Notes under the pieces: model-generated
Databases searched by the model: none
What the model saw: the letters and a program-made list of their open reading frames with translations, nothing else
What the model was told of the DNA's origin: nothing
Made by a program: the position numbers and the translations under genes
Part shown: positions 1-44,527 of the stretch, in pieces
How positions within the stretch are numbered: position 1 is the first letter of the stretch
How the letters are laid out: each line of letters starts with the position of its first letter
DNA from: Bacteroidales bacterium
GTDB taxonomy: Bacteria; Bacteroidota; Bacteroidia; Bacteroidales; F082
Length of the DNA stretch: 44,527 nt
Direction: 5' to 3'
Assembly (NCBI GenBank): GCA_017561025.1
Contig: JAFZDU010000071.1
Span: 1 to 44,527 of the forward strand

Positions 1-128
1 CAAAGACCGTCACCACTCTTCAGATAAGACTGCCTCTTAACAACGAAGTTATATCAAAAGTCATGATTATGAAACGCCATAAACCTATCGAAAAATTATT
101 CGATGAAAAATTTTGGGGTACGCAATGA
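1..128 (+). CDS. C-terminal tail of an unknown protein (5' end outside window)
   Basis: An open frame enters from the left edge (first full codon at base 3) and runs 41 codons to TGA at 126-128. The peptide ends in a charged tail with EKLFDEKFWGTQ and has no low-complexity look, so it may be the end of a real gene. No motif is recognisable and the frame is short, so it could be chance. It converges on the minus-strand gene ending at 229, with a long hairpin between them. Confidence 0.4.
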   Translation, partial: KTVTTLQIRLPLNNEVISKVMIMKRHKPIEKLFDEKFWGTQ

Positions 129-138
129 CGAAGTCAGG

Positions 139-229
139 AAAGAGGCCGTTTAACAAAAAAAAGTGAAGTGAGCCACAAAGTTTGGACAAAAAACTTTGTG
201 GCTCACTTCACTTGTTAGACAGCCTCTTT
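139..229 (-). terminator. Long inverted repeat, terminator of the 229-1950 gene
   Basis: Arms 161-183 and 191-213 pair perfectly over 23 bp around a 7-base loop (184-190). An outer arm, 139-156 with 212-229, pairs again with two wobble positions. Read on the minus strand the inner stem is followed by a run of T, as in a Rho-independent terminator, and it starts right at the stop codon of the upstream gene. The stem is much longer than an ordinary terminator. Confidence 0.75.
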
Positions 230-1950
230 TAAAATAGTACTATCGTATGATTATCTCCGTCGAAGTAGAATGCCATGACGTGGATTTTTCCGTTTATTTT
301 GCACAATCCGCTAATCTCTAACTGATAGGAATTGTAAACGCTTGGAATAAGCAATGTTTTCTTCAGTTTGCCTTTCTTGTTATATATTTTCTTGAAATAG
401 CATCCGTCTTCCAAAGATAATGTATAAAGGTTCTTTGAATCTATTTCCACATCCAAGACATAATTTTTGAAGTCGTCCTGGAACTGTAGAAAATATTCCT
501 CTGTTCCTATCAGGCTGCTGTCAATTTCGAAATCGCTTAACGAAACGTCAAATACTTTTGTTTTATAGAGAGGTTCTTTCAGATTCTCATAGTCATAAAC
601 CAAGACCTCTCCTGAGTTGCCGTCAGATACAGCAATAATATTTCCGAATGTCGATATCCTCGGATATACGTAAATCCAACCAACGTTTAAATCCATATTG
701 ATTTGTCCGAGCTGACCTATACTTCCGACAACAGCGTTTTCTTTCTCATCATATATTGAAAATAAAAGAGGATTGTCATACGATTTTTTCTCGAAACTCA
801 TGCTTGAAGGAACACGGTCTTTTAATGTTATAAAGAAATACTTTTCTAATTCAGATGAATAATGAAAATTCTCATGGGAAATGAATTGAGTAAGATCGTT
901 GTTAAATTCCAAAGGCATTAATTTTCTATCTTTATCATCATTCAAATTTTGAGAAATGATAGCTGCTTTGTTGTAATATGCAATTGAACGTTTTGATTCA
1001 TCCTCATAAAATAAATTAGGAAGTGAAACTGAAAACAATATGGTTTCTGTGTCTTTCATCGTGGAAGTAAGACACATGGCAATGATATAACCTCTTTTTA
1101 AATCTTCTATATAGTATTTTTCGTCAATATCATTGGATATATATGCAGTTTCCTCTGTTTCATTTGGTTTGTATTTTCCTGTAAAACTCATGTTTTCATA
1201 TTTCTCATCAAAAGAATAAAGATAAATTGCATTATCCAATTCGTCGGCAAATGATAAATATCCATTACTGATGTCCGGAAAATCAACATTTGAAATAAAT
1301 GTATCTTCATCTAATGGAATAATAATTTTTCTGAATATTTCAGCCTTTTTGAAAGATTCGTTTTCGCACTCAGATGTTGAATGGTTAAAATTTATTTTCT
1401 CACTCCAAACCTCACCGTAGAAAGGCATAGGCTCGGTGTGATTTACGAAAGCATTGATGAAATCTGGACTTATTTTATTCCAATCACCACCTGTGAGAAG
1501 ACGACCTGATTTTAGGTCAATTTTCATTAGAAGAGGAACACGAGGATCTTCAGTGCTGAATGCTAAAAAAGATTTATATGATTTATCGGTATCGTAAATA
1601 ACTTCATCAAAGAAGAACTTGTTTTCTACGTATTTTTTTGCTGCATCTTCATTTTGAAAAGAGGCTATCAGAACCATTGGATTATTAGGGTTTTTACAAT
1701 AAAGCATTTCTTGGACAATTGGCATTACACCATCCATGCGAGGAGCAAACATTAAAGGGCAAAGAAAAACATACAATGTGTCGTTTGGATTTGAAATTTC
1801 AGAGAAGTAATCTCTCAATAAATCTTCAGTTCCTTCTATTTGTGCTATTTTATGATATCCTTCATTAGCGGTTTTGTTCAAATCCATTTGGGCGGATAAT
1901 TTTAATGATAAGATCAAAATCAAAAACGTAATAATAATATTCTTGTTCAT
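229..1950 (-). CDS. Secreted protein of unknown function
   Basis: 573 aa. It starts with a clear signal peptide (MNKN, then a hydrophobic run to LSAQ), with a signal-peptidase-I-like site before MDLNK, so export to the periplasm or beyond is predicted. The rest is soluble and rich in aromatic and acidic residues. Repeated strand-like segments such as YLYSFDEKYENMSFTGKY and YDYENLKEPLYKTKVF suggest a beta-propeller-like fold of the kind seen in Bacteroidota 6-bladed propeller proteins, but this is only an impression of pattern. No catalytic motif is seen. It stands alone, facing away from the toxin-antitoxin genes upstream, and ends in a strong hairpin terminator. Function unknown. Confidence 0.85.
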   Translation of the reverse strand: MNKNIIITFLILILSLKLSAQMDLNKTANEGYHKIAQIEGTEDLLRDYFSEISNPNDTLYVFLCPLMFAPRMDGVMPIVQEMLYCKNPNNPMVLIASFQNEDAAKKYVENKFFFDEVIYDTDKSYKSFLAFSTEDPRVPLLMKIDLKSGRLLTGGDWNKISPDFINAFVNHTEPMPFYGEVWSEKINFNHSTSECENESFKKAEIFRKIIIPLDEDTFISNVDFPDISNGYLSFADELDNAIYLYSFDEKYENMSFTGKYKPNETEETAYISNDIDEKYYIEDLKRGYIIAMCLTSTMKDTETILFSVSLPNLFYEDESKRSIAYYNKAAIISQNLNDDKDRKLMPLEFNNDLTQFISHENFHYSSELEKYFFITLKDRVPSSMSFEKKSYDNPLLFSIYDEKENAVVGSIGQLGQINMDLNVGWIYVYPRISTFGNIIAVSDGNSGEVLVYDYENLKEPLYKTKVFDVSLSDFEIDSSLIGTEEYFLQFQDDFKNYVLDVEIDSKNLYTLSLEDGCYFKKIYNKKGKLKKTLLIPSVYNSYQLEISGLCKINGKIHVMAFYFDGDNHTIVLF

Positions 1951-2208
1951 AATAATAAAATTTACGATGGATTTTAGAATAAGTGAATTTTAAAATAAAT
2001 AACGGCCATAATCTAACTTTTGCCTCCTACTTTCGCTTCGGAGGCGTTCTCAAATGAATTTGTTTTGCGTTTTCATAGCTTTGTAATTTTTTGACAAAAA
2101 TAAGACAATGAAAATGCATTTGTCAATAGAGATACAAGTTTTTGTAAGATGTAAAATCTTATTCTATTGCAAATCAATCATGTTTAAAAAAGTAGATACA
2201 AGTTTTTT

Positions 2209-2598
2209 CTATAGCTTATACTGTAATTCTCTTATGGCAAGAAGTAGAGGCTCTAAATCATGCTTTATAATACTGAATATTTCTTCAGCATCAATGTCGA
2301 AATAATGATGTGCAATGATATCTCGAACACCCATTATTTCGCTCCATGGAATGGATTTGTTTTGGGATAATATTTGCTTGTTTGTTACTTTATCAAATCC
2401 CTTTATACTTTCTCCAATTGCGATTAATAGCATACAGGCGGCATCTAATTTTTCCATGCCGGATGAGGAAGTAAGAAAGTCGTTTACGTGATTTATGTCT
2501 TTGGTTCGTTCTTTTAATCTTTCAATTGCATTTTCAATTTGTTTCAGAATGTTGACTGCTAATTCATTCCGTGAGTATTTCGATTCCATCCCTTTCAA
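2209..2598 (-). CDS. hepT: HepT-type HEPN ribonuclease toxin
   Basis: 129 aa, mostly helical. It carries the HEPN active motif RX4HXY as R92, H97, Y99 (VRDIIAHHYF), the signature of HepT toxins (old DUF86). Known family role: a metal-independent RNase that is silenced when its partner nucleotidyltransferase adds AMP to the motif tyrosine. The gene overlaps the end of mntA by 35 bases, so the two are translationally coupled, antitoxin first. An ATG three codons further in (2589) is an equally good start. The motif is intact, so an active toxin is expected. Confidence 0.9.
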   Translation of the reverse strand: MKGMESKYSRNELAVNILKQIENAIERLKERTKDINHVNDFLTSSSGMEKLDAACMLLIAIGESIKGFDKVTNKQILSQNKSIPWSEIMGVRDIIAHHYFDIDAEEIFSIIKHDLEPLLLAIRELQYKL

Positions 2599-2863
2599 TC
2601 TCTCTCTTTAAAGTTTCATTCATGTTTTTGTGTTCTCTTACAATGTCAACATTACAAGCAAGAAGTTCTTCTAAGAAATGTTTCAGACGAATACGAAGTA
2701 ACATGTTGGGTTTCATGACAACACATACGTCAATATCGCTGCTGTTAGTTTGTTCTTCTCTTGCAACAGAACCAAACAATTTCATAGAAGTGACGCCAAA
2801 TTGTGATTTTATGACATCCGAAAATGACTTGATTGTCGATATATATTCACTTCTTGATTTCAT
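2564..2863 (-). CDS. mntA: MntA-type minimal nucleotidyltransferase antitoxin
   Basis: 99 aa. The nucleotidyltransferase signature GSX10DXD is complete: G31-S32, then D43 and D45 (SSDIDVCV), with a likely third carboxylate at D73 (NVDIV). In this family it AMPylates the partner HepT toxin and so neutralises it. The frame stays open upstream to 2914, but the 17 extra residues (MYWFPKTFLFLYC...) are unlike the family and overlap a promoter-like -7 element TATTTTTG at 2882-2889, so I start at ATG 2863. hepT follows with an overlap. Confidence 0.9.
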   Translation of the reverse strand: MKSRSEYISTIKSFSDVIKSQFGVTSMKLFGSVAREEQTNSSDIDVCVVMKPNMLLRIRLKHFLEELLACNVDIVREHKNMNETLKREIERDGIEILTE

Positions 2864-2881
2864 GTCTCTATTATAACAATA

Positions 2882-2889
2882 CAAAAATA
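2882..2889 (-). promoter_or_regulatory. Putative -7 element for mntA-hepT
   Basis: TATTTTTG on the minus strand fits TAnnTTTG and sits 18 bases before the chosen mntA ATG. No convincing -33 TTTG is visible at the right distance. Confidence 0.4.
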
Positions 2890-2912
2890 AAAAAGTTTTT
2901 GGAAACCAATAC

Positions 2913-2938
2913 AATTTTCAATTTTCAATTTTCAATTT
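2913..2938. repeat. Short tandem words (TTTTCAA-type)
   Basis: About three and a half copies of a 7-base AATTTTC unit lie in the gap between mntA and the TPR lipoprotein gene and touch the stop codon of the latter (2918). This is one of several word-like intergenic tandem repeats in the window. Confidence 0.75.
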
Positions 2939-4435
2939 CCCAACAATGTCTCCTTTTTCTTCGATATTTAATTTCTTTCTGATGGAGGTTCTTGCCTTGT
3001 TGACGGTGTTGACACTCTGTCCTAAAACTACCGCCGATTCCTGTGCGGTAAAAGGTGTGAAAGCAAGGATGCAAACTTTATATTCTGTGTCTGTGAGGTT
3101 TGGATATTTCGTCTTTATCTCTTTTGCGAGGCCGGGGTGTTCTTCGTTGAAGATGTTTAATATCGCATCGAAAGATGTTTCTGACATGCCTTCAATCTTT
3201 CCTTTTATCATCTTGTAGCGTGTTTCGGAATTGGATTTGTTGTTTTCCATCATGGTCATGCTATAGACCAACATATATTTCCAATAGAGATTTTTCTGTA
3301 AGGTCGCAACAATATCTTTCATCCTCAATTTGGTCTCATTGACCTCGTGAGTCAATGCGTCAATGTCGCCTTTGTTGTTGGAGATATGAAATTCCTGTTC
3401 CGAGACTTTCTGCTCATATTCTTGCAGCAGCTCATTAAGTCTGAGGTTATCTTCTTCATATCTCAACAATTCATTCTTTAGTTCCAATTCTATTTTCTTT
3501 TTCTTCAATCGTCTGTAAATATATGCTATAATCATAACGCTCATAATTAATAGAATGAAAGTCATGATGTTTATCAGACGCTGCTTTTTCAACAGTCTGC
3601 CATTATATTCATTTTCAATCTTCTCGTAATCATATTTCTTCTGAATTTCCAAGACATTCTGGTTCATACGCTCATGTAACATTTCCATATCCATCTCTGC
3701 AAACTCTTTATAATGATGATAAGCTTTCTCGTAATTTTCTTCTGATAAGGCTCTTTTTGATAAGAATGAATTGATGGCAATTTTTATGGTCTTGTCTTCA
3801 ATATTGTCATATTCTTTTTTTAACAAATCTTCGTAATATGAGCAAGAATCGTTTTCGTTCATATAATGGAACAGATATGCGAGATTGAGATGATAACGCG
3901 GAATTTCCTTTTCTTCCTTGTTGTAATTCAAAGAAAGTCTGATATATTTGAGGGCTTCTTCGTAATTGCCTGTTTCCTGATACAATGCTCCGATGTTTTG
4001 ATAAGCGACGGAAATCACGTTGGTGTCGCCGGATTGTTCCGCATAATAGACGGCGTCTTTGAAATATTGAATCGATTTGTCGGTGCTGTCGATAATGAAG
4101 TATGCTCTTCCAATTCCGGCATTGGTATAAGAAAGCATCATGGGATTGTCTTTTGTGGTTTCAGCCGACTGACGCAGCATCTCTATTGCCTCATCGAACG
4201 ACCATTGTTCCAAAAGCAACATTCCCATATATTGCTGAGCGAGACCGAGTAGGGCAGTGTCGCCTTCTGATTTCGCGGCATCGAGAGCCTGTTTGTATGT
4301 TGACATGGCGAGGTCGGTCTCGGCGTTTTTTTCATATTCACATGCCAAATCGAAAAGCTCTTTAGCTGAATGAATCTTATTGCAACTAAAAAACAATAAA
4401 TTTGATAATATTAATATGAGAAGAACTCTCTTCAT
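2918..4435 (-). CDS. TPR lipoprotein with transmembrane segment, coiled coil and C-terminal HTH (regulator)
   Basis: 505 aa from ATG 4435. This start is chosen because GGAGG lies 5 bases before it and gives MKRVLLILILSNLLFFSC, a lipoprotein signal with the cysteine at 18; the ATG at 4447 lacks this. Next come roughly five TPR-like helix pairs (residues about 25-270), one membrane segment (about 285-306, INIMTFILLIMSVMIIAYIY), a coiled coil (about 310-375) and a C-terminal LuxR-like helix-turn-helix region (about 430-490, with TAQESAVVLGQSVNTVNKAR). Inference: periplasmic sensor, one membrane crossing, cytoplasmic DNA-binding end. A paralogue of the same layout lies at 17864-19543. Ligand and targets are unknown. 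Confidence 0.85.
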   Translation of the reverse strand: MKRVLLILILSNLLFFSCNKIHSAKELFDLACEYEKNAETDLAMSTYKQALDAAKSEGDTALLGLAQQYMGMLLLEQWSFDEAIEMLRQSAETTKDNPMMLSYTNAGIGRAYFIIDSTDKSIQYFKDAVYYAEQSGDTNVISVAYQNIGALYQETGNYEEALKYIRLSLNYNKEEKEIPRYHLNLAYLFHYMNENDSCSYYEDLLKKEYDNIEDKTIKIAINSFLSKRALSEENYEKAYHHYKEFAEMDMEMLHERMNQNVLEIQKKYDYEKIENEYNGRLLKKQRLINIMTFILLIMSVMIIAYIYRRLKKKKIELELKNELLRYEEDNLRLNELLQEYEQKVSEQEFHISNNKGDIDALTHEVNETKLRMKDIVATLQKNLYWKYMLVYSMTMMENNKSNSETRYKMIKGKIEGMSETSFDAILNIFNEEHPGLAKEIKTKYPNLTDTEYKVCILAFTPFTAQESAVVLGQSVNTVNKARTSIRKKLNIEEKGDIVGKLKIEN

Positions 4436-4467
4436 TAAAACCTCCATGCATTCATTTATGATTTAAA

Positions 4468-4513
4468 AGACGCTTCAATGAGTTTTTGTTTTTAAGGTAA
4501 CATTGAAACGTCT
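4468..4513 (-). terminator. Hairpin terminator after the 4552-5235 gene
   Basis: Arms 4468-4480 (AGACGCTTCAATG) and 4501-4513 pair over 13 positions with one mismatch. Read on the minus strand the stem ends in CGTCTTTTAAAT. It belongs to the recurrent GACG/CGTC hairpin family of this window. Confidence 0.7.
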
Positions 4514-4530
4514 CTACTAACATACCCTAA

Positions 4531-4552
4531 CTCCTCATTCCTCATTCCTAAT
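4531..4552. repeat. Short tandem words (CTCATTC-type)
   Basis: Three imperfect copies of a 7-base word (CTCATTC) run up to the stop codon of the minus-strand gene at 4552. The reverse complement resembles the GGAATGAGGAATTAGG words found inside the gene at 19657-21333. Confidence 0.65.
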
Positions 4553-5235
4553 TAAATCTCAATCCATTCCCAGTCGGCTTCAAGAATGTTTCTTCGTGAG
4601 CTGCATTTGTCGTCTTTGCAGATGAGACTTATGTTTTTCTTGTAGAATGTTATTCTGTATGTTCCTTCAACGCCCTTGCATTCGTTTCCGTCGCTGCTGA
4701 AGACGATGAGGTTGTTCTCTATTCTGTAGTCTCCAGTGATAGGTTTTGATGCGTCAACGCCGAAGAAGTCGATGCGGTAACCGTAGTCGTCGATTGTGAG
4801 GGAAGCGCCTTGTTCGCTGCTGAGCCAGCATCCGCTAATTTTGTTTTCTTCCTTGAATGTCTTTTTGATGTCGATGGCTTCGTCGGTCTTTGGAGTTTCT
4901 TTCACCTCTTCGGATTTGTCGCTGCTAGCTTTTGGTGCAGCTTCTTCTTTTTTGCTTGCAGAAACATCTTCTGATTTTGTTGTTTTGACCGGCTCTTTCT
5001 CTTCAGGAACTTTTGTGTTTTCATGTTTTACAACTTCAACGTTTTCTTTTATTTTGGCTGTGCTGCCTTTGAAATTGCTTATTATCATGAATATGGCCGT
5101 TGTCATGACGGCGAGAAATAATATAATCAGCATTATTTTAGGGAAAATGCCTATGTTGTTTTTCTTGTTATTTTTCTTGGGTTTAGAGCCTTTTTTAGCT
5201 TGTGGAGTTTTCTTTCCTTTCTTAGTTGTTGCCAT
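4552..5235 (-). CDS. Small membrane-anchored protein, basic N-terminus, unknown
   Basis: 227 aa from ATG 5235. The layout is a very lysine-rich cytoplasmic tail (1-27), one membrane segment (about 28-53, IGIFPKIMLIILFLAVMTTA), a Lys/Glu/Ser linker (about 60-125) and a compact C-terminal domain (about 130-227) with strand-like repeats and three cysteines (NECKG, LICKDDKCSS). The frame is open to 5355, but the extra residues would overlap the guaA start on the other strand and would place a second membrane segment before the lysine tail, so the shorter start is preferred. It is divergent from guaA across 83 bases; a weak -7-like TAAACTTG lies at 5253-5260. No family recognised. Confidence 0.75.
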   Translation of the reverse strand: MATTKKGKKTPQAKKGSKPKKNNKKNNIGIFPKIMLIILFLAVMTTAIFMIISNFKGSTAKIKENVEVVKHENTKVPEEKEPVKTTKSEDVSASKKEEAAPKASSDKSEEVKETPKTDEAIDIKKTFKEENKISGCWLSSEQGASLTIDDYGYRIDFFGVDASKPITGDYRIENNLIVFSSDGNECKGVEGTYRITFYKKNISLICKDDKCSSRRNILEADWEWIEI

Positions 5236-5292
5236 ATAAAAAATTTTGATTGCAAGTTTAACAAAAAAAATAAAATGAAAGGATAAATTAAT

Positions 5293-5300
5293 TAACTTTG
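5293..5300 (+). promoter_or_regulatory. Putative -7 element of the guaA promoter
   Basis: TAACTTTG fits TAnnTTTG and lies 18 bases before the guaA ATG. No clear -33 TTTG is seen at 19-21 bases upstream. Confidence 0.5.
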
Positions 5301-5318
5301 CAACCAAAATAATCAAGC

Positions 5319-6893
5319 ATGCAAGAATCAATATTAATTTTAGATTTTGGCTCACAGGTAACTCAGCTTATCGGACGTCGTCTTCGTGAGATGAATGTCT
5401 ATTGTGAGATCCATCCTTATAATAAAATACCAGAGTTGACACCTGACATTAAAGGTGTTATCTTGAGTGGTAGTCCATTCTCTGTACGCGATGCTAAAGC
5501 TCCATTCGTTGATTTGTCTAACATAAAGGGTAAGTTGCCTCTCTTGGGCATTTGCTACGGTTCACAATTCATGGCATATCATTTCGGTGGTGATGTCAAT
5601 GGTTCAATCGCAAGAGAATACGGACGCGCATCTCTCACAGTCGTTGATGAATCATGTCCTTTGTTCGAAGGCGTAAGCAAGGTCAATCAAGTATGGATGT
5701 CACATGGTGACACTATCGCTGCATTGCCAACAAACGCTCGCGTCATAGCAAGTACAGAAGACGTAGTCAACGCTGCATATAGAATCGAAGGTGAAGAGAC
5801 ATACGCAGTACAGTTCCACCCAGAAGTATCACACTCAGTGGAAGGCACTAAGATGATAGAAAACTTCGCTAAACGTATCTGCGGTTGCAAAGGCGACTGG
5901 ACTCCAAGTTCATTCGTTGACAATATCGTTGAAGAACTCAAACAACAACTCGGCGACGACAAAGTTATCTTAGGTCTCTCAGGCGGTGTCGACAGCACAG
6001 TGGCTGCTGTATTGTTGAACAAGGCAATCGGTTCTAACTTACACTGTATCTTCGTCGACAACGGTCTCCTCAGAAAGAACGAGTTTGAAGATGTTCTCGA
6101 ATCATACAAAGACTTAGGTCTTAACGTTATCGGCGTTAACGCTGGCGAACTCTTCTTGAGCAAACTTAAAGATGTCACAGATCCAGAATTGAAACGTAAG
6201 GCTATCGGCGCAACATTCATCGAAGTTTTCGAAGCAGAAGCTAAGAAAATCAAAGGCGCTGAATGGCTCGCACAAGGTACTATCTACCCTGACGTTATCG
6301 AAAGCGCTGGCATCGAAGGTGCAACATGCAAAATCAAATCACACCACAACGTTGGCGGTCTCCCTGAAAAGATGAATCTCAAGATCGTTGAACCATTACG
6401 CGCTTTGTTCAAAGACGAAGTACGCCGTGTTGGTCGCGCTTTAGGCATCAAGAAAGAACTCATCGGCCGTCATCCTTTCCCAGGACCAAGTTTGGCAATC
6501 CGCCTCTTAGGTGCTGTTACAGAAGATAAATTACGTATCCTCCGCGATGCTGACGAAGTATTCATCTCATCATTGAGAAACTGGAAATGCGAATTGCCAC
6601 ACGCTTCATTCCCAAATGAAATGGCTGACAACTTGTACGATAGCATCTGGCAAGCTGGCGCAATCCTCCTTCCATGCAAGAGCGTAGGCGTTATGGGCGA
6701 CGAACGTAGCTATGAATATACAATAGCATTGCGCGCTGTTATCTCAGTCGACGGCATGTCGGCAGACTGGGTACATCTTCCATACGAATTCTTGGCAAAA
6801 GTATCAAACGATATCATCAATAAAGTCAGAGGTGTCAACAGAGTATGCTACGACATCAGCTCTAAGCCACCAGCGACAATTGAATGGGAATAA
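5319..6893 (+). CDS. guaA: GMP synthase (glutamine-hydrolysing)
   Basis: 524 aa, the full bifunctional length. The N-terminal class I glutamine amidotransferase has its triad visible: C79 in GICYGSQ, and H167 and E169 in FHPEVSH. The ATP-pyrophosphatase P-loop is SGGVDS at 221-226. The C-terminal dimerisation domain ends with the family's usual close, [11 protein letters not shown]. It converts XMP, ATP and glutamine to GMP in the cytoplasm, the last step of guanine nucleotide synthesis. It is monocistronic as far as visible: own -7 element upstream, hairpin downstream at 6922-6957. No riboswitch-like structure is seen in the 83-base leader region. Confidence 0.98.
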
Positions 6894-6921
6894 TCAATGC
6901 ATAATGCATAATACATAATTT

Positions 6922-6957
6922 GAGACGTGTCAGCGTGATTATATGTTGATGCGTCTT
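6922..6957 (+). terminator. Hairpin terminator after guaA
   Basis: GAGACGTGTCAGC (6922-6934) pairs with 6945-6957 (GTTGATGCGTCTT) with three G-T wobbles and one outer mismatch, followed by GAATTTTG. It is weaker than the others and belongs to the GACG/CGTC set. Confidence 0.5.
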
Positions 6958-7048
6958 GAATTTTGATAATTGAGATAATAAGACAAATTAATAATAACCA
7001 TCAACTGGTCTGTCGACCGTTGACAAAAAATCATTAGAGAAAAAAATT

Positions 7049-7993
7049 ATGAAGACAATGAATTGGAAGAAAGAAGCTCTTGCGTACTTCTATCTTATCT
7101 TTGGTAGTTTGGTGTTCGCTGTTGGCGACATCTTATTCGTTAACCCTTACATCTTGGCTCCAGGTGGAACTTACGGTCTCTCAAACGTGTTGAACACCGT
7201 ATGGCCTTGGAAAGTGTCTCTTTATGCTATCTGCATGGATATTCCATTGTTGATTATCGGTACTTGGATCCTCGGTCCTAAATTCGGTCTCAAGACTATC
7301 ATCTCAACATTCTTGATTTTCGGTTTCACTTATCTTATCGAAACATTCATAGGTTACAACCCAATCATCCATAATGGTTTGTTTGAAAATGTTGCTAACC
7401 CAAGCCCAGAATGGTTGCTCGTCCCTCATAGCGAAACTACATACTTCATCCCAGATTACTTCCTCAATACATTGGTTTCTGGTGGTATCTATGGTTTGGC
7501 TATCGGTCTCATCTTCAAGTCAGGCGCAACATCAGGCGGTAGTGACATCATCTCAATGATCCTCCATAAATATACCAAGATATCTCTCGGTACATTGGTC
7601 ATGATCGTTGACTCAATCATCACTCTCACAACATTAATCGCTGAACCACAATTACGTCTCCCAGTTTATTCAATCTTGGTTATCTTCATAGAAGGTAAGA
7701 TCATCGACCTCGTAGTTGACGGATTCAATGACAACAAAACAGCATTCATCGTTACAGACAAAGCTGAAGAAGTCCGTCATTTCATTGTTAAGGACCTTAA
7801 CCGTGGCGGTACATGTTTGTTCGGAAAAGGTTTGTACAAAGGTGTTGACCGTATGATGATTTATGTAACATTGACACGTCCAGAACTCGTTAAGTTGCAA
7901 ACAGCATTGAAAGACATTGATCCAGATGCATTCTTTAATGTTGTTTCAAGTGCAGAAATCATGGGTAAGGGCTTTAAGTCATTTACAGAATAA
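7049..7993 (+). CDS. YitT family membrane protein (DUF161 + DUF2179)
   Basis: 314 aa. The N-terminal two thirds hold five or six membrane segments with the YitT pattern (GDILFVNPYILAPGG, then VSGGIYGLAIGLIFKSGATSGGSD with its glycine-rich turn). The last 90 residues are the soluble DUF2179 domain (TAFIVTDKAEEVRHFIVKDL...GVDRMMIYVTLTRPEL). The family is widespread in Bacteroidota and Firmicutes; the transported substrate is not established. It follows guaA after 155 bases that contain only the guaA hairpin and ATAATGCATAATACAT words, and has its own terminator. I see no clear promoter. An ATG at 7058 is an alternative start. Confidence 0.93.
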   Translation: MKTMNWKKEALAYFYLIFGSLVFAVGDILFVNPYILAPGGTYGLSNVLNTVWPWKVSLYAICMDIPLLIIGTWILGPKFGLKTIISTFLIFGFTYLIETFIGYNPIIHNGLFENVANPSPEWLLVPHSETTYFIPDYFLNTLVSGGIYGLAIGLIFKSGATSGGSDIISMILHKYTKISLGTLVMIVDSIITLTTLIAEPQLRLPVYSILVIFIEGKIIDLVVDGFNDNKTAFIVTDKAEEVRHFIVKDLNRGGTCLFGKGLYKGVDRMMIYVTLTRPELVKLQTALKDIDPDAFFNVVSSAEIMGKGFKSFTE

Positions 7994-8017
7994 AAACATT
8001 AACATATAAAGGCATAG

Positions 8018-8041
8018 AGACGTCACTTCATAGTGGCGTCT
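8018..8041 (+). terminator. Hairpin terminator after the YitT gene
   Basis: AGACGTCACT (8018-8027) pairs with AGTGGCGTCT (8032-8041), with one wobble and a 4-base loop, followed by TTATTTTTTG. A typical Rho-independent terminator of the GACG/CGTC family. Confidence 0.85.
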
Positions 8042-8080
8042 TTATTTTTTGTATGGAAATCATCGCTTTGAAATTTTCTT

Positions 8081-8088
8081 TATATTTG
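8081..8088 (+). promoter_or_regulatory. Putative -7 element for the LysM/MORN operon
   Basis: TATATTTG matches TAnnTTTG, 75 bases before the ATG at 8164. The TTTG at 8067-8070 is too close to serve as -33. Confidence 0.5.
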
Positions 8089-8163
8089 CAACAATGAGTT
8101 TGGTTTCGCTAGCATAAAGAATCACGACTTATTGTTTTCTGATTTATAATAAATTACATATAT

Positions 8164-9789
8164 ATGAGAAACTTCAAGACACTCTTTTCTTCATTGATGA
8201 TATGTTTGATGGCATTGCTCTATGCTCCGGAAATCATGGCGCAGCAGGAAATGAAATCACAGATAGTCACGGAATATAATGGAAAACAATACTATATTCA
8301 TACAGTACAGAAGAAGCAGGCACTAAGAGAAATAGCCGAGCTTTATGATGTTACAATAGCTGAGATATTGTTCGAAAACAAGGAAATAAAGAACAATCCT
8401 AAGCCGGGTTCAATAATCAGAATACCTTATAAAGAAGTGTTCATCGAGGAGGTTCTTGAAGAGGAAGATTATGTCGTCGAGAACGACAGCCTCGCCTTTA
8501 TCCCAGAATTCGTGCCTAAGACATTCGATTCAGAAAGATTATATAAGGTGGCATTGCTGATGCCTCTATATCTCGAACAGGTCGACAATAAGTTTCTCAA
8601 TGAGGAAATATCAAACAAACAGCTTCTTGCAAAGCCTTTCTCATATATTCATTTCTATGAGGGATTTATGATAGCTGTGGATTCTATGGTCAGCAGCCTC
8701 AATATGAAAATAGACCTTAAGGTTTATGACATCGACCAGGATACAAATAAAATAGCCAACGTTCTCCGCGACTCAACGCTTCTCGACATGGATATGATAG
8801 TGGGACCATTCCATTTGAAGCCTTTTGAAAGAGTCATGGAATTTGTGGCAGACCACGATGTTATGATTGTTAATCCTATGACGAATAGAGAAGACTTGCT
8901 GGTTGGCAATAAGAATATGGTGAAGGTAAAGCCTTCATATTCATATCAGATGCAGTGGCTGGAACGTCTTATTCAGGATAGATATACTGATAATAACATC
9001 TTTATTTTGGCAATGGATTCCTCATGTATGGACTATGCGTTCATGATTGAAGATATAGCTTTGAGGAATATAGATGAATTCTCTTATGTCCCTAACCGTA
9101 AAATCAAGAGGATAATAAAGAAACGTCATGATACCTTGAAAAACGAAGAGATAGAATTTGATTCCACTAGTTATATGTCTGATAATGTCGTATTCAATGT
9201 GGCAATGATAAATGAGTTGCCAGACGATACCACCAAGTTGAAAAATCAGGTCGTTGTATATAATTATTCTATAGACAGTCTTAATAAGGTGAAGAATGTG
9301 GCTTCTTCATTCCGTAAGAACCTGTTTGTAGCTTATGGCGACAGCAAGGTGTATGCTACAGAAATCGTCAATAAATTGAACATACTTTCGAAAGACTGCC
9401 CAGTAAGTCTGATAGCTCTGCCTGACTGGTCAAAGTTCGACAGGCTGTTTAACGAGAATCTCATGAAGTTGAGCACTGTCATATATGATGACGACTATAT
9501 TGATTATGATAGTTATGCTGTAGGAAAATTTATTTGCAAGTTCAGAGAAAACTATGGAACGGAGCCTAAGGATATGGCATATCATGGATTCAATATAGGA
9601 TGGTATTTCCTTAATGCTCTTATGAATTACGGCGATAATGTAATGGATGGCATAGCTACATATAGAATACCTTTGTTGAATACAAAGTATTATTTTGATA
9701 GAAAGAATGCCAACGATGGATATGAAAACACATTCTGGAATCAGTATCAATACAAAAATTATGAAAAAGTGCTTTTGCCATATGAATAG
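8164..9789 (+). CDS. Secreted LysM + periplasmic-binding-fold protein
   Basis: 541 aa. A signal peptide ends at MAQQ (about 26-27). A LysM domain (about 43-89: YIHTVQKKQALREIAELYDV...GSIIRIPY) should bind peptidoglycan. From about 127 the protein has the type 1 periplasmic-binding fold seen in amino-acid receptors and LpoA-like proteins (YKVALLMPLYLEQ, MDMIVGPFHLKPFERVMEF). This layout is common in Bacteroidota and probably works at the cell wall; a ligand or partner enzyme is not evident. The last bases overlap the start of the MORN lipoprotein gene by 8, so the two are one translationally coupled unit. Confidence 0.88.
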   Translation: MRNFKTLFSSLMICLMALLYAPEIMAQQEMKSQIVTEYNGKQYYIHTVQKKQALREIAELYDVTIAEILFENKEIKNNPKPGSIIRIPYKEVFIEEVLEEEDYVVENDSLAFIPEFVPKTFDSERLYKVALLMPLYLEQVDNKFLNEEISNKQLLAKPFSYIHFYEGFMIAVDSMVSSLNMKIDLKVYDIDQDTNKIANVLRDSTLLDMDMIVGPFHLKPFERVMEFVADHDVMIVNPMTNREDLLVGNKNMVKVKPSYSYQMQWLERLIQDRYTDNNIFILAMDSSCMDYAFMIEDIALRNIDEFSYVPNRKIKRIIKKRHDTLKNEEIEFDSTSYMSDNVVFNVAMINELPDDTTKLKNQVVVYNYSIDSLNKVKNVASSFRKNLFVAYGDSKVYATEIVNKLNILSKDCPVSLIALPDWSKFDRLFNENLMKLSTVIYDDDYIDYDSYAVGKFICKFRENYGTEPKDMAYHGFNIGWYFLNALMNYGDNVMDGIATYRIPLLNTKYYFDRKNANDGYENTFWNQYQYKNYEKVLLPYE

Positions 9790-10444
9790 GATATTCTCAT
9801 GTTTGCTGCTGATGTTTGTGTTGGCATCATGTGGCGATGACCGTGAAAAAGATGTTGTCAAGTCGTATTATGAAAACGGCAATGTCAAATCAGAGCTGAG
9901 ATATAAGGACGGACATATGAACGGAGAATGTGTTTGGTATTATCCAAACGGCAAGCCTCAGATGACTATAAACTATCACATGGATACTCTTCAAGGAGAG
10001 TCGTTACGTTGGTATGAAAACGGTTTTATGCAGTCGAAATGTTACTATAAGGACAATGAATACGATAGTATTTTCGAGTCATATAATGTCACCGGCGATT
10101 TGCTTAAAAGGGAATATTATAAAGAAGGTATACGTCATGGAGCGGTGACACAGTGGTATGATAGCGGGAAATTGTTTCTTGAAGGGTGCTATAAAGAGGG
10201 CATGTTCGATGGAAGATGGATCATTTATTATGAAAACGGCAGTGTGGGATCGACAGCTACATATAATATGGGTAGTGGAGTCCAAATAGGATATTCACCA
10301 GATGGATTTATGATGACAAAAATCCATTATAAAGATAATGAGAAAGATGGGGAAGAATTACGATATAACAGACAAGGAGAAGTGATGGAAATTCTCATCT
10401 GGAAGGAAGGCGAATTTGTGAAAAAAATAGACAAAAAACAGTGA
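9782..10444 (+). CDS. Lipoprotein with MORN-type repeats
   Basis: 220 aa from ATG 9782, which gives a good lipoprotein signal (MNRIFSCLLLMFVLASC, cysteine 17). The frame is open back to 9695, but that part lies inside the previous gene. The mature part is a string of about seven MORN_2-like repeats of roughly 23 residues (pattern YYENGNVKSELRYKDGHMNG). Relatives are sometimes labelled YwqK antitoxins, but nothing here supports a toxin-antitoxin role. It is probably an outer-membrane or periplasmic lipoprotein that works with the overlapping upstream LysM protein. Confidence 0.88.
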   Translation: MNRIFSCLLLMFVLASCGDDREKDVVKSYYENGNVKSELRYKDGHMNGECVWYYPNGKPQMTINYHMDTLQGESLRWYENGFMQSKCYYKDNEYDSIFESYNVTGDLLKREYYKEGIRHGAVTQWYDSGKLFLEGCYKEGMFDGRWIIYYENGSVGSTATYNMGSGVQIGYSPDGFMMTKIHYKDNEKDGEELRYNRQGEVMEILIWKEGEFVKKIDKKQ

Positions 10445-10474
10445 TTTTTTTGAAGAAAAAATATTTGTTAAATA

Positions 10475-10507
10475 TTTGGCAATTATTAATTAAAAAGCTT
10501 ACCTTTG
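10475..10507 (+). promoter_or_regulatory. gdhA promoter
   Basis: -33 TTTG at 10475-10478 and -7 TACCTTTG at 10500-10507, separated by 21 bases: a full Bacteroidota promoter. A leader of about 50 bases, A-rich and without a Shine-Dalgarno site, precedes the ATG at 10566. Confidence 0.8.
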
Positions 10508-10565
10508 CGGGGTAATTATTTAAAGGAATTAATTTTATTATTTAACCCAATAAAAAATAAAAGTA

Positions 10566-11909
10566 ATGAACGTACAAACCATTATGACAAACTTGGAAGC
10601 TAAGCATCCAGGTGAAAAAGAGTATTTACAAGCAGTTCGCGAAGTTTTAGAATCAGTAGAACATGTTTACAACCAACATCCAGAATTCGAAAAAGCAAAG
10701 ATCGTTGAACGTTTAGTTGAACCAGATCGCATTTTCACATTCAGAGTTGTTTGGGTTGACGATCAAGGTGAAGTTCAAACAAACATCGGTTACCGTGTAC
10801 AATATAACGCAGCTCTCGGTGCATACAAAGGCGGTCTTCGTTTCCACCCAGCTGTTAACGTTTCAATGTTGAAGTTCTTAGGCTTCGAACAAATTTTCAA
10901 AAACGCTTTGACAAACCTTCCACTCGGTGGTGGTAAAGGTGGCGCTGACTTCGATCCAACAGGAAAATCAGACGCTGAAATCATGCGTTTCTGCCACGCT
11001 TTCATGTATGAATTATGGAGAAACATCGGTGCTGACTTAGATTCACCAGCTGGTGACGTTGGCGTTGGTGGCCGCGAAATCGGTTACTTATACGGTATGT
11101 ACAAGAAATTAGCTCGCGAACACAGCACAGGCGCATTGACAGGTAAATCATACGGCTGGGGTGGTTCTTTGATCCGTCCAGAAGCTACAGGTTTCGGTGC
11201 TATGTACTATGTTAACCGCATGGTTAAACAAGTTGGCGACACAATGGAAGGCAAGAGAATCGCTTTGTCAGGCTTCGGTAACGTAGCATGGGGCGCTGCA
11301 ACAAAAGCTATCGAACTCGGTGCTAAAGTCGTTGCTATCTCAGGTCCAGACGGCGTTTGCGAAATCCCAGAAGGTATCACAATGGAAATGGTTAACTATA
11401 TGCTCGAAATGCGTGCTTCAAACCGCAACAAAGTTCAAGATATGGCTGACAAATTCCCAGGCAAAGCTATCTTCACTCCTGGTAAGAAAGCTTGGAGCGT
11501 AAAATGTGACATCGCATGTCCTTGCGCATTCCAAAACGAAATGAACGAAGACGACGCTAAAGAATTACTCGCTAACGGCGTAAAATATGTAGCTGAAGTT
11601 TCTAACATGGGCTGCCAACCAGGCGCTATCTCAACAATCCAAAAATCAGGCACTCCATTCGCTCCTGGTAAAGCTGTTAACGCTGGTGGCGTTGCTACAT
11701 CAGGTCTCGAAATCTGCCAAAACGCTGCTCACATCAGCTGGACTGCAGAAGAAGTTGACGCTAAGTTACAAAAGATCATGAACGACATCTATGACCTCTG
11801 CATCGAATACGGTAAACAAGAAGATGGTACAATCGACTACGTTAAAGGTGCAAACATCGCTGGCTTCATGAGAGTTGCTAAAGCTATGTTAGCTCAAGGT
11901 ATCGTTTGA
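10566..11909 (+). CDS. gdhA: NADP-type glutamate dehydrogenase
   Basis: 447 aa, the usual length of the hexameric small-subunit enzyme. YKGGLRFHP (87-95) and PLGGGKGG with catalytic K124 form the glutamate site; SGFGNVAWGAATKAIELGAKV is the Rossmann dinucleotide site. It aminates 2-oxoglutarate with ammonium in the cytoplasm, the main ammonium-assimilating step in gut Bacteroidales. Codon choice is strongly biased (CCA, TTC, AAC, GGT/GGC), as in a highly expressed gene. It has its own promoter and a strong terminator. NADP preference is inferred from overall similarity to bacterial biosynthetic enzymes. Confidence 0.97.
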   Translation: MNVQTIMTNLEAKHPGEKEYLQAVREVLESVEHVYNQHPEFEKAKIVERLVEPDRIFTFRVVWVDDQGEVQTNIGYRVQYNAALGAYKGGLRFHPAVNVSMLKFLGFEQIFKNALTNLPLGGGKGGADFDPTGKSDAEIMRFCHAFMYELWRNIGADLDSPAGDVGVGGREIGYLYGMYKKLAREHSTGALTGKSYGWGGSLIRPEATGFGAMYYVNRMVKQVGDTMEGKRIALSGFGNVAWGAATKAIELGAKVVAISGPDGVCEIPEGITMEMVNYMLEMRASNRNKVQDMADKFPGKAIFTPGKKAWSVKCDIACPCAFQNEMNEDDAKELLANGVKYVAEVSNMGCQPGAISTIQKSGTPFAPGKAVNAGGVATSGLEICQNAAHISWTAEEVDAKLQKIMNDIYDLCIEYGKQEDGTIDYVKGANIAGFMRVAKAMLAQGIV

Positions 11910-11957
11910 TGAAATTTAGAATTCTAGAACTATAGAATTTTAGAAATATAAAACGTG

Positions 11958-11989
11958 AAAACCTCAGGACCTCAAAGTTCTGAGGTTTT
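11958..11989 (+). terminator. gdhA terminator
   Basis: AAAACCTCAGGAC (11958-11970) pairs with GTTCTGAGGTTTT (11977-11989) over 13 positions with one wobble and a 6-base loop, followed by T-rich sequence. The A-run on the left makes it usable in both directions. Confidence 0.9.
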
Positions 11990-12034
11990 TTATTTATCTC
12001 TCTCTCCGATATCCTTATCCGCCTATTGTCTGTC

Positions 12035-12200
12035 GTCACTCCGTGACTTTTTTAAATCTCAGAATCTCAGAACTAGTGTAAAGTTGAGAGTGTAGAGTAT
12101 AAAATTTAAGGTTCTGAGTTCAAAAAATCAGGAAATTTCTCCATTTCTCCATCACTAAAAAACTTGTAGTCTCTTAGTCTCTTAGTCTTGTAGTCTTGTT
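12035..12200. repeat. Gene-free stretch with word-like repeats
   Basis: The 327-base gap after gdhA holds its terminator, then several short repeated words: CTCAGAATCTCAGAAC, TTCTCCATTTCTCCATC and AGTCTCTTAGTCTCTTAGTC. They resemble slippage-made tandem units and match other gaps in this window. No gene or RNA structure is seen. Confidence 0.6.
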
Positions 12201-12217
12201 GACTTTTCTTATCTTTG
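12187..12217 (+). promoter_or_regulatory. Promoter of the BatA-type gene
   Basis: -33 CTTG (12187-12190), 19 bases, -7 TATCTTTG (12210-12217). Transcription would start about 12223, leaving a leader of roughly 14 bases before ATG 12237. The -33 lies inside the tandem TAGTCTTG words. Confidence 0.65.
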
Positions 12218-12236
12218 CATATTAAATTTTCGAACT

Positions 12237-14267
12237 ATGGATTTCCTTTACCCTAATATGCTTTATGCCTTATTCGCTCTGATAATTCCTATTATAATAC
12301 ATCTTTTTAACTTCAGACGACATAAGACGGTTTATTTCAGCAATACTTCCATACTCAAGACGATAGAGCAGGAGAATAAGAAGACCAAGAAACTGAAAGA
12401 TATAATTGTTTTGATAACGAGAATGTTGTTCATCGCAGCTCTCGTTGTCGCTTTCGCTTATCCTTACAAAAAGAATAATAACGCCATAAATAATAATGTC
12501 GATAATCTCATAGCGGTTTATATCGACAACTCAATGAGCATGCAGTCGTTTTCTTCAGAAAAGACGCTCTTCGACGATGCTCGTTCTTCGGCGGTTAAAC
12601 TTGTTGAGAACCTTAACCAAGCGCAGAAATTCGTGCTTCTCTCTAACGATAGAAATCCTGTAAACGAATATCCTATGAATAAAGACGAGATGCTGATTCG
12701 TCTTAATGAGATGCAGAGCGAATCGGCTCCGGCTACATTCGAGAATGTTTATAACAGTCTGCAATTCATCAAAAAGAAAAATAATTTCAAGTCGGCGAGT
12801 CTTTTCGTCTATTCTGATTTTCAAAAGAATATGATGAAAGTCGATGAGTTGAAAAACGATACTACAATACAAATCGTCGTCTTTCCTCTGAAATCTGATT
12901 TTCAAAATAACATATACATCGACTCGGTATGGATTCAGTCGCCTGTGTTGCAGAAGAATCTTACCAACGAGATAAACGCTCGTATCGTCAATGAAACTCC
13001 TAACGATATTAAAGGACTTCCTGTTAATTTTTCTTTAGATGGCAATGTCGTTGCTTATACTACTGTCGATGTCGTCGCAAACTCGCATTCCGATGTCAAT
13101 ATGCAATTCGTTATTGAAAACGACGGTGACAAAAAGGCGAAGGTCGCAATCCAAGATTCTCCTATCACCTTCGATGACGAATATAATCTCGTGTTGAAAG
13201 TGCGACCTTCGATAAACGTGGTTGAAATTAAGGACAACGGACAAAGTTCATATTTAGAATTGCTCTTTGGTGGTGACGCTCTCGTCAATTATCAGGCAAT
13301 GAGTCCTTATAACATAGACCAGAATGTCGTCAATAACGCTCAGATGATTGTGCTTGACGCTGACGCTGATGTCAACGCCACTTTGCAGCAGTCGCTGCTC
13401 GATTTCGCGGCGCAGGGCGGCAGTCTTGTCGTTTTCAATAATGAAGAAACAGACAACTCTTTGTTATACGACAAACTCGGAATCGCACCTAAGTCGTTGG
13501 ATGATAATGTTTCAAAAATAGAATACGTTGCGCGTAAGAATTCCTTCTTCGATGATGTCTTCGTTAAGTTTCCTGAAAACGCGGCATTGCCTGAGGTGCG
13601 CAAGCACATACGTTTTGACATAAGAAATAACAACGTGCTTAACATCGCTTCTTTGCAGAACGGCGATCCTTTCATTATGATGAGTCGCGTGGAGAAGGGC
13701 AGGGCGTTCGTGTTTACAGTGCCTCTCAGCGACGAATGGTCCGACTTCGCAAGTCATGCTCTTTATGTGTCTATGATGTATAAAATGGCTCTCGTGGGTG
13801 GCGGAATGTCGGATTTGTCGTATACTTTAGGAAGAGACAAATATCATAATATCAACGAGATGACGTTGCTTGTCGATGACAAAGTCGGTGTGAGAAGTGA
13901 GAACGGATTGTATGAAACATATCCTCTTGTCGAGAATCGTGGCAAGTTGAATTATCTTTATTTCTTCGAAGATTTGCCAGAAGCAGGATTTTATGGCATT
14001 TATAAAAATGATGAATATGTCTCGACGATGGCGTGGAACGATAACCGCATAGAATCGGAGATGTCGTTTTGTGGAAAAGACGATATTTCAAAGACTTTCA
14101 AGGAGAAGGAACTGAATCTTCTGGCGACAGTAGACTATGACGAGATCAACTCTGAAAACATGATGGAAGTGGTGATGAGAGACAGCGCGATGTGGAAGAT
14201 GTTCATCATTACAGCATTAATATTATTGTTGATAGAAATTTTAGTTTTACGTTTCTGGAAGTCGTGA
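12237..14267 (+). CDS. BatA-type membrane protein with VWA-like domain
   Basis: 676 aa. The N-terminal BatA/aerotolerance domain has two membrane segments (about 5-24 and 55-75; FLYPNMLYALFALIIPIIIH is typical). It is followed by a von Willebrand A-like domain with a metal-site core D97-x-S99-x-S101 (YIDNSMSMQSF), a long periplasmic or cytoplasmic region with a glutamine-amidotransferase-like feel (MIVLDADADVNATLQQSLLDFAAQGGSLVVF), and a C-terminal membrane segment (IITALILLLIEILVLRFW). The family is a Bacteroidota hallmark; the role is unproven. parC follows after 36 bases with its own promoter-like site. Confidence 0.9.
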   Translation: MDFLYPNMLYALFALIIPIIIHLFNFRRHKTVYFSNTSILKTIEQENKKTKKLKDIIVLITRMLFIAALVVAFAYPYKKNNNAINNNVDNLIAVYIDNSMSMQSFSSEKTLFDDARSSAVKLVENLNQAQKFVLLSNDRNPVNEYPMNKDEMLIRLNEMQSESAPATFENVYNSLQFIKKKNNFKSASLFVYSDFQKNMMKVDELKNDTTIQIVVFPLKSDFQNNIYIDSVWIQSPVLQKNLTNEINARIVNETPNDIKGLPVNFSLDGNVVAYTTVDVVANSHSDVNMQFVIENDGDKKAKVAIQDSPITFDDEYNLVLKVRPSINVVEIKDNGQSSYLELLFGGDALVNYQAMSPYNIDQNVVNNAQMIVLDADADVNATLQQSLLDFAAQGGSLVVFNNEETDNSLLYDKLGIAPKSLDDNVSKIEYVARKNSFFDDVFVKFPENAALPEVRKHIRFDIRNNNVLNIASLQNGDPFIMMSRVEKGRAFVFTVPLSDEWSDFASHALYVSMMYKMALVGGGMSDLSYTLGRDKYHNINEMTLLVDDKVGVRSENGLYETYPLVENRGKLNYLYFFEDLPEAGFYGIYKNDEYVSTMAWNDNRIESEMSFCGKDDISKTFKEKELNLLATVDYDEINSENMMEVVMRDSAMWKMFIITALILLLIEILVLRFWKS

Positions 14268-14282
14268 TTTTTTTTAATTTTG
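14252..14282 (+). promoter_or_regulatory. Possible parC promoter
   Basis: -33 TTTC (14252-14255), 19 bases, -7 TAATTTTG (14275-14282), 21 bases before the ATG. The -33 lies inside the end of the upstream gene. parC may therefore be transcribed independently. Confidence 0.5.
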
Positions 14283-14303
14283 TAGGATAAAGAGAGTGAG
14301 ATT

Positions 14304-17036
14304 ATGGAAGACAATAAAGAAAAAGATTTTGAAGAACAAAATGTTCATGAGGAAGAATCAGGTGTTCGCGTTCAACAAGGCGACGGTTTTAGAGTGATAC
14401 CTCTTAAAGGCTTGATTGATAACTGGTTTATCGATTACGCCTCTAGCGTTATTCTCGACAGAGCTGTGCCTGAAATCAACGACGGATTGAAGCCTGTGCA
14501 ACGTCGTATCTTGCATTCTATGAAAGAACTGGAAGACGGTCGTTACAACAAGGTCGCTAATATCGTTGGTAATACGATGAAATATCACCCTCACGGTGAC
14601 GCTTCTATCGGCGACGCTCTTGTCAATCTCGGACAGAAAGACCTGCTCATCGACACTCAAGGTAACTGGGGTAACGTGCTCACTGGCGACCCAGCTGCTG
14701 CTCCTCGTTATATCGAGGCTCGTCTCTCAAAATTCGCTTTGGATGTCGTCTATAACCCAAAGACCACAGAATGGAAATTCTCTTACGACGGACGTAACAA
14801 AGAACCTGTTACGCTTCCTGTCAAGTTCCCTCTCTTGCTAGCTCAAGGCGCTATCGGTATCGCCGTTGGTCTCAAGGTGGAGATTCTGCCTCATAACTTC
14901 ATCGAACTCATCGATGCTTCAATAGCATATCTCCGTGATGAACCATTCGAACTCTATCCTGACTTCAGAACCGGCGGCATGATCGACGTGCGCTCCTATA
15001 ACGACGGCGCTCGTGGCAGTAAGGTGCAGGTAAGAGCAAAGATATCTCAACTCGACAAGAAGACATTGGTCATCACTGAAATTCCTTACGGAACAACAAC
15101 AGGCACATTGATCGACTCTATCACCAAAGCGGGCGAGAAAGGTCAGATCAAGATTCGCCGCGTCGATGACAACACCTCTCGTAATGCAGAGATAGTGATA
15201 CATCTCGCTCCTGGAGTGTCTCCAGACCAGACTATCGACGCTCTTTACGCTTTCACTCAATGTCAGATGTCGCTTAACAGCTTGTGTACATGCGTTATCC
15301 GTAACGAACATCCTGAGTTCACAACAATATCCGCCATCCTCAAGGAAAGCACCGACAGAACTCTCGACCTTCTCAGCTGGGAGTTGAAGATAAAACTCGA
15401 CGAACTCGAAAGAGACTGGCATTATATTTCTCTCGAAAAGATATTCTTCGAGAAACGTATATATAAGATCCTGGAAAAAGATTCAGATTCATGGGATGAC
15501 CAGATAACTGAAATCGAAAGAGCATTCGACCCATATCGTCAGTTGCTCAAGACAGAGATAACACGCGACGACGTGCTCCGTCTCTGCGAGAAACCTGTTA
15601 GAAAGATCTCAAAATTCGATATCAAGAAGGCTGAAGAACAAATACTCGATATTGAAAATCAAATAGAAAAAGTAAAATACGACCTCGATCATATCGTCGA
15701 CTATACCATCAATTTCTATAATGAAATCAAGAGAAAACATGGTAAAGGTCACGAACGTAGAACAGAGATACGTAACTTCGACAACATCTCTGCTGTCGCT
15801 GTCGCTGCTAACAACGAGAAACTTTATGTCAACAAAGAAGAGAGTTTCATCTGTACCTCTGCAGGTCTTAAGAAAGAACAGAACAAAGACGCATATACTT
15901 TCGTGTCAGACTGTTCCGACTTGGACGATATCATCGTATTCCGCGAAAACGGTACATTCATGGTCACTAAGCTGCAAGCAAAATGCTTCGTAGGACCTGA
16001 GAAGATCATCCATGCTGATGTCTTCCATAAGAACGACGACAGAACAGTATATAATATGGTGTATCGTTCAGGCAAGGCAGGAGCGCCTTATTATGTGAAG
16101 AGATTCTCTGTCAAGGGTATCACTCACGACAAAGACTACGACCTCACTAAAGGCGAACCAGGTTCAAAGGTGGTTTACTTCTCCGCTAACCCTAACGGCG
16201 AGGCAGAAGTGATCAAGGTGATGTTGCGTCCGCAGCCTAAACTGAAGAAAACTTCCTTCGAATATAACTTCGCCGACCTCGCAATAAAAGGTCGTGCAAG
16301 TCAAGGTAATAGACTTACAATACATCCTATCAACAAAATCGTCAAACGCGATGAAGGCGTATCGACATTGGCAGCTCGCGAGATTTGGTACGACGATACA
16401 GTGAAACGTCTCAACGCTGATAAACGCGGCACATTGATAGGTGAGTTCTCTGGCGACGATAAGATTCTTCAAATATTCTCAAACGGCGAGTTCCGTCTCA
16501 CTGGTTACGACCTCTCGACGCACTTCGACGACGACATGACTCAAATCATGAAGTATGACCCAAGTCTGATTTATTCTGTTATTTACATCGAAGGCGAGAC
16601 AAAACTCATGTATATCAAACGTTTTGATATAGACGAGGAGACACCGCTCAACAGAAGAATATCATTCATCGGTGAACATAGCGACGCTCAGTTCCTGATA
16701 ATGAATATGGACAAACTTCCACGTCTGTTGCTTTCATTCAACGATAGTCCTTCTGGAAAACAATATGAAGACGAAGAAGTCAACGTGGCGGAATATATCG
16801 GCGTGAAGAGCTATAAGGCAAAAGGAAAACGCCTCTCAACACACGATGTTGCTACTTACACCTTCCTCGAACCTTTTGAACCAGAAGAGGAAGAAGTGGT
16901 TGAAGAAGAAAATGTTGAGGAAGTAGAAGAAACAGCAGAAGAAATGGAAAATGCTGAAGCAAAAGACTCTTCTAACGAATCAGACGAGAACTTCTTCTCA
17001 GAAGACGATGGTGTTCAACTGACATTATTTGAATGA
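14304..17036 (+). CDS. parC: DNA topoisomerase IV subunit A
   Basis: 910 aa. The breakage-reunion domain is complete: PEINDGLKPVQRRIL (56-70), the quinolone region HPHGDASIGDALVNL (95-109) and catalytic tyrosine Y136 in APRYIEARL. A coiled-coil stretch (about 425-480) and a beta-pinwheel C-terminal domain without an obvious GyrA box favour topoisomerase IV over gyrase. The tail is very acidic (about 855-900). With ParE it decatenates daughter chromosomes. parE is not next to it here. The position after HPHGD, serine in E. coli GyrA and ParC, is alanine (A100). The stop overlaps the next gene's ATG (ATGA). Confidence 0.94.
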   Translation: MEDNKEKDFEEQNVHEEESGVRVQQGDGFRVIPLKGLIDNWFIDYASSVILDRAVPEINDGLKPVQRRILHSMKELEDGRYNKVANIVGNTMKYHPHGDASIGDALVNLGQKDLLIDTQGNWGNVLTGDPAAAPRYIEARLSKFALDVVYNPKTTEWKFSYDGRNKEPVTLPVKFPLLLAQGAIGIAVGLKVEILPHNFIELIDASIAYLRDEPFELYPDFRTGGMIDVRSYNDGARGSKVQVRAKISQLDKKTLVITEIPYGTTTGTLIDSITKAGEKGQIKIRRVDDNTSRNAEIVIHLAPGVSPDQTIDALYAFTQCQMSLNSLCTCVIRNEHPEFTTISAILKESTDRTLDLLSWELKIKLDELERDWHYISLEKIFFEKRIYKILEKDSDSWDDQITEIERAFDPYRQLLKTEITRDDVLRLCEKPVRKISKFDIKKAEEQILDIENQIEKVKYDLDHIVDYTINFYNEIKRKHGKGHERRTEIRNFDNISAVAVAANNEKLYVNKEESFICTSAGLKKEQNKDAYTFVSDCSDLDDIIVFRENGTFMVTKLQAKCFVGPEKIIHADVFHKNDDRTVYNMVYRSGKAGAPYYVKRFSVKGITHDKDYDLTKGEPGSKVVYFSANPNGEAEVIKVMLRPQPKLKKTSFEYNFADLAIKGRASQGNRLTIHPINKIVKRDEGVSTLAAREIWYDDTVKRLNADKRGTLIGEFSGDDKILQIFSNGEFRLTGYDLSTHFDDDMTQIMKYDPSLIYSVIYIEGETKLMYIKRFDIDEETPLNRRISFIGEHSDAQFLIMNMDKLPRLLLSFNDSPSGKQYEDEEVNVAEYIGVKSYKAKGKRLSTHDVATYTFLEPFEPEEEEVVEEENVEEVEETAEEMENAEAKDSSNESDENFFSEDDGVQLTLFE

Positions 17037-17860
17037 TTATGAAGATAAGGACGTTTCTGATAATATCGGTGATATGTCTGTTGTTTGCGTCATGTTCGAC
17101 GCCGATGAGTTTTGCATACGATTTTGTCAGGAAGTCCAATGGCGCGGAAGTGGCGTTTTATGTTCCATATCAGCTTGATAAGATAAATGTAAGGAAAGAT
17201 TGTCAAGGATCTTTCCTTGATTCTATTGATCCGAAAGATATTAACGATACTATCAACGCACGCACAAAAATCGTCAATAAGATTGATGACGAGGTGTTTT
17301 TCAATGTCATGATTTCATCTTTTGAAAACACCTTGAAAGATTATAATCTGAAACTTTCATATTGGGAAAACAAGAACACAAAACCCGATTCTCTTCATTG
17401 GGTTGTTGACTTGTCGCATATCGAGGTGATTGAGTTTATAGAATATATCTTGGCAAATTGCGGATACGACAGCTATGAATTCTTTCCATCAACTTCTGTC
17501 AATGTTGATTCATGGTTTGAATTGATTAACAATGACAAACCTACAGGCGCATTGCTTTATACAGAACAGAGTTATGTGGAGTATGTAGAAGATTGTGGAT
17601 ATTATATGGATTCTCTTAATAATGTCATTGCCACTGCAGATATCCAACGACTTACGATAGACGGTTTTTATGACTTCGCAGTGATGTTAGGAAAACTCTA
17701 TGCCGGATATTCATTCGATTATTTCATGAACGAATATGTCAGGAGAGAGATGATGAGAAGAGGCAAGGAATATTCCGAAGAAAAATATATGCGTTACGAC
17801 CCTTACGAATCATATATCTATCACACAAGAAGAGACAAACTGATTAAGATAGAAGAGTAG
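17033..17860 (+). CDS. Lipoprotein of unknown function, coupled to parC
   Basis: 275 aa. The signal is MKIRTFLIISVICLLFASC (cysteine about 21); ATG 17039 is an alternative to 17033. The mature part is rich in Tyr, Asp and Glu and has no recognisable motif (for example VDLSHIEVIEFIEYILANCGY and EQSYVEYVEDCGYYMDS). It shares the ATGA overlap with parC and is 3 bases from the next gene, so it is probably co-transcribed with both. Many Bacteroidota genomes carry short unknown lipoproteins of this kind; I cannot assign a role. Confidence 0.85.
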   Translation: MIMKIRTFLIISVICLLFASCSTPMSFAYDFVRKSNGAEVAFYVPYQLDKINVRKDCQGSFLDSIDPKDINDTINARTKIVNKIDDEVFFNVMISSFENTLKDYNLKLSYWENKNTKPDSLHWVVDLSHIEVIEFIEYILANCGYDSYEFFPSTSVNVDSWFELINNDKPTGALLYTEQSYVEYVEDCGYYMDSLNNVIATADIQRLTIDGFYDFAVMLGKLYAGYSFDYFMNEYVRREMMRRGKEYSEEKYMRYDPYESYIYHTRRDKLIKIEE

Positions 17861-17863
17861 TTT

Positions 17864-19543
17864 ATGATTATGAGAAAAATTGTTGTATTCATATATGCTT
17901 TTTTGTTTGCTTTGCAGTCATCGCTTTTTAGTAAGGAAAACGATGTAATGAGTTATCTTGCAGAATACGATTCTTTATTTCAGGCAGTTGAGAATGATTT
18001 AAGAAAAAATAAAAATATTCAAGATGCATCAGACTTGCTAGAAGAATCATTGATGTTTTATGATAGTATATCTGAAATTTTTGATGAGAAGAATCAAAAT
18101 TTAAGTATCGAATCTATATCTGACAATTTCTATTATAAATGGGCTAGAGCTAATTTTTATATGGCAAAAGCGCTCATTGGTAAAGGTGAAGTTCTAAACG
18201 CCAGTAAACATTATTTTAAGGCGTTGGAAATCATGAATCAATATTACAAAGAAAGCGAAATGGATATTGATGAACGTATGTTGTTGAATAATATATATAT
18301 AGGTTTGGGCGTGATGTATAGAAGTCAGACTCATATAAGGGTTAGTATAGATTTTCTTCAGGAAGCATTGAAACAAGCTGAAATAATAGGCAATGATAAT
18401 GTTTTATCTCAAAACCTGAAAATGTTGGGAATGTCATACATGTTTGTTGATATGGATTCGTCTTTGTATTATTTTGATGAATGTGTAAAGGCTTGTCCTT
18501 CTAATTATTTGAATAAGATTGATATTGATAAAGTTGTTGCCAATCTTCTATATGATAAAGGTGAGACGGATAGTGCATACGCTATTATGCGTCGTAATCT
18601 CAAGATAATAGAACATGATGAAGTGAGGGAATCATATTATTGTAATTATGGTGATATGCTGTATAATGACCAAAAATATGACTCTGCTATTTATTATTTG
18701 GAAAAATCCTTTGAAAGTAATAATCAATTTATAAAATTGTATTCTTCTGCGACATTGACTTCTATTTATGATTCTTTGGGTAATGAGGAGAAAAGTAACT
18801 TTTATAATTCATTCGTTTCAAAATTGGCTTATGATAGAGTTGATACAGAAATTGATAGAATGGAGTTATATGATGTTTATAAATCATATAGTGATAAGCA
18901 AAAGTCAATTAAAAAATCAAAAGATAAGAAGATAATCAAATTGATAGTGCTTTTGGTTATAGTTGTTGTCATTGCGGTTGTTATAATTACAAAACATAGA
19001 TTTAAGAGAAAAAATAGTGAATTCCACAGCATTTTGGATGATAAGGAAAAAGAAATAAGAGATGCCAAGTTCAGATATTCCATTGTTGAAGGAAAGGTAA
19101 AGAAACAAAATACAGAATTGCAGAAGCAGAAAGATATTATAAAGGAGCAGGAAAAGGAAATATCAGAGATTAAAGACAAATTGGAAAAGGGAAAAGTTGA
19201 AACTTATAACCTTGAACTTTTTTATAAGTCGGAAATTTGTACAAAAATTTTAAGAAATATATATGGCAATCCTTTGTCGCAAGAGGATTTTATGATGTTG
19301 CTTAAGACGGCTAATCAGTATTTGGATAACGTCATAAACGAAGTGTCAGAAAAATATCCAAAGTTGAAAAACGAAGACTTGTGTTATCTATGCCTTACAA
19401 TTTTAAATCTTAAAGACAAGCAGATTTCGTCTTTGTTTGGCGTGACATATAGCACTATCAATGCCAGAAGAAAGAAAATATGTAGCGTTTTGGATATTGC
19501 AAACGAAGAATTGGATAAATTTATATTAAAGAAAATATTATAA
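17864..19543 (+). CDS. TPR / transmembrane / coiled-coil / HTH regulator, second paralogue
   Basis: 559 aa from 17864 (ATG 17870 also possible, giving MRKIVVFIYAFLF). The layout is a signal peptide (no clear lipobox), TPR-like helices (about 70-340: YMAKALIGKGEVLNASKHYF, LYYFDECVKACPSNYL), a membrane segment (about 355-378, LIVLLVIVVVIAVVIIT), a coiled coil (about 385-445) and a C-terminal helix-turn-helix region (about 500-545, LKDKQISSLFGVTYSTINAR). It is AT-rich with a looser codon choice than parC. Same layout as the protein at 2918-4435, which suggests a family of one-piece membrane regulators with a periplasmic sensor and cytoplasmic DNA-binding end. Target genes are unknown; the T9SS cargo gene 113 bases downstream is a candidate by position only. 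Confidence 0.85.
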   Translation: MIMRKIVVFIYAFLFALQSSLFSKENDVMSYLAEYDSLFQAVENDLRKNKNIQDASDLLEESLMFYDSISEIFDEKNQNLSIESISDNFYYKWARANFYMAKALIGKGEVLNASKHYFKALEIMNQYYKESEMDIDERMLLNNIYIGLGVMYRSQTHIRVSIDFLQEALKQAEIIGNDNVLSQNLKMLGMSYMFVDMDSSLYYFDECVKACPSNYLNKIDIDKVVANLLYDKGETDSAYAIMRRNLKIIEHDEVRESYYCNYGDMLYNDQKYDSAIYYLEKSFESNNQFIKLYSSATLTSIYDSLGNEEKSNFYNSFVSKLAYDRVDTEIDRMELYDVYKSYSDKQKSIKKSKDKKIIKLIVLLVIVVVIAVVIITKHRFKRKNSEFHSILDDKEKEIRDAKFRYSIVEGKVKKQNTELQKQKDIIKEQEKEISEIKDKLEKGKVETYNLELFYKSEICTKILRNIYGNPLSQEDFMMLLKTANQYLDNVINEVSEKYPKLKNEDLCYLCLTILNLKDKQISSLFGVTYSTINARRKKICSVLDIANEELDKFILKKIL

Positions 19544-19599
19544 TAAATTTATTGTCAATTAGATATTTGTTTTTATCTGAAATTTTTCGATTTATTTTA

Positions 19600-19631
19600 T
19601 TTGATATATATAATGCTCTTTTCTAAATTTG
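19600..19631 (+). promoter_or_regulatory. Promoter of the T9SS cargo gene
   Basis: -33 TTTG (19600-19603), 20 bases, -7 TAAATTTG (19624-19631): both elements match the Bacteroidota consensus. ATG follows 25 bases after the -7. Confidence 0.8.
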
Positions 19632-19656
19632 CGTATTAAAATTAAAAATACACATT

Positions 19657-21333
19657 ATGAAAAGAGTTTTGTTTTTTGTTTTGGCATTGTTGTATGTAAA
19701 TTATGTGGAGTCTCAAGAATGGGAATATCTTAAAAAATATAGTTCTTCTGACAAAACCAAATTTTCATTTTTGGATGCGGTGGAATTATCTGACGGTGAT
19801 ATTTGCGTTGCTTCATACGAATATCTTTATAGAAGCGGAATGGGTGATTTCTATTCGAGTCATCCTGCAGTCATGAAAATATCAGCAGATGGAAATTACA
19901 TCTGTCAGAATAATTTCTTTAAAGAAGGTTTTATGACACAATCTGCTCCTTTTCTTTTTGAAGATGAAAACGGACATCTCCACGCCTTGACCACGTATAG
20001 CCCTGATCACGATTTTACCTGCATAAATTATTTCCAGAATTTAGATAATCCTCCATCTGATGCGATTATAGCGTTGTATGAGTTAGATGATGAATTGAAT
20101 GTCACTGAATCTCATGAACATATTTTCCCTATAGACACTTATGAATCTGGGACTGCACAATGGGAATATATGCCGAATGAATATAGTGGTCATATATTTT
20201 TGTTTTCAGCTTTTGAAGATGATGGAAATATTGTTGGTGCGTATTTTAAAACTGTTAGTTTAGACAGTAATAATCCTAGAGGTGCAGATTCTTTGTTCTT
20301 TTTCAAAATGAGTTTTGATGGAGAAATATTGAATAAGAAAGGATATGATGCAGGGAGTAATGGTAATGCAGTTTATGAGTTCTCATATAGAAGAAATCAA
20401 ATAGTTAAAACGGATTCTCTTTATATTGTGTATAATCGAGGAGTCCAAACGGAAGGTGGCACAGGTCACGGAGAAGTCTTGTATTATGACAAGGATTTCA
20501 ATCATGTGGCGACAAGATTTATAAAGCATCCTGGATATAATAATGAATATCTGGATCCGCATCCTCTAGATAATATTTCGGTTGTAAGAACAAACAGAAA
20601 TACGACACTTCTGGCGACGACGGCTGAGTCAGTGAAAAATCCTAATGGTTATCTGTATGAAGATAGCAGATTGTACGAATTTGATGATGACTTGAATAAT
20701 TCATCAGATTTTCTGCCAATATGTAATTATATAGAAAGAGGTGCTCCTGAAACGAGAGATACTCAACCGATTCTTAGAGCGGTTGATATCGCTGATGATA
20801 ATTCCATCTATTATGCCTACCATATGAATTTGGGTGACTACGATAATCAGGATTCATGGCTTATGATTGAACGTCTTGATATGAATATGGATACGGTATT
20901 GACGATGTATTATGATGTTCTTGATGAAGTTGATTATATTCATACACATATCCTGTCAATTAAAAGCACGAAAGATGGTGGTCTTATGCTTGTAGGCTAC
21001 GCCAATGACTTGTGTTCTGATATACGCTGGTTGGTACTTACAAAATTCAATTCATATCTAAACATAGAAGAAGCACACGCTCATAATCTTCATCTTGCCG
21101 TCGCTTATCCAAATCCAGGAGGTGATGTCTTGAATATAAGAACTGGTTTGAGAAATGCCGTTTTAACTGTTTATGATTTACAAGGAAGAAAAATCCATGA
21201 AGAAGAAATAACTGACGATGTCACTTCGGTAGATGCTTCTAAATGGCAAAGTGGAACCTATATTTGGAAATTAGGAATTAGGAATGAGGAATTAGGAATG
21301 AAGGAAGTGGAGAGTGGAAAGTGGGTTAAGTGA
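19657..21333 (+). CDS. Secreted protein with type IX secretion sorting domain
   Basis: 558 aa. Signal peptide (MKRVLFFVLALLYVNYVESQ), then a large propeller-like region (repeated strand pairs such as DGDICVASYEYLYRSG and NTTLLATTAESVKN) and a C-terminal type A T9SS sorting domain from about 485: YPNPGGDVLNI, LTVYDLQGRKIHEEEI, SGTYIWKL. It should be exported by Sec and moved to the cell surface by T9SS. Near the end, residues about 540-549 (GIRNEELGMK) are encoded by tandem GGAATTAGGAATGAG words like those in intergenic DNA, as if such words had expanded inside the last loop, leaving the usual close ESGKWVK intact. Function of the main domain is unknown. Confidence 0.88.
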   Translation: MKRVLFFVLALLYVNYVESQEWEYLKKYSSSDKTKFSFLDAVELSDGDICVASYEYLYRSGMGDFYSSHPAVMKISADGNYICQNNFFKEGFMTQSAPFLFEDENGHLHALTTYSPDHDFTCINYFQNLDNPPSDAIIALYELDDELNVTESHEHIFPIDTYESGTAQWEYMPNEYSGHIFLFSAFEDDGNIVGAYFKTVSLDSNNPRGADSLFFFKMSFDGEILNKKGYDAGSNGNAVYEFSYRRNQIVKTDSLYIVYNRGVQTEGGTGHGEVLYYDKDFNHVATRFIKHPGYNNEYLDPHPLDNISVVRTNRNTTLLATTAESVKNPNGYLYEDSRLYEFDDDLNNSSDFLPICNYIERGAPETRDTQPILRAVDIADDNSIYYAYHMNLGDYDNQDSWLMIERLDMNMDTVLTMYYDVLDEVDYIHTHILSIKSTKDGGLMLVGYANDLCSDIRWLVLTKFNSYLNIEEAHAHNLHLAVAYPNPGGDVLNIRTGLRNAVLTVYDLQGRKIHEEEITDDVTSVDASKWQSGTYIWKLGIRNEELGMKEVESGKWVK

Positions 21334-21335
21334 AG

Positions 21336-21407
21336 AATTTTAGAATTCTAGAATTCTAGAACTCTAGAAATTTCTAAAGTTCTAAAATTCTAGAGTTCTG
21401 AGATTCT
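21336..21407. repeat. Palindromic TTCTAGA-rich words
   Basis: After the stop codon come repeated, partly palindromic words (AGAATTCTAGAATTCTAGAA, TTCTAAAATTCTAGAG). The same words occur after gdhA (about 11919-11945) and before pckA (about 31240-31270). No coding potential. Confidence 0.75.
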
Positions 21408-21437
21408 AAAAAAGGCGGTCTTTGGACTGCCTTTTTT
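21408..21437 (+). terminator. Terminator after the T9SS cargo gene
   Basis: AAAAAAGGCGGTC (21408-21420) pairs with GACTGCCTTTTTT (21425-21437) around a 4-base TTTG loop, with one wobble. A strong Rho-independent terminator. Confidence 0.9.
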
Positions 21438-21444
21438 TATGGCA

Positions 21445-21619
21445 CGCAAAGGCGCAAAGTGTCGCAAAGTAGTTCTCTGCGTTGCTCTGCGTCTTTGCGA
21501 GTAGGGAAAGTCGCAAAGTCTGTCGTTCCTTCGGGACCATTTAAATTGAAAGTTTCTCGCAAAGGTACAAAGTATCGCAAAGTAATTCTCTGCGTTGCTC
21601 TGCGTCTTTGCGAGTAGGG
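21445..21619. repeat. Two copies of a 62-bp CGCAAAG...CTTTGCG module
   Basis: Bases 21445-21506 and 21558-21619 are 62-bp copies differing at four positions, 113 bp apart. Each begins with CGCAAAGG and ends with GTCTTTGCGAGTAGGG, so it can fold on itself. GC-richer than the genome around it. Partial relatives (CTTTGCGTCTTTGCGCGGG and GCGTCTCTGCGCGGG) lie at about 44308-44400. No gene is credible here. Confidence 0.85.
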
Positions 21620-21624
21620 GGACA

Positions 21625-21644
21625 CTTCGACAGGCTCAGTGACC
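21625..21644. repeat. CTTCGACAGGCTCAGTGACC word
   Basis: This 20-base string has the look of a short interspersed repeat that I recall from intergenic DNA of Bacteroidota and other phyla. A partial echo, GGCTCAGTG, follows at about 21660. It is one part of the 21445-21788 mosaic. Confidence 0.5.
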
Positions 21645-21682
21645 TTGCTCAAAGCCCACGGCTCAGTGCTAGCAGCCTTTCT

Positions 21683-21788
21683 GCGTTAGGGATTGGAGCG
21701 GCATCCTTTGCGAACGGAGCGATAGCGGAGAGAGCAAAGATAGAGCGGAAAGCCCGACGGCGGAGCTGTAAGCGGAGACGGAACGCCC
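21683..21788 (-). repeat. GC-rich interspersed repeat, copy A
   Basis: On the minus strand this runs from GGGCGTTCC to AATCCCTAACGC and matches copies B and C over nearly its whole length, except for 12 extra bases after the first CTCCGC and variable middle bases. Core shared words are CCGCCGTCGGGCTTTCCGCT and GCAAAGGATGCCGCT. The ends GCGTT/AACGC are complementary. Confidence 0.88.
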
Positions 21789-21899
21789 AAGAAAATGACT
21801 AATGGCAAAAGACTAATGACTAAAGTTTAAGGTTTAAGGTTCAGAGTTCAACGGCTCTTAGTTCAATGGTTCAATGGTTTTTCTGAATCTCTTAAATTC
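21789..21899. other. Gene-free stretch with short words
   Basis: Between repeat copy A and the cdaA stop lie only short repeated words (AAGACTAATGACTAA, AGTTTAAGGTTTAAGGTT, TTCAATGGTTCAATGG). No terminator or gene is visible. Confidence 0.5.
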
Positions 21900-22697
21900 C
21901 TAGTTTCTCTTATTACTCAATTCTTTGATCTTGGCTTTCATCTCTGATGCCTTGACGTCATAGACTTTTCCTGCTTTGATGATTCTGATGCTTCCTGTTT
22001 CTTCCGAGACGACGAGAGCGATGCAGTCGCTGTTTTCTGTTATGCCGATGCCAGCTCTGTGACGAAGTCCGTAACTGCCAGGAAGATGTGTGTTCTGTGT
22101 GATAGGGAGGATGCAGCGCGCTGCCATTATCTTGTTGTTCGCAATGACCATGGCGCCGTCGTGTAACGGACTGTTCTTGAAAAAGATATTCTCTATCAAT
22201 GGCTTGCTGATGATGGCATCGATGGTGACGCCAGTCTCTATGATTTCGTTCAAATTGTTTTCTTGCGTAAGCAGAATCAGTGCTCCTACTTTGTCTTGCG
22301 ACATTGAAGCGCACGCGTCGCATATTGAGTTTAAATCTGTGCTGTCTTCTTCTTTATATCGTAATCCTAATCCAGCGATGAGATTCTTGAAAGAATCGGC
22401 GATCTTGGTGTTGCCTATGCCGAGAAGGAAACGTCTTACTTCAGGCTGGAAGATGATAATCAACGCGATGAAACCGACGTTGACGAACGCTCCTAATATA
22501 TAACTGAGCAACTCCATGTGAAGTGCTGTAACGATCTTCAGTCCTAAAATAATGGAGACAATGCCAAAGAAAATCTTGATGGCGGTGGTGCCTTTTACGA
22601 GATAATATAATCCGTAAAACAATAAGCCAACCAGCAAGACATCAAGTATGTCCCAAACACGAATCTGTATAAAAGCATTAACAAAAAGCTCAGTCAT
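21900..22697 (-). CDS. cdaA: Diadenylate cyclase, CdaA type (c-di-AMP synthase)
   Basis: 265 aa from ATG 22697; the frame is open to 22757 but the extra residues are encoded by tandem words. Three N-terminal membrane segments (about 14-90) precede a DisA_N catalytic domain with both signature motifs, D170-G171-A172 (LHDGAMV) and R192-H193-R194 (GLRHRAGIG). Two ATP are joined to c-di-AMP on the cytoplasmic face of the inner membrane. In other phyla c-di-AMP controls potassium transport and wall balance. It lies downstream of folP on the same strand, 102 bases away, as I recall from other Bacteroidales. The usual cdaR partner is not adjacent. Confidence 0.95.
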   Translation of the reverse strand: MTELFVNAFIQIRVWDILDVLLVGLLFYGLYYLVKGTTAIKIFFGIVSIILGLKIVTALHMELLSYILGAFVNVGFIALIIIFQPEVRRFLLGIGNTKIADSFKNLIAGLGLRYKEEDSTDLNSICDACASMSQDKVGALILLTQENNLNEIIETGVTIDAIISKPLIENIFFKNSPLHDGAMVIANNKIMAARCILPITQNTHLPGSYGLRHRAGIGITENSDCIALVVSEETGSIRIIKAGKVYDVKASEMKAKIKELSNKRN

Positions 22698-22732
22698 AAT
22701 GTATAATAAATTTTTCCAAAGATATAAAAAAG

Positions 22733-22818
22733 TCAACAGACAACAGACAACAGACAACAGATTTTTTTCAATTCCTCAGTTCCTCAATTCCTCAGTTCCT
22801 CAATTCCTCAGTTCCTCA
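22733..22818. repeat. Tandem words in the folP-cdaA gap
   Basis: Two blocks: CAACAGA units (about 22733-22760) and alternating CCTCAGTT/CCTCAATT units (about 22771-22818). The second block spans the folP stop codon, so the last residues VEELRN are encoded by the same words, read on the minus strand as GAGGAACTGAGGAATTGA. Confidence 0.85.
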
Positions 22819-23624
22819 ACAAGTTTCACTGCCTCCACTGCTTCCTTAACATCGTGTACTCTCAAGATGTCGGCGCCTTTTATTAATGCTATGGTGTTGA
22901 GGACAGTAGTGCCGTTGAGCGCTTCCTTTGATGTAGTGTTCAATGTTTTATAAATCATCGATTTGCGTGAAATGCCAATCAATACAGGAAGATTGGCGAT
23001 TCTGTATTTGTTAATATTATTTAACAGTTCGAAGTTACATTTCATGCTTTTATTAAACCCGATTCCTGGGTCTAAAATGATTTGCTGTTCGCCGTATTTT
23101 GACAAGAATTCGATTTGCTTTTCAAAGAATGACTTGACAATCTCGCAAGGGTTTTCTTTAATCAAGTTGGTGTGCAGCGATTCAATGCTGCCGCCGCAGT
23201 GCATCATAATATAAGGTATGCTGTTTTCTCCTATGAAAGGCAGCATCTCATCGTCGAAGATGCCTCCGGAAATGTCGTTGATGATGTCGGCGCCGTTTTC
23301 TAAAGCATTCTTTGCCACGTCTTTACGGAAGGTGTCGATTGACACTATCGCTTCAGGAAATCTTTTGCGTATCTCGATGAGATAGGGGATGAGACGAGAG
23401 TTTTCTTCTTCCACAGAGATTATCTCAGAACCTGGACGAGAGGAGAACGCTCCAATGTCGATGATGTCGGCTCCGTCCGTTAACATCTTTTCACAATGTC
23501 TTAAAACGTCGTCGGTGTTGTTATGAGAACCGCCGTCATAAAAAGAATCAGGCGTGAGATTTAAAATACCCATCACAAGCGGACGATCCCATGAAAAAAA
23601 ATGCTCTCCAATCTTCAGTTTCAT
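22800..23624 (-). CDS. folP: Dihydropteroate synthase
   Basis: 274 aa, full length. Family signatures are present: MGILNLTPDSFYDGG (pterin/pyrophosphate loop), DIGAFSSRPGS, SIDTF, NDISGG, DPGIGFNKS and GISRKS near the pABA site. It condenses 4-aminobenzoate with the dihydropterin pyrophosphate in folate synthesis and is the target of sulfonamides. No resistance-type insertion is evident. It is divergent from the DUF1599 gene over 94 bases, with cdaA downstream. Its stop codon lies inside the tandem CCTCA words. Confidence 0.97.
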   Translation of the reverse strand: MKLKIGEHFFSWDRPLVMGILNLTPDSFYDGGSHNNTDDVLRHCEKMLTDGADIIDIGAFSSRPGSEIISVEEENSRLIPYLIEIRKRFPEAIVSIDTFRKDVAKNALENGADIINDISGGIFDDEMLPFIGENSIPYIMMHCGGSIESLHTNLIKENPCEIVKSFFEKQIEFLSKYGEQQIILDPGIGFNKSMKCNFELLNNINKYRIANLPVLIGISRKSMIYKTLNTTSKEALNGTTVLNTIALIKGADILRVHDVKEAVEAVKLVEELRN

Positions 23625-23718
23625 AGCAAAAAATGTTTAATTTTACATTCTTAAAATATTGATTGTTTTATCGATAATAGTAAAACAAAATTCTTTACAA
23701 AAATATAAAAATAATAAG

Positions 23719-24267
23719 ATGAAAGATACACAAAATCAATTTAAAAAGGTCGTTGAACAATGTACTGAGATTTTCACTAAAAAGATGATGGACTACGGCG
23801 TAGCATGGCGCATAATGAGAACCACATCAGTCACCGACCAGATATTCATCAAAGCTAACAGAATCAGAAGTCTTCAGACAAAAGCAGAACGTCTCGTCAA
23901 CGAAGGAATAGAACCAGAATTTATCGGTATCATCAACTATTCTGCTATGGCAATCATTCAGTTGCGTCTCGGCGTTGTCGATAAACCTGACCTCGAACCA
24001 CAAAAGGCAGCGGAACTTTATTCTGGCGTTCTCCAGGAAGCTTTTGATCTTATGCAATGCAAAAACCACGATTATGACGAAGCATGGAGAAGCATGCGCG
24101 TCAGTTCTATGACAGATCTTATTTTGATGAAACTTTTGAGAATAAAAGAGATAGAAGATCATGATGGAAAGACGATAATTTCTGAAGGATTGGACGCTAA
24201 CTATTTCGATATCATCAATTATGCTGTATTCTGTATGATTTTATTATCTGAACAAGCTGAGAAATAA
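23719..24267 (+). CDS. DUF1599 protein (two-repeat)
   Basis: 182 aa from ATG 23719, which begins like the family (MKDTQNQFKKVVEQC); the longer frame to 23659 adds an atypical hydrophobic start. The domain occurs twice, marked by YGVAWRIMR (about 26-34) and YDEAWRSMR (about 118-126), each followed by ITDQI/LIxxKxxRI-like helices. The family is named as nucleotide-modification-associated, but no activity is known to me. It is 1 base from the BT_3928-like gene, so they are co-transcribed. Confidence 0.9.
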   Translation: MKDTQNQFKKVVEQCTEIFTKKMMDYGVAWRIMRTTSVTDQIFIKANRIRSLQTKAERLVNEGIEPEFIGIINYSAMAIIQLRLGVVDKPDLEPQKAAELYSGVLQEAFDLMQCKNHDYDEAWRSMRVSSMTDLILMKLLRIKEIEDHDGKTIISEGLDANYFDIINYAVFCMILLSEQAEK

Positions 24268-24268
24268 T

Positions 24269-25549
24269 ATGAAGAAAGACTATACGAAATCCGGATTCTT
24301 TTCATTCGCGATTACTATTTGGGCGTTGATATGCGCCGTGGCAGTCGGATTTTTCCCGGGTTTTTCATGGATTATGTTGGCTGCAATTATATTCCCTATA
24401 CTTGCAGCATTGTTGTTTAACAGTCTTTACAACAGATCTGGGTTGGCGTTGTGCCGTGTCTTGATAGGAGCGCTCTTCATCTTCAGCAGCTTCACCAAAG
24501 GTGTAGACCCTCTTGGTACCCAATATAAAATGCTTGACTATTTCATAGTATATGATATACAATGGCTCAATGACTTAGCGCTGCCTCTCGCCATAACGAT
24601 GATAATGGCAGAGTTTATCGTGGGTATTTGTCTGATGCTGAATCTCTTGCCGCGCCTCGCTACGCTCGGCGCTACCTTGCTCATGTTGTTCTTTACAATA
24701 ACGACTTACTTCGACGCACGTCTTAACCTCGTCCCCGACTGCGGTTGCTTCGGAACAGCGATAAAGATGAGTAACTGGCAGACTTTCTTTAAGAATCTTA
24801 TTATACTCTCAATACTTATTCCTCTCGTTTTTAATAATAAAACACTTGTAAATAAAAGAGTTACAATCTTAGGACAGACTCTCTTTACATTTATCTTCAT
24901 GGGTGTGTTTATAAGTTTTGAAATCTATAACGTGCGTCATCTTCCAGTCATCGACTTTATGGAATGGAAGGTGGGCAAGGATATGAAACCTGTGGAAGAT
25001 GCTGCTCCAGCAGAGATTTTCCTGACATTCAAGAATATGGAGACAGGCGAGACTGAAGAATTCCTTTCGCCTAATTATCCATGGAACGATTCCATCTGGA
25101 TGTCGCAATGGGAGTTCGTCTCTCAGAGACAAGTGGGTGGTACTCAGTCGCTTGGTTTTTCTATTTTGGATGAAGACGGCGATGACTTCACTGATATCCT
25201 TTTTGACACAGAGAAACTCTTTGTTTTTGTTGCTCCATATCTCGAAGAATTGACAGCAGAGAATATCGATGAATGTCAACGTGTTTATGACTTCGCTAAC
25301 GAGAACGGATTCAATTATTTGTGGATTACTTCTGCTGATCCAGAATATGTTTATGAGATGCAAGATGAATATTATATGTTCGATGAAGTCTATTATGGTG
25401 ACGAACTAGAACTGAAGTCGATGGTGCGATCAAATCCAGGTCTTATGCTGATGAATAACGGAATAATTCTGGATAAATGGAGTAAGATAGATTTCCCTTA
25501 TGCAGAGGAAATAAATACACTTGTGGAGACGTATCATATTGCACCATAA
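24269..25549 (+). CDS. BT_3928-like membrane protein (DoxX/MauE-type)
   Basis: 426 aa. The N-terminal half has about six membrane segments with the DoxX/MauE pattern (RVLIGALFIFSSFTKGVDPLGT, FIVGICLMLNLLPRLATLGA) and a cysteine pair in PDCGCFG (about 155-161), as in MauE-like proteins thought to handle electrons or disulfides. The C-terminal half is a soluble domain of about 200 residues. In Bacteroides the equivalent gene (BT_3928, from memory) sits between DUF1599 and tpiA; here a permease and a toxin-antitoxin pair come in between. Exact role unknown. Confidence 0.88.
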   Translation: MKKDYTKSGFFSFAITIWALICAVAVGFFPGFSWIMLAAIIFPILAALLFNSLYNRSGLALCRVLIGALFIFSSFTKGVDPLGTQYKMLDYFIVYDIQWLNDLALPLAITMIMAEFIVGICLMLNLLPRLATLGATLLMLFFTITTYFDARLNLVPDCGCFGTAIKMSNWQTFFKNLIILSILIPLVFNNKTLVNKRVTILGQTLFTFIFMGVFISFEIYNVRHLPVIDFMEWKVGKDMKPVEDAAPAEIFLTFKNMETGETEEFLSPNYPWNDSIWMSQWEFVSQRQVGGTQSLGFSILDEDGDDFTDILFDTEKLFVFVAPYLEELTAENIDECQRVYDFANENGFNYLWITSADPEYVYEMQDEYYMFDEVYYGDELELKSMVRSNPGLMLMNNGIILDKWSKIDFPYAEEINTLVETYHIAP

Positions 25550-25561
25550 AAAATAAACAAT

Positions 25562-25580
25562 ACGCAATTGATGCGTCTTG
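25562..25580 (+). terminator. Weak hairpin after the BT_3928-like gene
   Basis: ACGCA-ATTGA-TGCGT followed by CTT, 13 bases after the stop. It is a short form of the GACG/CGTC hairpin with a poor T-run, so termination here is doubtful. Confidence 0.35.
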
Positions 25581-25625
25581 ATAATTAGGAATTGTTGAAC
25601 GAAGTCTGTTGACTTAAAAAGAATT

Positions 25626-26693
25626 ATGACCTCATATATCATCAGGAAAATATTGTATGGTTTGGCAGTGCTCTGGGGTGTCGTGACTCTGGTGTTCTTC
25701 CTTTTTAATATTGTTCCTGGTGATCCTGTTAGAATGATGCTCGGTCAACGTGCTGACGAGTCTGATGTTCAAGCGATAAGGGAAGAACTAGGATTGAACC
25801 AAAGCGTCTTTAAGCAATACACCGATTATCTTAATGATTTGTCACCGATTTCATTTTATGATAATAAAGATGACAAAAATAAATACGATCAATTCAAGTT
25901 GTATTGTGTTCTTGTGAATGTCGCTGACGTTGATGTCGTTTTAAAGACTCCATATTTAAGATATTCATATCAAAGCAAGAGGTCGGTTGGAACGATATTG
26001 TCGGAAGCATTTCCTAACACCTTGATATTGGCAGCAGTGGCTATTGCTTTCGCCTTGATATTGGGAGTATTCATAGGTGTGTTGGCGGCTGTCGTCAACA
26101 CTGATTTTGTTAATAAACTTACATTGTTCATTACCACAATAGGTATGTCGTTGCCGTCGTTTTTCGCTGCTATATTGGTTGCTTGGTTGTTTGGATATGT
26201 GTGGGAGTCATTCACTGGATTAAGCATGACAGGTAGTCTTTACTCAGTTGATGATTATGGCAATGGCGCATATCTGGATTTGAAGAATCTTATTCTTCCG
26301 GCATTGACTTTAGGTCTGAGACCATTGGCGGTTGTTGTAGAACTGACGCGTACTTCGTTATTAGAAGCATTGTCGATGGATTATATCAGGACTGCGCGTG
26401 CCAAGGGTTTGAAACAATGGAGAGTCGTTACTGTTCATGCATTAAGAAACGCCATGACACCTGTTGTTACCGCCATTTCGGGTTGGTTCGCCTCTTTGTT
26501 GGCAGGAGCGGTCTTTGTGGAATATGTATTCGACTGGAAAGGAATAGGCGTCATCATCGTCAATGCTCTCGACACATTCGACTTTCCTGTTATTATGGGA
26601 GCGGTCCTCCTGATAGGATTCATGCTGATAATAATCAACATTATCGTTGATATCATTTACGGAATCTTAGATCCAAGAGTGAGGGTATATTGA
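25626..26693 (+). CDS. ABC transporter permease, DppB/OppB type
   Basis: 355 aa with six membrane segments. The N-terminus MTSYIIRKILYGLAVLWGVVTLVFF and VPGDPVRMMLG are typical of the first peptide/nickel permease subunit. The ATPase-contact EAA loop is clear (EALSMDYIRTARAKGLKQW). About 55 extra residues (about 70-120, rich in Asp, Lys and Tyr) sit in the first periplasmic loop. No binding protein, second permease or ATPase is near, so its partners must be elsewhere. It converges on the antitoxin gene with a 6-base gap. Confidence 0.92.
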   Translation: MTSYIIRKILYGLAVLWGVVTLVFFLFNIVPGDPVRMMLGQRADESDVQAIREELGLNQSVFKQYTDYLNDLSPISFYDNKDDKNKYDQFKLYCVLVNVADVDVVLKTPYLRYSYQSKRSVGTILSEAFPNTLILAAVAIAFALILGVFIGVLAAVVNTDFVNKLTLFITTIGMSLPSFFAAILVAWLFGYVWESFTGLSMTGSLYSVDDYGNGAYLDLKNLILPALTLGLRPLAVVVELTRTSLLEALSMDYIRTARAKGLKQWRVVTVHALRNAMTPVVTAISGWFASLLAGAVFVEYVFDWKGIGVIIVNALDTFDFPVIMGAVLLIGFMLIIINIIVDIIYGILDPRVRVY

Positions 26694-26699
26694 TTTTGA

Positions 26700-27011
26700 T
26701 CAATACGTTAAATGTAGTTTCAGACCAACTGCTTCTGAAATCATTATGAAAGTGGAAAGTTGCATGTCTGTTTCGCCCCTTTCTAATAATGCGACATATT
26801 CACGTTTCTTGCCGATTTTGTCAGCAAGCTGTTGCTGGGTTATTCCAGCTGCCTTTCGAGCGTTTTTTAGTATTTCGGCATAATACCAGGCACGTGATTT
26901 CGCGTCGAACTCTTCTCTTGCAGTTGAATTTTTTGTGCCATATTTTTTTTCTAATAAATCTTCCACAGTAGGAAGTTTTTTTAATTTTTCATTGTCTATA
27001 ATCGTTTTCAT
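26700..27011 (-). CDS. higA: XRE-family antitoxin (HigA-like)
   Basis: 103 aa. The N-terminal part (1-45) is a linker; the C-terminal HTH_3 domain (about 47-100) reads ILKNARKAAGITQQQLADKIGKKREYVALLERGE, a clear cro/CI fold. Its ATG overlaps the toxin stop (27008-27011), toxin first, the typical HigBA order. It is expected to bind the toxin and repress the shared promoter. The module lies between a permease and tpiA in an otherwise conserved neighbourhood, which suggests acquisition. Confidence 0.9.
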   Translation of the reverse strand: MKTIIDNEKLKKLPTVEDLLEKKYGTKNSTAREEFDAKSRAWYYAEILKNARKAAGITQQQLADKIGKKREYVALLERGETDMQLSTFIMISEAVGLKLHLTY

Positions 27012-27337
27012 GTCAAAGAGTTTAGTATTCGTTGTGCTTTGTGTATTTCTTTTTTATAATCTTTTGTTGATTTTTTTATAAAACCATTCAGAAGAATAAC
27101 TTCATTACTCTCTATTAAACTTTCATGATCTATAGTAAACAATATTATCCTATATTCGTTTTCAATATAAAATCTTAATTCGTATAAGTTTGTATTTTTT
27201 AACTTTTTAGCTAGTTTTGAATTGATAATCTTTATTTCAGAAATTATATTCAAAGCATAATCTAGTTTGTTTTGAACTTTATTAGATAATGAATTATAAA
27301 ACAAATCAAATTCCATACTTCTGTAAATGGTTCTCAT
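27008..27337 (-). CDS. higB: RelE/HigB-type mRNA interferase toxin
   Basis: 109 aa from ATG 27337; ATG 27316 (MEFDLF) is an alternative. The core pattern of the RelE/ParE fold is present: FYNSLSNKVQNKLDYALNII, LKNTNLYELRF, YRIILFTIDHES, ILLNGFIKKSTKDYKKEI. In HigB proteins this fold cuts mRNA in the ribosome. The frame runs on to 27421, but that part crosses a TACCTTTG promoter element and reads MRTKYYKSFKYFLL, so it is rejected. The gene is AT-richer than tpiA. The -7 element sits directly before the ATG. Confidence 0.88.
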   Translation of the reverse strand: MRTIYRSMEFDLFYNSLSNKVQNKLDYALNIISEIKIINSKLAKKLKNTNLYELRFYIENEYRIILFTIDHESLIESNEVILLNGFIKKSTKDYKKEIHKAQRILNSLT

Positions 27338-27342
27338 TTTTG

Positions 27343-27350
27343 CAAAGGTA
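27343..27350 (-). promoter_or_regulatory. Putative -7 element for higBA
   Basis: TACCTTTG on the minus strand matches TAnnTTTG exactly and ends only 5 bases before ATG 27337. Transcription would begin at or near the start codon (leaderless) or upstream of the alternative ATG 27316. No -33 TTTG found. Confidence 0.5.
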
Positions 27351-27574
27351 ATAAATTTATTACAATAATTAATGTTAATGAGAAGAAAATATTTAAAACT
27401 TTTGTAATATTTAGTTCTCATTGTAAAAATAGTAACTAATTCATTATGATATGGTTAAAATAAATTAAGAAATGAAATTAATATAGTTAAAAATTATTTG
27501 CAAAATATCATGGAATTACCCCGAAACCATTAATTTTTTTGTTTGATAATCTCAATATTTTCCGATTTTTTTCA

Positions 27575-27582
27575 TAAATTTG
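27575..27582 (+). promoter_or_regulatory. Putative -7 element for tpiA-prmA-plsY
   Basis: TAAATTTG, about 110 bases before the tpiA ATG. The closest TTTG (27542-27545) is too far for -33. The rest of the 350-base gap between higB and tpiA shows no gene or clear RNA fold. Confidence 0.5.
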
Positions 27583-27693
27583 CAACATAAAATGTTAAGG
27601 GGAATCCTTGATGTAATGATGAAAATAATCATAAAACATCCTTGATTTCGTCTGTGAAAAAGAAGATTTTTAACTACTAAAAAATTATTGAAT

Positions 27694-28458
27694 ATGAGAA
27701 GAAAAATAGTTGCAGGAAACTGGAAGATGAACCTCGATTTTCAAGAAGCTCAAGACCTTATAGAAAACATTGCTAACCTCTGTGAAGATAAACAACCTGA
27801 TTGCGATATAGTTATTTGCCCTCCATTCCCTTATTTGGAAATGACAACAGACATGGCTGACGAAACACAGTTATTCTATGTTGGCGCTCAAAACGTAAAT
27901 GAAAACGAATCAGGTGCTTACACAGGCGAAGTGTCTGCTAAGATGCTCGATTCTCTCGGAACAAACTTCTGCATTGTAGGTCATAGCGAAAGAAGAAAAT
28001 ATTTCAACGAAGATAACGCTATGCTTGCTACTAAGATAACAAAACTCCTCCAATATCAGATTGTTCCTATCTACTGCGTTGGTGAAGTCCTTGAAGAAAG
28101 AGAAAACAACACTCACTTCGACGTTATCAAACAACAAGTAGAAGAAGGTCTTTTCCATCTCGATGTAGCTGAAATGGAAAACATCGTAATCGCTTATGAA
28201 CCAGTATGGGCTATCGGCACAGGCAAGACTGCTACTCCAGCACAAGCTCAAGAAGTTCATAAATTCATCCGTACTCTCATCGCTGAGAAATACGGTGAAG
28301 AAATCGCTGCTCAATTACGTATCCTCTACGGTGGCAGCTGCAACGCTAAAAACGCTGCTGACTTGTTCGCTCAAGAAGATATCGACGGCGGCTTGATCGG
28401 AGGCGCTTCTCTTAAAGCAGAAGATTTCGTAAGTATCGCAGTTCAAGCATCTAAATAA
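27694..28458 (+). CDS. tpiA: Triosephosphate isomerase
   Basis: 254 aa, normal length. It starts MRRKIVAGNWKMNL with the substrate-binding N and K; the catalytic histidine is in GHSERR and the catalytic glutamate in AYEPVWAIGTGKTATP; the phosphate loop GGSCNAKN is near the end. It interconverts dihydroxyacetone phosphate and glyceraldehyde-3-phosphate. A TTG two codons upstream is an unlikely start. It heads an operon with prmA (6-base gap) and plsY (1-base gap). Codon bias is like that of gdhA, as for a highly expressed enzyme. Confidence 0.98.
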   Translation: MRRKIVAGNWKMNLDFQEAQDLIENIANLCEDKQPDCDIVICPPFPYLEMTTDMADETQLFYVGAQNVNENESGAYTGEVSAKMLDSLGTNFCIVGHSERRKYFNEDNAMLATKITKLLQYQIVPIYCVGEVLEERENNTHFDVIKQQVEEGLFHLDVAEMENIVIAYEPVWAIGTGKTATPAQAQEVHKFIRTLIAEKYGEEIAAQLRILYGGSCNAKNAADLFAQEDIDGGLIGGASLKAEDFVSIAVQASK

Positions 28459-28464
28459 TCTACT

Positions 28465-29295
28465 ATGAATTATTACGCTTGTTCGTTTACCAATCCGGAA
28501 AACGAAAACTTAAAAGATATGTTCATGGAACTGCTCGGATCAATAGGATTCGACAGTTTCATGGATACCGACGAGGGTTTCGAGGCTTACTGCCAAGAAC
28601 CAGCTCTCGATGAAAATGAACTCAACGACATTATGCAGATGGAACAATTTGTTAATGTCAGACTCTTGAAAAAGGAACTTATCCCGGATCAAGACTGGAA
28701 CGCTACATGGGAGGCTTCTTACGAACCTGTCATTATCAACGAGTTCTGTAGAATTAGAGCGCCTTTCCATAAGGTGGAAGGTTCTTATAAATATGATCTC
28801 ATCATCGAACCTAAAATGTCGTTCGGCACAGCTCATCATGAAACAACATCTCAGATTATAGAACTTATGTTACAGTCAGATTTCTCTGGACTTAACCTCC
28901 TCGATATGGGCTCTGGAACAGGTGTGCTCGCAATATTGGCGAAAAAACTCGGTTCCGCTACAACTGTGGCGATAGATAATGATGAATGGGCTTACAGAAA
29001 CGCTCTCGATAACATTCGTCTTAACGACGAAAATGACATCATCGTGGAACTCGGTGATGCTAACTCTTTAAACGATAGACAATTCGATATAATTCTCGCT
29101 AATATCAACAGAAATATTCTCCTAAGAGATATGAAAGAATACGTCAAGTGTCTTGTTGATGGCGGTAAGATTTTCTTTAGCGGTTTCTATGAAGAGGACC
29201 TCGTCCTTATCGCTAAAGAAGCGGAACGTCTTGGTTTGAAATATTCTAATCATGTAACAAAAAATAATTGGGCAGCAGCTGTCTTTGTAAAATAA
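28465..29295 (+). CDS. prmA: Ribosomal protein L11 methyltransferase
   Basis: 276 aa. The N-terminal L11-binding region is followed by a Rossmann methyltransferase with motif I LLDMGSGTGVLAI (about 144-156) and DIILANINRNILL (motif IV; the family's NI-containing acceptor loop). SFGTAHHETT before motif I is diagnostic of PrmA. It methylates ribosomal protein L11 using S-adenosylmethionine. Second gene of the tpiA operon. Confidence 0.96.
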   Translation: MNYYACSFTNPENENLKDMFMELLGSIGFDSFMDTDEGFEAYCQEPALDENELNDIMQMEQFVNVRLLKKELIPDQDWNATWEASYEPVIINEFCRIRAPFHKVEGSYKYDLIIEPKMSFGTAHHETTSQIIELMLQSDFSGLNLLDMGSGTGVLAILAKKLGSATTVAIDNDEWAYRNALDNIRLNDENDIIVELGDANSLNDRQFDIILANINRNILLRDMKEYVKCLVDGGKIFFSGFYEEDLVLIAKEAERLGLKYSNHVTKNNWAAAVFVK

Positions 29296-29296
29296 T

Positions 29297-29920
29297 ATGT
29301 GGTTACCTATATTAATAGTGATCTTGACAGCATATCTGTTGGGTTCTATCCCAAGTTCGGTGTGGATTGGCAAGATATTTTACGGAATAGATGTAAGAGA
29401 ACATGGCTCTGGCAACGCTGGAACAACAAACACAATAAGAATATTAGGCTATAAAGCAGGAATACCTGTATTCATTATCGATGCATTAAAAGGATGGTTT
29501 GCAGTATTCATGGCAAAAATAGTCTTCGGCTATTTCCCAATGTTAGTGATGCCTGAATATATGACTTTTGTGGCAGCAGTAGCTGTCGTTTTTGGACATA
29601 TATTCCCTGTTTTTGCAGGATTTAGAGGAGGTAAGGGCGTTGCCACTTTATTAGGCGTCGGCTTCGGTCTTATACCATTACCTGCGTTGATAGCCTTGGG
29701 TATATTTATTCTAGTATTGTTGTGTTTCGGCTATGTATCACTCGCAAGTATTACAGCATCAGTAACATTGCCTTTCGTGACATATTTCTTCGTGATGCCG
29801 GATAATTTTATTCTATTGTTGCTTACAATAGCCGTGGCAATCTTCGTTCCAATAACACATCGTCAGAATATCAAGCGATTGATGAATGGAACCGAGAACA
29901 AGTTTTTGAAGAAAAAATAG
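29297..29920 (+). CDS. plsY: Acyl-phosphate:glycerol-3-phosphate acyltransferase
   Basis: 207 aa with about five membrane segments. The three PlsY motifs are visible: GSIPSSVWIGK (16-26), GSGNAGTTN (37-45) and FAGFRGGKGVATLLG (about 107-121). It makes lysophosphatidate from acyl-phosphate at the inner membrane, the first step of phospholipid synthesis. Its start is 1 base after the prmA stop. Confidence 0.97.
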   Translation: MWLPILIVILTAYLLGSIPSSVWIGKIFYGIDVREHGSGNAGTTNTIRILGYKAGIPVFIIDALKGWFAVFMAKIVFGYFPMLVMPEYMTFVAAVAVVFGHIFPVFAGFRGGKGVATLLGVGFGLIPLPALIALGIFILVLLCFGYVSLASITASVTLPFVTYFFVMPDNFILLLLTIAVAIFVPITHRQNIKRLMNGTENKFLKKK

Positions 29921-29997
29921 TTGAAAAAAAATCTAAAATTTATGATTTTCATAAATGCTATTTTTTGTAATTTTACAAACTGATAAATACAAGAATT

Positions 29998-31122
29998 ATG
30001 AAATTTATACTTTCAAGTTTAAAATTATTAAAAGCTGTACAGTCGCTTAGTGGAGTTATAAACTCAAATAATACATTGCCAATATTAGACGATTTCTTGT
30101 TTAATATTTCTGAAAATGAATTGAAAATCACTGCTTCCGATTTGGAAACTACAATGGTGGTAACAATTCAGCCTGATTTGGTAGAAGGTGCCGGTGAAGT
30201 AACTATTCCTGCACGTCTGCTTATTGATATCTTGAAAAACTTCCCTGATATTCCTGTGTCTTTCAATATTGACGAAACAACATTGGCTATTGAAATAACG
30301 ACAGGTGAAGGCCGTTATAAGATGGCTGGCCATAAGAGCGATGAATTCCCACAAGTGCCAATGCTGGATGATGCTGCAAAATGGGAAATTCCTGCCGATG
30401 TCCTCGCATGCGGTTTTGAGAAGACGGTATTCGCAACAGGCAATGATGAAATTCGTCCAGTGATGACAGGCGTCTTCATGGAAATGACAAATAATGGACT
30501 TAACTTTGTAGCAACAGATGCTCATAAACTTGTACGCTACAGAAGATTGGATATCAAGTCAGAAACATTAGCATCATTTATTATTCCTAAGAAACCTATC
30601 AATCAGCTGAAAAACTCATTGTCAGGCAAAGCAGACGAGACTGTCGTCGTTGAATTTAACAAGACAAACGCTTCTTTCACAATGTCTGGTTTCAAATTGG
30701 TATGCCGTCTCATCGATGGAAGATATCCTAACTATGAAGCTGTTATACCTCAGACAAATCCAAATAAATTGACTATCGACCGTCAGTTGTTGTTATCAGC
30801 AATTCGCCGTGTAGCTATCTTCTCAAGTAAGGCAACTCATCAGATTCGTTTTAAAATCGCTGGACAAGTGCTTACATTGACAGCTGAAGATTTGGATTAC
30901 TATAACGAAGCAAAAGAAAGACTTTCATGTAACTATGAAGGTAATGATATGGAAATCGGTTTTAACTCACGTTTCTTCCAAGAAATGCTCGGCAACCTCA
31001 GCCAACAGGAAATATTGTTGGAAATGTCAGCACCTAATAGAGCTGGTATCATCACCCCAGTCGATAATCAAAATGCAGATGAAGACATCTTGATGCTCTT
31101 AATGCCAGTGATGTTAAATTAA
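29998..31122 (+). CDS. dnaN: DNA polymerase III beta subunit (sliding clamp)
   Basis: 374 aa with three clamp domains: MKFILSSLKLLKAVQSLSGVI at the start, RPVMTGVFMEMTNNGLNFVATDAHKL in the middle and the family close ILMLLMPVML. It is the ring that holds the replicase on DNA. It is not next to dnaA or an origin-like region here, as is common in Bacteroidales. It is 77 bases after plsY and ends in a clear terminator. No convincing promoter was found in the gap. Confidence 0.97.
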   Translation: MKFILSSLKLLKAVQSLSGVINSNNTLPILDDFLFNISENELKITASDLETTMVVTIQPDLVEGAGEVTIPARLLIDILKNFPDIPVSFNIDETTLAIEITTGEGRYKMAGHKSDEFPQVPMLDDAAKWEIPADVLACGFEKTVFATGNDEIRPVMTGVFMEMTNNGLNFVATDAHKLVRYRRLDIKSETLASFIIPKKPINQLKNSLSGKADETVVVEFNKTNASFTMSGFKLVCRLIDGRYPNYEAVIPQTNPNKLTIDRQLLLSAIRRVAIFSSKATHQIRFKIAGQVLTLTAEDLDYYNEAKERLSCNYEGNDMEIGFNSRFFQEMLGNLSQQEILLEMSAPNRAGIITPVDNQNADEDILMLLMPVMLN

Positions 31123-31130
31123 GATTACAA

Positions 31131-31147
31131 GACAACAAGACAACAAG
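31131..31147. repeat. ACAAGACAACAAG words
   Basis: Two and a half copies of the ACAACAAG word lie between the dnaN stop and its terminator, akin to the CAACAGA words of the folP-cdaA gap. Confidence 0.6.
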
Positions 31148-31171
31148 AAAGGACGCGTTAAAACGTCCTTT
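31148..31171 (+). terminator. dnaN terminator
   Basis: AAAGGACG (31148-31155) and CGTCCTTT (31164-31171) form a perfect 8-bp stem with an 8-base loop, followed by more T. GGACG/CGTCC fits the recurrent hairpin type. Confidence 0.88.
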
Positions 31172-31194
31172 TTTTATACCTATATATAAATGAA

Positions 31195-31225
31195 AAAGTC
31201 GCTCATTTTTTTTCTGAACGACTTT
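31195..31225 (-). terminator. Hairpin between dnaN and pckA
   Basis: AAAGTCG (31195-31201) pairs with CGACTTT (31219-31225) with a 17-base loop; both flanks are A/T runs. It probably serves the minus-strand pckA, which ends at 31271. Confidence 0.6.
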
Positions 31226-31270
31226 ATTTATTTAAACATCTAAACTTCTGAAGTTCTGAGATTCTGAGAT

Positions 31271-32890
31271 TCAAATCTTAGGTCCTGCTTCAACTAATGC
31301 TTTGCCAGCTTCGTTGTGAGTGAATTTCTCGAAATTCTTTATGAAACGTCTTGCCAAGTCTTCTGCTTTTTTGTTCCATTCTTCTGCAGTTGCGTATGTG
31401 TCGCGTGGATCCAAAATATTAGGATTTACATCGTGCAATGCAACAGGAACTTTGAAATCGAAAAATGGAATGTTTTTAGTCTCAGCTTTTTCAATGGAAC
31501 CGTCTAAGATGGCGTCGATGATAGCTCTTGTGTCTTTGATAGAGATACGTTTGCCAGTACCGTTCCATCCTGTATTTACCAAATATGCAGTAGCTCCATT
31601 TTTCTCCATCTTCTTGACTAATTCCTCAGCGTATTTAGTTGGATGTAATGAAAGGAATGCTTCACCGAAACATGCAGAGAAAGTAGGTGTAGGCTCGGTG
31701 ATGCCACGTTCTGTTCCTGCTAACTTAGCTGTGAAACCTGACAAGAAATAGTATTTCATTTGTTCTGGCGTCAGTATGGAAACAGGAGGCAATACTCCAA
31801 ATGCGTCTGCTGATAAGAATATAACCTTCTTTGCAGCAGGAGCTTTAGAAACAGGTTTGACGATGTTGTCGATATGGTAGATAGGGTAGGAGACGCGTGT
31901 GTTCTCTGTAACGCTCTTATCATGGAAGTCAATTGTGCCATTCTCGTCAACGGTTACATTTTCTAACAAAGCATTTCTCCTGATAGCATTGTAGATGTCT
32001 GGTTCACTTTCTTTTTTAAGGTCGATTACCTTTGCATAGCATCCGCCTTCAAAGTTGAAGATACCGTCGTCGTCCCAGCCGTGTTCGTCGTCGCCAATCA
32101 AAGCTCTCTTAGGATCTGTTGATAATGTTGTCTTACCTGTACCTGATAAACCAAAGAAGATAGCAGTCTCGCCTTTTTCATTAGTATTGGCTGAACAGTG
32201 CATAGCAGCTATGCCTTTCAATGGTAATAAGTAGTTCATAATGGAGAACATACCTTTTTTCATCTCACCGCCATACCAGGTGTTTAAAATGATTTGTGCC
32301 TTTTCTGTTAAATTGAAAGCTACAGCAGTCTCTGAATTAAGTCCTAACTCCTTGTAATTCTCAACTTTTCCTTTTGATGCTGTATAAACAATGAAATCAG
32401 GCTCGCCAAAGTTTGCAAGTTCTTCTTCCGTAGGACGAACGAACATGTTCTTTACAAAATGGGCTTGCCATGCTACTTCCATGATGAAGCGAATTTTTAA
32501 ACGAGTGTTTTCGTTCGCACCTGCATAGGCATCCATAACATATAGCTTCTTTCTGCCTTTTAACTCGTTGAGCGCAATTCTTTTTAATTCATCCCATACT
32601 TCAGGGCTGATTGGCTTGTTGTCATTTTTGTATTGCTCTGATGTCCACCAAACGGTATCACGACTTACATCATCCATGACAAAATATTTGTCTTTAGGAG
32701 AACGGCCTGTATATATGCCTGTCATTACATTGACAGCTCCGAGTTCTGTTAAACAGCCCTTGTCGAATCCTGTTAACGACGGATTCATTTCGTCTTCAAA
32801 TAATTCTTCAAAAGATGGATTATAGATAATTTCTTCGACATCTGTAATGCCATATGAAATCAATGTCTGTCTTATATTGTTATCTATCAT
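31271..32890 (-). CDS. pckA: Phosphoenolpyruvate carboxykinase (ATP)
   Basis: 539 aa, full length. [11 protein letters not shown] (247-257) is the P-loop, GDDEHGWDD (266-274) carries the metal-binding aspartates, and [10 protein letters not shown] (61-70) is the substrate-binding start of the family. It interconverts oxaloacetate + ATP and PEP + CO2 + ADP. In gut Bacteroidales it often runs toward CO2 fixation on PEP for fumarate reduction and succinate production; that direction is inference. ppdK, 5 kb away, works at the same node. It stands alone with its own -7 element and terminator. Confidence 0.97.
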
Positions 32891-32914
32891 AGTTATGTTA
32901 GTTATAGTATCTTA

Positions 32915-32922
32915 CAAATGTA
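32915..32922 (-). promoter_or_regulatory. Putative -7 element of the pckA promoter
   Basis: TACATTTG on the minus strand, 24 bases before the pckA ATG. A TTTG at 32946-32949 lies 23 bases upstream, slightly beyond the usual spacing. Confidence 0.5.
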
Positions 32923-33001
32923 TGAATTATATTTTACATGAATAACAAAATACCCGGCAAAATAATTGCAAGTGGAGTGCTTTTTTTATCGAAAATAATT
33001 C

Positions 33002-33031
33002 TTTGTTATTCACAAAATAGTTGTACCTTTA
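33002..33031 (+). promoter_or_regulatory. Promoter of the acyltransferase gene
   Basis: -33 TTTG (33002-33005), 18 bases, -7 TACCTTTA (33024-33031; last base differs from consensus). ATG is 24 bases downstream. Confidence 0.55.
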
Positions 33032-33055
33032 CACCGAAATTTTGATTTTTAAAAA

Positions 33056-33946
33056 ATGCTGACAAAAATAGCTTTTTATCTTGTTTTTTACCCATTATCA
33101 GTTTTACCTTTATTTTTTCTGTATATAATATCACTTCCTGTATATCTTTTATTGGCATTCGTTTTAAGATATCGAAAGAAAATTATCGATATTAATTTAT
33201 CCAAATCGTTTCCCTCTCTGAAAAATGACGACAAAAAGCTTTTTAGAAACAAATTTTATTGGCATCTGACACAGCTCGGAATAGAGATGTTGAAGATGAT
33301 TTCAATGTCTAAGAAGAATGTCATGCGACGTTATCATTGTTCAAATCCTGAAGTCGTAAACAGATTTTTCGATGAAGGTAAAAGTGTGGTTTTGATGTCG
33401 AGTCATTACAATAACTGGGAATGGATGGTATTAAGTCTGGATATGCAGTTCAAACATCACGGAATAGGAGTGGGGGCGCATAATACTAATAAGGTGTTCG
33501 AGAAACTTATCAATCGCGCTAGAACTCGTTATGGTACAGAAGTCGTCTTTCACGATAACGTACGAGAAGTGATGGCTTATCATGAAACGAATCATATTCC
33601 TGCTGCATATATGATTCTTGCTGACCAGAATCCTAGCAACCCGAAACGCTGCTATGTCGCTGACTTTTTAAATCAGAAGACTGGTTTTATCAGAGGCTCT
33701 GAAGGCTTTGCGAGAAAATATGATTTGCCAGTACTATATTATAAGGTGATAAAAGAAAAATTAGGACATTATAGAATAGATGTAGAAGTAATATGTGAAT
33801 CACCATCAGAATTGCCTGACGGTGCCATCATGCAACGTTATACCGAATTGTTGGAAGATACAATAAAATCTAATCCTCCTTATTGGCTCTGGAGCCATCG
33901 CAGATGGAAACATAATTTCGATGAAGCCCCTTTGGGTAATCAGTGA
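33056..33946 (+). CDS. LpxL/HtrB-like lysophospholipid or lipid A acyltransferase
   Basis: 296 aa. One N-terminal membrane segment (about 8-37), then the acyltransferase domain with the HX4E catalytic pair H117 and E122 (SSHYNNWEW) and the downstream motif ADQNPSN/AYMILADQ. The C-terminus has WLWSHRRWK, typical of LpxL-type enzymes. It adds an acyl chain to lipid A or a related lipid at the cytoplasmic face of the inner membrane; the precise acceptor cannot be read from sequence. It is single, with its own promoter. Copy B of the interspersed repeat begins 4 bases after the stop. Confidence 0.93.
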   Translation: MLTKIAFYLVFYPLSVLPLFFLYIISLPVYLLLAFVLRYRKKIIDINLSKSFPSLKNDDKKLFRNKFYWHLTQLGIEMLKMISMSKKNVMRRYHCSNPEVVNRFFDEGKSVVLMSSHYNNWEWMVLSLDMQFKHHGIGVGAHNTNKVFEKLINRARTRYGTEVVFHDNVREVMAYHETNHIPAAYMILADQNPSNPKRCYVADFLNQKTGFIRGSEGFARKYDLPVLYYKVIKEKLGHYRIDVEVICESPSELPDGAIMQRYTELLEDTIKSNPPYWLWSHRRWKHNFDEAPLGNQ

Positions 33947-33950
33947 AATT

Positions 33951-34046
33951 GGGCGTTCCGGCTCCGCCGTCGGGCTTTACGCTATATCTTTGCCCGCTTC
34001 CGGCTCCGCCTTCGCTCGCAAAGGATGCCGCTCCAATCCCTAACGC
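33951..34046 (+). repeat. GC-rich interspersed repeat, copy B
   Basis: 96 bp from GGGCGTTCCGGCTCCGCC to CCAATCCCTAACGC, the same element as copies A and C. Internal arms ATCTTTGC (about 33985-33992) and GCAAAGGAT (about 34018-34026) can pair with one bulge. GC content is far above the flanks. Confidence 0.88.
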
Positions 34047-34142
34047 ATAGTGGTGACACCTAATCCCTACCATGATCATAATAGCTAATAATTCATAAAT
34101 AGCGCTTCATTGCACAAATAAATAATATTTTGCATCTATAGT
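34047..34142. other. AT-rich gap, nothing recognised
   Basis: The 352-base gap before the repeat-domain lipoprotein contains copy B, then AT-rich sequence without ORF or clear hairpin, then the promoter at 34143-34173 and a leader of about 120 bases. Confidence 0.5.
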
Positions 34143-34173
34143 ATTGACTTTTTTAAAAAAAGCATTACATTTG
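34143..34173 (+). promoter_or_regulatory. Promoter of the repeat-domain lipoprotein
   Basis: -33 ATTG (34143-34146), 19 bases, -7 TACATTTG (34166-34173). The leader to ATG 34299 is long (about 120 bases), AT-rich and shows no strong structure. Confidence 0.65.
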
Positions 34174-34298
34174 CAACTGATGGTATATGATGATGTTAAA
34201 TGCTAATTTACACTTATAATATTTTCTGATTCTACTTCCTCTATTTCTCAAGCCTCTAGAAAATAATATCAATTTAATAATTAAAAATTAAATCAGTT

Positions 34299-36401
34299 AT
34301 GAAAAAAATTACAACATTAATGGTGGCATTGATTATGGCGCTTACCATGTCACAGTGCAAGAAATCACCAGTTGATGGTGAAACCAACGAAATTAACGGC
34401 CACCAATACGTTGACTTGGGTTTGCCAAGCGGTCTGTTATGGGCTACTTGTAATATCGGAGCAGATATGCCAGAATCATTCGGAGATCATTTTGCTTGGG
34501 GAGAGACCAAAACAAAAGACTCATATACATCTTCAAACTGCTCTACTTACGGTGTGCAGATGAGCGATATTTCGGGCATCGCACAATATGATGCAGCTAC
34601 AGCCAACTGGGGCAATGAATGGAGAATGCCGACAAAATCAGAACTACGAGAGTTGGTGAAAAATTGTACCTGGACATGGACAACACAAAGCGGAATAAAA
34701 GGCTTTAAGGTTACGTCTAAGATAAACGGCAATCATATCTTCTTTCCAGTTCTTGATGCTACTTCGTCAAGATATGAAGAAACACGCGGACGCTATTGGA
34801 CATCTGCACCTAACGGAAACAATACCAAATATGCTTGGGGTCTATCTTTCAGCGGATTAGAGGAAGGCCTGCAATACATCTTGGAATCCGAGCGCTACCA
34901 AGGTAGATTAGTTCGCCCTGTTTCTGGAGATAGATCAGGCGGTGATGAAAACATTCATCTTTACGTTGACCTTGGCTTGAGCGTTAAATGGGCTACTTGC
35001 AATATAGGTGCGTCATCTTCAGAGGAATATGGCGATTATTTCGCTTGGGGAGAAACGACTACAAAAACAGAATATACATCTGATAATAGTACAACATTCG
35101 GACTAACACCTTCAGAGCTACTAGCTCAAGGCATTATAGATGAAGAAGGCAATCTTACATCAACATACGATGCTGCAAAAACCAACTGGGGCATCGAATG
35201 GAGAATGCCAACAGACTATGACTTTAATGAACTGATGGCAAACTGTACCTGGACAATGACGACACAAAACGGTGTTAGTGGTTATACTGTTACATCCAAA
35301 ATAAATGGTAATCATATTTTCCTCCCTTTTGCTGGTAATTGTGGTGATTCGTATGTTTATGGAATTGGTAATGAAGGACGAATTTGGACTTCTACTGTTG
35401 TCGAAGGCGATGATAATACTAATAATGCTTATTATCTATATATCTCTAACGTTAGAAACGTACAAGATTACCGTCGCTGCTATGGTTATACTATTCGCCC
35501 AGTTTTTATAGGAGGTTTGGAAGGCCCTGGTGAGCAATGTGCATTGGTTACAACAGCTGAAGTTACAGAAATAACATCAAAGGGTGCTGTATGTGGTGGT
35601 GAAGTAATAACAAGCAACGGTTCTACTGTGAAAGAGAAAGGCGTCTGCTGGAGTATAAGTGAAAATCCTACAATAGATGATAATAGAACTATAGATGGTT
35701 TAGGTATCGGTGCTTTTACATCCACTTTAACTGATTTGACAATAAACACCACCTATTATGTAAGAGCTTACGCAACAAATTCGGCTGGAACAAGTTATGG
35801 AGAACAGAAGAGCTTTACTACTGCATTAAACCCCAACGGCCATGAATACGTTGACCTTGGTCTGCCAAGTGGCTTGAAATGGGCAACATGCAATGTGGGG
35901 GCAAGTTGTCCAGAAGATTATGGCGGCTTTTATGCATGGGGAGAAACAGAAACTAAAGAATCATACTCTACATCAACAAGTCATACCTTCGGATATGCTT
36001 ATAGTCAATTGTTGGAACAAGGAGTTGTTGATGAAGAATACAATCTTACACCGGCTCATGATGCGGCTACAGTTAACTGGGGCGGTGACTGGAGAATGCC
36101 TACAAAAGAAGAACAAGAAGAGTTATTAAATAACTGCAATTGGACATGGACAACACGCAATGGAGTCAACGGCTATGTGGTTACTGGAACGAACGGCAAC
36201 CAAATCTTTCTTCCTTTTGCTGGTTATCATGGATCTAGTAATGTTATCAGTTTGGGAGAAAATGGCTGTTATTGGAGTTCTAGGCTTGAAAAAACTGATA
36301 CCGATGTTGCGTACGGATTCAAATTGGATGACTGCTCTCAAAAAGTTTTATGCTACTACCGCCTATACATCGGTCAATCAATTCGCCCAGTCATACGATA
36401 G
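34299..36401 (+). CDS. Lipoprotein with three FISUMP-like domains and one FN3-like domain
   Basis: 700 aa. The signal is MKKITTLMVALIMALTMSQC; cysteine 20 is probably lipidated although Q at -1 is atypical. Three copies of one domain follow at about 34-207, 220-402 and 514-700. Each starts (G)HxYVDLGLPSGLxWATCN, continues with YGxxFAWGET and NWGxEWRMPT, then a CxWTWTTxxGxxGYxVT segment and INGNHIFLP, and ends with an IRPV-type close. This resembles the Fibrobacter succinogenes major paralogous (FISUMP) domain family common in gut Bacteroidales. Between copies 2 and 3 a fibronectin-III-like domain lies at about 415-508 (TYYVRAYATNSAGTSYG). Probably an outer-surface lipoprotein; the ligand is unknown. 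Confidence 0.88.
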   Translation: MKKITTLMVALIMALTMSQCKKSPVDGETNEINGHQYVDLGLPSGLLWATCNIGADMPESFGDHFAWGETKTKDSYTSSNCSTYGVQMSDISGIAQYDAATANWGNEWRMPTKSELRELVKNCTWTWTTQSGIKGFKVTSKINGNHIFFPVLDATSSRYEETRGRYWTSAPNGNNTKYAWGLSFSGLEEGLQYILESERYQGRLVRPVSGDRSGGDENIHLYVDLGLSVKWATCNIGASSSEEYGDYFAWGETTTKTEYTSDNSTTFGLTPSELLAQGIIDEEGNLTSTYDAAKTNWGIEWRMPTDYDFNELMANCTWTMTTQNGVSGYTVTSKINGNHIFLPFAGNCGDSYVYGIGNEGRIWTSTVVEGDDNTNNAYYLYISNVRNVQDYRRCYGYTIRPVFIGGLEGPGEQCALVTTAEVTEITSKGAVCGGEVITSNGSTVKEKGVCWSISENPTIDDNRTIDGLGIGAFTSTLTDLTINTTYYVRAYATNSAGTSYGEQKSFTTALNPNGHEYVDLGLPSGLKWATCNVGASCPEDYGGFYAWGETETKESYSTSTSHTFGYAYSQLLEQGVVDEEYNLTPAHDAATVNWGGDWRMPTKEEQEELLNNCNWTWTTRNGVNGYVVTGTNGNQIFLPFAGYHGSSNVISLGENGCYWSSRLEKTDTDVAYGFKLDDCSQKVLCYYRLYIGQSIRPVIR

Positions 36402-36420
36402 ACGGACATTAGAATCGTAA

Positions 36421-36480
36421 AACAAAGAGACGTATCAACACTACTTAAATGTAAAAGAATATTGATACGTCTCTTTTGTT
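36421..36480 (+). terminator. Terminator between the lipoprotein and COG0523 genes
   Basis: AACAAAGAGACGTATCAA (36421-36438) pairs with 36462-36480 over 18 bp with one bulged base and a 23-base loop. T and A runs on the two sides allow both strands to use it. GAGACG/CGTCTC core. Confidence 0.75.
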
Positions 36481-36533
36481 AAAATAATCCCCAATGAGTT
36501 CTTGTATTTCCTACTTGGTTAAATAATCTAAGC

Positions 36534-37742
36534 TTAAAAAATTTCAACAAGACATTCGTCTAAATCCTTGCTGATTTGTTCTTTGTCTATATGTTGTCCG
36601 ATAAAGACAATCTTTGCCATTCTGTCACCATATCTCTCGTCCCAATCATTCATTATCGATGGGTCGTTGCGCATGAGTTCTTCCAATTCGTCTTGTGGAG
36701 CAGTGGCAAACCAAAGTCCAGCTTCTGTAAGTTTCTTCTGAACTCCAGCTTGTTCAAACAAATATGTCATGTCAGGATTGTCGCTGAAATAACATATACC
36801 TTTAGCTCTGATGATATTTTCAGGCCATTTAGATGTCACATATCTATCGAATTTATTTGTGTCAAACGACTGTCTTCTATAATATACAAATGTGCTGATT
36901 CCATATTCATCGCCATGGCTGTGACCATGATGATGGTGATGGTGACAAGGACAGTTTTCATCATGACAGTCTTCATGATCATGGTGGTGATGATGTTCAT
37001 GTTCATGCTCATGCTCATGTTCTTCTATATGTCGAATCCATCCTGCTGCAGCAGCTATTTTATAATATTCAAATTTATGAGTGTTGAGGATATTTTCTAA
37101 ATTTATGTTTGTATAATCACATTCAATTATCTCAACGCCAGGCTGTAAGTTGTTGATAATCGCCTTTATTTTATTTAAATCATCTCGACTTACTTCAGAA
37201 ACTTTATTGAGAATTACTATATTACAGAATTCTATTTGTTGAATGACAATATTTTCTATATCTTCTTCTTCAATTAAGTTCTTGTCTAATTTATTGCCGC
37301 ATTCGAATTCGCTTTTCATTCTCAATGCATCGACGACTGTTGCGATGCAGTCTAATTTAGGTAGGCCATGGATGCTGTATTTTTCATCCATATTTGGAAT
37401 TGAAGCGATTGTGCGAGCAATAGGTTCAGGTTCACATATTCCGCTAGCTTCTATTACAATATAGTCAAATTTATTTGATTTGACAATCTCGCTGAGTTGT
37501 TCTACTAAGTCAAATTGTAAGCTGCAGCAGATACAACCATTTTGAAGAGCTACGAGGCTATCATCTTTCTGATCAACAACTCCTCCTTTTTGTATTAGAG
37601 AGGCATCTATGTTTATTTCGCCTATATCATTAACGATGACAGCGAATTTGATACCTTTTTTATTTGATAATATATTGTTAACTAATGTTGTTTTTCCACT
37701 TCCGAGATAACCGGTAAGGAGTAAAATTGGTGTTTCGTTCAT
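36534..37742 (-). CDS. COG0523 GTPase with His-rich metal-binding stretch
   Basis: 402 aa. The G3E GTPase core has Walker A GYLGSGKTT (11-19), the metal site C70-x-C72-C73 (NGCICCSL) and VIEASGICEP. The guanine-specificity motif reads NKVS (179-182) rather than NKxD. An insert at about 240-276 contains some 20 histidines plus Cys and Asp, separating the GTPase from the CobW C-terminal domain. Members are metal chaperones, many for zinc; the His stretch suggests zinc or nickel/cobalt, but sequence alone does not decide. There is no Zur-type box or metalloenzyme gene nearby. It follows ppdK on the same strand, separated by a terminator. Confidence 0.92.
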   Translation of the reverse strand: MNETPILLLTGYLGSGKTTLVNNILSNKKGIKFAVIVNDIGEINIDASLIQKGGVVDQKDDSLVALQNGCICCSLQFDLVEQLSEIVKSNKFDYIVIEASGICEPEPIARTIASIPNMDEKYSIHGLPKLDCIATVVDALRMKSEFECGNKLDKNLIEEEDIENIVIQQIEFCNIVILNKVSEVSRDDLNKIKAIINNLQPGVEIIECDYTNINLENILNTHKFEYYKIAAAAGWIRHIEEHEHEHEHEHHHHHDHEDCHDENCPCHHHHHHGHSHGDEYGISTFVYYRRQSFDTNKFDRYVTSKWPENIIRAKGICYFSDNPDMTYLFEQAGVQKKLTEAGLWFATAPQDELEELMRNDPSIMNDWDERYGDRMAKIVFIGQHIDKEQISKDLDECLVEIF

Positions 37743-37761
37743 TGTGTGTTGTTATTTAAAA

Positions 37762-37792
37762 ATAGAGACGCAATATAAAACTGCGTCTCTAT
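37762..37792 (-). terminator. ppdK terminator
   Basis: ATAGAGACGCA (37762-37772) and TGCGTCTCTAT (37782-37792) form a perfect 11-bp stem with a 9-base loop; on the minus strand it is followed by TTTTTAAATAAC. One of the best GACG/CGTC examples. Confidence 0.9.
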
Positions 37793-37821
37793 ATAAAAGT
37801 TTCATTATTTAGAAATAATTA

Positions 37822-40548
37822 TCATTTGTTTCTGTCAGCTTTGATAGCAGCTTGAGCAGCAGCTAATCTAGCAACAGGAACGCGGAATGGAGAACATGAA
37901 ACGTAGTTGAGACCTGTGTTGTAGAAGAATTCTACTGAAGCTGGGTCGCCGCCGTGTTCACCGCAAACACCGCATTTCAAGTTATTTCTTGTTGAACGGC
38001 CACGTTCTACGCCTAACTTAACTAATTGACCAACACCTTCTTGATCCAATGTGTTGAATGGGTCAGCTGGGATGATCTTTTCTTCGAGGTATGTACCAAC
38101 GATAGCGTTAACGTCGTCACGTGAGAAACCGAATGTCATCTGTGTTAAGTCGTTTGTACCGAATGAGAAGAATTGAGCTACTTCTGCGATTTGGTCAGCT
38201 ACTAATGTAGCGCGTGGGATTTCAATCATTGTACCATAGAGGTAATCGATTGTTAAACCGTATTGTGCTTCAACTTCAGCTTTAACTCTTTCAGCGATAG
38301 CTTTTTGATGTTTCAACTCTTTAACGTTGACTGTGAGAGGAACCATGATTTCGAGGTGTGGATCATTGCCTTCTTTCATCAATTGAGCTGTTGCTTCAAA
38401 TAAAGCGCGGAATTGAGTTTCTGTGATTTCTGGGTAAACGATACCGAGACGTACACCGCGTAAGCCCATCATTGGGTTAACTTCGTGTAATGCTTCGATG
38501 CGTTTTTGTAATTCTTTGAGATCCATGCCGCGGCTTTCAGCGAGTTCTCTTTGTTTGTCTTCTGTATGAGGTACGAATTCGTGTAATGGAGGGTCCATAA
38601 GACGGAATGTTAATGGTTTGCCGTCCATAACTTTCAATGTACCTTTAGCTGTTTCGCGGATGTATGGTTCGAGTTCTGCTAAAGCTGCAACGCGTTCTTC
38701 TGTTGAATTAGCAAGAATCATGTTACGTAATTTAGCAAGAGGTTCTTCGCTATTTTCACCATAGAACATGTGTTCGATACGGAAGAGACCGATACCTTCA
38801 GCGCCAAAATCGATAGCTTTTTGAGCGTCTTTTGGAGTATCAGCGTTTGTGCGAACACCCATCTTACGATATTTATCAACTAATTGCATGAATTCTTGGA
38901 ACACTTTGTTTTCTGTAGCGTCGATCATAGCAACTGGTTCTGCGTAGATCCAACCTTTTGTTCCGTTCAAGCTGATAACATCACCTTCTTTGAAAACTTT
39001 GTCACCGATAGCAACTTCATTTTCATTTGTTTTGCTGATGCGAACATCGTCACAACCAACAACGCAGCATTTACCCCAACCACGAGCAACCAAAGCTGCG
39101 TGTGATGTCATACCACCTTTTGATGTGAGGATACCGTTAGCAGCGCGCATACCTTCAACGTCTTCTGGGTTTGTTTCTTCACGAACCAAGATTGAAGCGA
39201 TACCTTGTGCTTGATATTCGATAGCTTTTTCACATGATAAAGCGATTCTACCGACTGCGCCACCAGGACCTGCTGGTAAACCTTTAGCTATAACTGTATG
39301 TGATTTTTCGTCGTTTGCATCGAGGATTGGGTGTAACAATTCATCGATTTGGTTAACGTTAAGTCTCATAACTGCTGTAGGTTCGTCGATACGACCTTCT
39401 TTAAGCATATCGATTGCCATGTTAACAGCTGCAAGACCTGTACGTTTACCTGTACGGCATTGTAACATATATAATTTACCATCTTGGATAGTAAATTCGA
39501 TATCGAGCATATCTTTATAGAAGTCTTCAAGAATTGTACGAACATCGCAAAGTTCTTTGTAAGTCTCAGGCATGAGTTCTTGCATAGAAGCCATATTCTT
39601 ATTCTTTTCGTTCTTTGTGTCGTCATTCAATGGGTTTGGAGTTCTGATACCAGCAACAACGTCTTCACCTTGAGCGTTGATCAACCATTCACCATAGAAT
39701 TTGTTGTCACCTGTAGCTGGGTCACGTGTGAAAGCAACACCTGTAGCTGAACCTTCACCCATGTTACCGAATACCATAGTTTGAACGTTAACAGCTGTAC
39801 CCCAATCTTCAGGAATACCTTCGATTCTTCTGTAAGAAACAGCTTTCTTACCATTCCAGCTCTTGAAAACAGCCTTGATACCACCTTCTAATTGAAGTTG
39901 TGCATCGTCTGGGAATTCTGTTCCGAGAACATTTTTGATAGTAGCTTTGAAGCTTTCAGCGAGAGCCTGAAGTTCTTCAGCTGTGATGTCTGTATCTGAT
40001 TTATAACCTCTTTCTTCTTTGAAGTTATCTAACATTTCGTCCAAAATCTTGCGGATACCTTTGCCTTCAGCTGGTTCTCTGTCTTCTGCTTTTTCCATAA
40101 CAACGTCAGCATACATCATGATAAGACGACGGTATGAGTCATATACAAATCTTGGATTGTTAGTTTTCTTAATTAAACCAGGGATAGTTTTTGAACAAAG
40201 ACCGATGTTCAAAACAGTATCCATCATACCAGGCATTGATTGACGAGCACCTGAACGGCATGATACTAATAATGGATTTTCAGCATCGCCATATTTCATG
40301 CCCATGATTTCTTCCATATTCTTAATACCTTCAGCGACTTCTTCCATAAGTCCTTCTGGTAATTGGCAGTTGTTAGCATAATAAGCTGTACAACATTCTG
40401 TTGTAATTGTTATACCAGCTGGAACAGGTAAACCTAAATGACACATTTCTGCTAAGTTAGCACCTTTTCCACCTAATAAATTTTTCATTGTGGAGTTTCC
40501 TTCAGCTGTACGGTTGCCAAAGGAATAAACATACTTAGTTTTTCCCAT
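37822..40548 (-). CDS. ppdK: Pyruvate, phosphate dikinase
   Basis: 908 aa, full length. The N-terminal ATP-grasp domain (KYVYSFGNR, LLGGKGANLAEM) is followed by the swivelling phosphohistidine domain with H483 in GGMTSHAALVARGWGK and a C-terminal PEP/pyruvate barrel with GVCGEHGGDP and SPFRVPVARLAAAQ. It interconverts pyruvate + ATP + phosphate and PEP + AMP + pyrophosphate in the cytoplasm. With pckA it sets flux between PEP, pyruvate and oxaloacetate. Codon choice is biased, as for highly expressed genes. It has its own promoter and terminator. Confidence 0.98.
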   Translation of the reverse strand: MGKTKYVYSFGNRTAEGNSTMKNLLGGKGANLAEMCHLGLPVPAGITITTECCTAYYANNCQLPEGLMEEVAEGIKNMEEIMGMKYGDAENPLLVSCRSGARQSMPGMMDTVLNIGLCSKTIPGLIKKTNNPRFVYDSYRRLIMMYADVVMEKAEDREPAEGKGIRKILDEMLDNFKEERGYKSDTDITAEELQALAESFKATIKNVLGTEFPDDAQLQLEGGIKAVFKSWNGKKAVSYRRIEGIPEDWGTAVNVQTMVFGNMGEGSATGVAFTRDPATGDNKFYGEWLINAQGEDVVAGIRTPNPLNDDTKNEKNKNMASMQELMPETYKELCDVRTILEDFYKDMLDIEFTIQDGKLYMLQCRTGKRTGLAAVNMAIDMLKEGRIDEPTAVMRLNVNQIDELLHPILDANDEKSHTVIAKGLPAGPGGAVGRIALSCEKAIEYQAQGIASILVREETNPEDVEGMRAANGILTSKGGMTSHAALVARGWGKCCVVGCDDVRISKTNENEVAIGDKVFKEGDVISLNGTKGWIYAEPVAMIDATENKVFQEFMQLVDKYRKMGVRTNADTPKDAQKAIDFGAEGIGLFRIEHMFYGENSEEPLAKLRNMILANSTEERVAALAELEPYIRETAKGTLKVMDGKPLTFRLMDPPLHEFVPHTEDKQRELAESRGMDLKELQKRIEALHEVNPMMGLRGVRLGIVYPEITETQFRALFEATAQLMKEGNDPHLEIMVPLTVNVKELKHQKAIAERVKAEVEAQYGLTIDYLYGTMIEIPRATLVADQIAEVAQFFSFGTNDLTQMTFGFSRDDVNAIVGTYLEEKIIPADPFNTLDQEGVGQLVKLGVERGRSTRNNLKCGVCGEHGGDPASVEFFYNTGLNYVSCSPFRVPVARLAAAQAAIKADRNK

Positions 40549-40618
40549 TTTATTAAAATTTTATAGTGTTTTTAATTCGTTTCGAATAATGACCAATATC
40601 TGGCCGTGAATTTGTTTG

Positions 40619-40649
40619 CAAAGTTAAGTATTTATTTTTTTTGATGAAA
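40619..40649 (-). promoter_or_regulatory. ppdK promoter
   Basis: On the minus strand: -33 TTTC (40649-40646), 19 bases, -7 TAACTTTG (40626-40619). The leader to the ATG is about 65 bases with no obvious riboswitch fold. Confidence 0.7.
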
Positions 40650-40745
40650 GATTTAAAGTAAAAAATATCATATTTTTTTTGATCTTTTTTGGAATATTTT
40701 TTGTTCGTTTAACAATCGTTATTAATCGCAAATAAAACAATAATT

Positions 40746-41585
40746 ATGTCATCATTATTAGCAGTTGCAGTAGTTTTGGTTATCGTCTATTTTTTGTTTA
40801 AAAATGTCAATAGATCTAGAAGCACAGGAGATGGGAATAGAACGGGTTCAGCTAGAAGTATAAGAAAAGGTAGTAATTATAGCAAATGGATTGGAGGTGG
40901 ATTAGGCTGGGCCTTTGGCGGTCCTATTGGTGCAATAATCGGCTTCGCTATTGGATCGATGTTTTCTAATGCCTCTGAATCAGAACAATATATTGGAAAG
41001 ACTTCACAGCAACGCGATTTTAATGTCAGTCTGTTGGTCTTGTCTGCTGCTGTGATGAAAGCTGATGGATCTGTGAAGAAATCAGAACTTGATTACGTTA
41101 AACGTTTCTATTTGTCTAACTTTGGACAAGAGCGTGCAGAAAAATATATATTGATGTTAAGAGAAATATTAAAGCAAGATATTCAGGTATATGAGGTTAG
41201 CCAGCAGGTAGGTCGATTCATGGACTATTCTTCTAAACTGCAACTTCTACATTACTTATTCGGAATCGCTTCTGCTGATGGAGCAACACATGAAACCGAA
41301 ATAGATGTGATTTCTGTAATTGCTAAATATATGGGAATAAGTTCATCAGATTTTCAATCTATCAAAGCAATGTTTGTCAAGGATGTCGATAGTGCATATA
41401 AGATACTTGGTATCGATTCTAGCGCTACTGATGATGAAGTTAAGAAGGCATATAGAGAAATGGCAAAGAAGTATCATCCTGACAAAGTGGCTTACCTTGG
41501 TGAAGATGTCAGAAAGTCAGCTGAACTGAAATTGCAAGAAGTTAATGAAGCATATGACAAAATAAAAAAGCAGAGAGGTTTTTAA
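40746..41585 (+). CDS. DjlA-like protein: TerB domain + C-terminal J domain
   Basis: 279 aa. One N-terminal membrane segment (3-18), a basic linker, a glycine-rich hydrophobic hairpin (about 48-72, [21 protein letters not shown]), a TerB-like helical domain (about 92-205, [22 protein letters not shown]) and a C-terminal J domain (about 215-276) with H244-P245-D246. It should recruit and stimulate DnaK at the membrane. Order and size match E. coli DjlA, but orthology is inferred. The last codons lie inside a shared terminator stem. It diverges from ppdK over 197 bases; no clear -7 site found for it. Confidence 0.92.
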
Positions 41586-41603
41586 TAGCCTCTCTGCTTT
41601 TTT
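41564..41603. terminator. Bidirectional terminator overlapping the DjlA-like gene's end
   Basis: AAAAAAGCAGAGAGG (41564-41578) and CCTCTCTGCTTTTTT (41589-41603) form a perfect 15-bp stem with a 10-base loop. The left arm encodes the last residues (KKQRG) of the plus-strand gene, and the right arm touches the porin stop codon at 41602. A/T runs serve both strands. Confidence 0.92.
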
Positions 41604-43521
41604 ATTTATATAACCTCCAATTTAATCCTAAGCAGAACCTGCTATCGCGCATAGGATAATGCGGTGTGGTGAAATACCTGTTGTCGTTGGTTAATGAATA
41701 CATATTAGTATATAACACAAAAATATTCGCTTGTCTTATCTTGAATGTAACACATAAATCAATGTATGGAAAGTTCCCGACTAAAACATTGTCTTGCAGA
41801 TAAAATGTTCTTAACGATGGCATATATGCATCAGCATAGTATTGGGTGAAATATTTTACAGCAATGCTAGGTTGCATCATAGACCTGTTTTTTACCAAGG
41901 TAATGTTGTATGCAAACTTTATCTTTCCTTGAAAACTAGGAAGATGTATTACATCATTATTATTAGTGGTCTGTAATGAAGCAAAACCAATCATTTCAAA
42001 TTTGTTTAGTTTGAAATTAAAGTTGGAATATAAAGAGCTGATGCTTAATGTGCCTGAATATTGTTTGGGCTTAGCATCTGTACCAAAATAAATGTAATTA
42101 CTGATGGTGGTTTGTTTTACACCAACACTTAAGTATGGTAGTTCATATGACGCATCTAATAGGAGAGAGGTTGCAGCATCGAAGGCGTTATTCCATCTAA
42201 AATTGTTTGAATAATAATATTCCTCAAACCAATCAGCTGATTGTCGGTTTAGATTAATATCGAATTTCAATGCTCCCCAATTTTTATTAGAAGTGCCTAA
42301 AAATTGTTTCCATTGTCCTTCTATGTAAAAATCTCCGGCATGATATCCATTTGTTATTATTTGAGCGTTGCCAGTAATTCTAGTTGATTTAAACAAATTG
42401 ATTGTTATTCCAGCTTGAGCTCTTAGATTAGAATAATTGTGATTTTCGAAGCGTTCATGCGTTCTAAAATCCATATATCCAGCATGATATGTGTAATTAT
42501 GTTCTATGCCTAATGTTAAATAAAATGGAATATCGTTATTGTATTCTTTATATCCTAAGGTGTTCCAATATATTGCGTTTTTTATAGTATGGAAATATAT
42601 ACTATCAAAAGTCTTTAATGAATCAATTACAGGATCAAAATTTTGATAGAAAGTTGATAGAGGTTTTCCATCTTCATATACATATCTGTTGTTTTGGTAT
42701 CCAAAATGATGATTTATTCTACCAATGTCAATTTTGTTTTTATTGTTTGTCGAATCTATAGTTTTATTGGTCTCCGTTCTAAGAATATTAAAATATTGGT
42801 CAATGGCAAAACCAGACGTTTTTATTAAATTAGTAGCATTCGTTAGATTGACATCAATAACTGATCTGTCTGTTTCTTTGTTATCTATAAATGTGTAATC
42901 GTTAACGATGCCACCATTTTCCTGTATACTTATCTTATTGTGGAAATACGTACCCGTAATTCCATAGCGCTGTTTTCTAGTTTTATATCTTAAATTTCCA
43001 TTAAAGAAAGAGTTTTGAATTTTACTTCTTTTATAAACACCAGGTGAAAAATCTACATCATAATTCAGTGTGACAAAGAAACGTGGTAAGAATTCTCTAC
43101 AAAATAAAACTTCCAAATGTTGTTCTTTTTTGTCTCCACTCATATATTTGATTTCTGTGAAAGGCTGATATACTATTGGATAAATTGTATTATCAGCATC
43201 TTTTAAATATGAAGAGAATGATTGTAATTCTGAATTAAAACCTAGAACAATAGGATAGGAGAAATATATTTTTTTGTGGGCTAAACCTGAATTGCTTAAT
43301 GTTTGATATATTACATACGGATCCTCTAATGGTTCATAATCAGAGGCGAGTAGGGTAGTGGTATCATATAAATATATATCCCCTAATGTATGATTGTTAA
43401 AGTTGTTGTAAAAGTATTTTACTAGAGTAGAATCAATCTGTATTGACCCAATTTGTTTTGATGCCATTGTAAAATGACAAATTAGAAGCAAAGATAATAA
43501 TATTAATTTTAAACTTTTCAT
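41602..43521 (-). CDS. Putative outer-membrane porin (Porin_10 type)
   Basis: 639 aa from ATG 43521, which gives the signal peptide MKSLKLILLSLLLICHFTMA; the longer frame to 43662 runs over promoter and terminator sequence and is rejected. The mature protein is a long series of amphipathic aromatic strands (for example GNLRYKTRKQRYGITGTYFH, FDINLNRQSADWFEEYYYSN) ending in CLGLNWRLYK, typical of beta-barrels. It resembles the Bacteroidota Porin_10 family; substrate unknown. A -7 element lies directly before the ATG, and the small RNA gene lies just upstream on the same strand. Confidence 0.88.
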   Translation of the reverse strand: MKSLKLILLSLLLICHFTMASKQIGSIQIDSTLVKYFYNNFNNHTLGDIYLYDTTTLLASDYEPLEDPYVIYQTLSNSGLAHKKIYFSYPIVLGFNSELQSFSSYLKDADNTIYPIVYQPFTEIKYMSGDKKEQHLEVLFCREFLPRFFVTLNYDVDFSPGVYKRSKIQNSFFNGNLRYKTRKQRYGITGTYFHNKISIQENGGIVNDYTFIDNKETDRSVIDVNLTNATNLIKTSGFAIDQYFNILRTETNKTIDSTNNKNKIDIGRINHHFGYQNNRYVYEDGKPLSTFYQNFDPVIDSLKTFDSIYFHTIKNAIYWNTLGYKEYNNDIPFYLTLGIEHNYTYHAGYMDFRTHERFENHNYSNLRAQAGITINLFKSTRITGNAQIITNGYHAGDFYIEGQWKQFLGTSNKNWGALKFDINLNRQSADWFEEYYYSNNFRWNNAFDAATSLLLDASYELPYLSVGVKQTTISNYIYFGTDAKPKQYSGTLSISSLYSNFNFKLNKFEMIGFASLQTTNNNDVIHLPSFQGKIKFAYNITLVKNRSMMQPSIAVKYFTQYYADAYMPSLRTFYLQDNVLVGNFPYIDLCVTFKIRQANIFVLYTNMYSLTNDNRYFTTPHYPMRDSRFCLGLNWRLYK

Positions 43522-43525
43522 TCTA

Positions 43526-43533
43526 CAAAAGTA
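43526..43533 (-). promoter_or_regulatory. Putative -7 element of the porin gene
   Basis: TACTTTTG on the minus strand ends 4 bases before the porin ATG, so transcription would start at about the first codon (leaderless mRNA). No TTTG at the -33 distance. Confidence 0.45.
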
Positions 43534-43565
43534 ATTAAAATCATTAAATACTATTTTTGTATTAA

Positions 43566-43777
43566 TAAAAAAAACTCTCCGAAGAGAGTTAAAAGTGTGG
43601 AGAATGAATATTTGAGCGAAGGTGTGGTAATACCTTAAACAAATAAACACCATTACCCCCACACTGTTCCATCATATATACCGTACGGCAGTCATTATGA
43701 CTTGTATAGTTAATCCCTGTTTAGTTTTGAAAATACCACTTTTCGCTCAAGGACTTAATATATTGCCTCAATAATTC
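43566..43777 (-). ncRNA. Structured small RNA, possibly 6S-like
   Basis: About 210 nt between a full promoter (43782-43812) and a terminator (about 43570-43591), with no credible ORF. It folds as a rod. Closing stem: 43750-43742 (TTGAGCGAA) with 43612-43620 (9 bp). Then GTGGTA 43739-43734 with 43624-43629 (6 bp), an AAAC/TAAAC helix (43727-43719) with 43637-43648 around a 3-base bulge, ATTA/TAAT, then a strongly asymmetric inner loop (about 21 bases, 43656-43676, G-rich), TATAC/GTATA and an apical AGTCA-TGACT hairpin. A long rod with an open central loop recalls 6S RNA, which traps RNA polymerase, but I cannot match sequence and give the name only as a guess. It lies between the 5S gene and the porin. 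Confidence 0.75.
43570..43591 (-). terminator. Terminator of the small RNA
   Basis: On the minus strand AACTCTC-TTCG-GAGAGTT, a 7-bp stem with a UUCG tetraloop, followed by seven T: a textbook Rho-independent terminator ending about 45 bases before the porin ATG. Confidence 0.93.
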
Positions 43778-43781
43778 ACTG

Positions 43782-43812
43782 CAAAGATAATATCTTTTTT
43801 TTAAATAACAAA
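43782..43812 (-). promoter_or_regulatory. Promoter of the small RNA
   Basis: On the minus strand: -33 TTTG (43812-43809), 19 bases, -7 TATCTTTG (43789-43782). Both elements match consensus exactly. A/T-rich tracts upstream (to about 43900) could act as an UP element. Confidence 0.85.
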
Positions 43813-44121
43813 TAAAAAAATATTTTTTTATAAAATTGTAATTTATATTTAAAATATTGATATTCAAAATGTTTTTTTTTATAAAATTGACAATAATCAA
43901 CATTTTAATTTAGAATATATATATGTTGATAAAAATTAGGGAATAAGTTGAAATAAAATCTAAATATTCCTGCTTAGATATTAATAAGTTGTAAGGGATA
44001 TTTAATGTAAAAATAGGGAAGAAGCTTAAATTAAAATAACCATGAGTCAGAAAACTTTTTATTGAAAAATTGGTGGGATTTTGCGGAAAGATTATTCCGT
44101 GAAGGCCTCTTGTATAATTCC
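43813..44121. other. AT-rich gene-free stretch
   Basis: About 310 bases of very AT-rich DNA with long T and A tracts (43813-43900) and no credible ORF. Near 44083-44098 a small CGGAA/TTCCG hairpin precedes repeat copy C. I see no tRNA or protein gene. Confidence 0.6.
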
Positions 44122-44216
44122 GGGCGTTCCGTCTCCGCCGTCGGGCTTTCCGCTGTATCTTTGCTTGCCTCCGCTGTCGCTTCGCTCGCAAAGGATGCCG
44201 CTGCAATCCCTAACGC
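44122..44216 (+). repeat. GC-rich interspersed repeat, copy C
   Basis: 95 bp from GGGCGTTCCGTCTCCGCC to GCAATCCCTAACGC. It aligns with copy B almost without gaps, differing at roughly 13 scattered positions, and with the reverse complement of copy A. It is located downstream of the rRNA operon end. Confidence 0.88.
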
Positions 44217-44298
44217 AAAGTGTCGGACTTGAACCTATAATGTCTTTAAATATCCAGCATCCGACTGACTTGATGACGCCGATGGCTTCATATATACT

Positions 44299-44400
44299 TC
44301 GCGTCCCTTTGCGTCTTTGCGCGGGAATGCCGGGGACAGACAGATAATGAAAACAAGAAAAGGCAAGACTCCTCATTCTCTTAGCGTCTCTGCGCGGGAA
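44299..44400. repeat. CTTTGCGTCTTTGCG words near the rRNA operon
   Basis: Two related phrases, TTTGCGTCTTTGCGCGGGAA (about 44309-44328) and TTAGCGTCTCTGCGCGGGAA (about 44381-44400), echo the 62-bp modules at 21445-21619. Otherwise nothing is recognised between 44217 and 44422. Confidence 0.65.
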
Positions 44401-44422
44401 TGGGGAGGCATGAAAACAGAAA

Positions 44423-44445
44423 AGCCCCAGCGCTATGCTGAGGCT
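44423..44445 (-). terminator. rRNA operon terminator
   Basis: AGCCCCAGC (44423-44431) pairs with GCTGAGGCT (44437-44445) with one wobble and a 5-base loop; on the minus strand it is followed by TTTCTGTTTTC. It lies about 12 bases after the 5S gene. Confidence 0.85.
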
Positions 44446-44456
44446 TCCGCTATAAG

Positions 44457-44527
44457 GGCGGCGACGACCTACTTTCCCACAACTTAATGCAGTATCATCG
44501 GCGCTGCGGGGCTTAACTTCTCTGTTC
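44457..44527 (-). rRNA. rrf: 5S ribosomal RNA, 3' part (5' end outside window)
   Basis: On the minus strand the sequence starts GAACAGAGAAGTTAAGC, the universal 5S loop and helix III region, continues with CGCCGATGATACTGC and ends GGGAAAGTAGGTCGTCGCC, the conserved 3' half of bacterial 5S rRNA. The 5' half and the 23S and 16S genes must lie beyond the right edge. The 3' end is set at about 44457 by analogy and may be off by a few bases. Confidence 0.96.

Follow-up and report, generated by a model that had tools for sequence, protein, structure and literature searches.

The locus and its RNA

The window, that is, the whole stretch of 44,527 nucleotides of Bacteroidales DNA analysed here, carries a probable gene for a small RNA between an apparent 5S rRNA gene, inside which the window ends, and a co-directional porin gene whose ATG (43521) lies about 45 nucleotides 3' of the RNA (Table 1). 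The 5S gene was read from the sequence and was not listed there by Rfam; at the orthologous locus of genome G027 the 5S was confirmed by Rfam. An initial annotation of this DNA had proposed a structured RNA that looked undescribed and was transcribed from a promoter of its own. This proposal is supported; no Rfam 15 family matched the window RNA above threshold, and none was credible up to E 10. The claimed promoter, TTTG followed after 19 nucleotides by TATCTTTG, is present and of the Bacteroidota type, and its -7 box is aligned in the orthologues of G027 and G009. With five occurrences of the pattern TTTGN18-21TANNTTTG in the window, where 1.5 would be expected, the promoter alone is weak evidence. 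An ORF scan bore out that the RNA holds no credible ORF of at least 30 amino acids; the porin frame runs on without a stop as far as a GTG at 43662 inside the RNA, an extension judged not credible. The UUCG-capped terminator with its T-run was also recovered (one terminator-like site found, 0.1 expected); it is a second terminator in this RNA and is present in G009 and absent from G027.

Two borderline matches to the Rfam Flavo-1 RNA (cut-off 42 bits) were seen, one in the window between the small RNA and the 5S gene (44135-44221, minus strand, 42.2 bits) and the other at locus L057 (391-481, minus strand, 43.3 bits). In addition, 27 bases around the palindrome AAGTCATAATGACT (window 43690-43716) recur at 93% and 89% in other contigs of the same genome (G000:C48:37161-37187 and G000:C99:50353-50379, respectively), in both cases in reading-frame-like DNA; this resemblance, apparently fortuitous or due to coding sequence, was not used.

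Table 1. Features of the window RNA and of the adjoining porin gene
Feature	Position	Strand	Basis
Promoter, TTTG, 19 nt, TATCTTTG	43782..43812	(-)	sequence
Window RNA, about 210 nt	43566..43777	(-)	start inferred from promoter, end from terminator
P0 5' strand (closes domain I), UUAAGUCC, partner 43710-43718	43751..43758	(-)	MFE fold
X1, UUGAGCGAA, partner X1' 43612-43620	43742..43750	(-)	compensatory changes among homologues
Hairpin hL, loop L GUGGUA	43729..43744	(-)	MFE fold; complementarity to L'
X2, CUAAACA, partner X2' 43634-43641	43718..43724	(-)	X2:X2' supported across the family
P0 3' strand, AGGGAUUAA	43710..43718	(-)	MFE fold
P1 5' strand, AGUGUGGGG, the G-rich loop of the initial annotation	43657..43665	(-)	P1 covaries in 22 homologues
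P2 5' strand of domain II	43642..43656	(-)	read between P1 5' strand and X2'; P2 covaries
X2', UGUUUAAG	43634..43641	(-)	pairing with X2
Hairpin hL', AAGGU-AUUACCAC-ACCUU, with loop L' the complement of L	43619..43636	(-)	MFE fold
X1', UUCGCUCAA	43612..43620	(-)	pairing with X1
P2 3' strand of domain II	43603..43611	(-)	read between X1' and P1 3' strand
P1 3' strand, CUCCACACU, then only UUU	43594..43602	(-)	MFE fold; R3 match
Second intrinsic terminator, UUCG cap and U-run	43566..43590	(-)	terminator search
Porin gene, PF14121 Porin_10 (E 2.9e-86), co-directional	41602..43521	(-)	Pfam

The claimed long-range stem of nine base pairs is a perfect helix between the segments called X1 (TTGAGCGAA) and X1' (TTCGCTCAA). 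A helix equally long at that span arose in 14 of 200 dinucleotide shuffles, so the helix by itself is unremarkable; the minimum free energy (MFE) z-score of the RNA is -2.25. The complete pairing of the two domains of the RNA, domain I with domain II, reaches -29.4 kcal/mol (the unit of all energies below), a value matched by none of 500 dinucleotide shuffles. What was described earlier as an asymmetric G-rich inner loop corresponds to the 5' side of P1 (GUGUGGGG/CUCCACAC), a terminator-like stem which competes with the nine-pair stem. The two states of the window RNA lie within about 3 kcal/mol (-41.0 versus -37.9).

Orthologues and a second RNA type

BLAST orthologues of the window RNA were obtained from G027 (full length) and from G009 (3' half, without domain I), and the window type was detected in 3 of 99 genomes. 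Both orthologues also lie between 5S-like DNA and the gene for a similar outer-membrane protein, so that at all three loci the RNA stands co-directionally upstream of a similar protein gene (Pfam was run on that of the window only).

A second RNA type, family A, possesses domain I only and is found in 5 of the 99 genomes of the genus, namely G000, which is the window's own genome (contig C114), G435, G444, G447 and, more distantly, G027. It shares with the window RNA the 5' stretch CCTTGAGCGAAAAGTGGTATTTT (diverged in G027), set in another fold, and has its own terminator. At its loci (L005 1440-1600, L019, L020, L021 and L031) family A appears as a compact multibranch RNA with the closing stem AAAACACCCC/GGGGUUUU and a terminator hairpin of its own, and the one copy scanned is upstream of a gene without a Pfam match.

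The family A model also matched loci of G427 and G444 whose stem letters are altered and still pair, the stem UUGAGCGAA/UUCGCUCAA being replaced by AAGAACGA/UCGUUCUU or UGUACGGA/UCCGUACA, and from these compensated stems a larger two-domain family was recognised. Compensatory changes in the claimed stem, on which the initial annotation had staked its fold, are thus found among homologues. One of these loci, L032 (G427:C2), holds two tandem two-domain RNAs, each with its own complementary pair, upstream of a gene which by eye is SusC/TonB-receptor-like.

Architecture and covariation of the family

The small RNA most likely encoded here belongs to a large family of folded RNAs that appears to be undescribed, and it is a divergent and atypical member of that family. 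Domain I consists of a stem, P0, presenting X1, a hairpin with the loop L (often 6-7 nucleotides) and X2. Domain II forms a terminator-like stem from P1 and P2, with a U-run behind it, and the loop of this stem presents X2', a hairpin with the loop L' and X1'. The pairs X1:X1', L:L' and X2:X2' are complementary within each RNA and differ between paralogues. In the proposed structure X1, X2 and both hairpins would form a four-way junction, with a loop-loop contact between opposite arms.

L complements L' in nearly all inspected loci, the exceptions being G009, which is without domain I, and L214, where no clear match was seen. In a first set of 27 partly redundant loci the own partner ranked first in 19; the energy rank of the own partner among the 27 was second for G027, fifth for the window and eighth for G009. 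Three-segment pairing was seen by inspection in all of 24 further loci (two of them identical) and in 13 additional loci, one of which is weak (L214 of G445, -19.2). For 14 of the 20 matches in G445, which had been found via domain II, the own partner was the best in 13 (-31.0 versus -16.3).

A control set of 100 non-redundant loci was chosen solely by the letters of L and L': among 120 pattern matches, 3 were dropped because they lay too near an end, and the remaining 117 were reduced to 100 after removal of redundancy and of loci missing the U-run or flank. In this set X1:X1' has a mean of -10.7 against -3.6 with swapped partners and is in the best 5% in 89 loci, and X2:X2' has a mean of -15.1 against -9.0 and is in the best 5% in 61. 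An X1 helix of at least 7 base pairs is formed in 86 loci (swapped mean 7.2) and an X2 helix of at least 8 base pairs in 78 (swapped mean 43.4), so that the specificity of X2 is below that of X1. Position by position, in either of two registers seven of the nine X1 positions beat the full 500 shuffles, and no position did so in the other two that were tried; the best position pairs in 80 of the 100 loci (shuffled maximum 58), with all four Watson-Crick types seen. As for domain II, in an alignment of 22 homologues 87.8% of the cells are paired and double-change cells number 65 against 22.3 after shuffling, figures biased in favour by the fitting of the alignment to the structure.

On the 5' side of the RNA, TAnnTTTG was found at 50 of the 94 loci considered, against an expected 8.9. 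An apparently unpaired ACATA stretch was observed 20-90 nucleotides upstream of hL in 63 of 94 loci (16.1 expected). No conserved leader peptide was seen by eye.

Genes downstream of the element

The downstream ORF is co-directional in 91 of 99 loci, its start codon is at most 150 nucleotides away in 77 of these 91, and the median distance from the U-run over the 91 is 50 nucleotides. Between the U-run and the start codon, TAnnTTTG was found in 1 of 69 loci, which is not above the 2.1 expected by chance. Since the box is common 5' of the RNA and none above chance precedes the gene, the downstream gene usually seems, as far as sequence motifs tell, to rely on the promoter of the RNA. This placement would be left unexplained if the two domains were a scaffold that binds proteins or multimerises, through intramolecular or intermolecular kissing, with termination serving only for 3'-end formation; the fully complementary loops of about 6-7 nucleotides, the recurring hairpin stems and the conserved ACATA stretch 5' of domain I would suit such a scaffold, which nevertheless appears unlikely. 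A classical antisense RNA aimed at the porin was likewise not favoured, since what is conserved is the pairing of the RNA with itself and the placement is of the leader type.

Of the 91 co-directional genes, 68 were searched with Pfam, PADLOC and NCBIfam, and no single function emerged. Por_Secre_tail is the commonest Pfam family (4 of 68), and the commonest enzymes are DNA methylases and restriction enzymes (N6_Mtase 3, N6_N4_Mtase 2 and PvuRts1I/SRA 2 among the 68). For upstream ORFs (66 of 75), no methyltransferase model was among the 25 PADLOC families listed out of 106 matched, a list that includes other nuclease-like and candidate-defence models; the apparent enrichment of methylases downstream is therefore not a measured statistic. 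In addition, small HTH-like proteins account for 14 of the 91 genes downstream of the element.

Distribution

The model of domain II, R3, was built from 22 sequences of one genus including the window copy, which scores 68 bits against it, and may miss distant members; the E-values of such purpose-built models are approximate, and many of the genomes searched are incomplete metagenome-assembled genomes. In the window's genus, R3 has matches in 92 of 99 genomes (E at most 0.01), with up to 20 per genome; as numbers of copies these counts are slightly too high, because a single place is in some cases listed on both strands. At E 3e-4 it matches 75 of 295 genomes of the order and 6 of 296 genomes of the phylum, the own genome included, four of the other five being from one genus. 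By a stringent letter pattern, at least 117 stretches were found in a public genome collection; the 80 titles listed are mostly Bacteroidales or unspecified Bacteroidia, with six from Fibrobacter or Fibrobacterales and one record each from Flavobacterium, Tenacibaculum, Mucilaginibacter, Arcicella and a metagenome-assembled genome labelled Clostridia. Three viral contigs and four plasmid records (Bacteroides, Parabacteroides or Phocaeicola) matched, and no phage record was matched by similarity. Cultured strains also carry copies, for instance B. xylanisolvens XB1A (L144).

Three of the four plasmid records, plasmid- or ICE-like ones of Bacteroides and Parabacteroides, were examined (L209, L210 and L211). 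In each of them the copy stands ahead of a topoisomerase gene and of a gene for a deaminase or a member of the dihydrofolate reductase family, and in two of the three RteC genes are near the copy. Together with the several matches near contig ends, which belong to fragmented assemblies, and the tandem copies in G427, these copies would fit an inverted repeat of a mobile element acting at the DNA level and having no function as RNA. This is very improbable, however, as the arms vary by compensatory change between copies, and the element has a promoter at one end, a U-run at the other and a fixed orientation to the next gene.

A possible transcription attenuator

From the alternative pairings, the leader position and the promoter counts, transcription attenuation by a bistable RNA is inferred: with a probability of roughly 60%, the two-domain RNAs, which are mostly 5' leaders in Bacteroidales, are bistable transcription attenuators, and the window RNA is one member. 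Domain I would capture domain II by X1:X1', L:L' and X2:X2', the two hairpins becoming opposite arms of a four-way junction, so that P1 could not close and the polymerase would read into the gene. If domain I stayed a separate hairpin, closing of P1/P2 would terminate transcription and set free an RNA of about 200 nucleotides. Some factor would set the balance between the two states, and the RNAs, the two halves of which pair with each other, may in this way work as an on/off transcription switch for the adjoining gene.

In the models, the 5' strand of P1 has two possible partners and is shared between them, the 3' strand of P1 (terminator, mean -18.1) and the spacer (antiterminator, mean -16.4). 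The spacer pairing is better than after shuffling in 98 of 99 loci (-16.4 versus -8.2), and its advantage over the partners of other members is moderate (-16.4 versus -11.9; best 5% in 36 of 99). Folded alone, domain II gives the terminator in 95 of 100 loci, and in transcripts cut before the 3' strand of P1 the L:L' contact is formed, or the rod favoured, in all 100. For the full-length RNAs the rod outdoes the two-domain state in 95 of 100 loci, by a mean of 10.8 kcal/mol; as it is far more stable in most members, many of them would simply be on at equilibrium. A pairing of the 3' strand of P1 with a segment 3' of the U-run was tried as a universal element and rejected, being in the best 5% in only 12 of 100 loci; it is better than a reversed control in 52 of 100, and in a subset of 20 loci it is suggestive (-11.8 versus -9.8 swapped and -7.2 shuffled).

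The window copy departs from this scheme and seems to have drifted toward a free RNA. Its predicted antiterminator is weak (-6.7), its first terminator is followed by UUU only and then by the second terminator, and TACTTTTG sits 4 nucleotides 5' of the porin ATG, with TATTTTTG at the equivalent place in G027 and G009, so that the porin may have its own promoter beside the start codon. Cis control of the porin is therefore doubtful, and, given also the closeness of the two states in energy, the window RNA may now act as a free RNA.

Such a free RNA could have a partner in the same genome, the domain-I-only RNA of G000:C114, which could pair in trans with domain II of the window RNA. The two would form a trans kissing pair, with domain II as either the capturing or the captured partner, in the manner of a sponge or a trans-antiterminator. 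The 5' stretch of family A, CCTTGAGCGAAAAGTGGTATTTT, pairs with window domain II almost as strongly as domain I of the window RNA itself does (-28.2 versus -29.4; 0 of 500 dinucleotide shuffles), which makes the trans pair a serious rival or an addition; moreover, G027 has both RNA types (pairing -25.8), and domain I from two other copies in the window's genome is a poorer partner for this domain II (-21.0 and -14.2). On the other hand, the best of 300 cruder shuffles by 2-mer blocks reached -30.2, the general signal of the family is self-pairing in cis, family A and the window type were found in 5 and 3 of 99 genomes, respectively, and G009 keeps domain II while family A was not detected there. 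G435 is without the anti-motif, and G444 and G447 have only candidate matches with two mismatches, at about the control frequency, the genomes being 79-84% complete. As an explanation in its own right the trans pair is thus doubtful.

A bolder version of the attenuator reading is tentative, with the odds somewhat against it: the elements would be a new class of largely orthogonal, self-contained switches of Bacteroidota and Fibrobacterota, each encoding both partners of a three-segment lock, by kissing or a four-way junction, that chooses between terminator and antiterminator. In some genomes one partner would have been released to act in trans (family A and the window RNA), and natural cis/trans RNA circuits would thus govern secreted proteins and small HTH regulators as well as restriction-modification genes. 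As the element is in most genomes of one genus and a quarter of the sampled order and has no Rfam hit, it would be among the commoner cis-regulatory RNAs there. If it attenuates, it would control at once a large number of genes for secreted proteins, for small HTH regulators and for DNA modification, and the specificity of the pairs within a genome would make a natural toolbox of independent RNA switches.

Comparison with known RNAs

Rfam at the gathering threshold gave no match to the element in 20 member loci. Up to E 5, the sole match in L042 was IS605-orfB-II (16 bits, E 3.8, cut-off 88), and up to E 0.5 one sub-threshold overlap, tsr24 in L222 (27 bits, cut-off 50), was found in 12 further loci. 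The Rfam family DUF805b was observed beside two copies, below its cut-off about 40 nucleotides 3' of the element in L216 (569-604, minus strand) and above it about 800 nucleotides beyond the element in L054 (654-688, minus strand).

The initial annotation had suggested a 6S-type RNA binding RNA polymerase and had recommended a covariance search. The element shares the length class of 6S RNA (RF00013) and 6S-Flavo (RF01685), about 210 nucleotides, an independent promoter and terminator are present, and a long rod is among its possible folds. However, neither model matched in the window, up to E 10 in 43450-43900 or in the own genome, negatives that are weak, since RF00013 matched 5 of 14 control genomes and was above the cut-off in none of 60 Bacteroidales, and RF01685 matched nowhere, controls included. 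Furthermore, the RNA has two mutually complementary domains, with a terminator-like stem at the end of the fold, and its homologues stand as leaders before unrelated genes and are multi-copy, whereas 6S is expected in one or two copies. The 6S suggestion is therefore extremely improbable.

Riboswitches and leader attenuators are 5' leaders with an alternative terminator and antiterminator sharing one strand. The element has in common with them the 5' leader position and a predicted terminator and antiterminator with a common strand, but it is without a recognised conserved ligand pocket, its paired segments vary, the genes downstream are unrelated and it matches no Rfam family over threshold in the loci scanned. 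In the antisense attenuators of the pT181 type, terminator formation is controlled by loop-loop pairing of complementary hairpins, and sets of orthogonal pairs exist. A terminator controlled by loop-loop pairing, predicted here, and orthogonal pairs are thus shared, whereas here both partners are on one RNA, three segments pair, and the element is chromosomal and multi-copy.

No description of the element was recognised among the papers listed by full-text searches of the literature. The sRNA paralogues FopS and GibS of Bacteroides, of which FopS has a canonical Bacteroidota promoter, are likewise multi-copy Bacteroidales RNAs, but FopS is about 65-70 nucleotides long and represses susC mRNAs by a conserved seed (R1'), while the window RNA is about 210 nucleotides long and has a self-complementary second domain, of which the available excerpts describe none for FopS (PMC11697453). 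Finally, 15 candidate structured RNAs have been reported in front of HTH_XRE genes; they are set apart by their description, the available part of which mentions no two-domain switch (PMC8040213). As small HTH-like genes also lie downstream of the present element, some of these candidates could be fragments of the element family.
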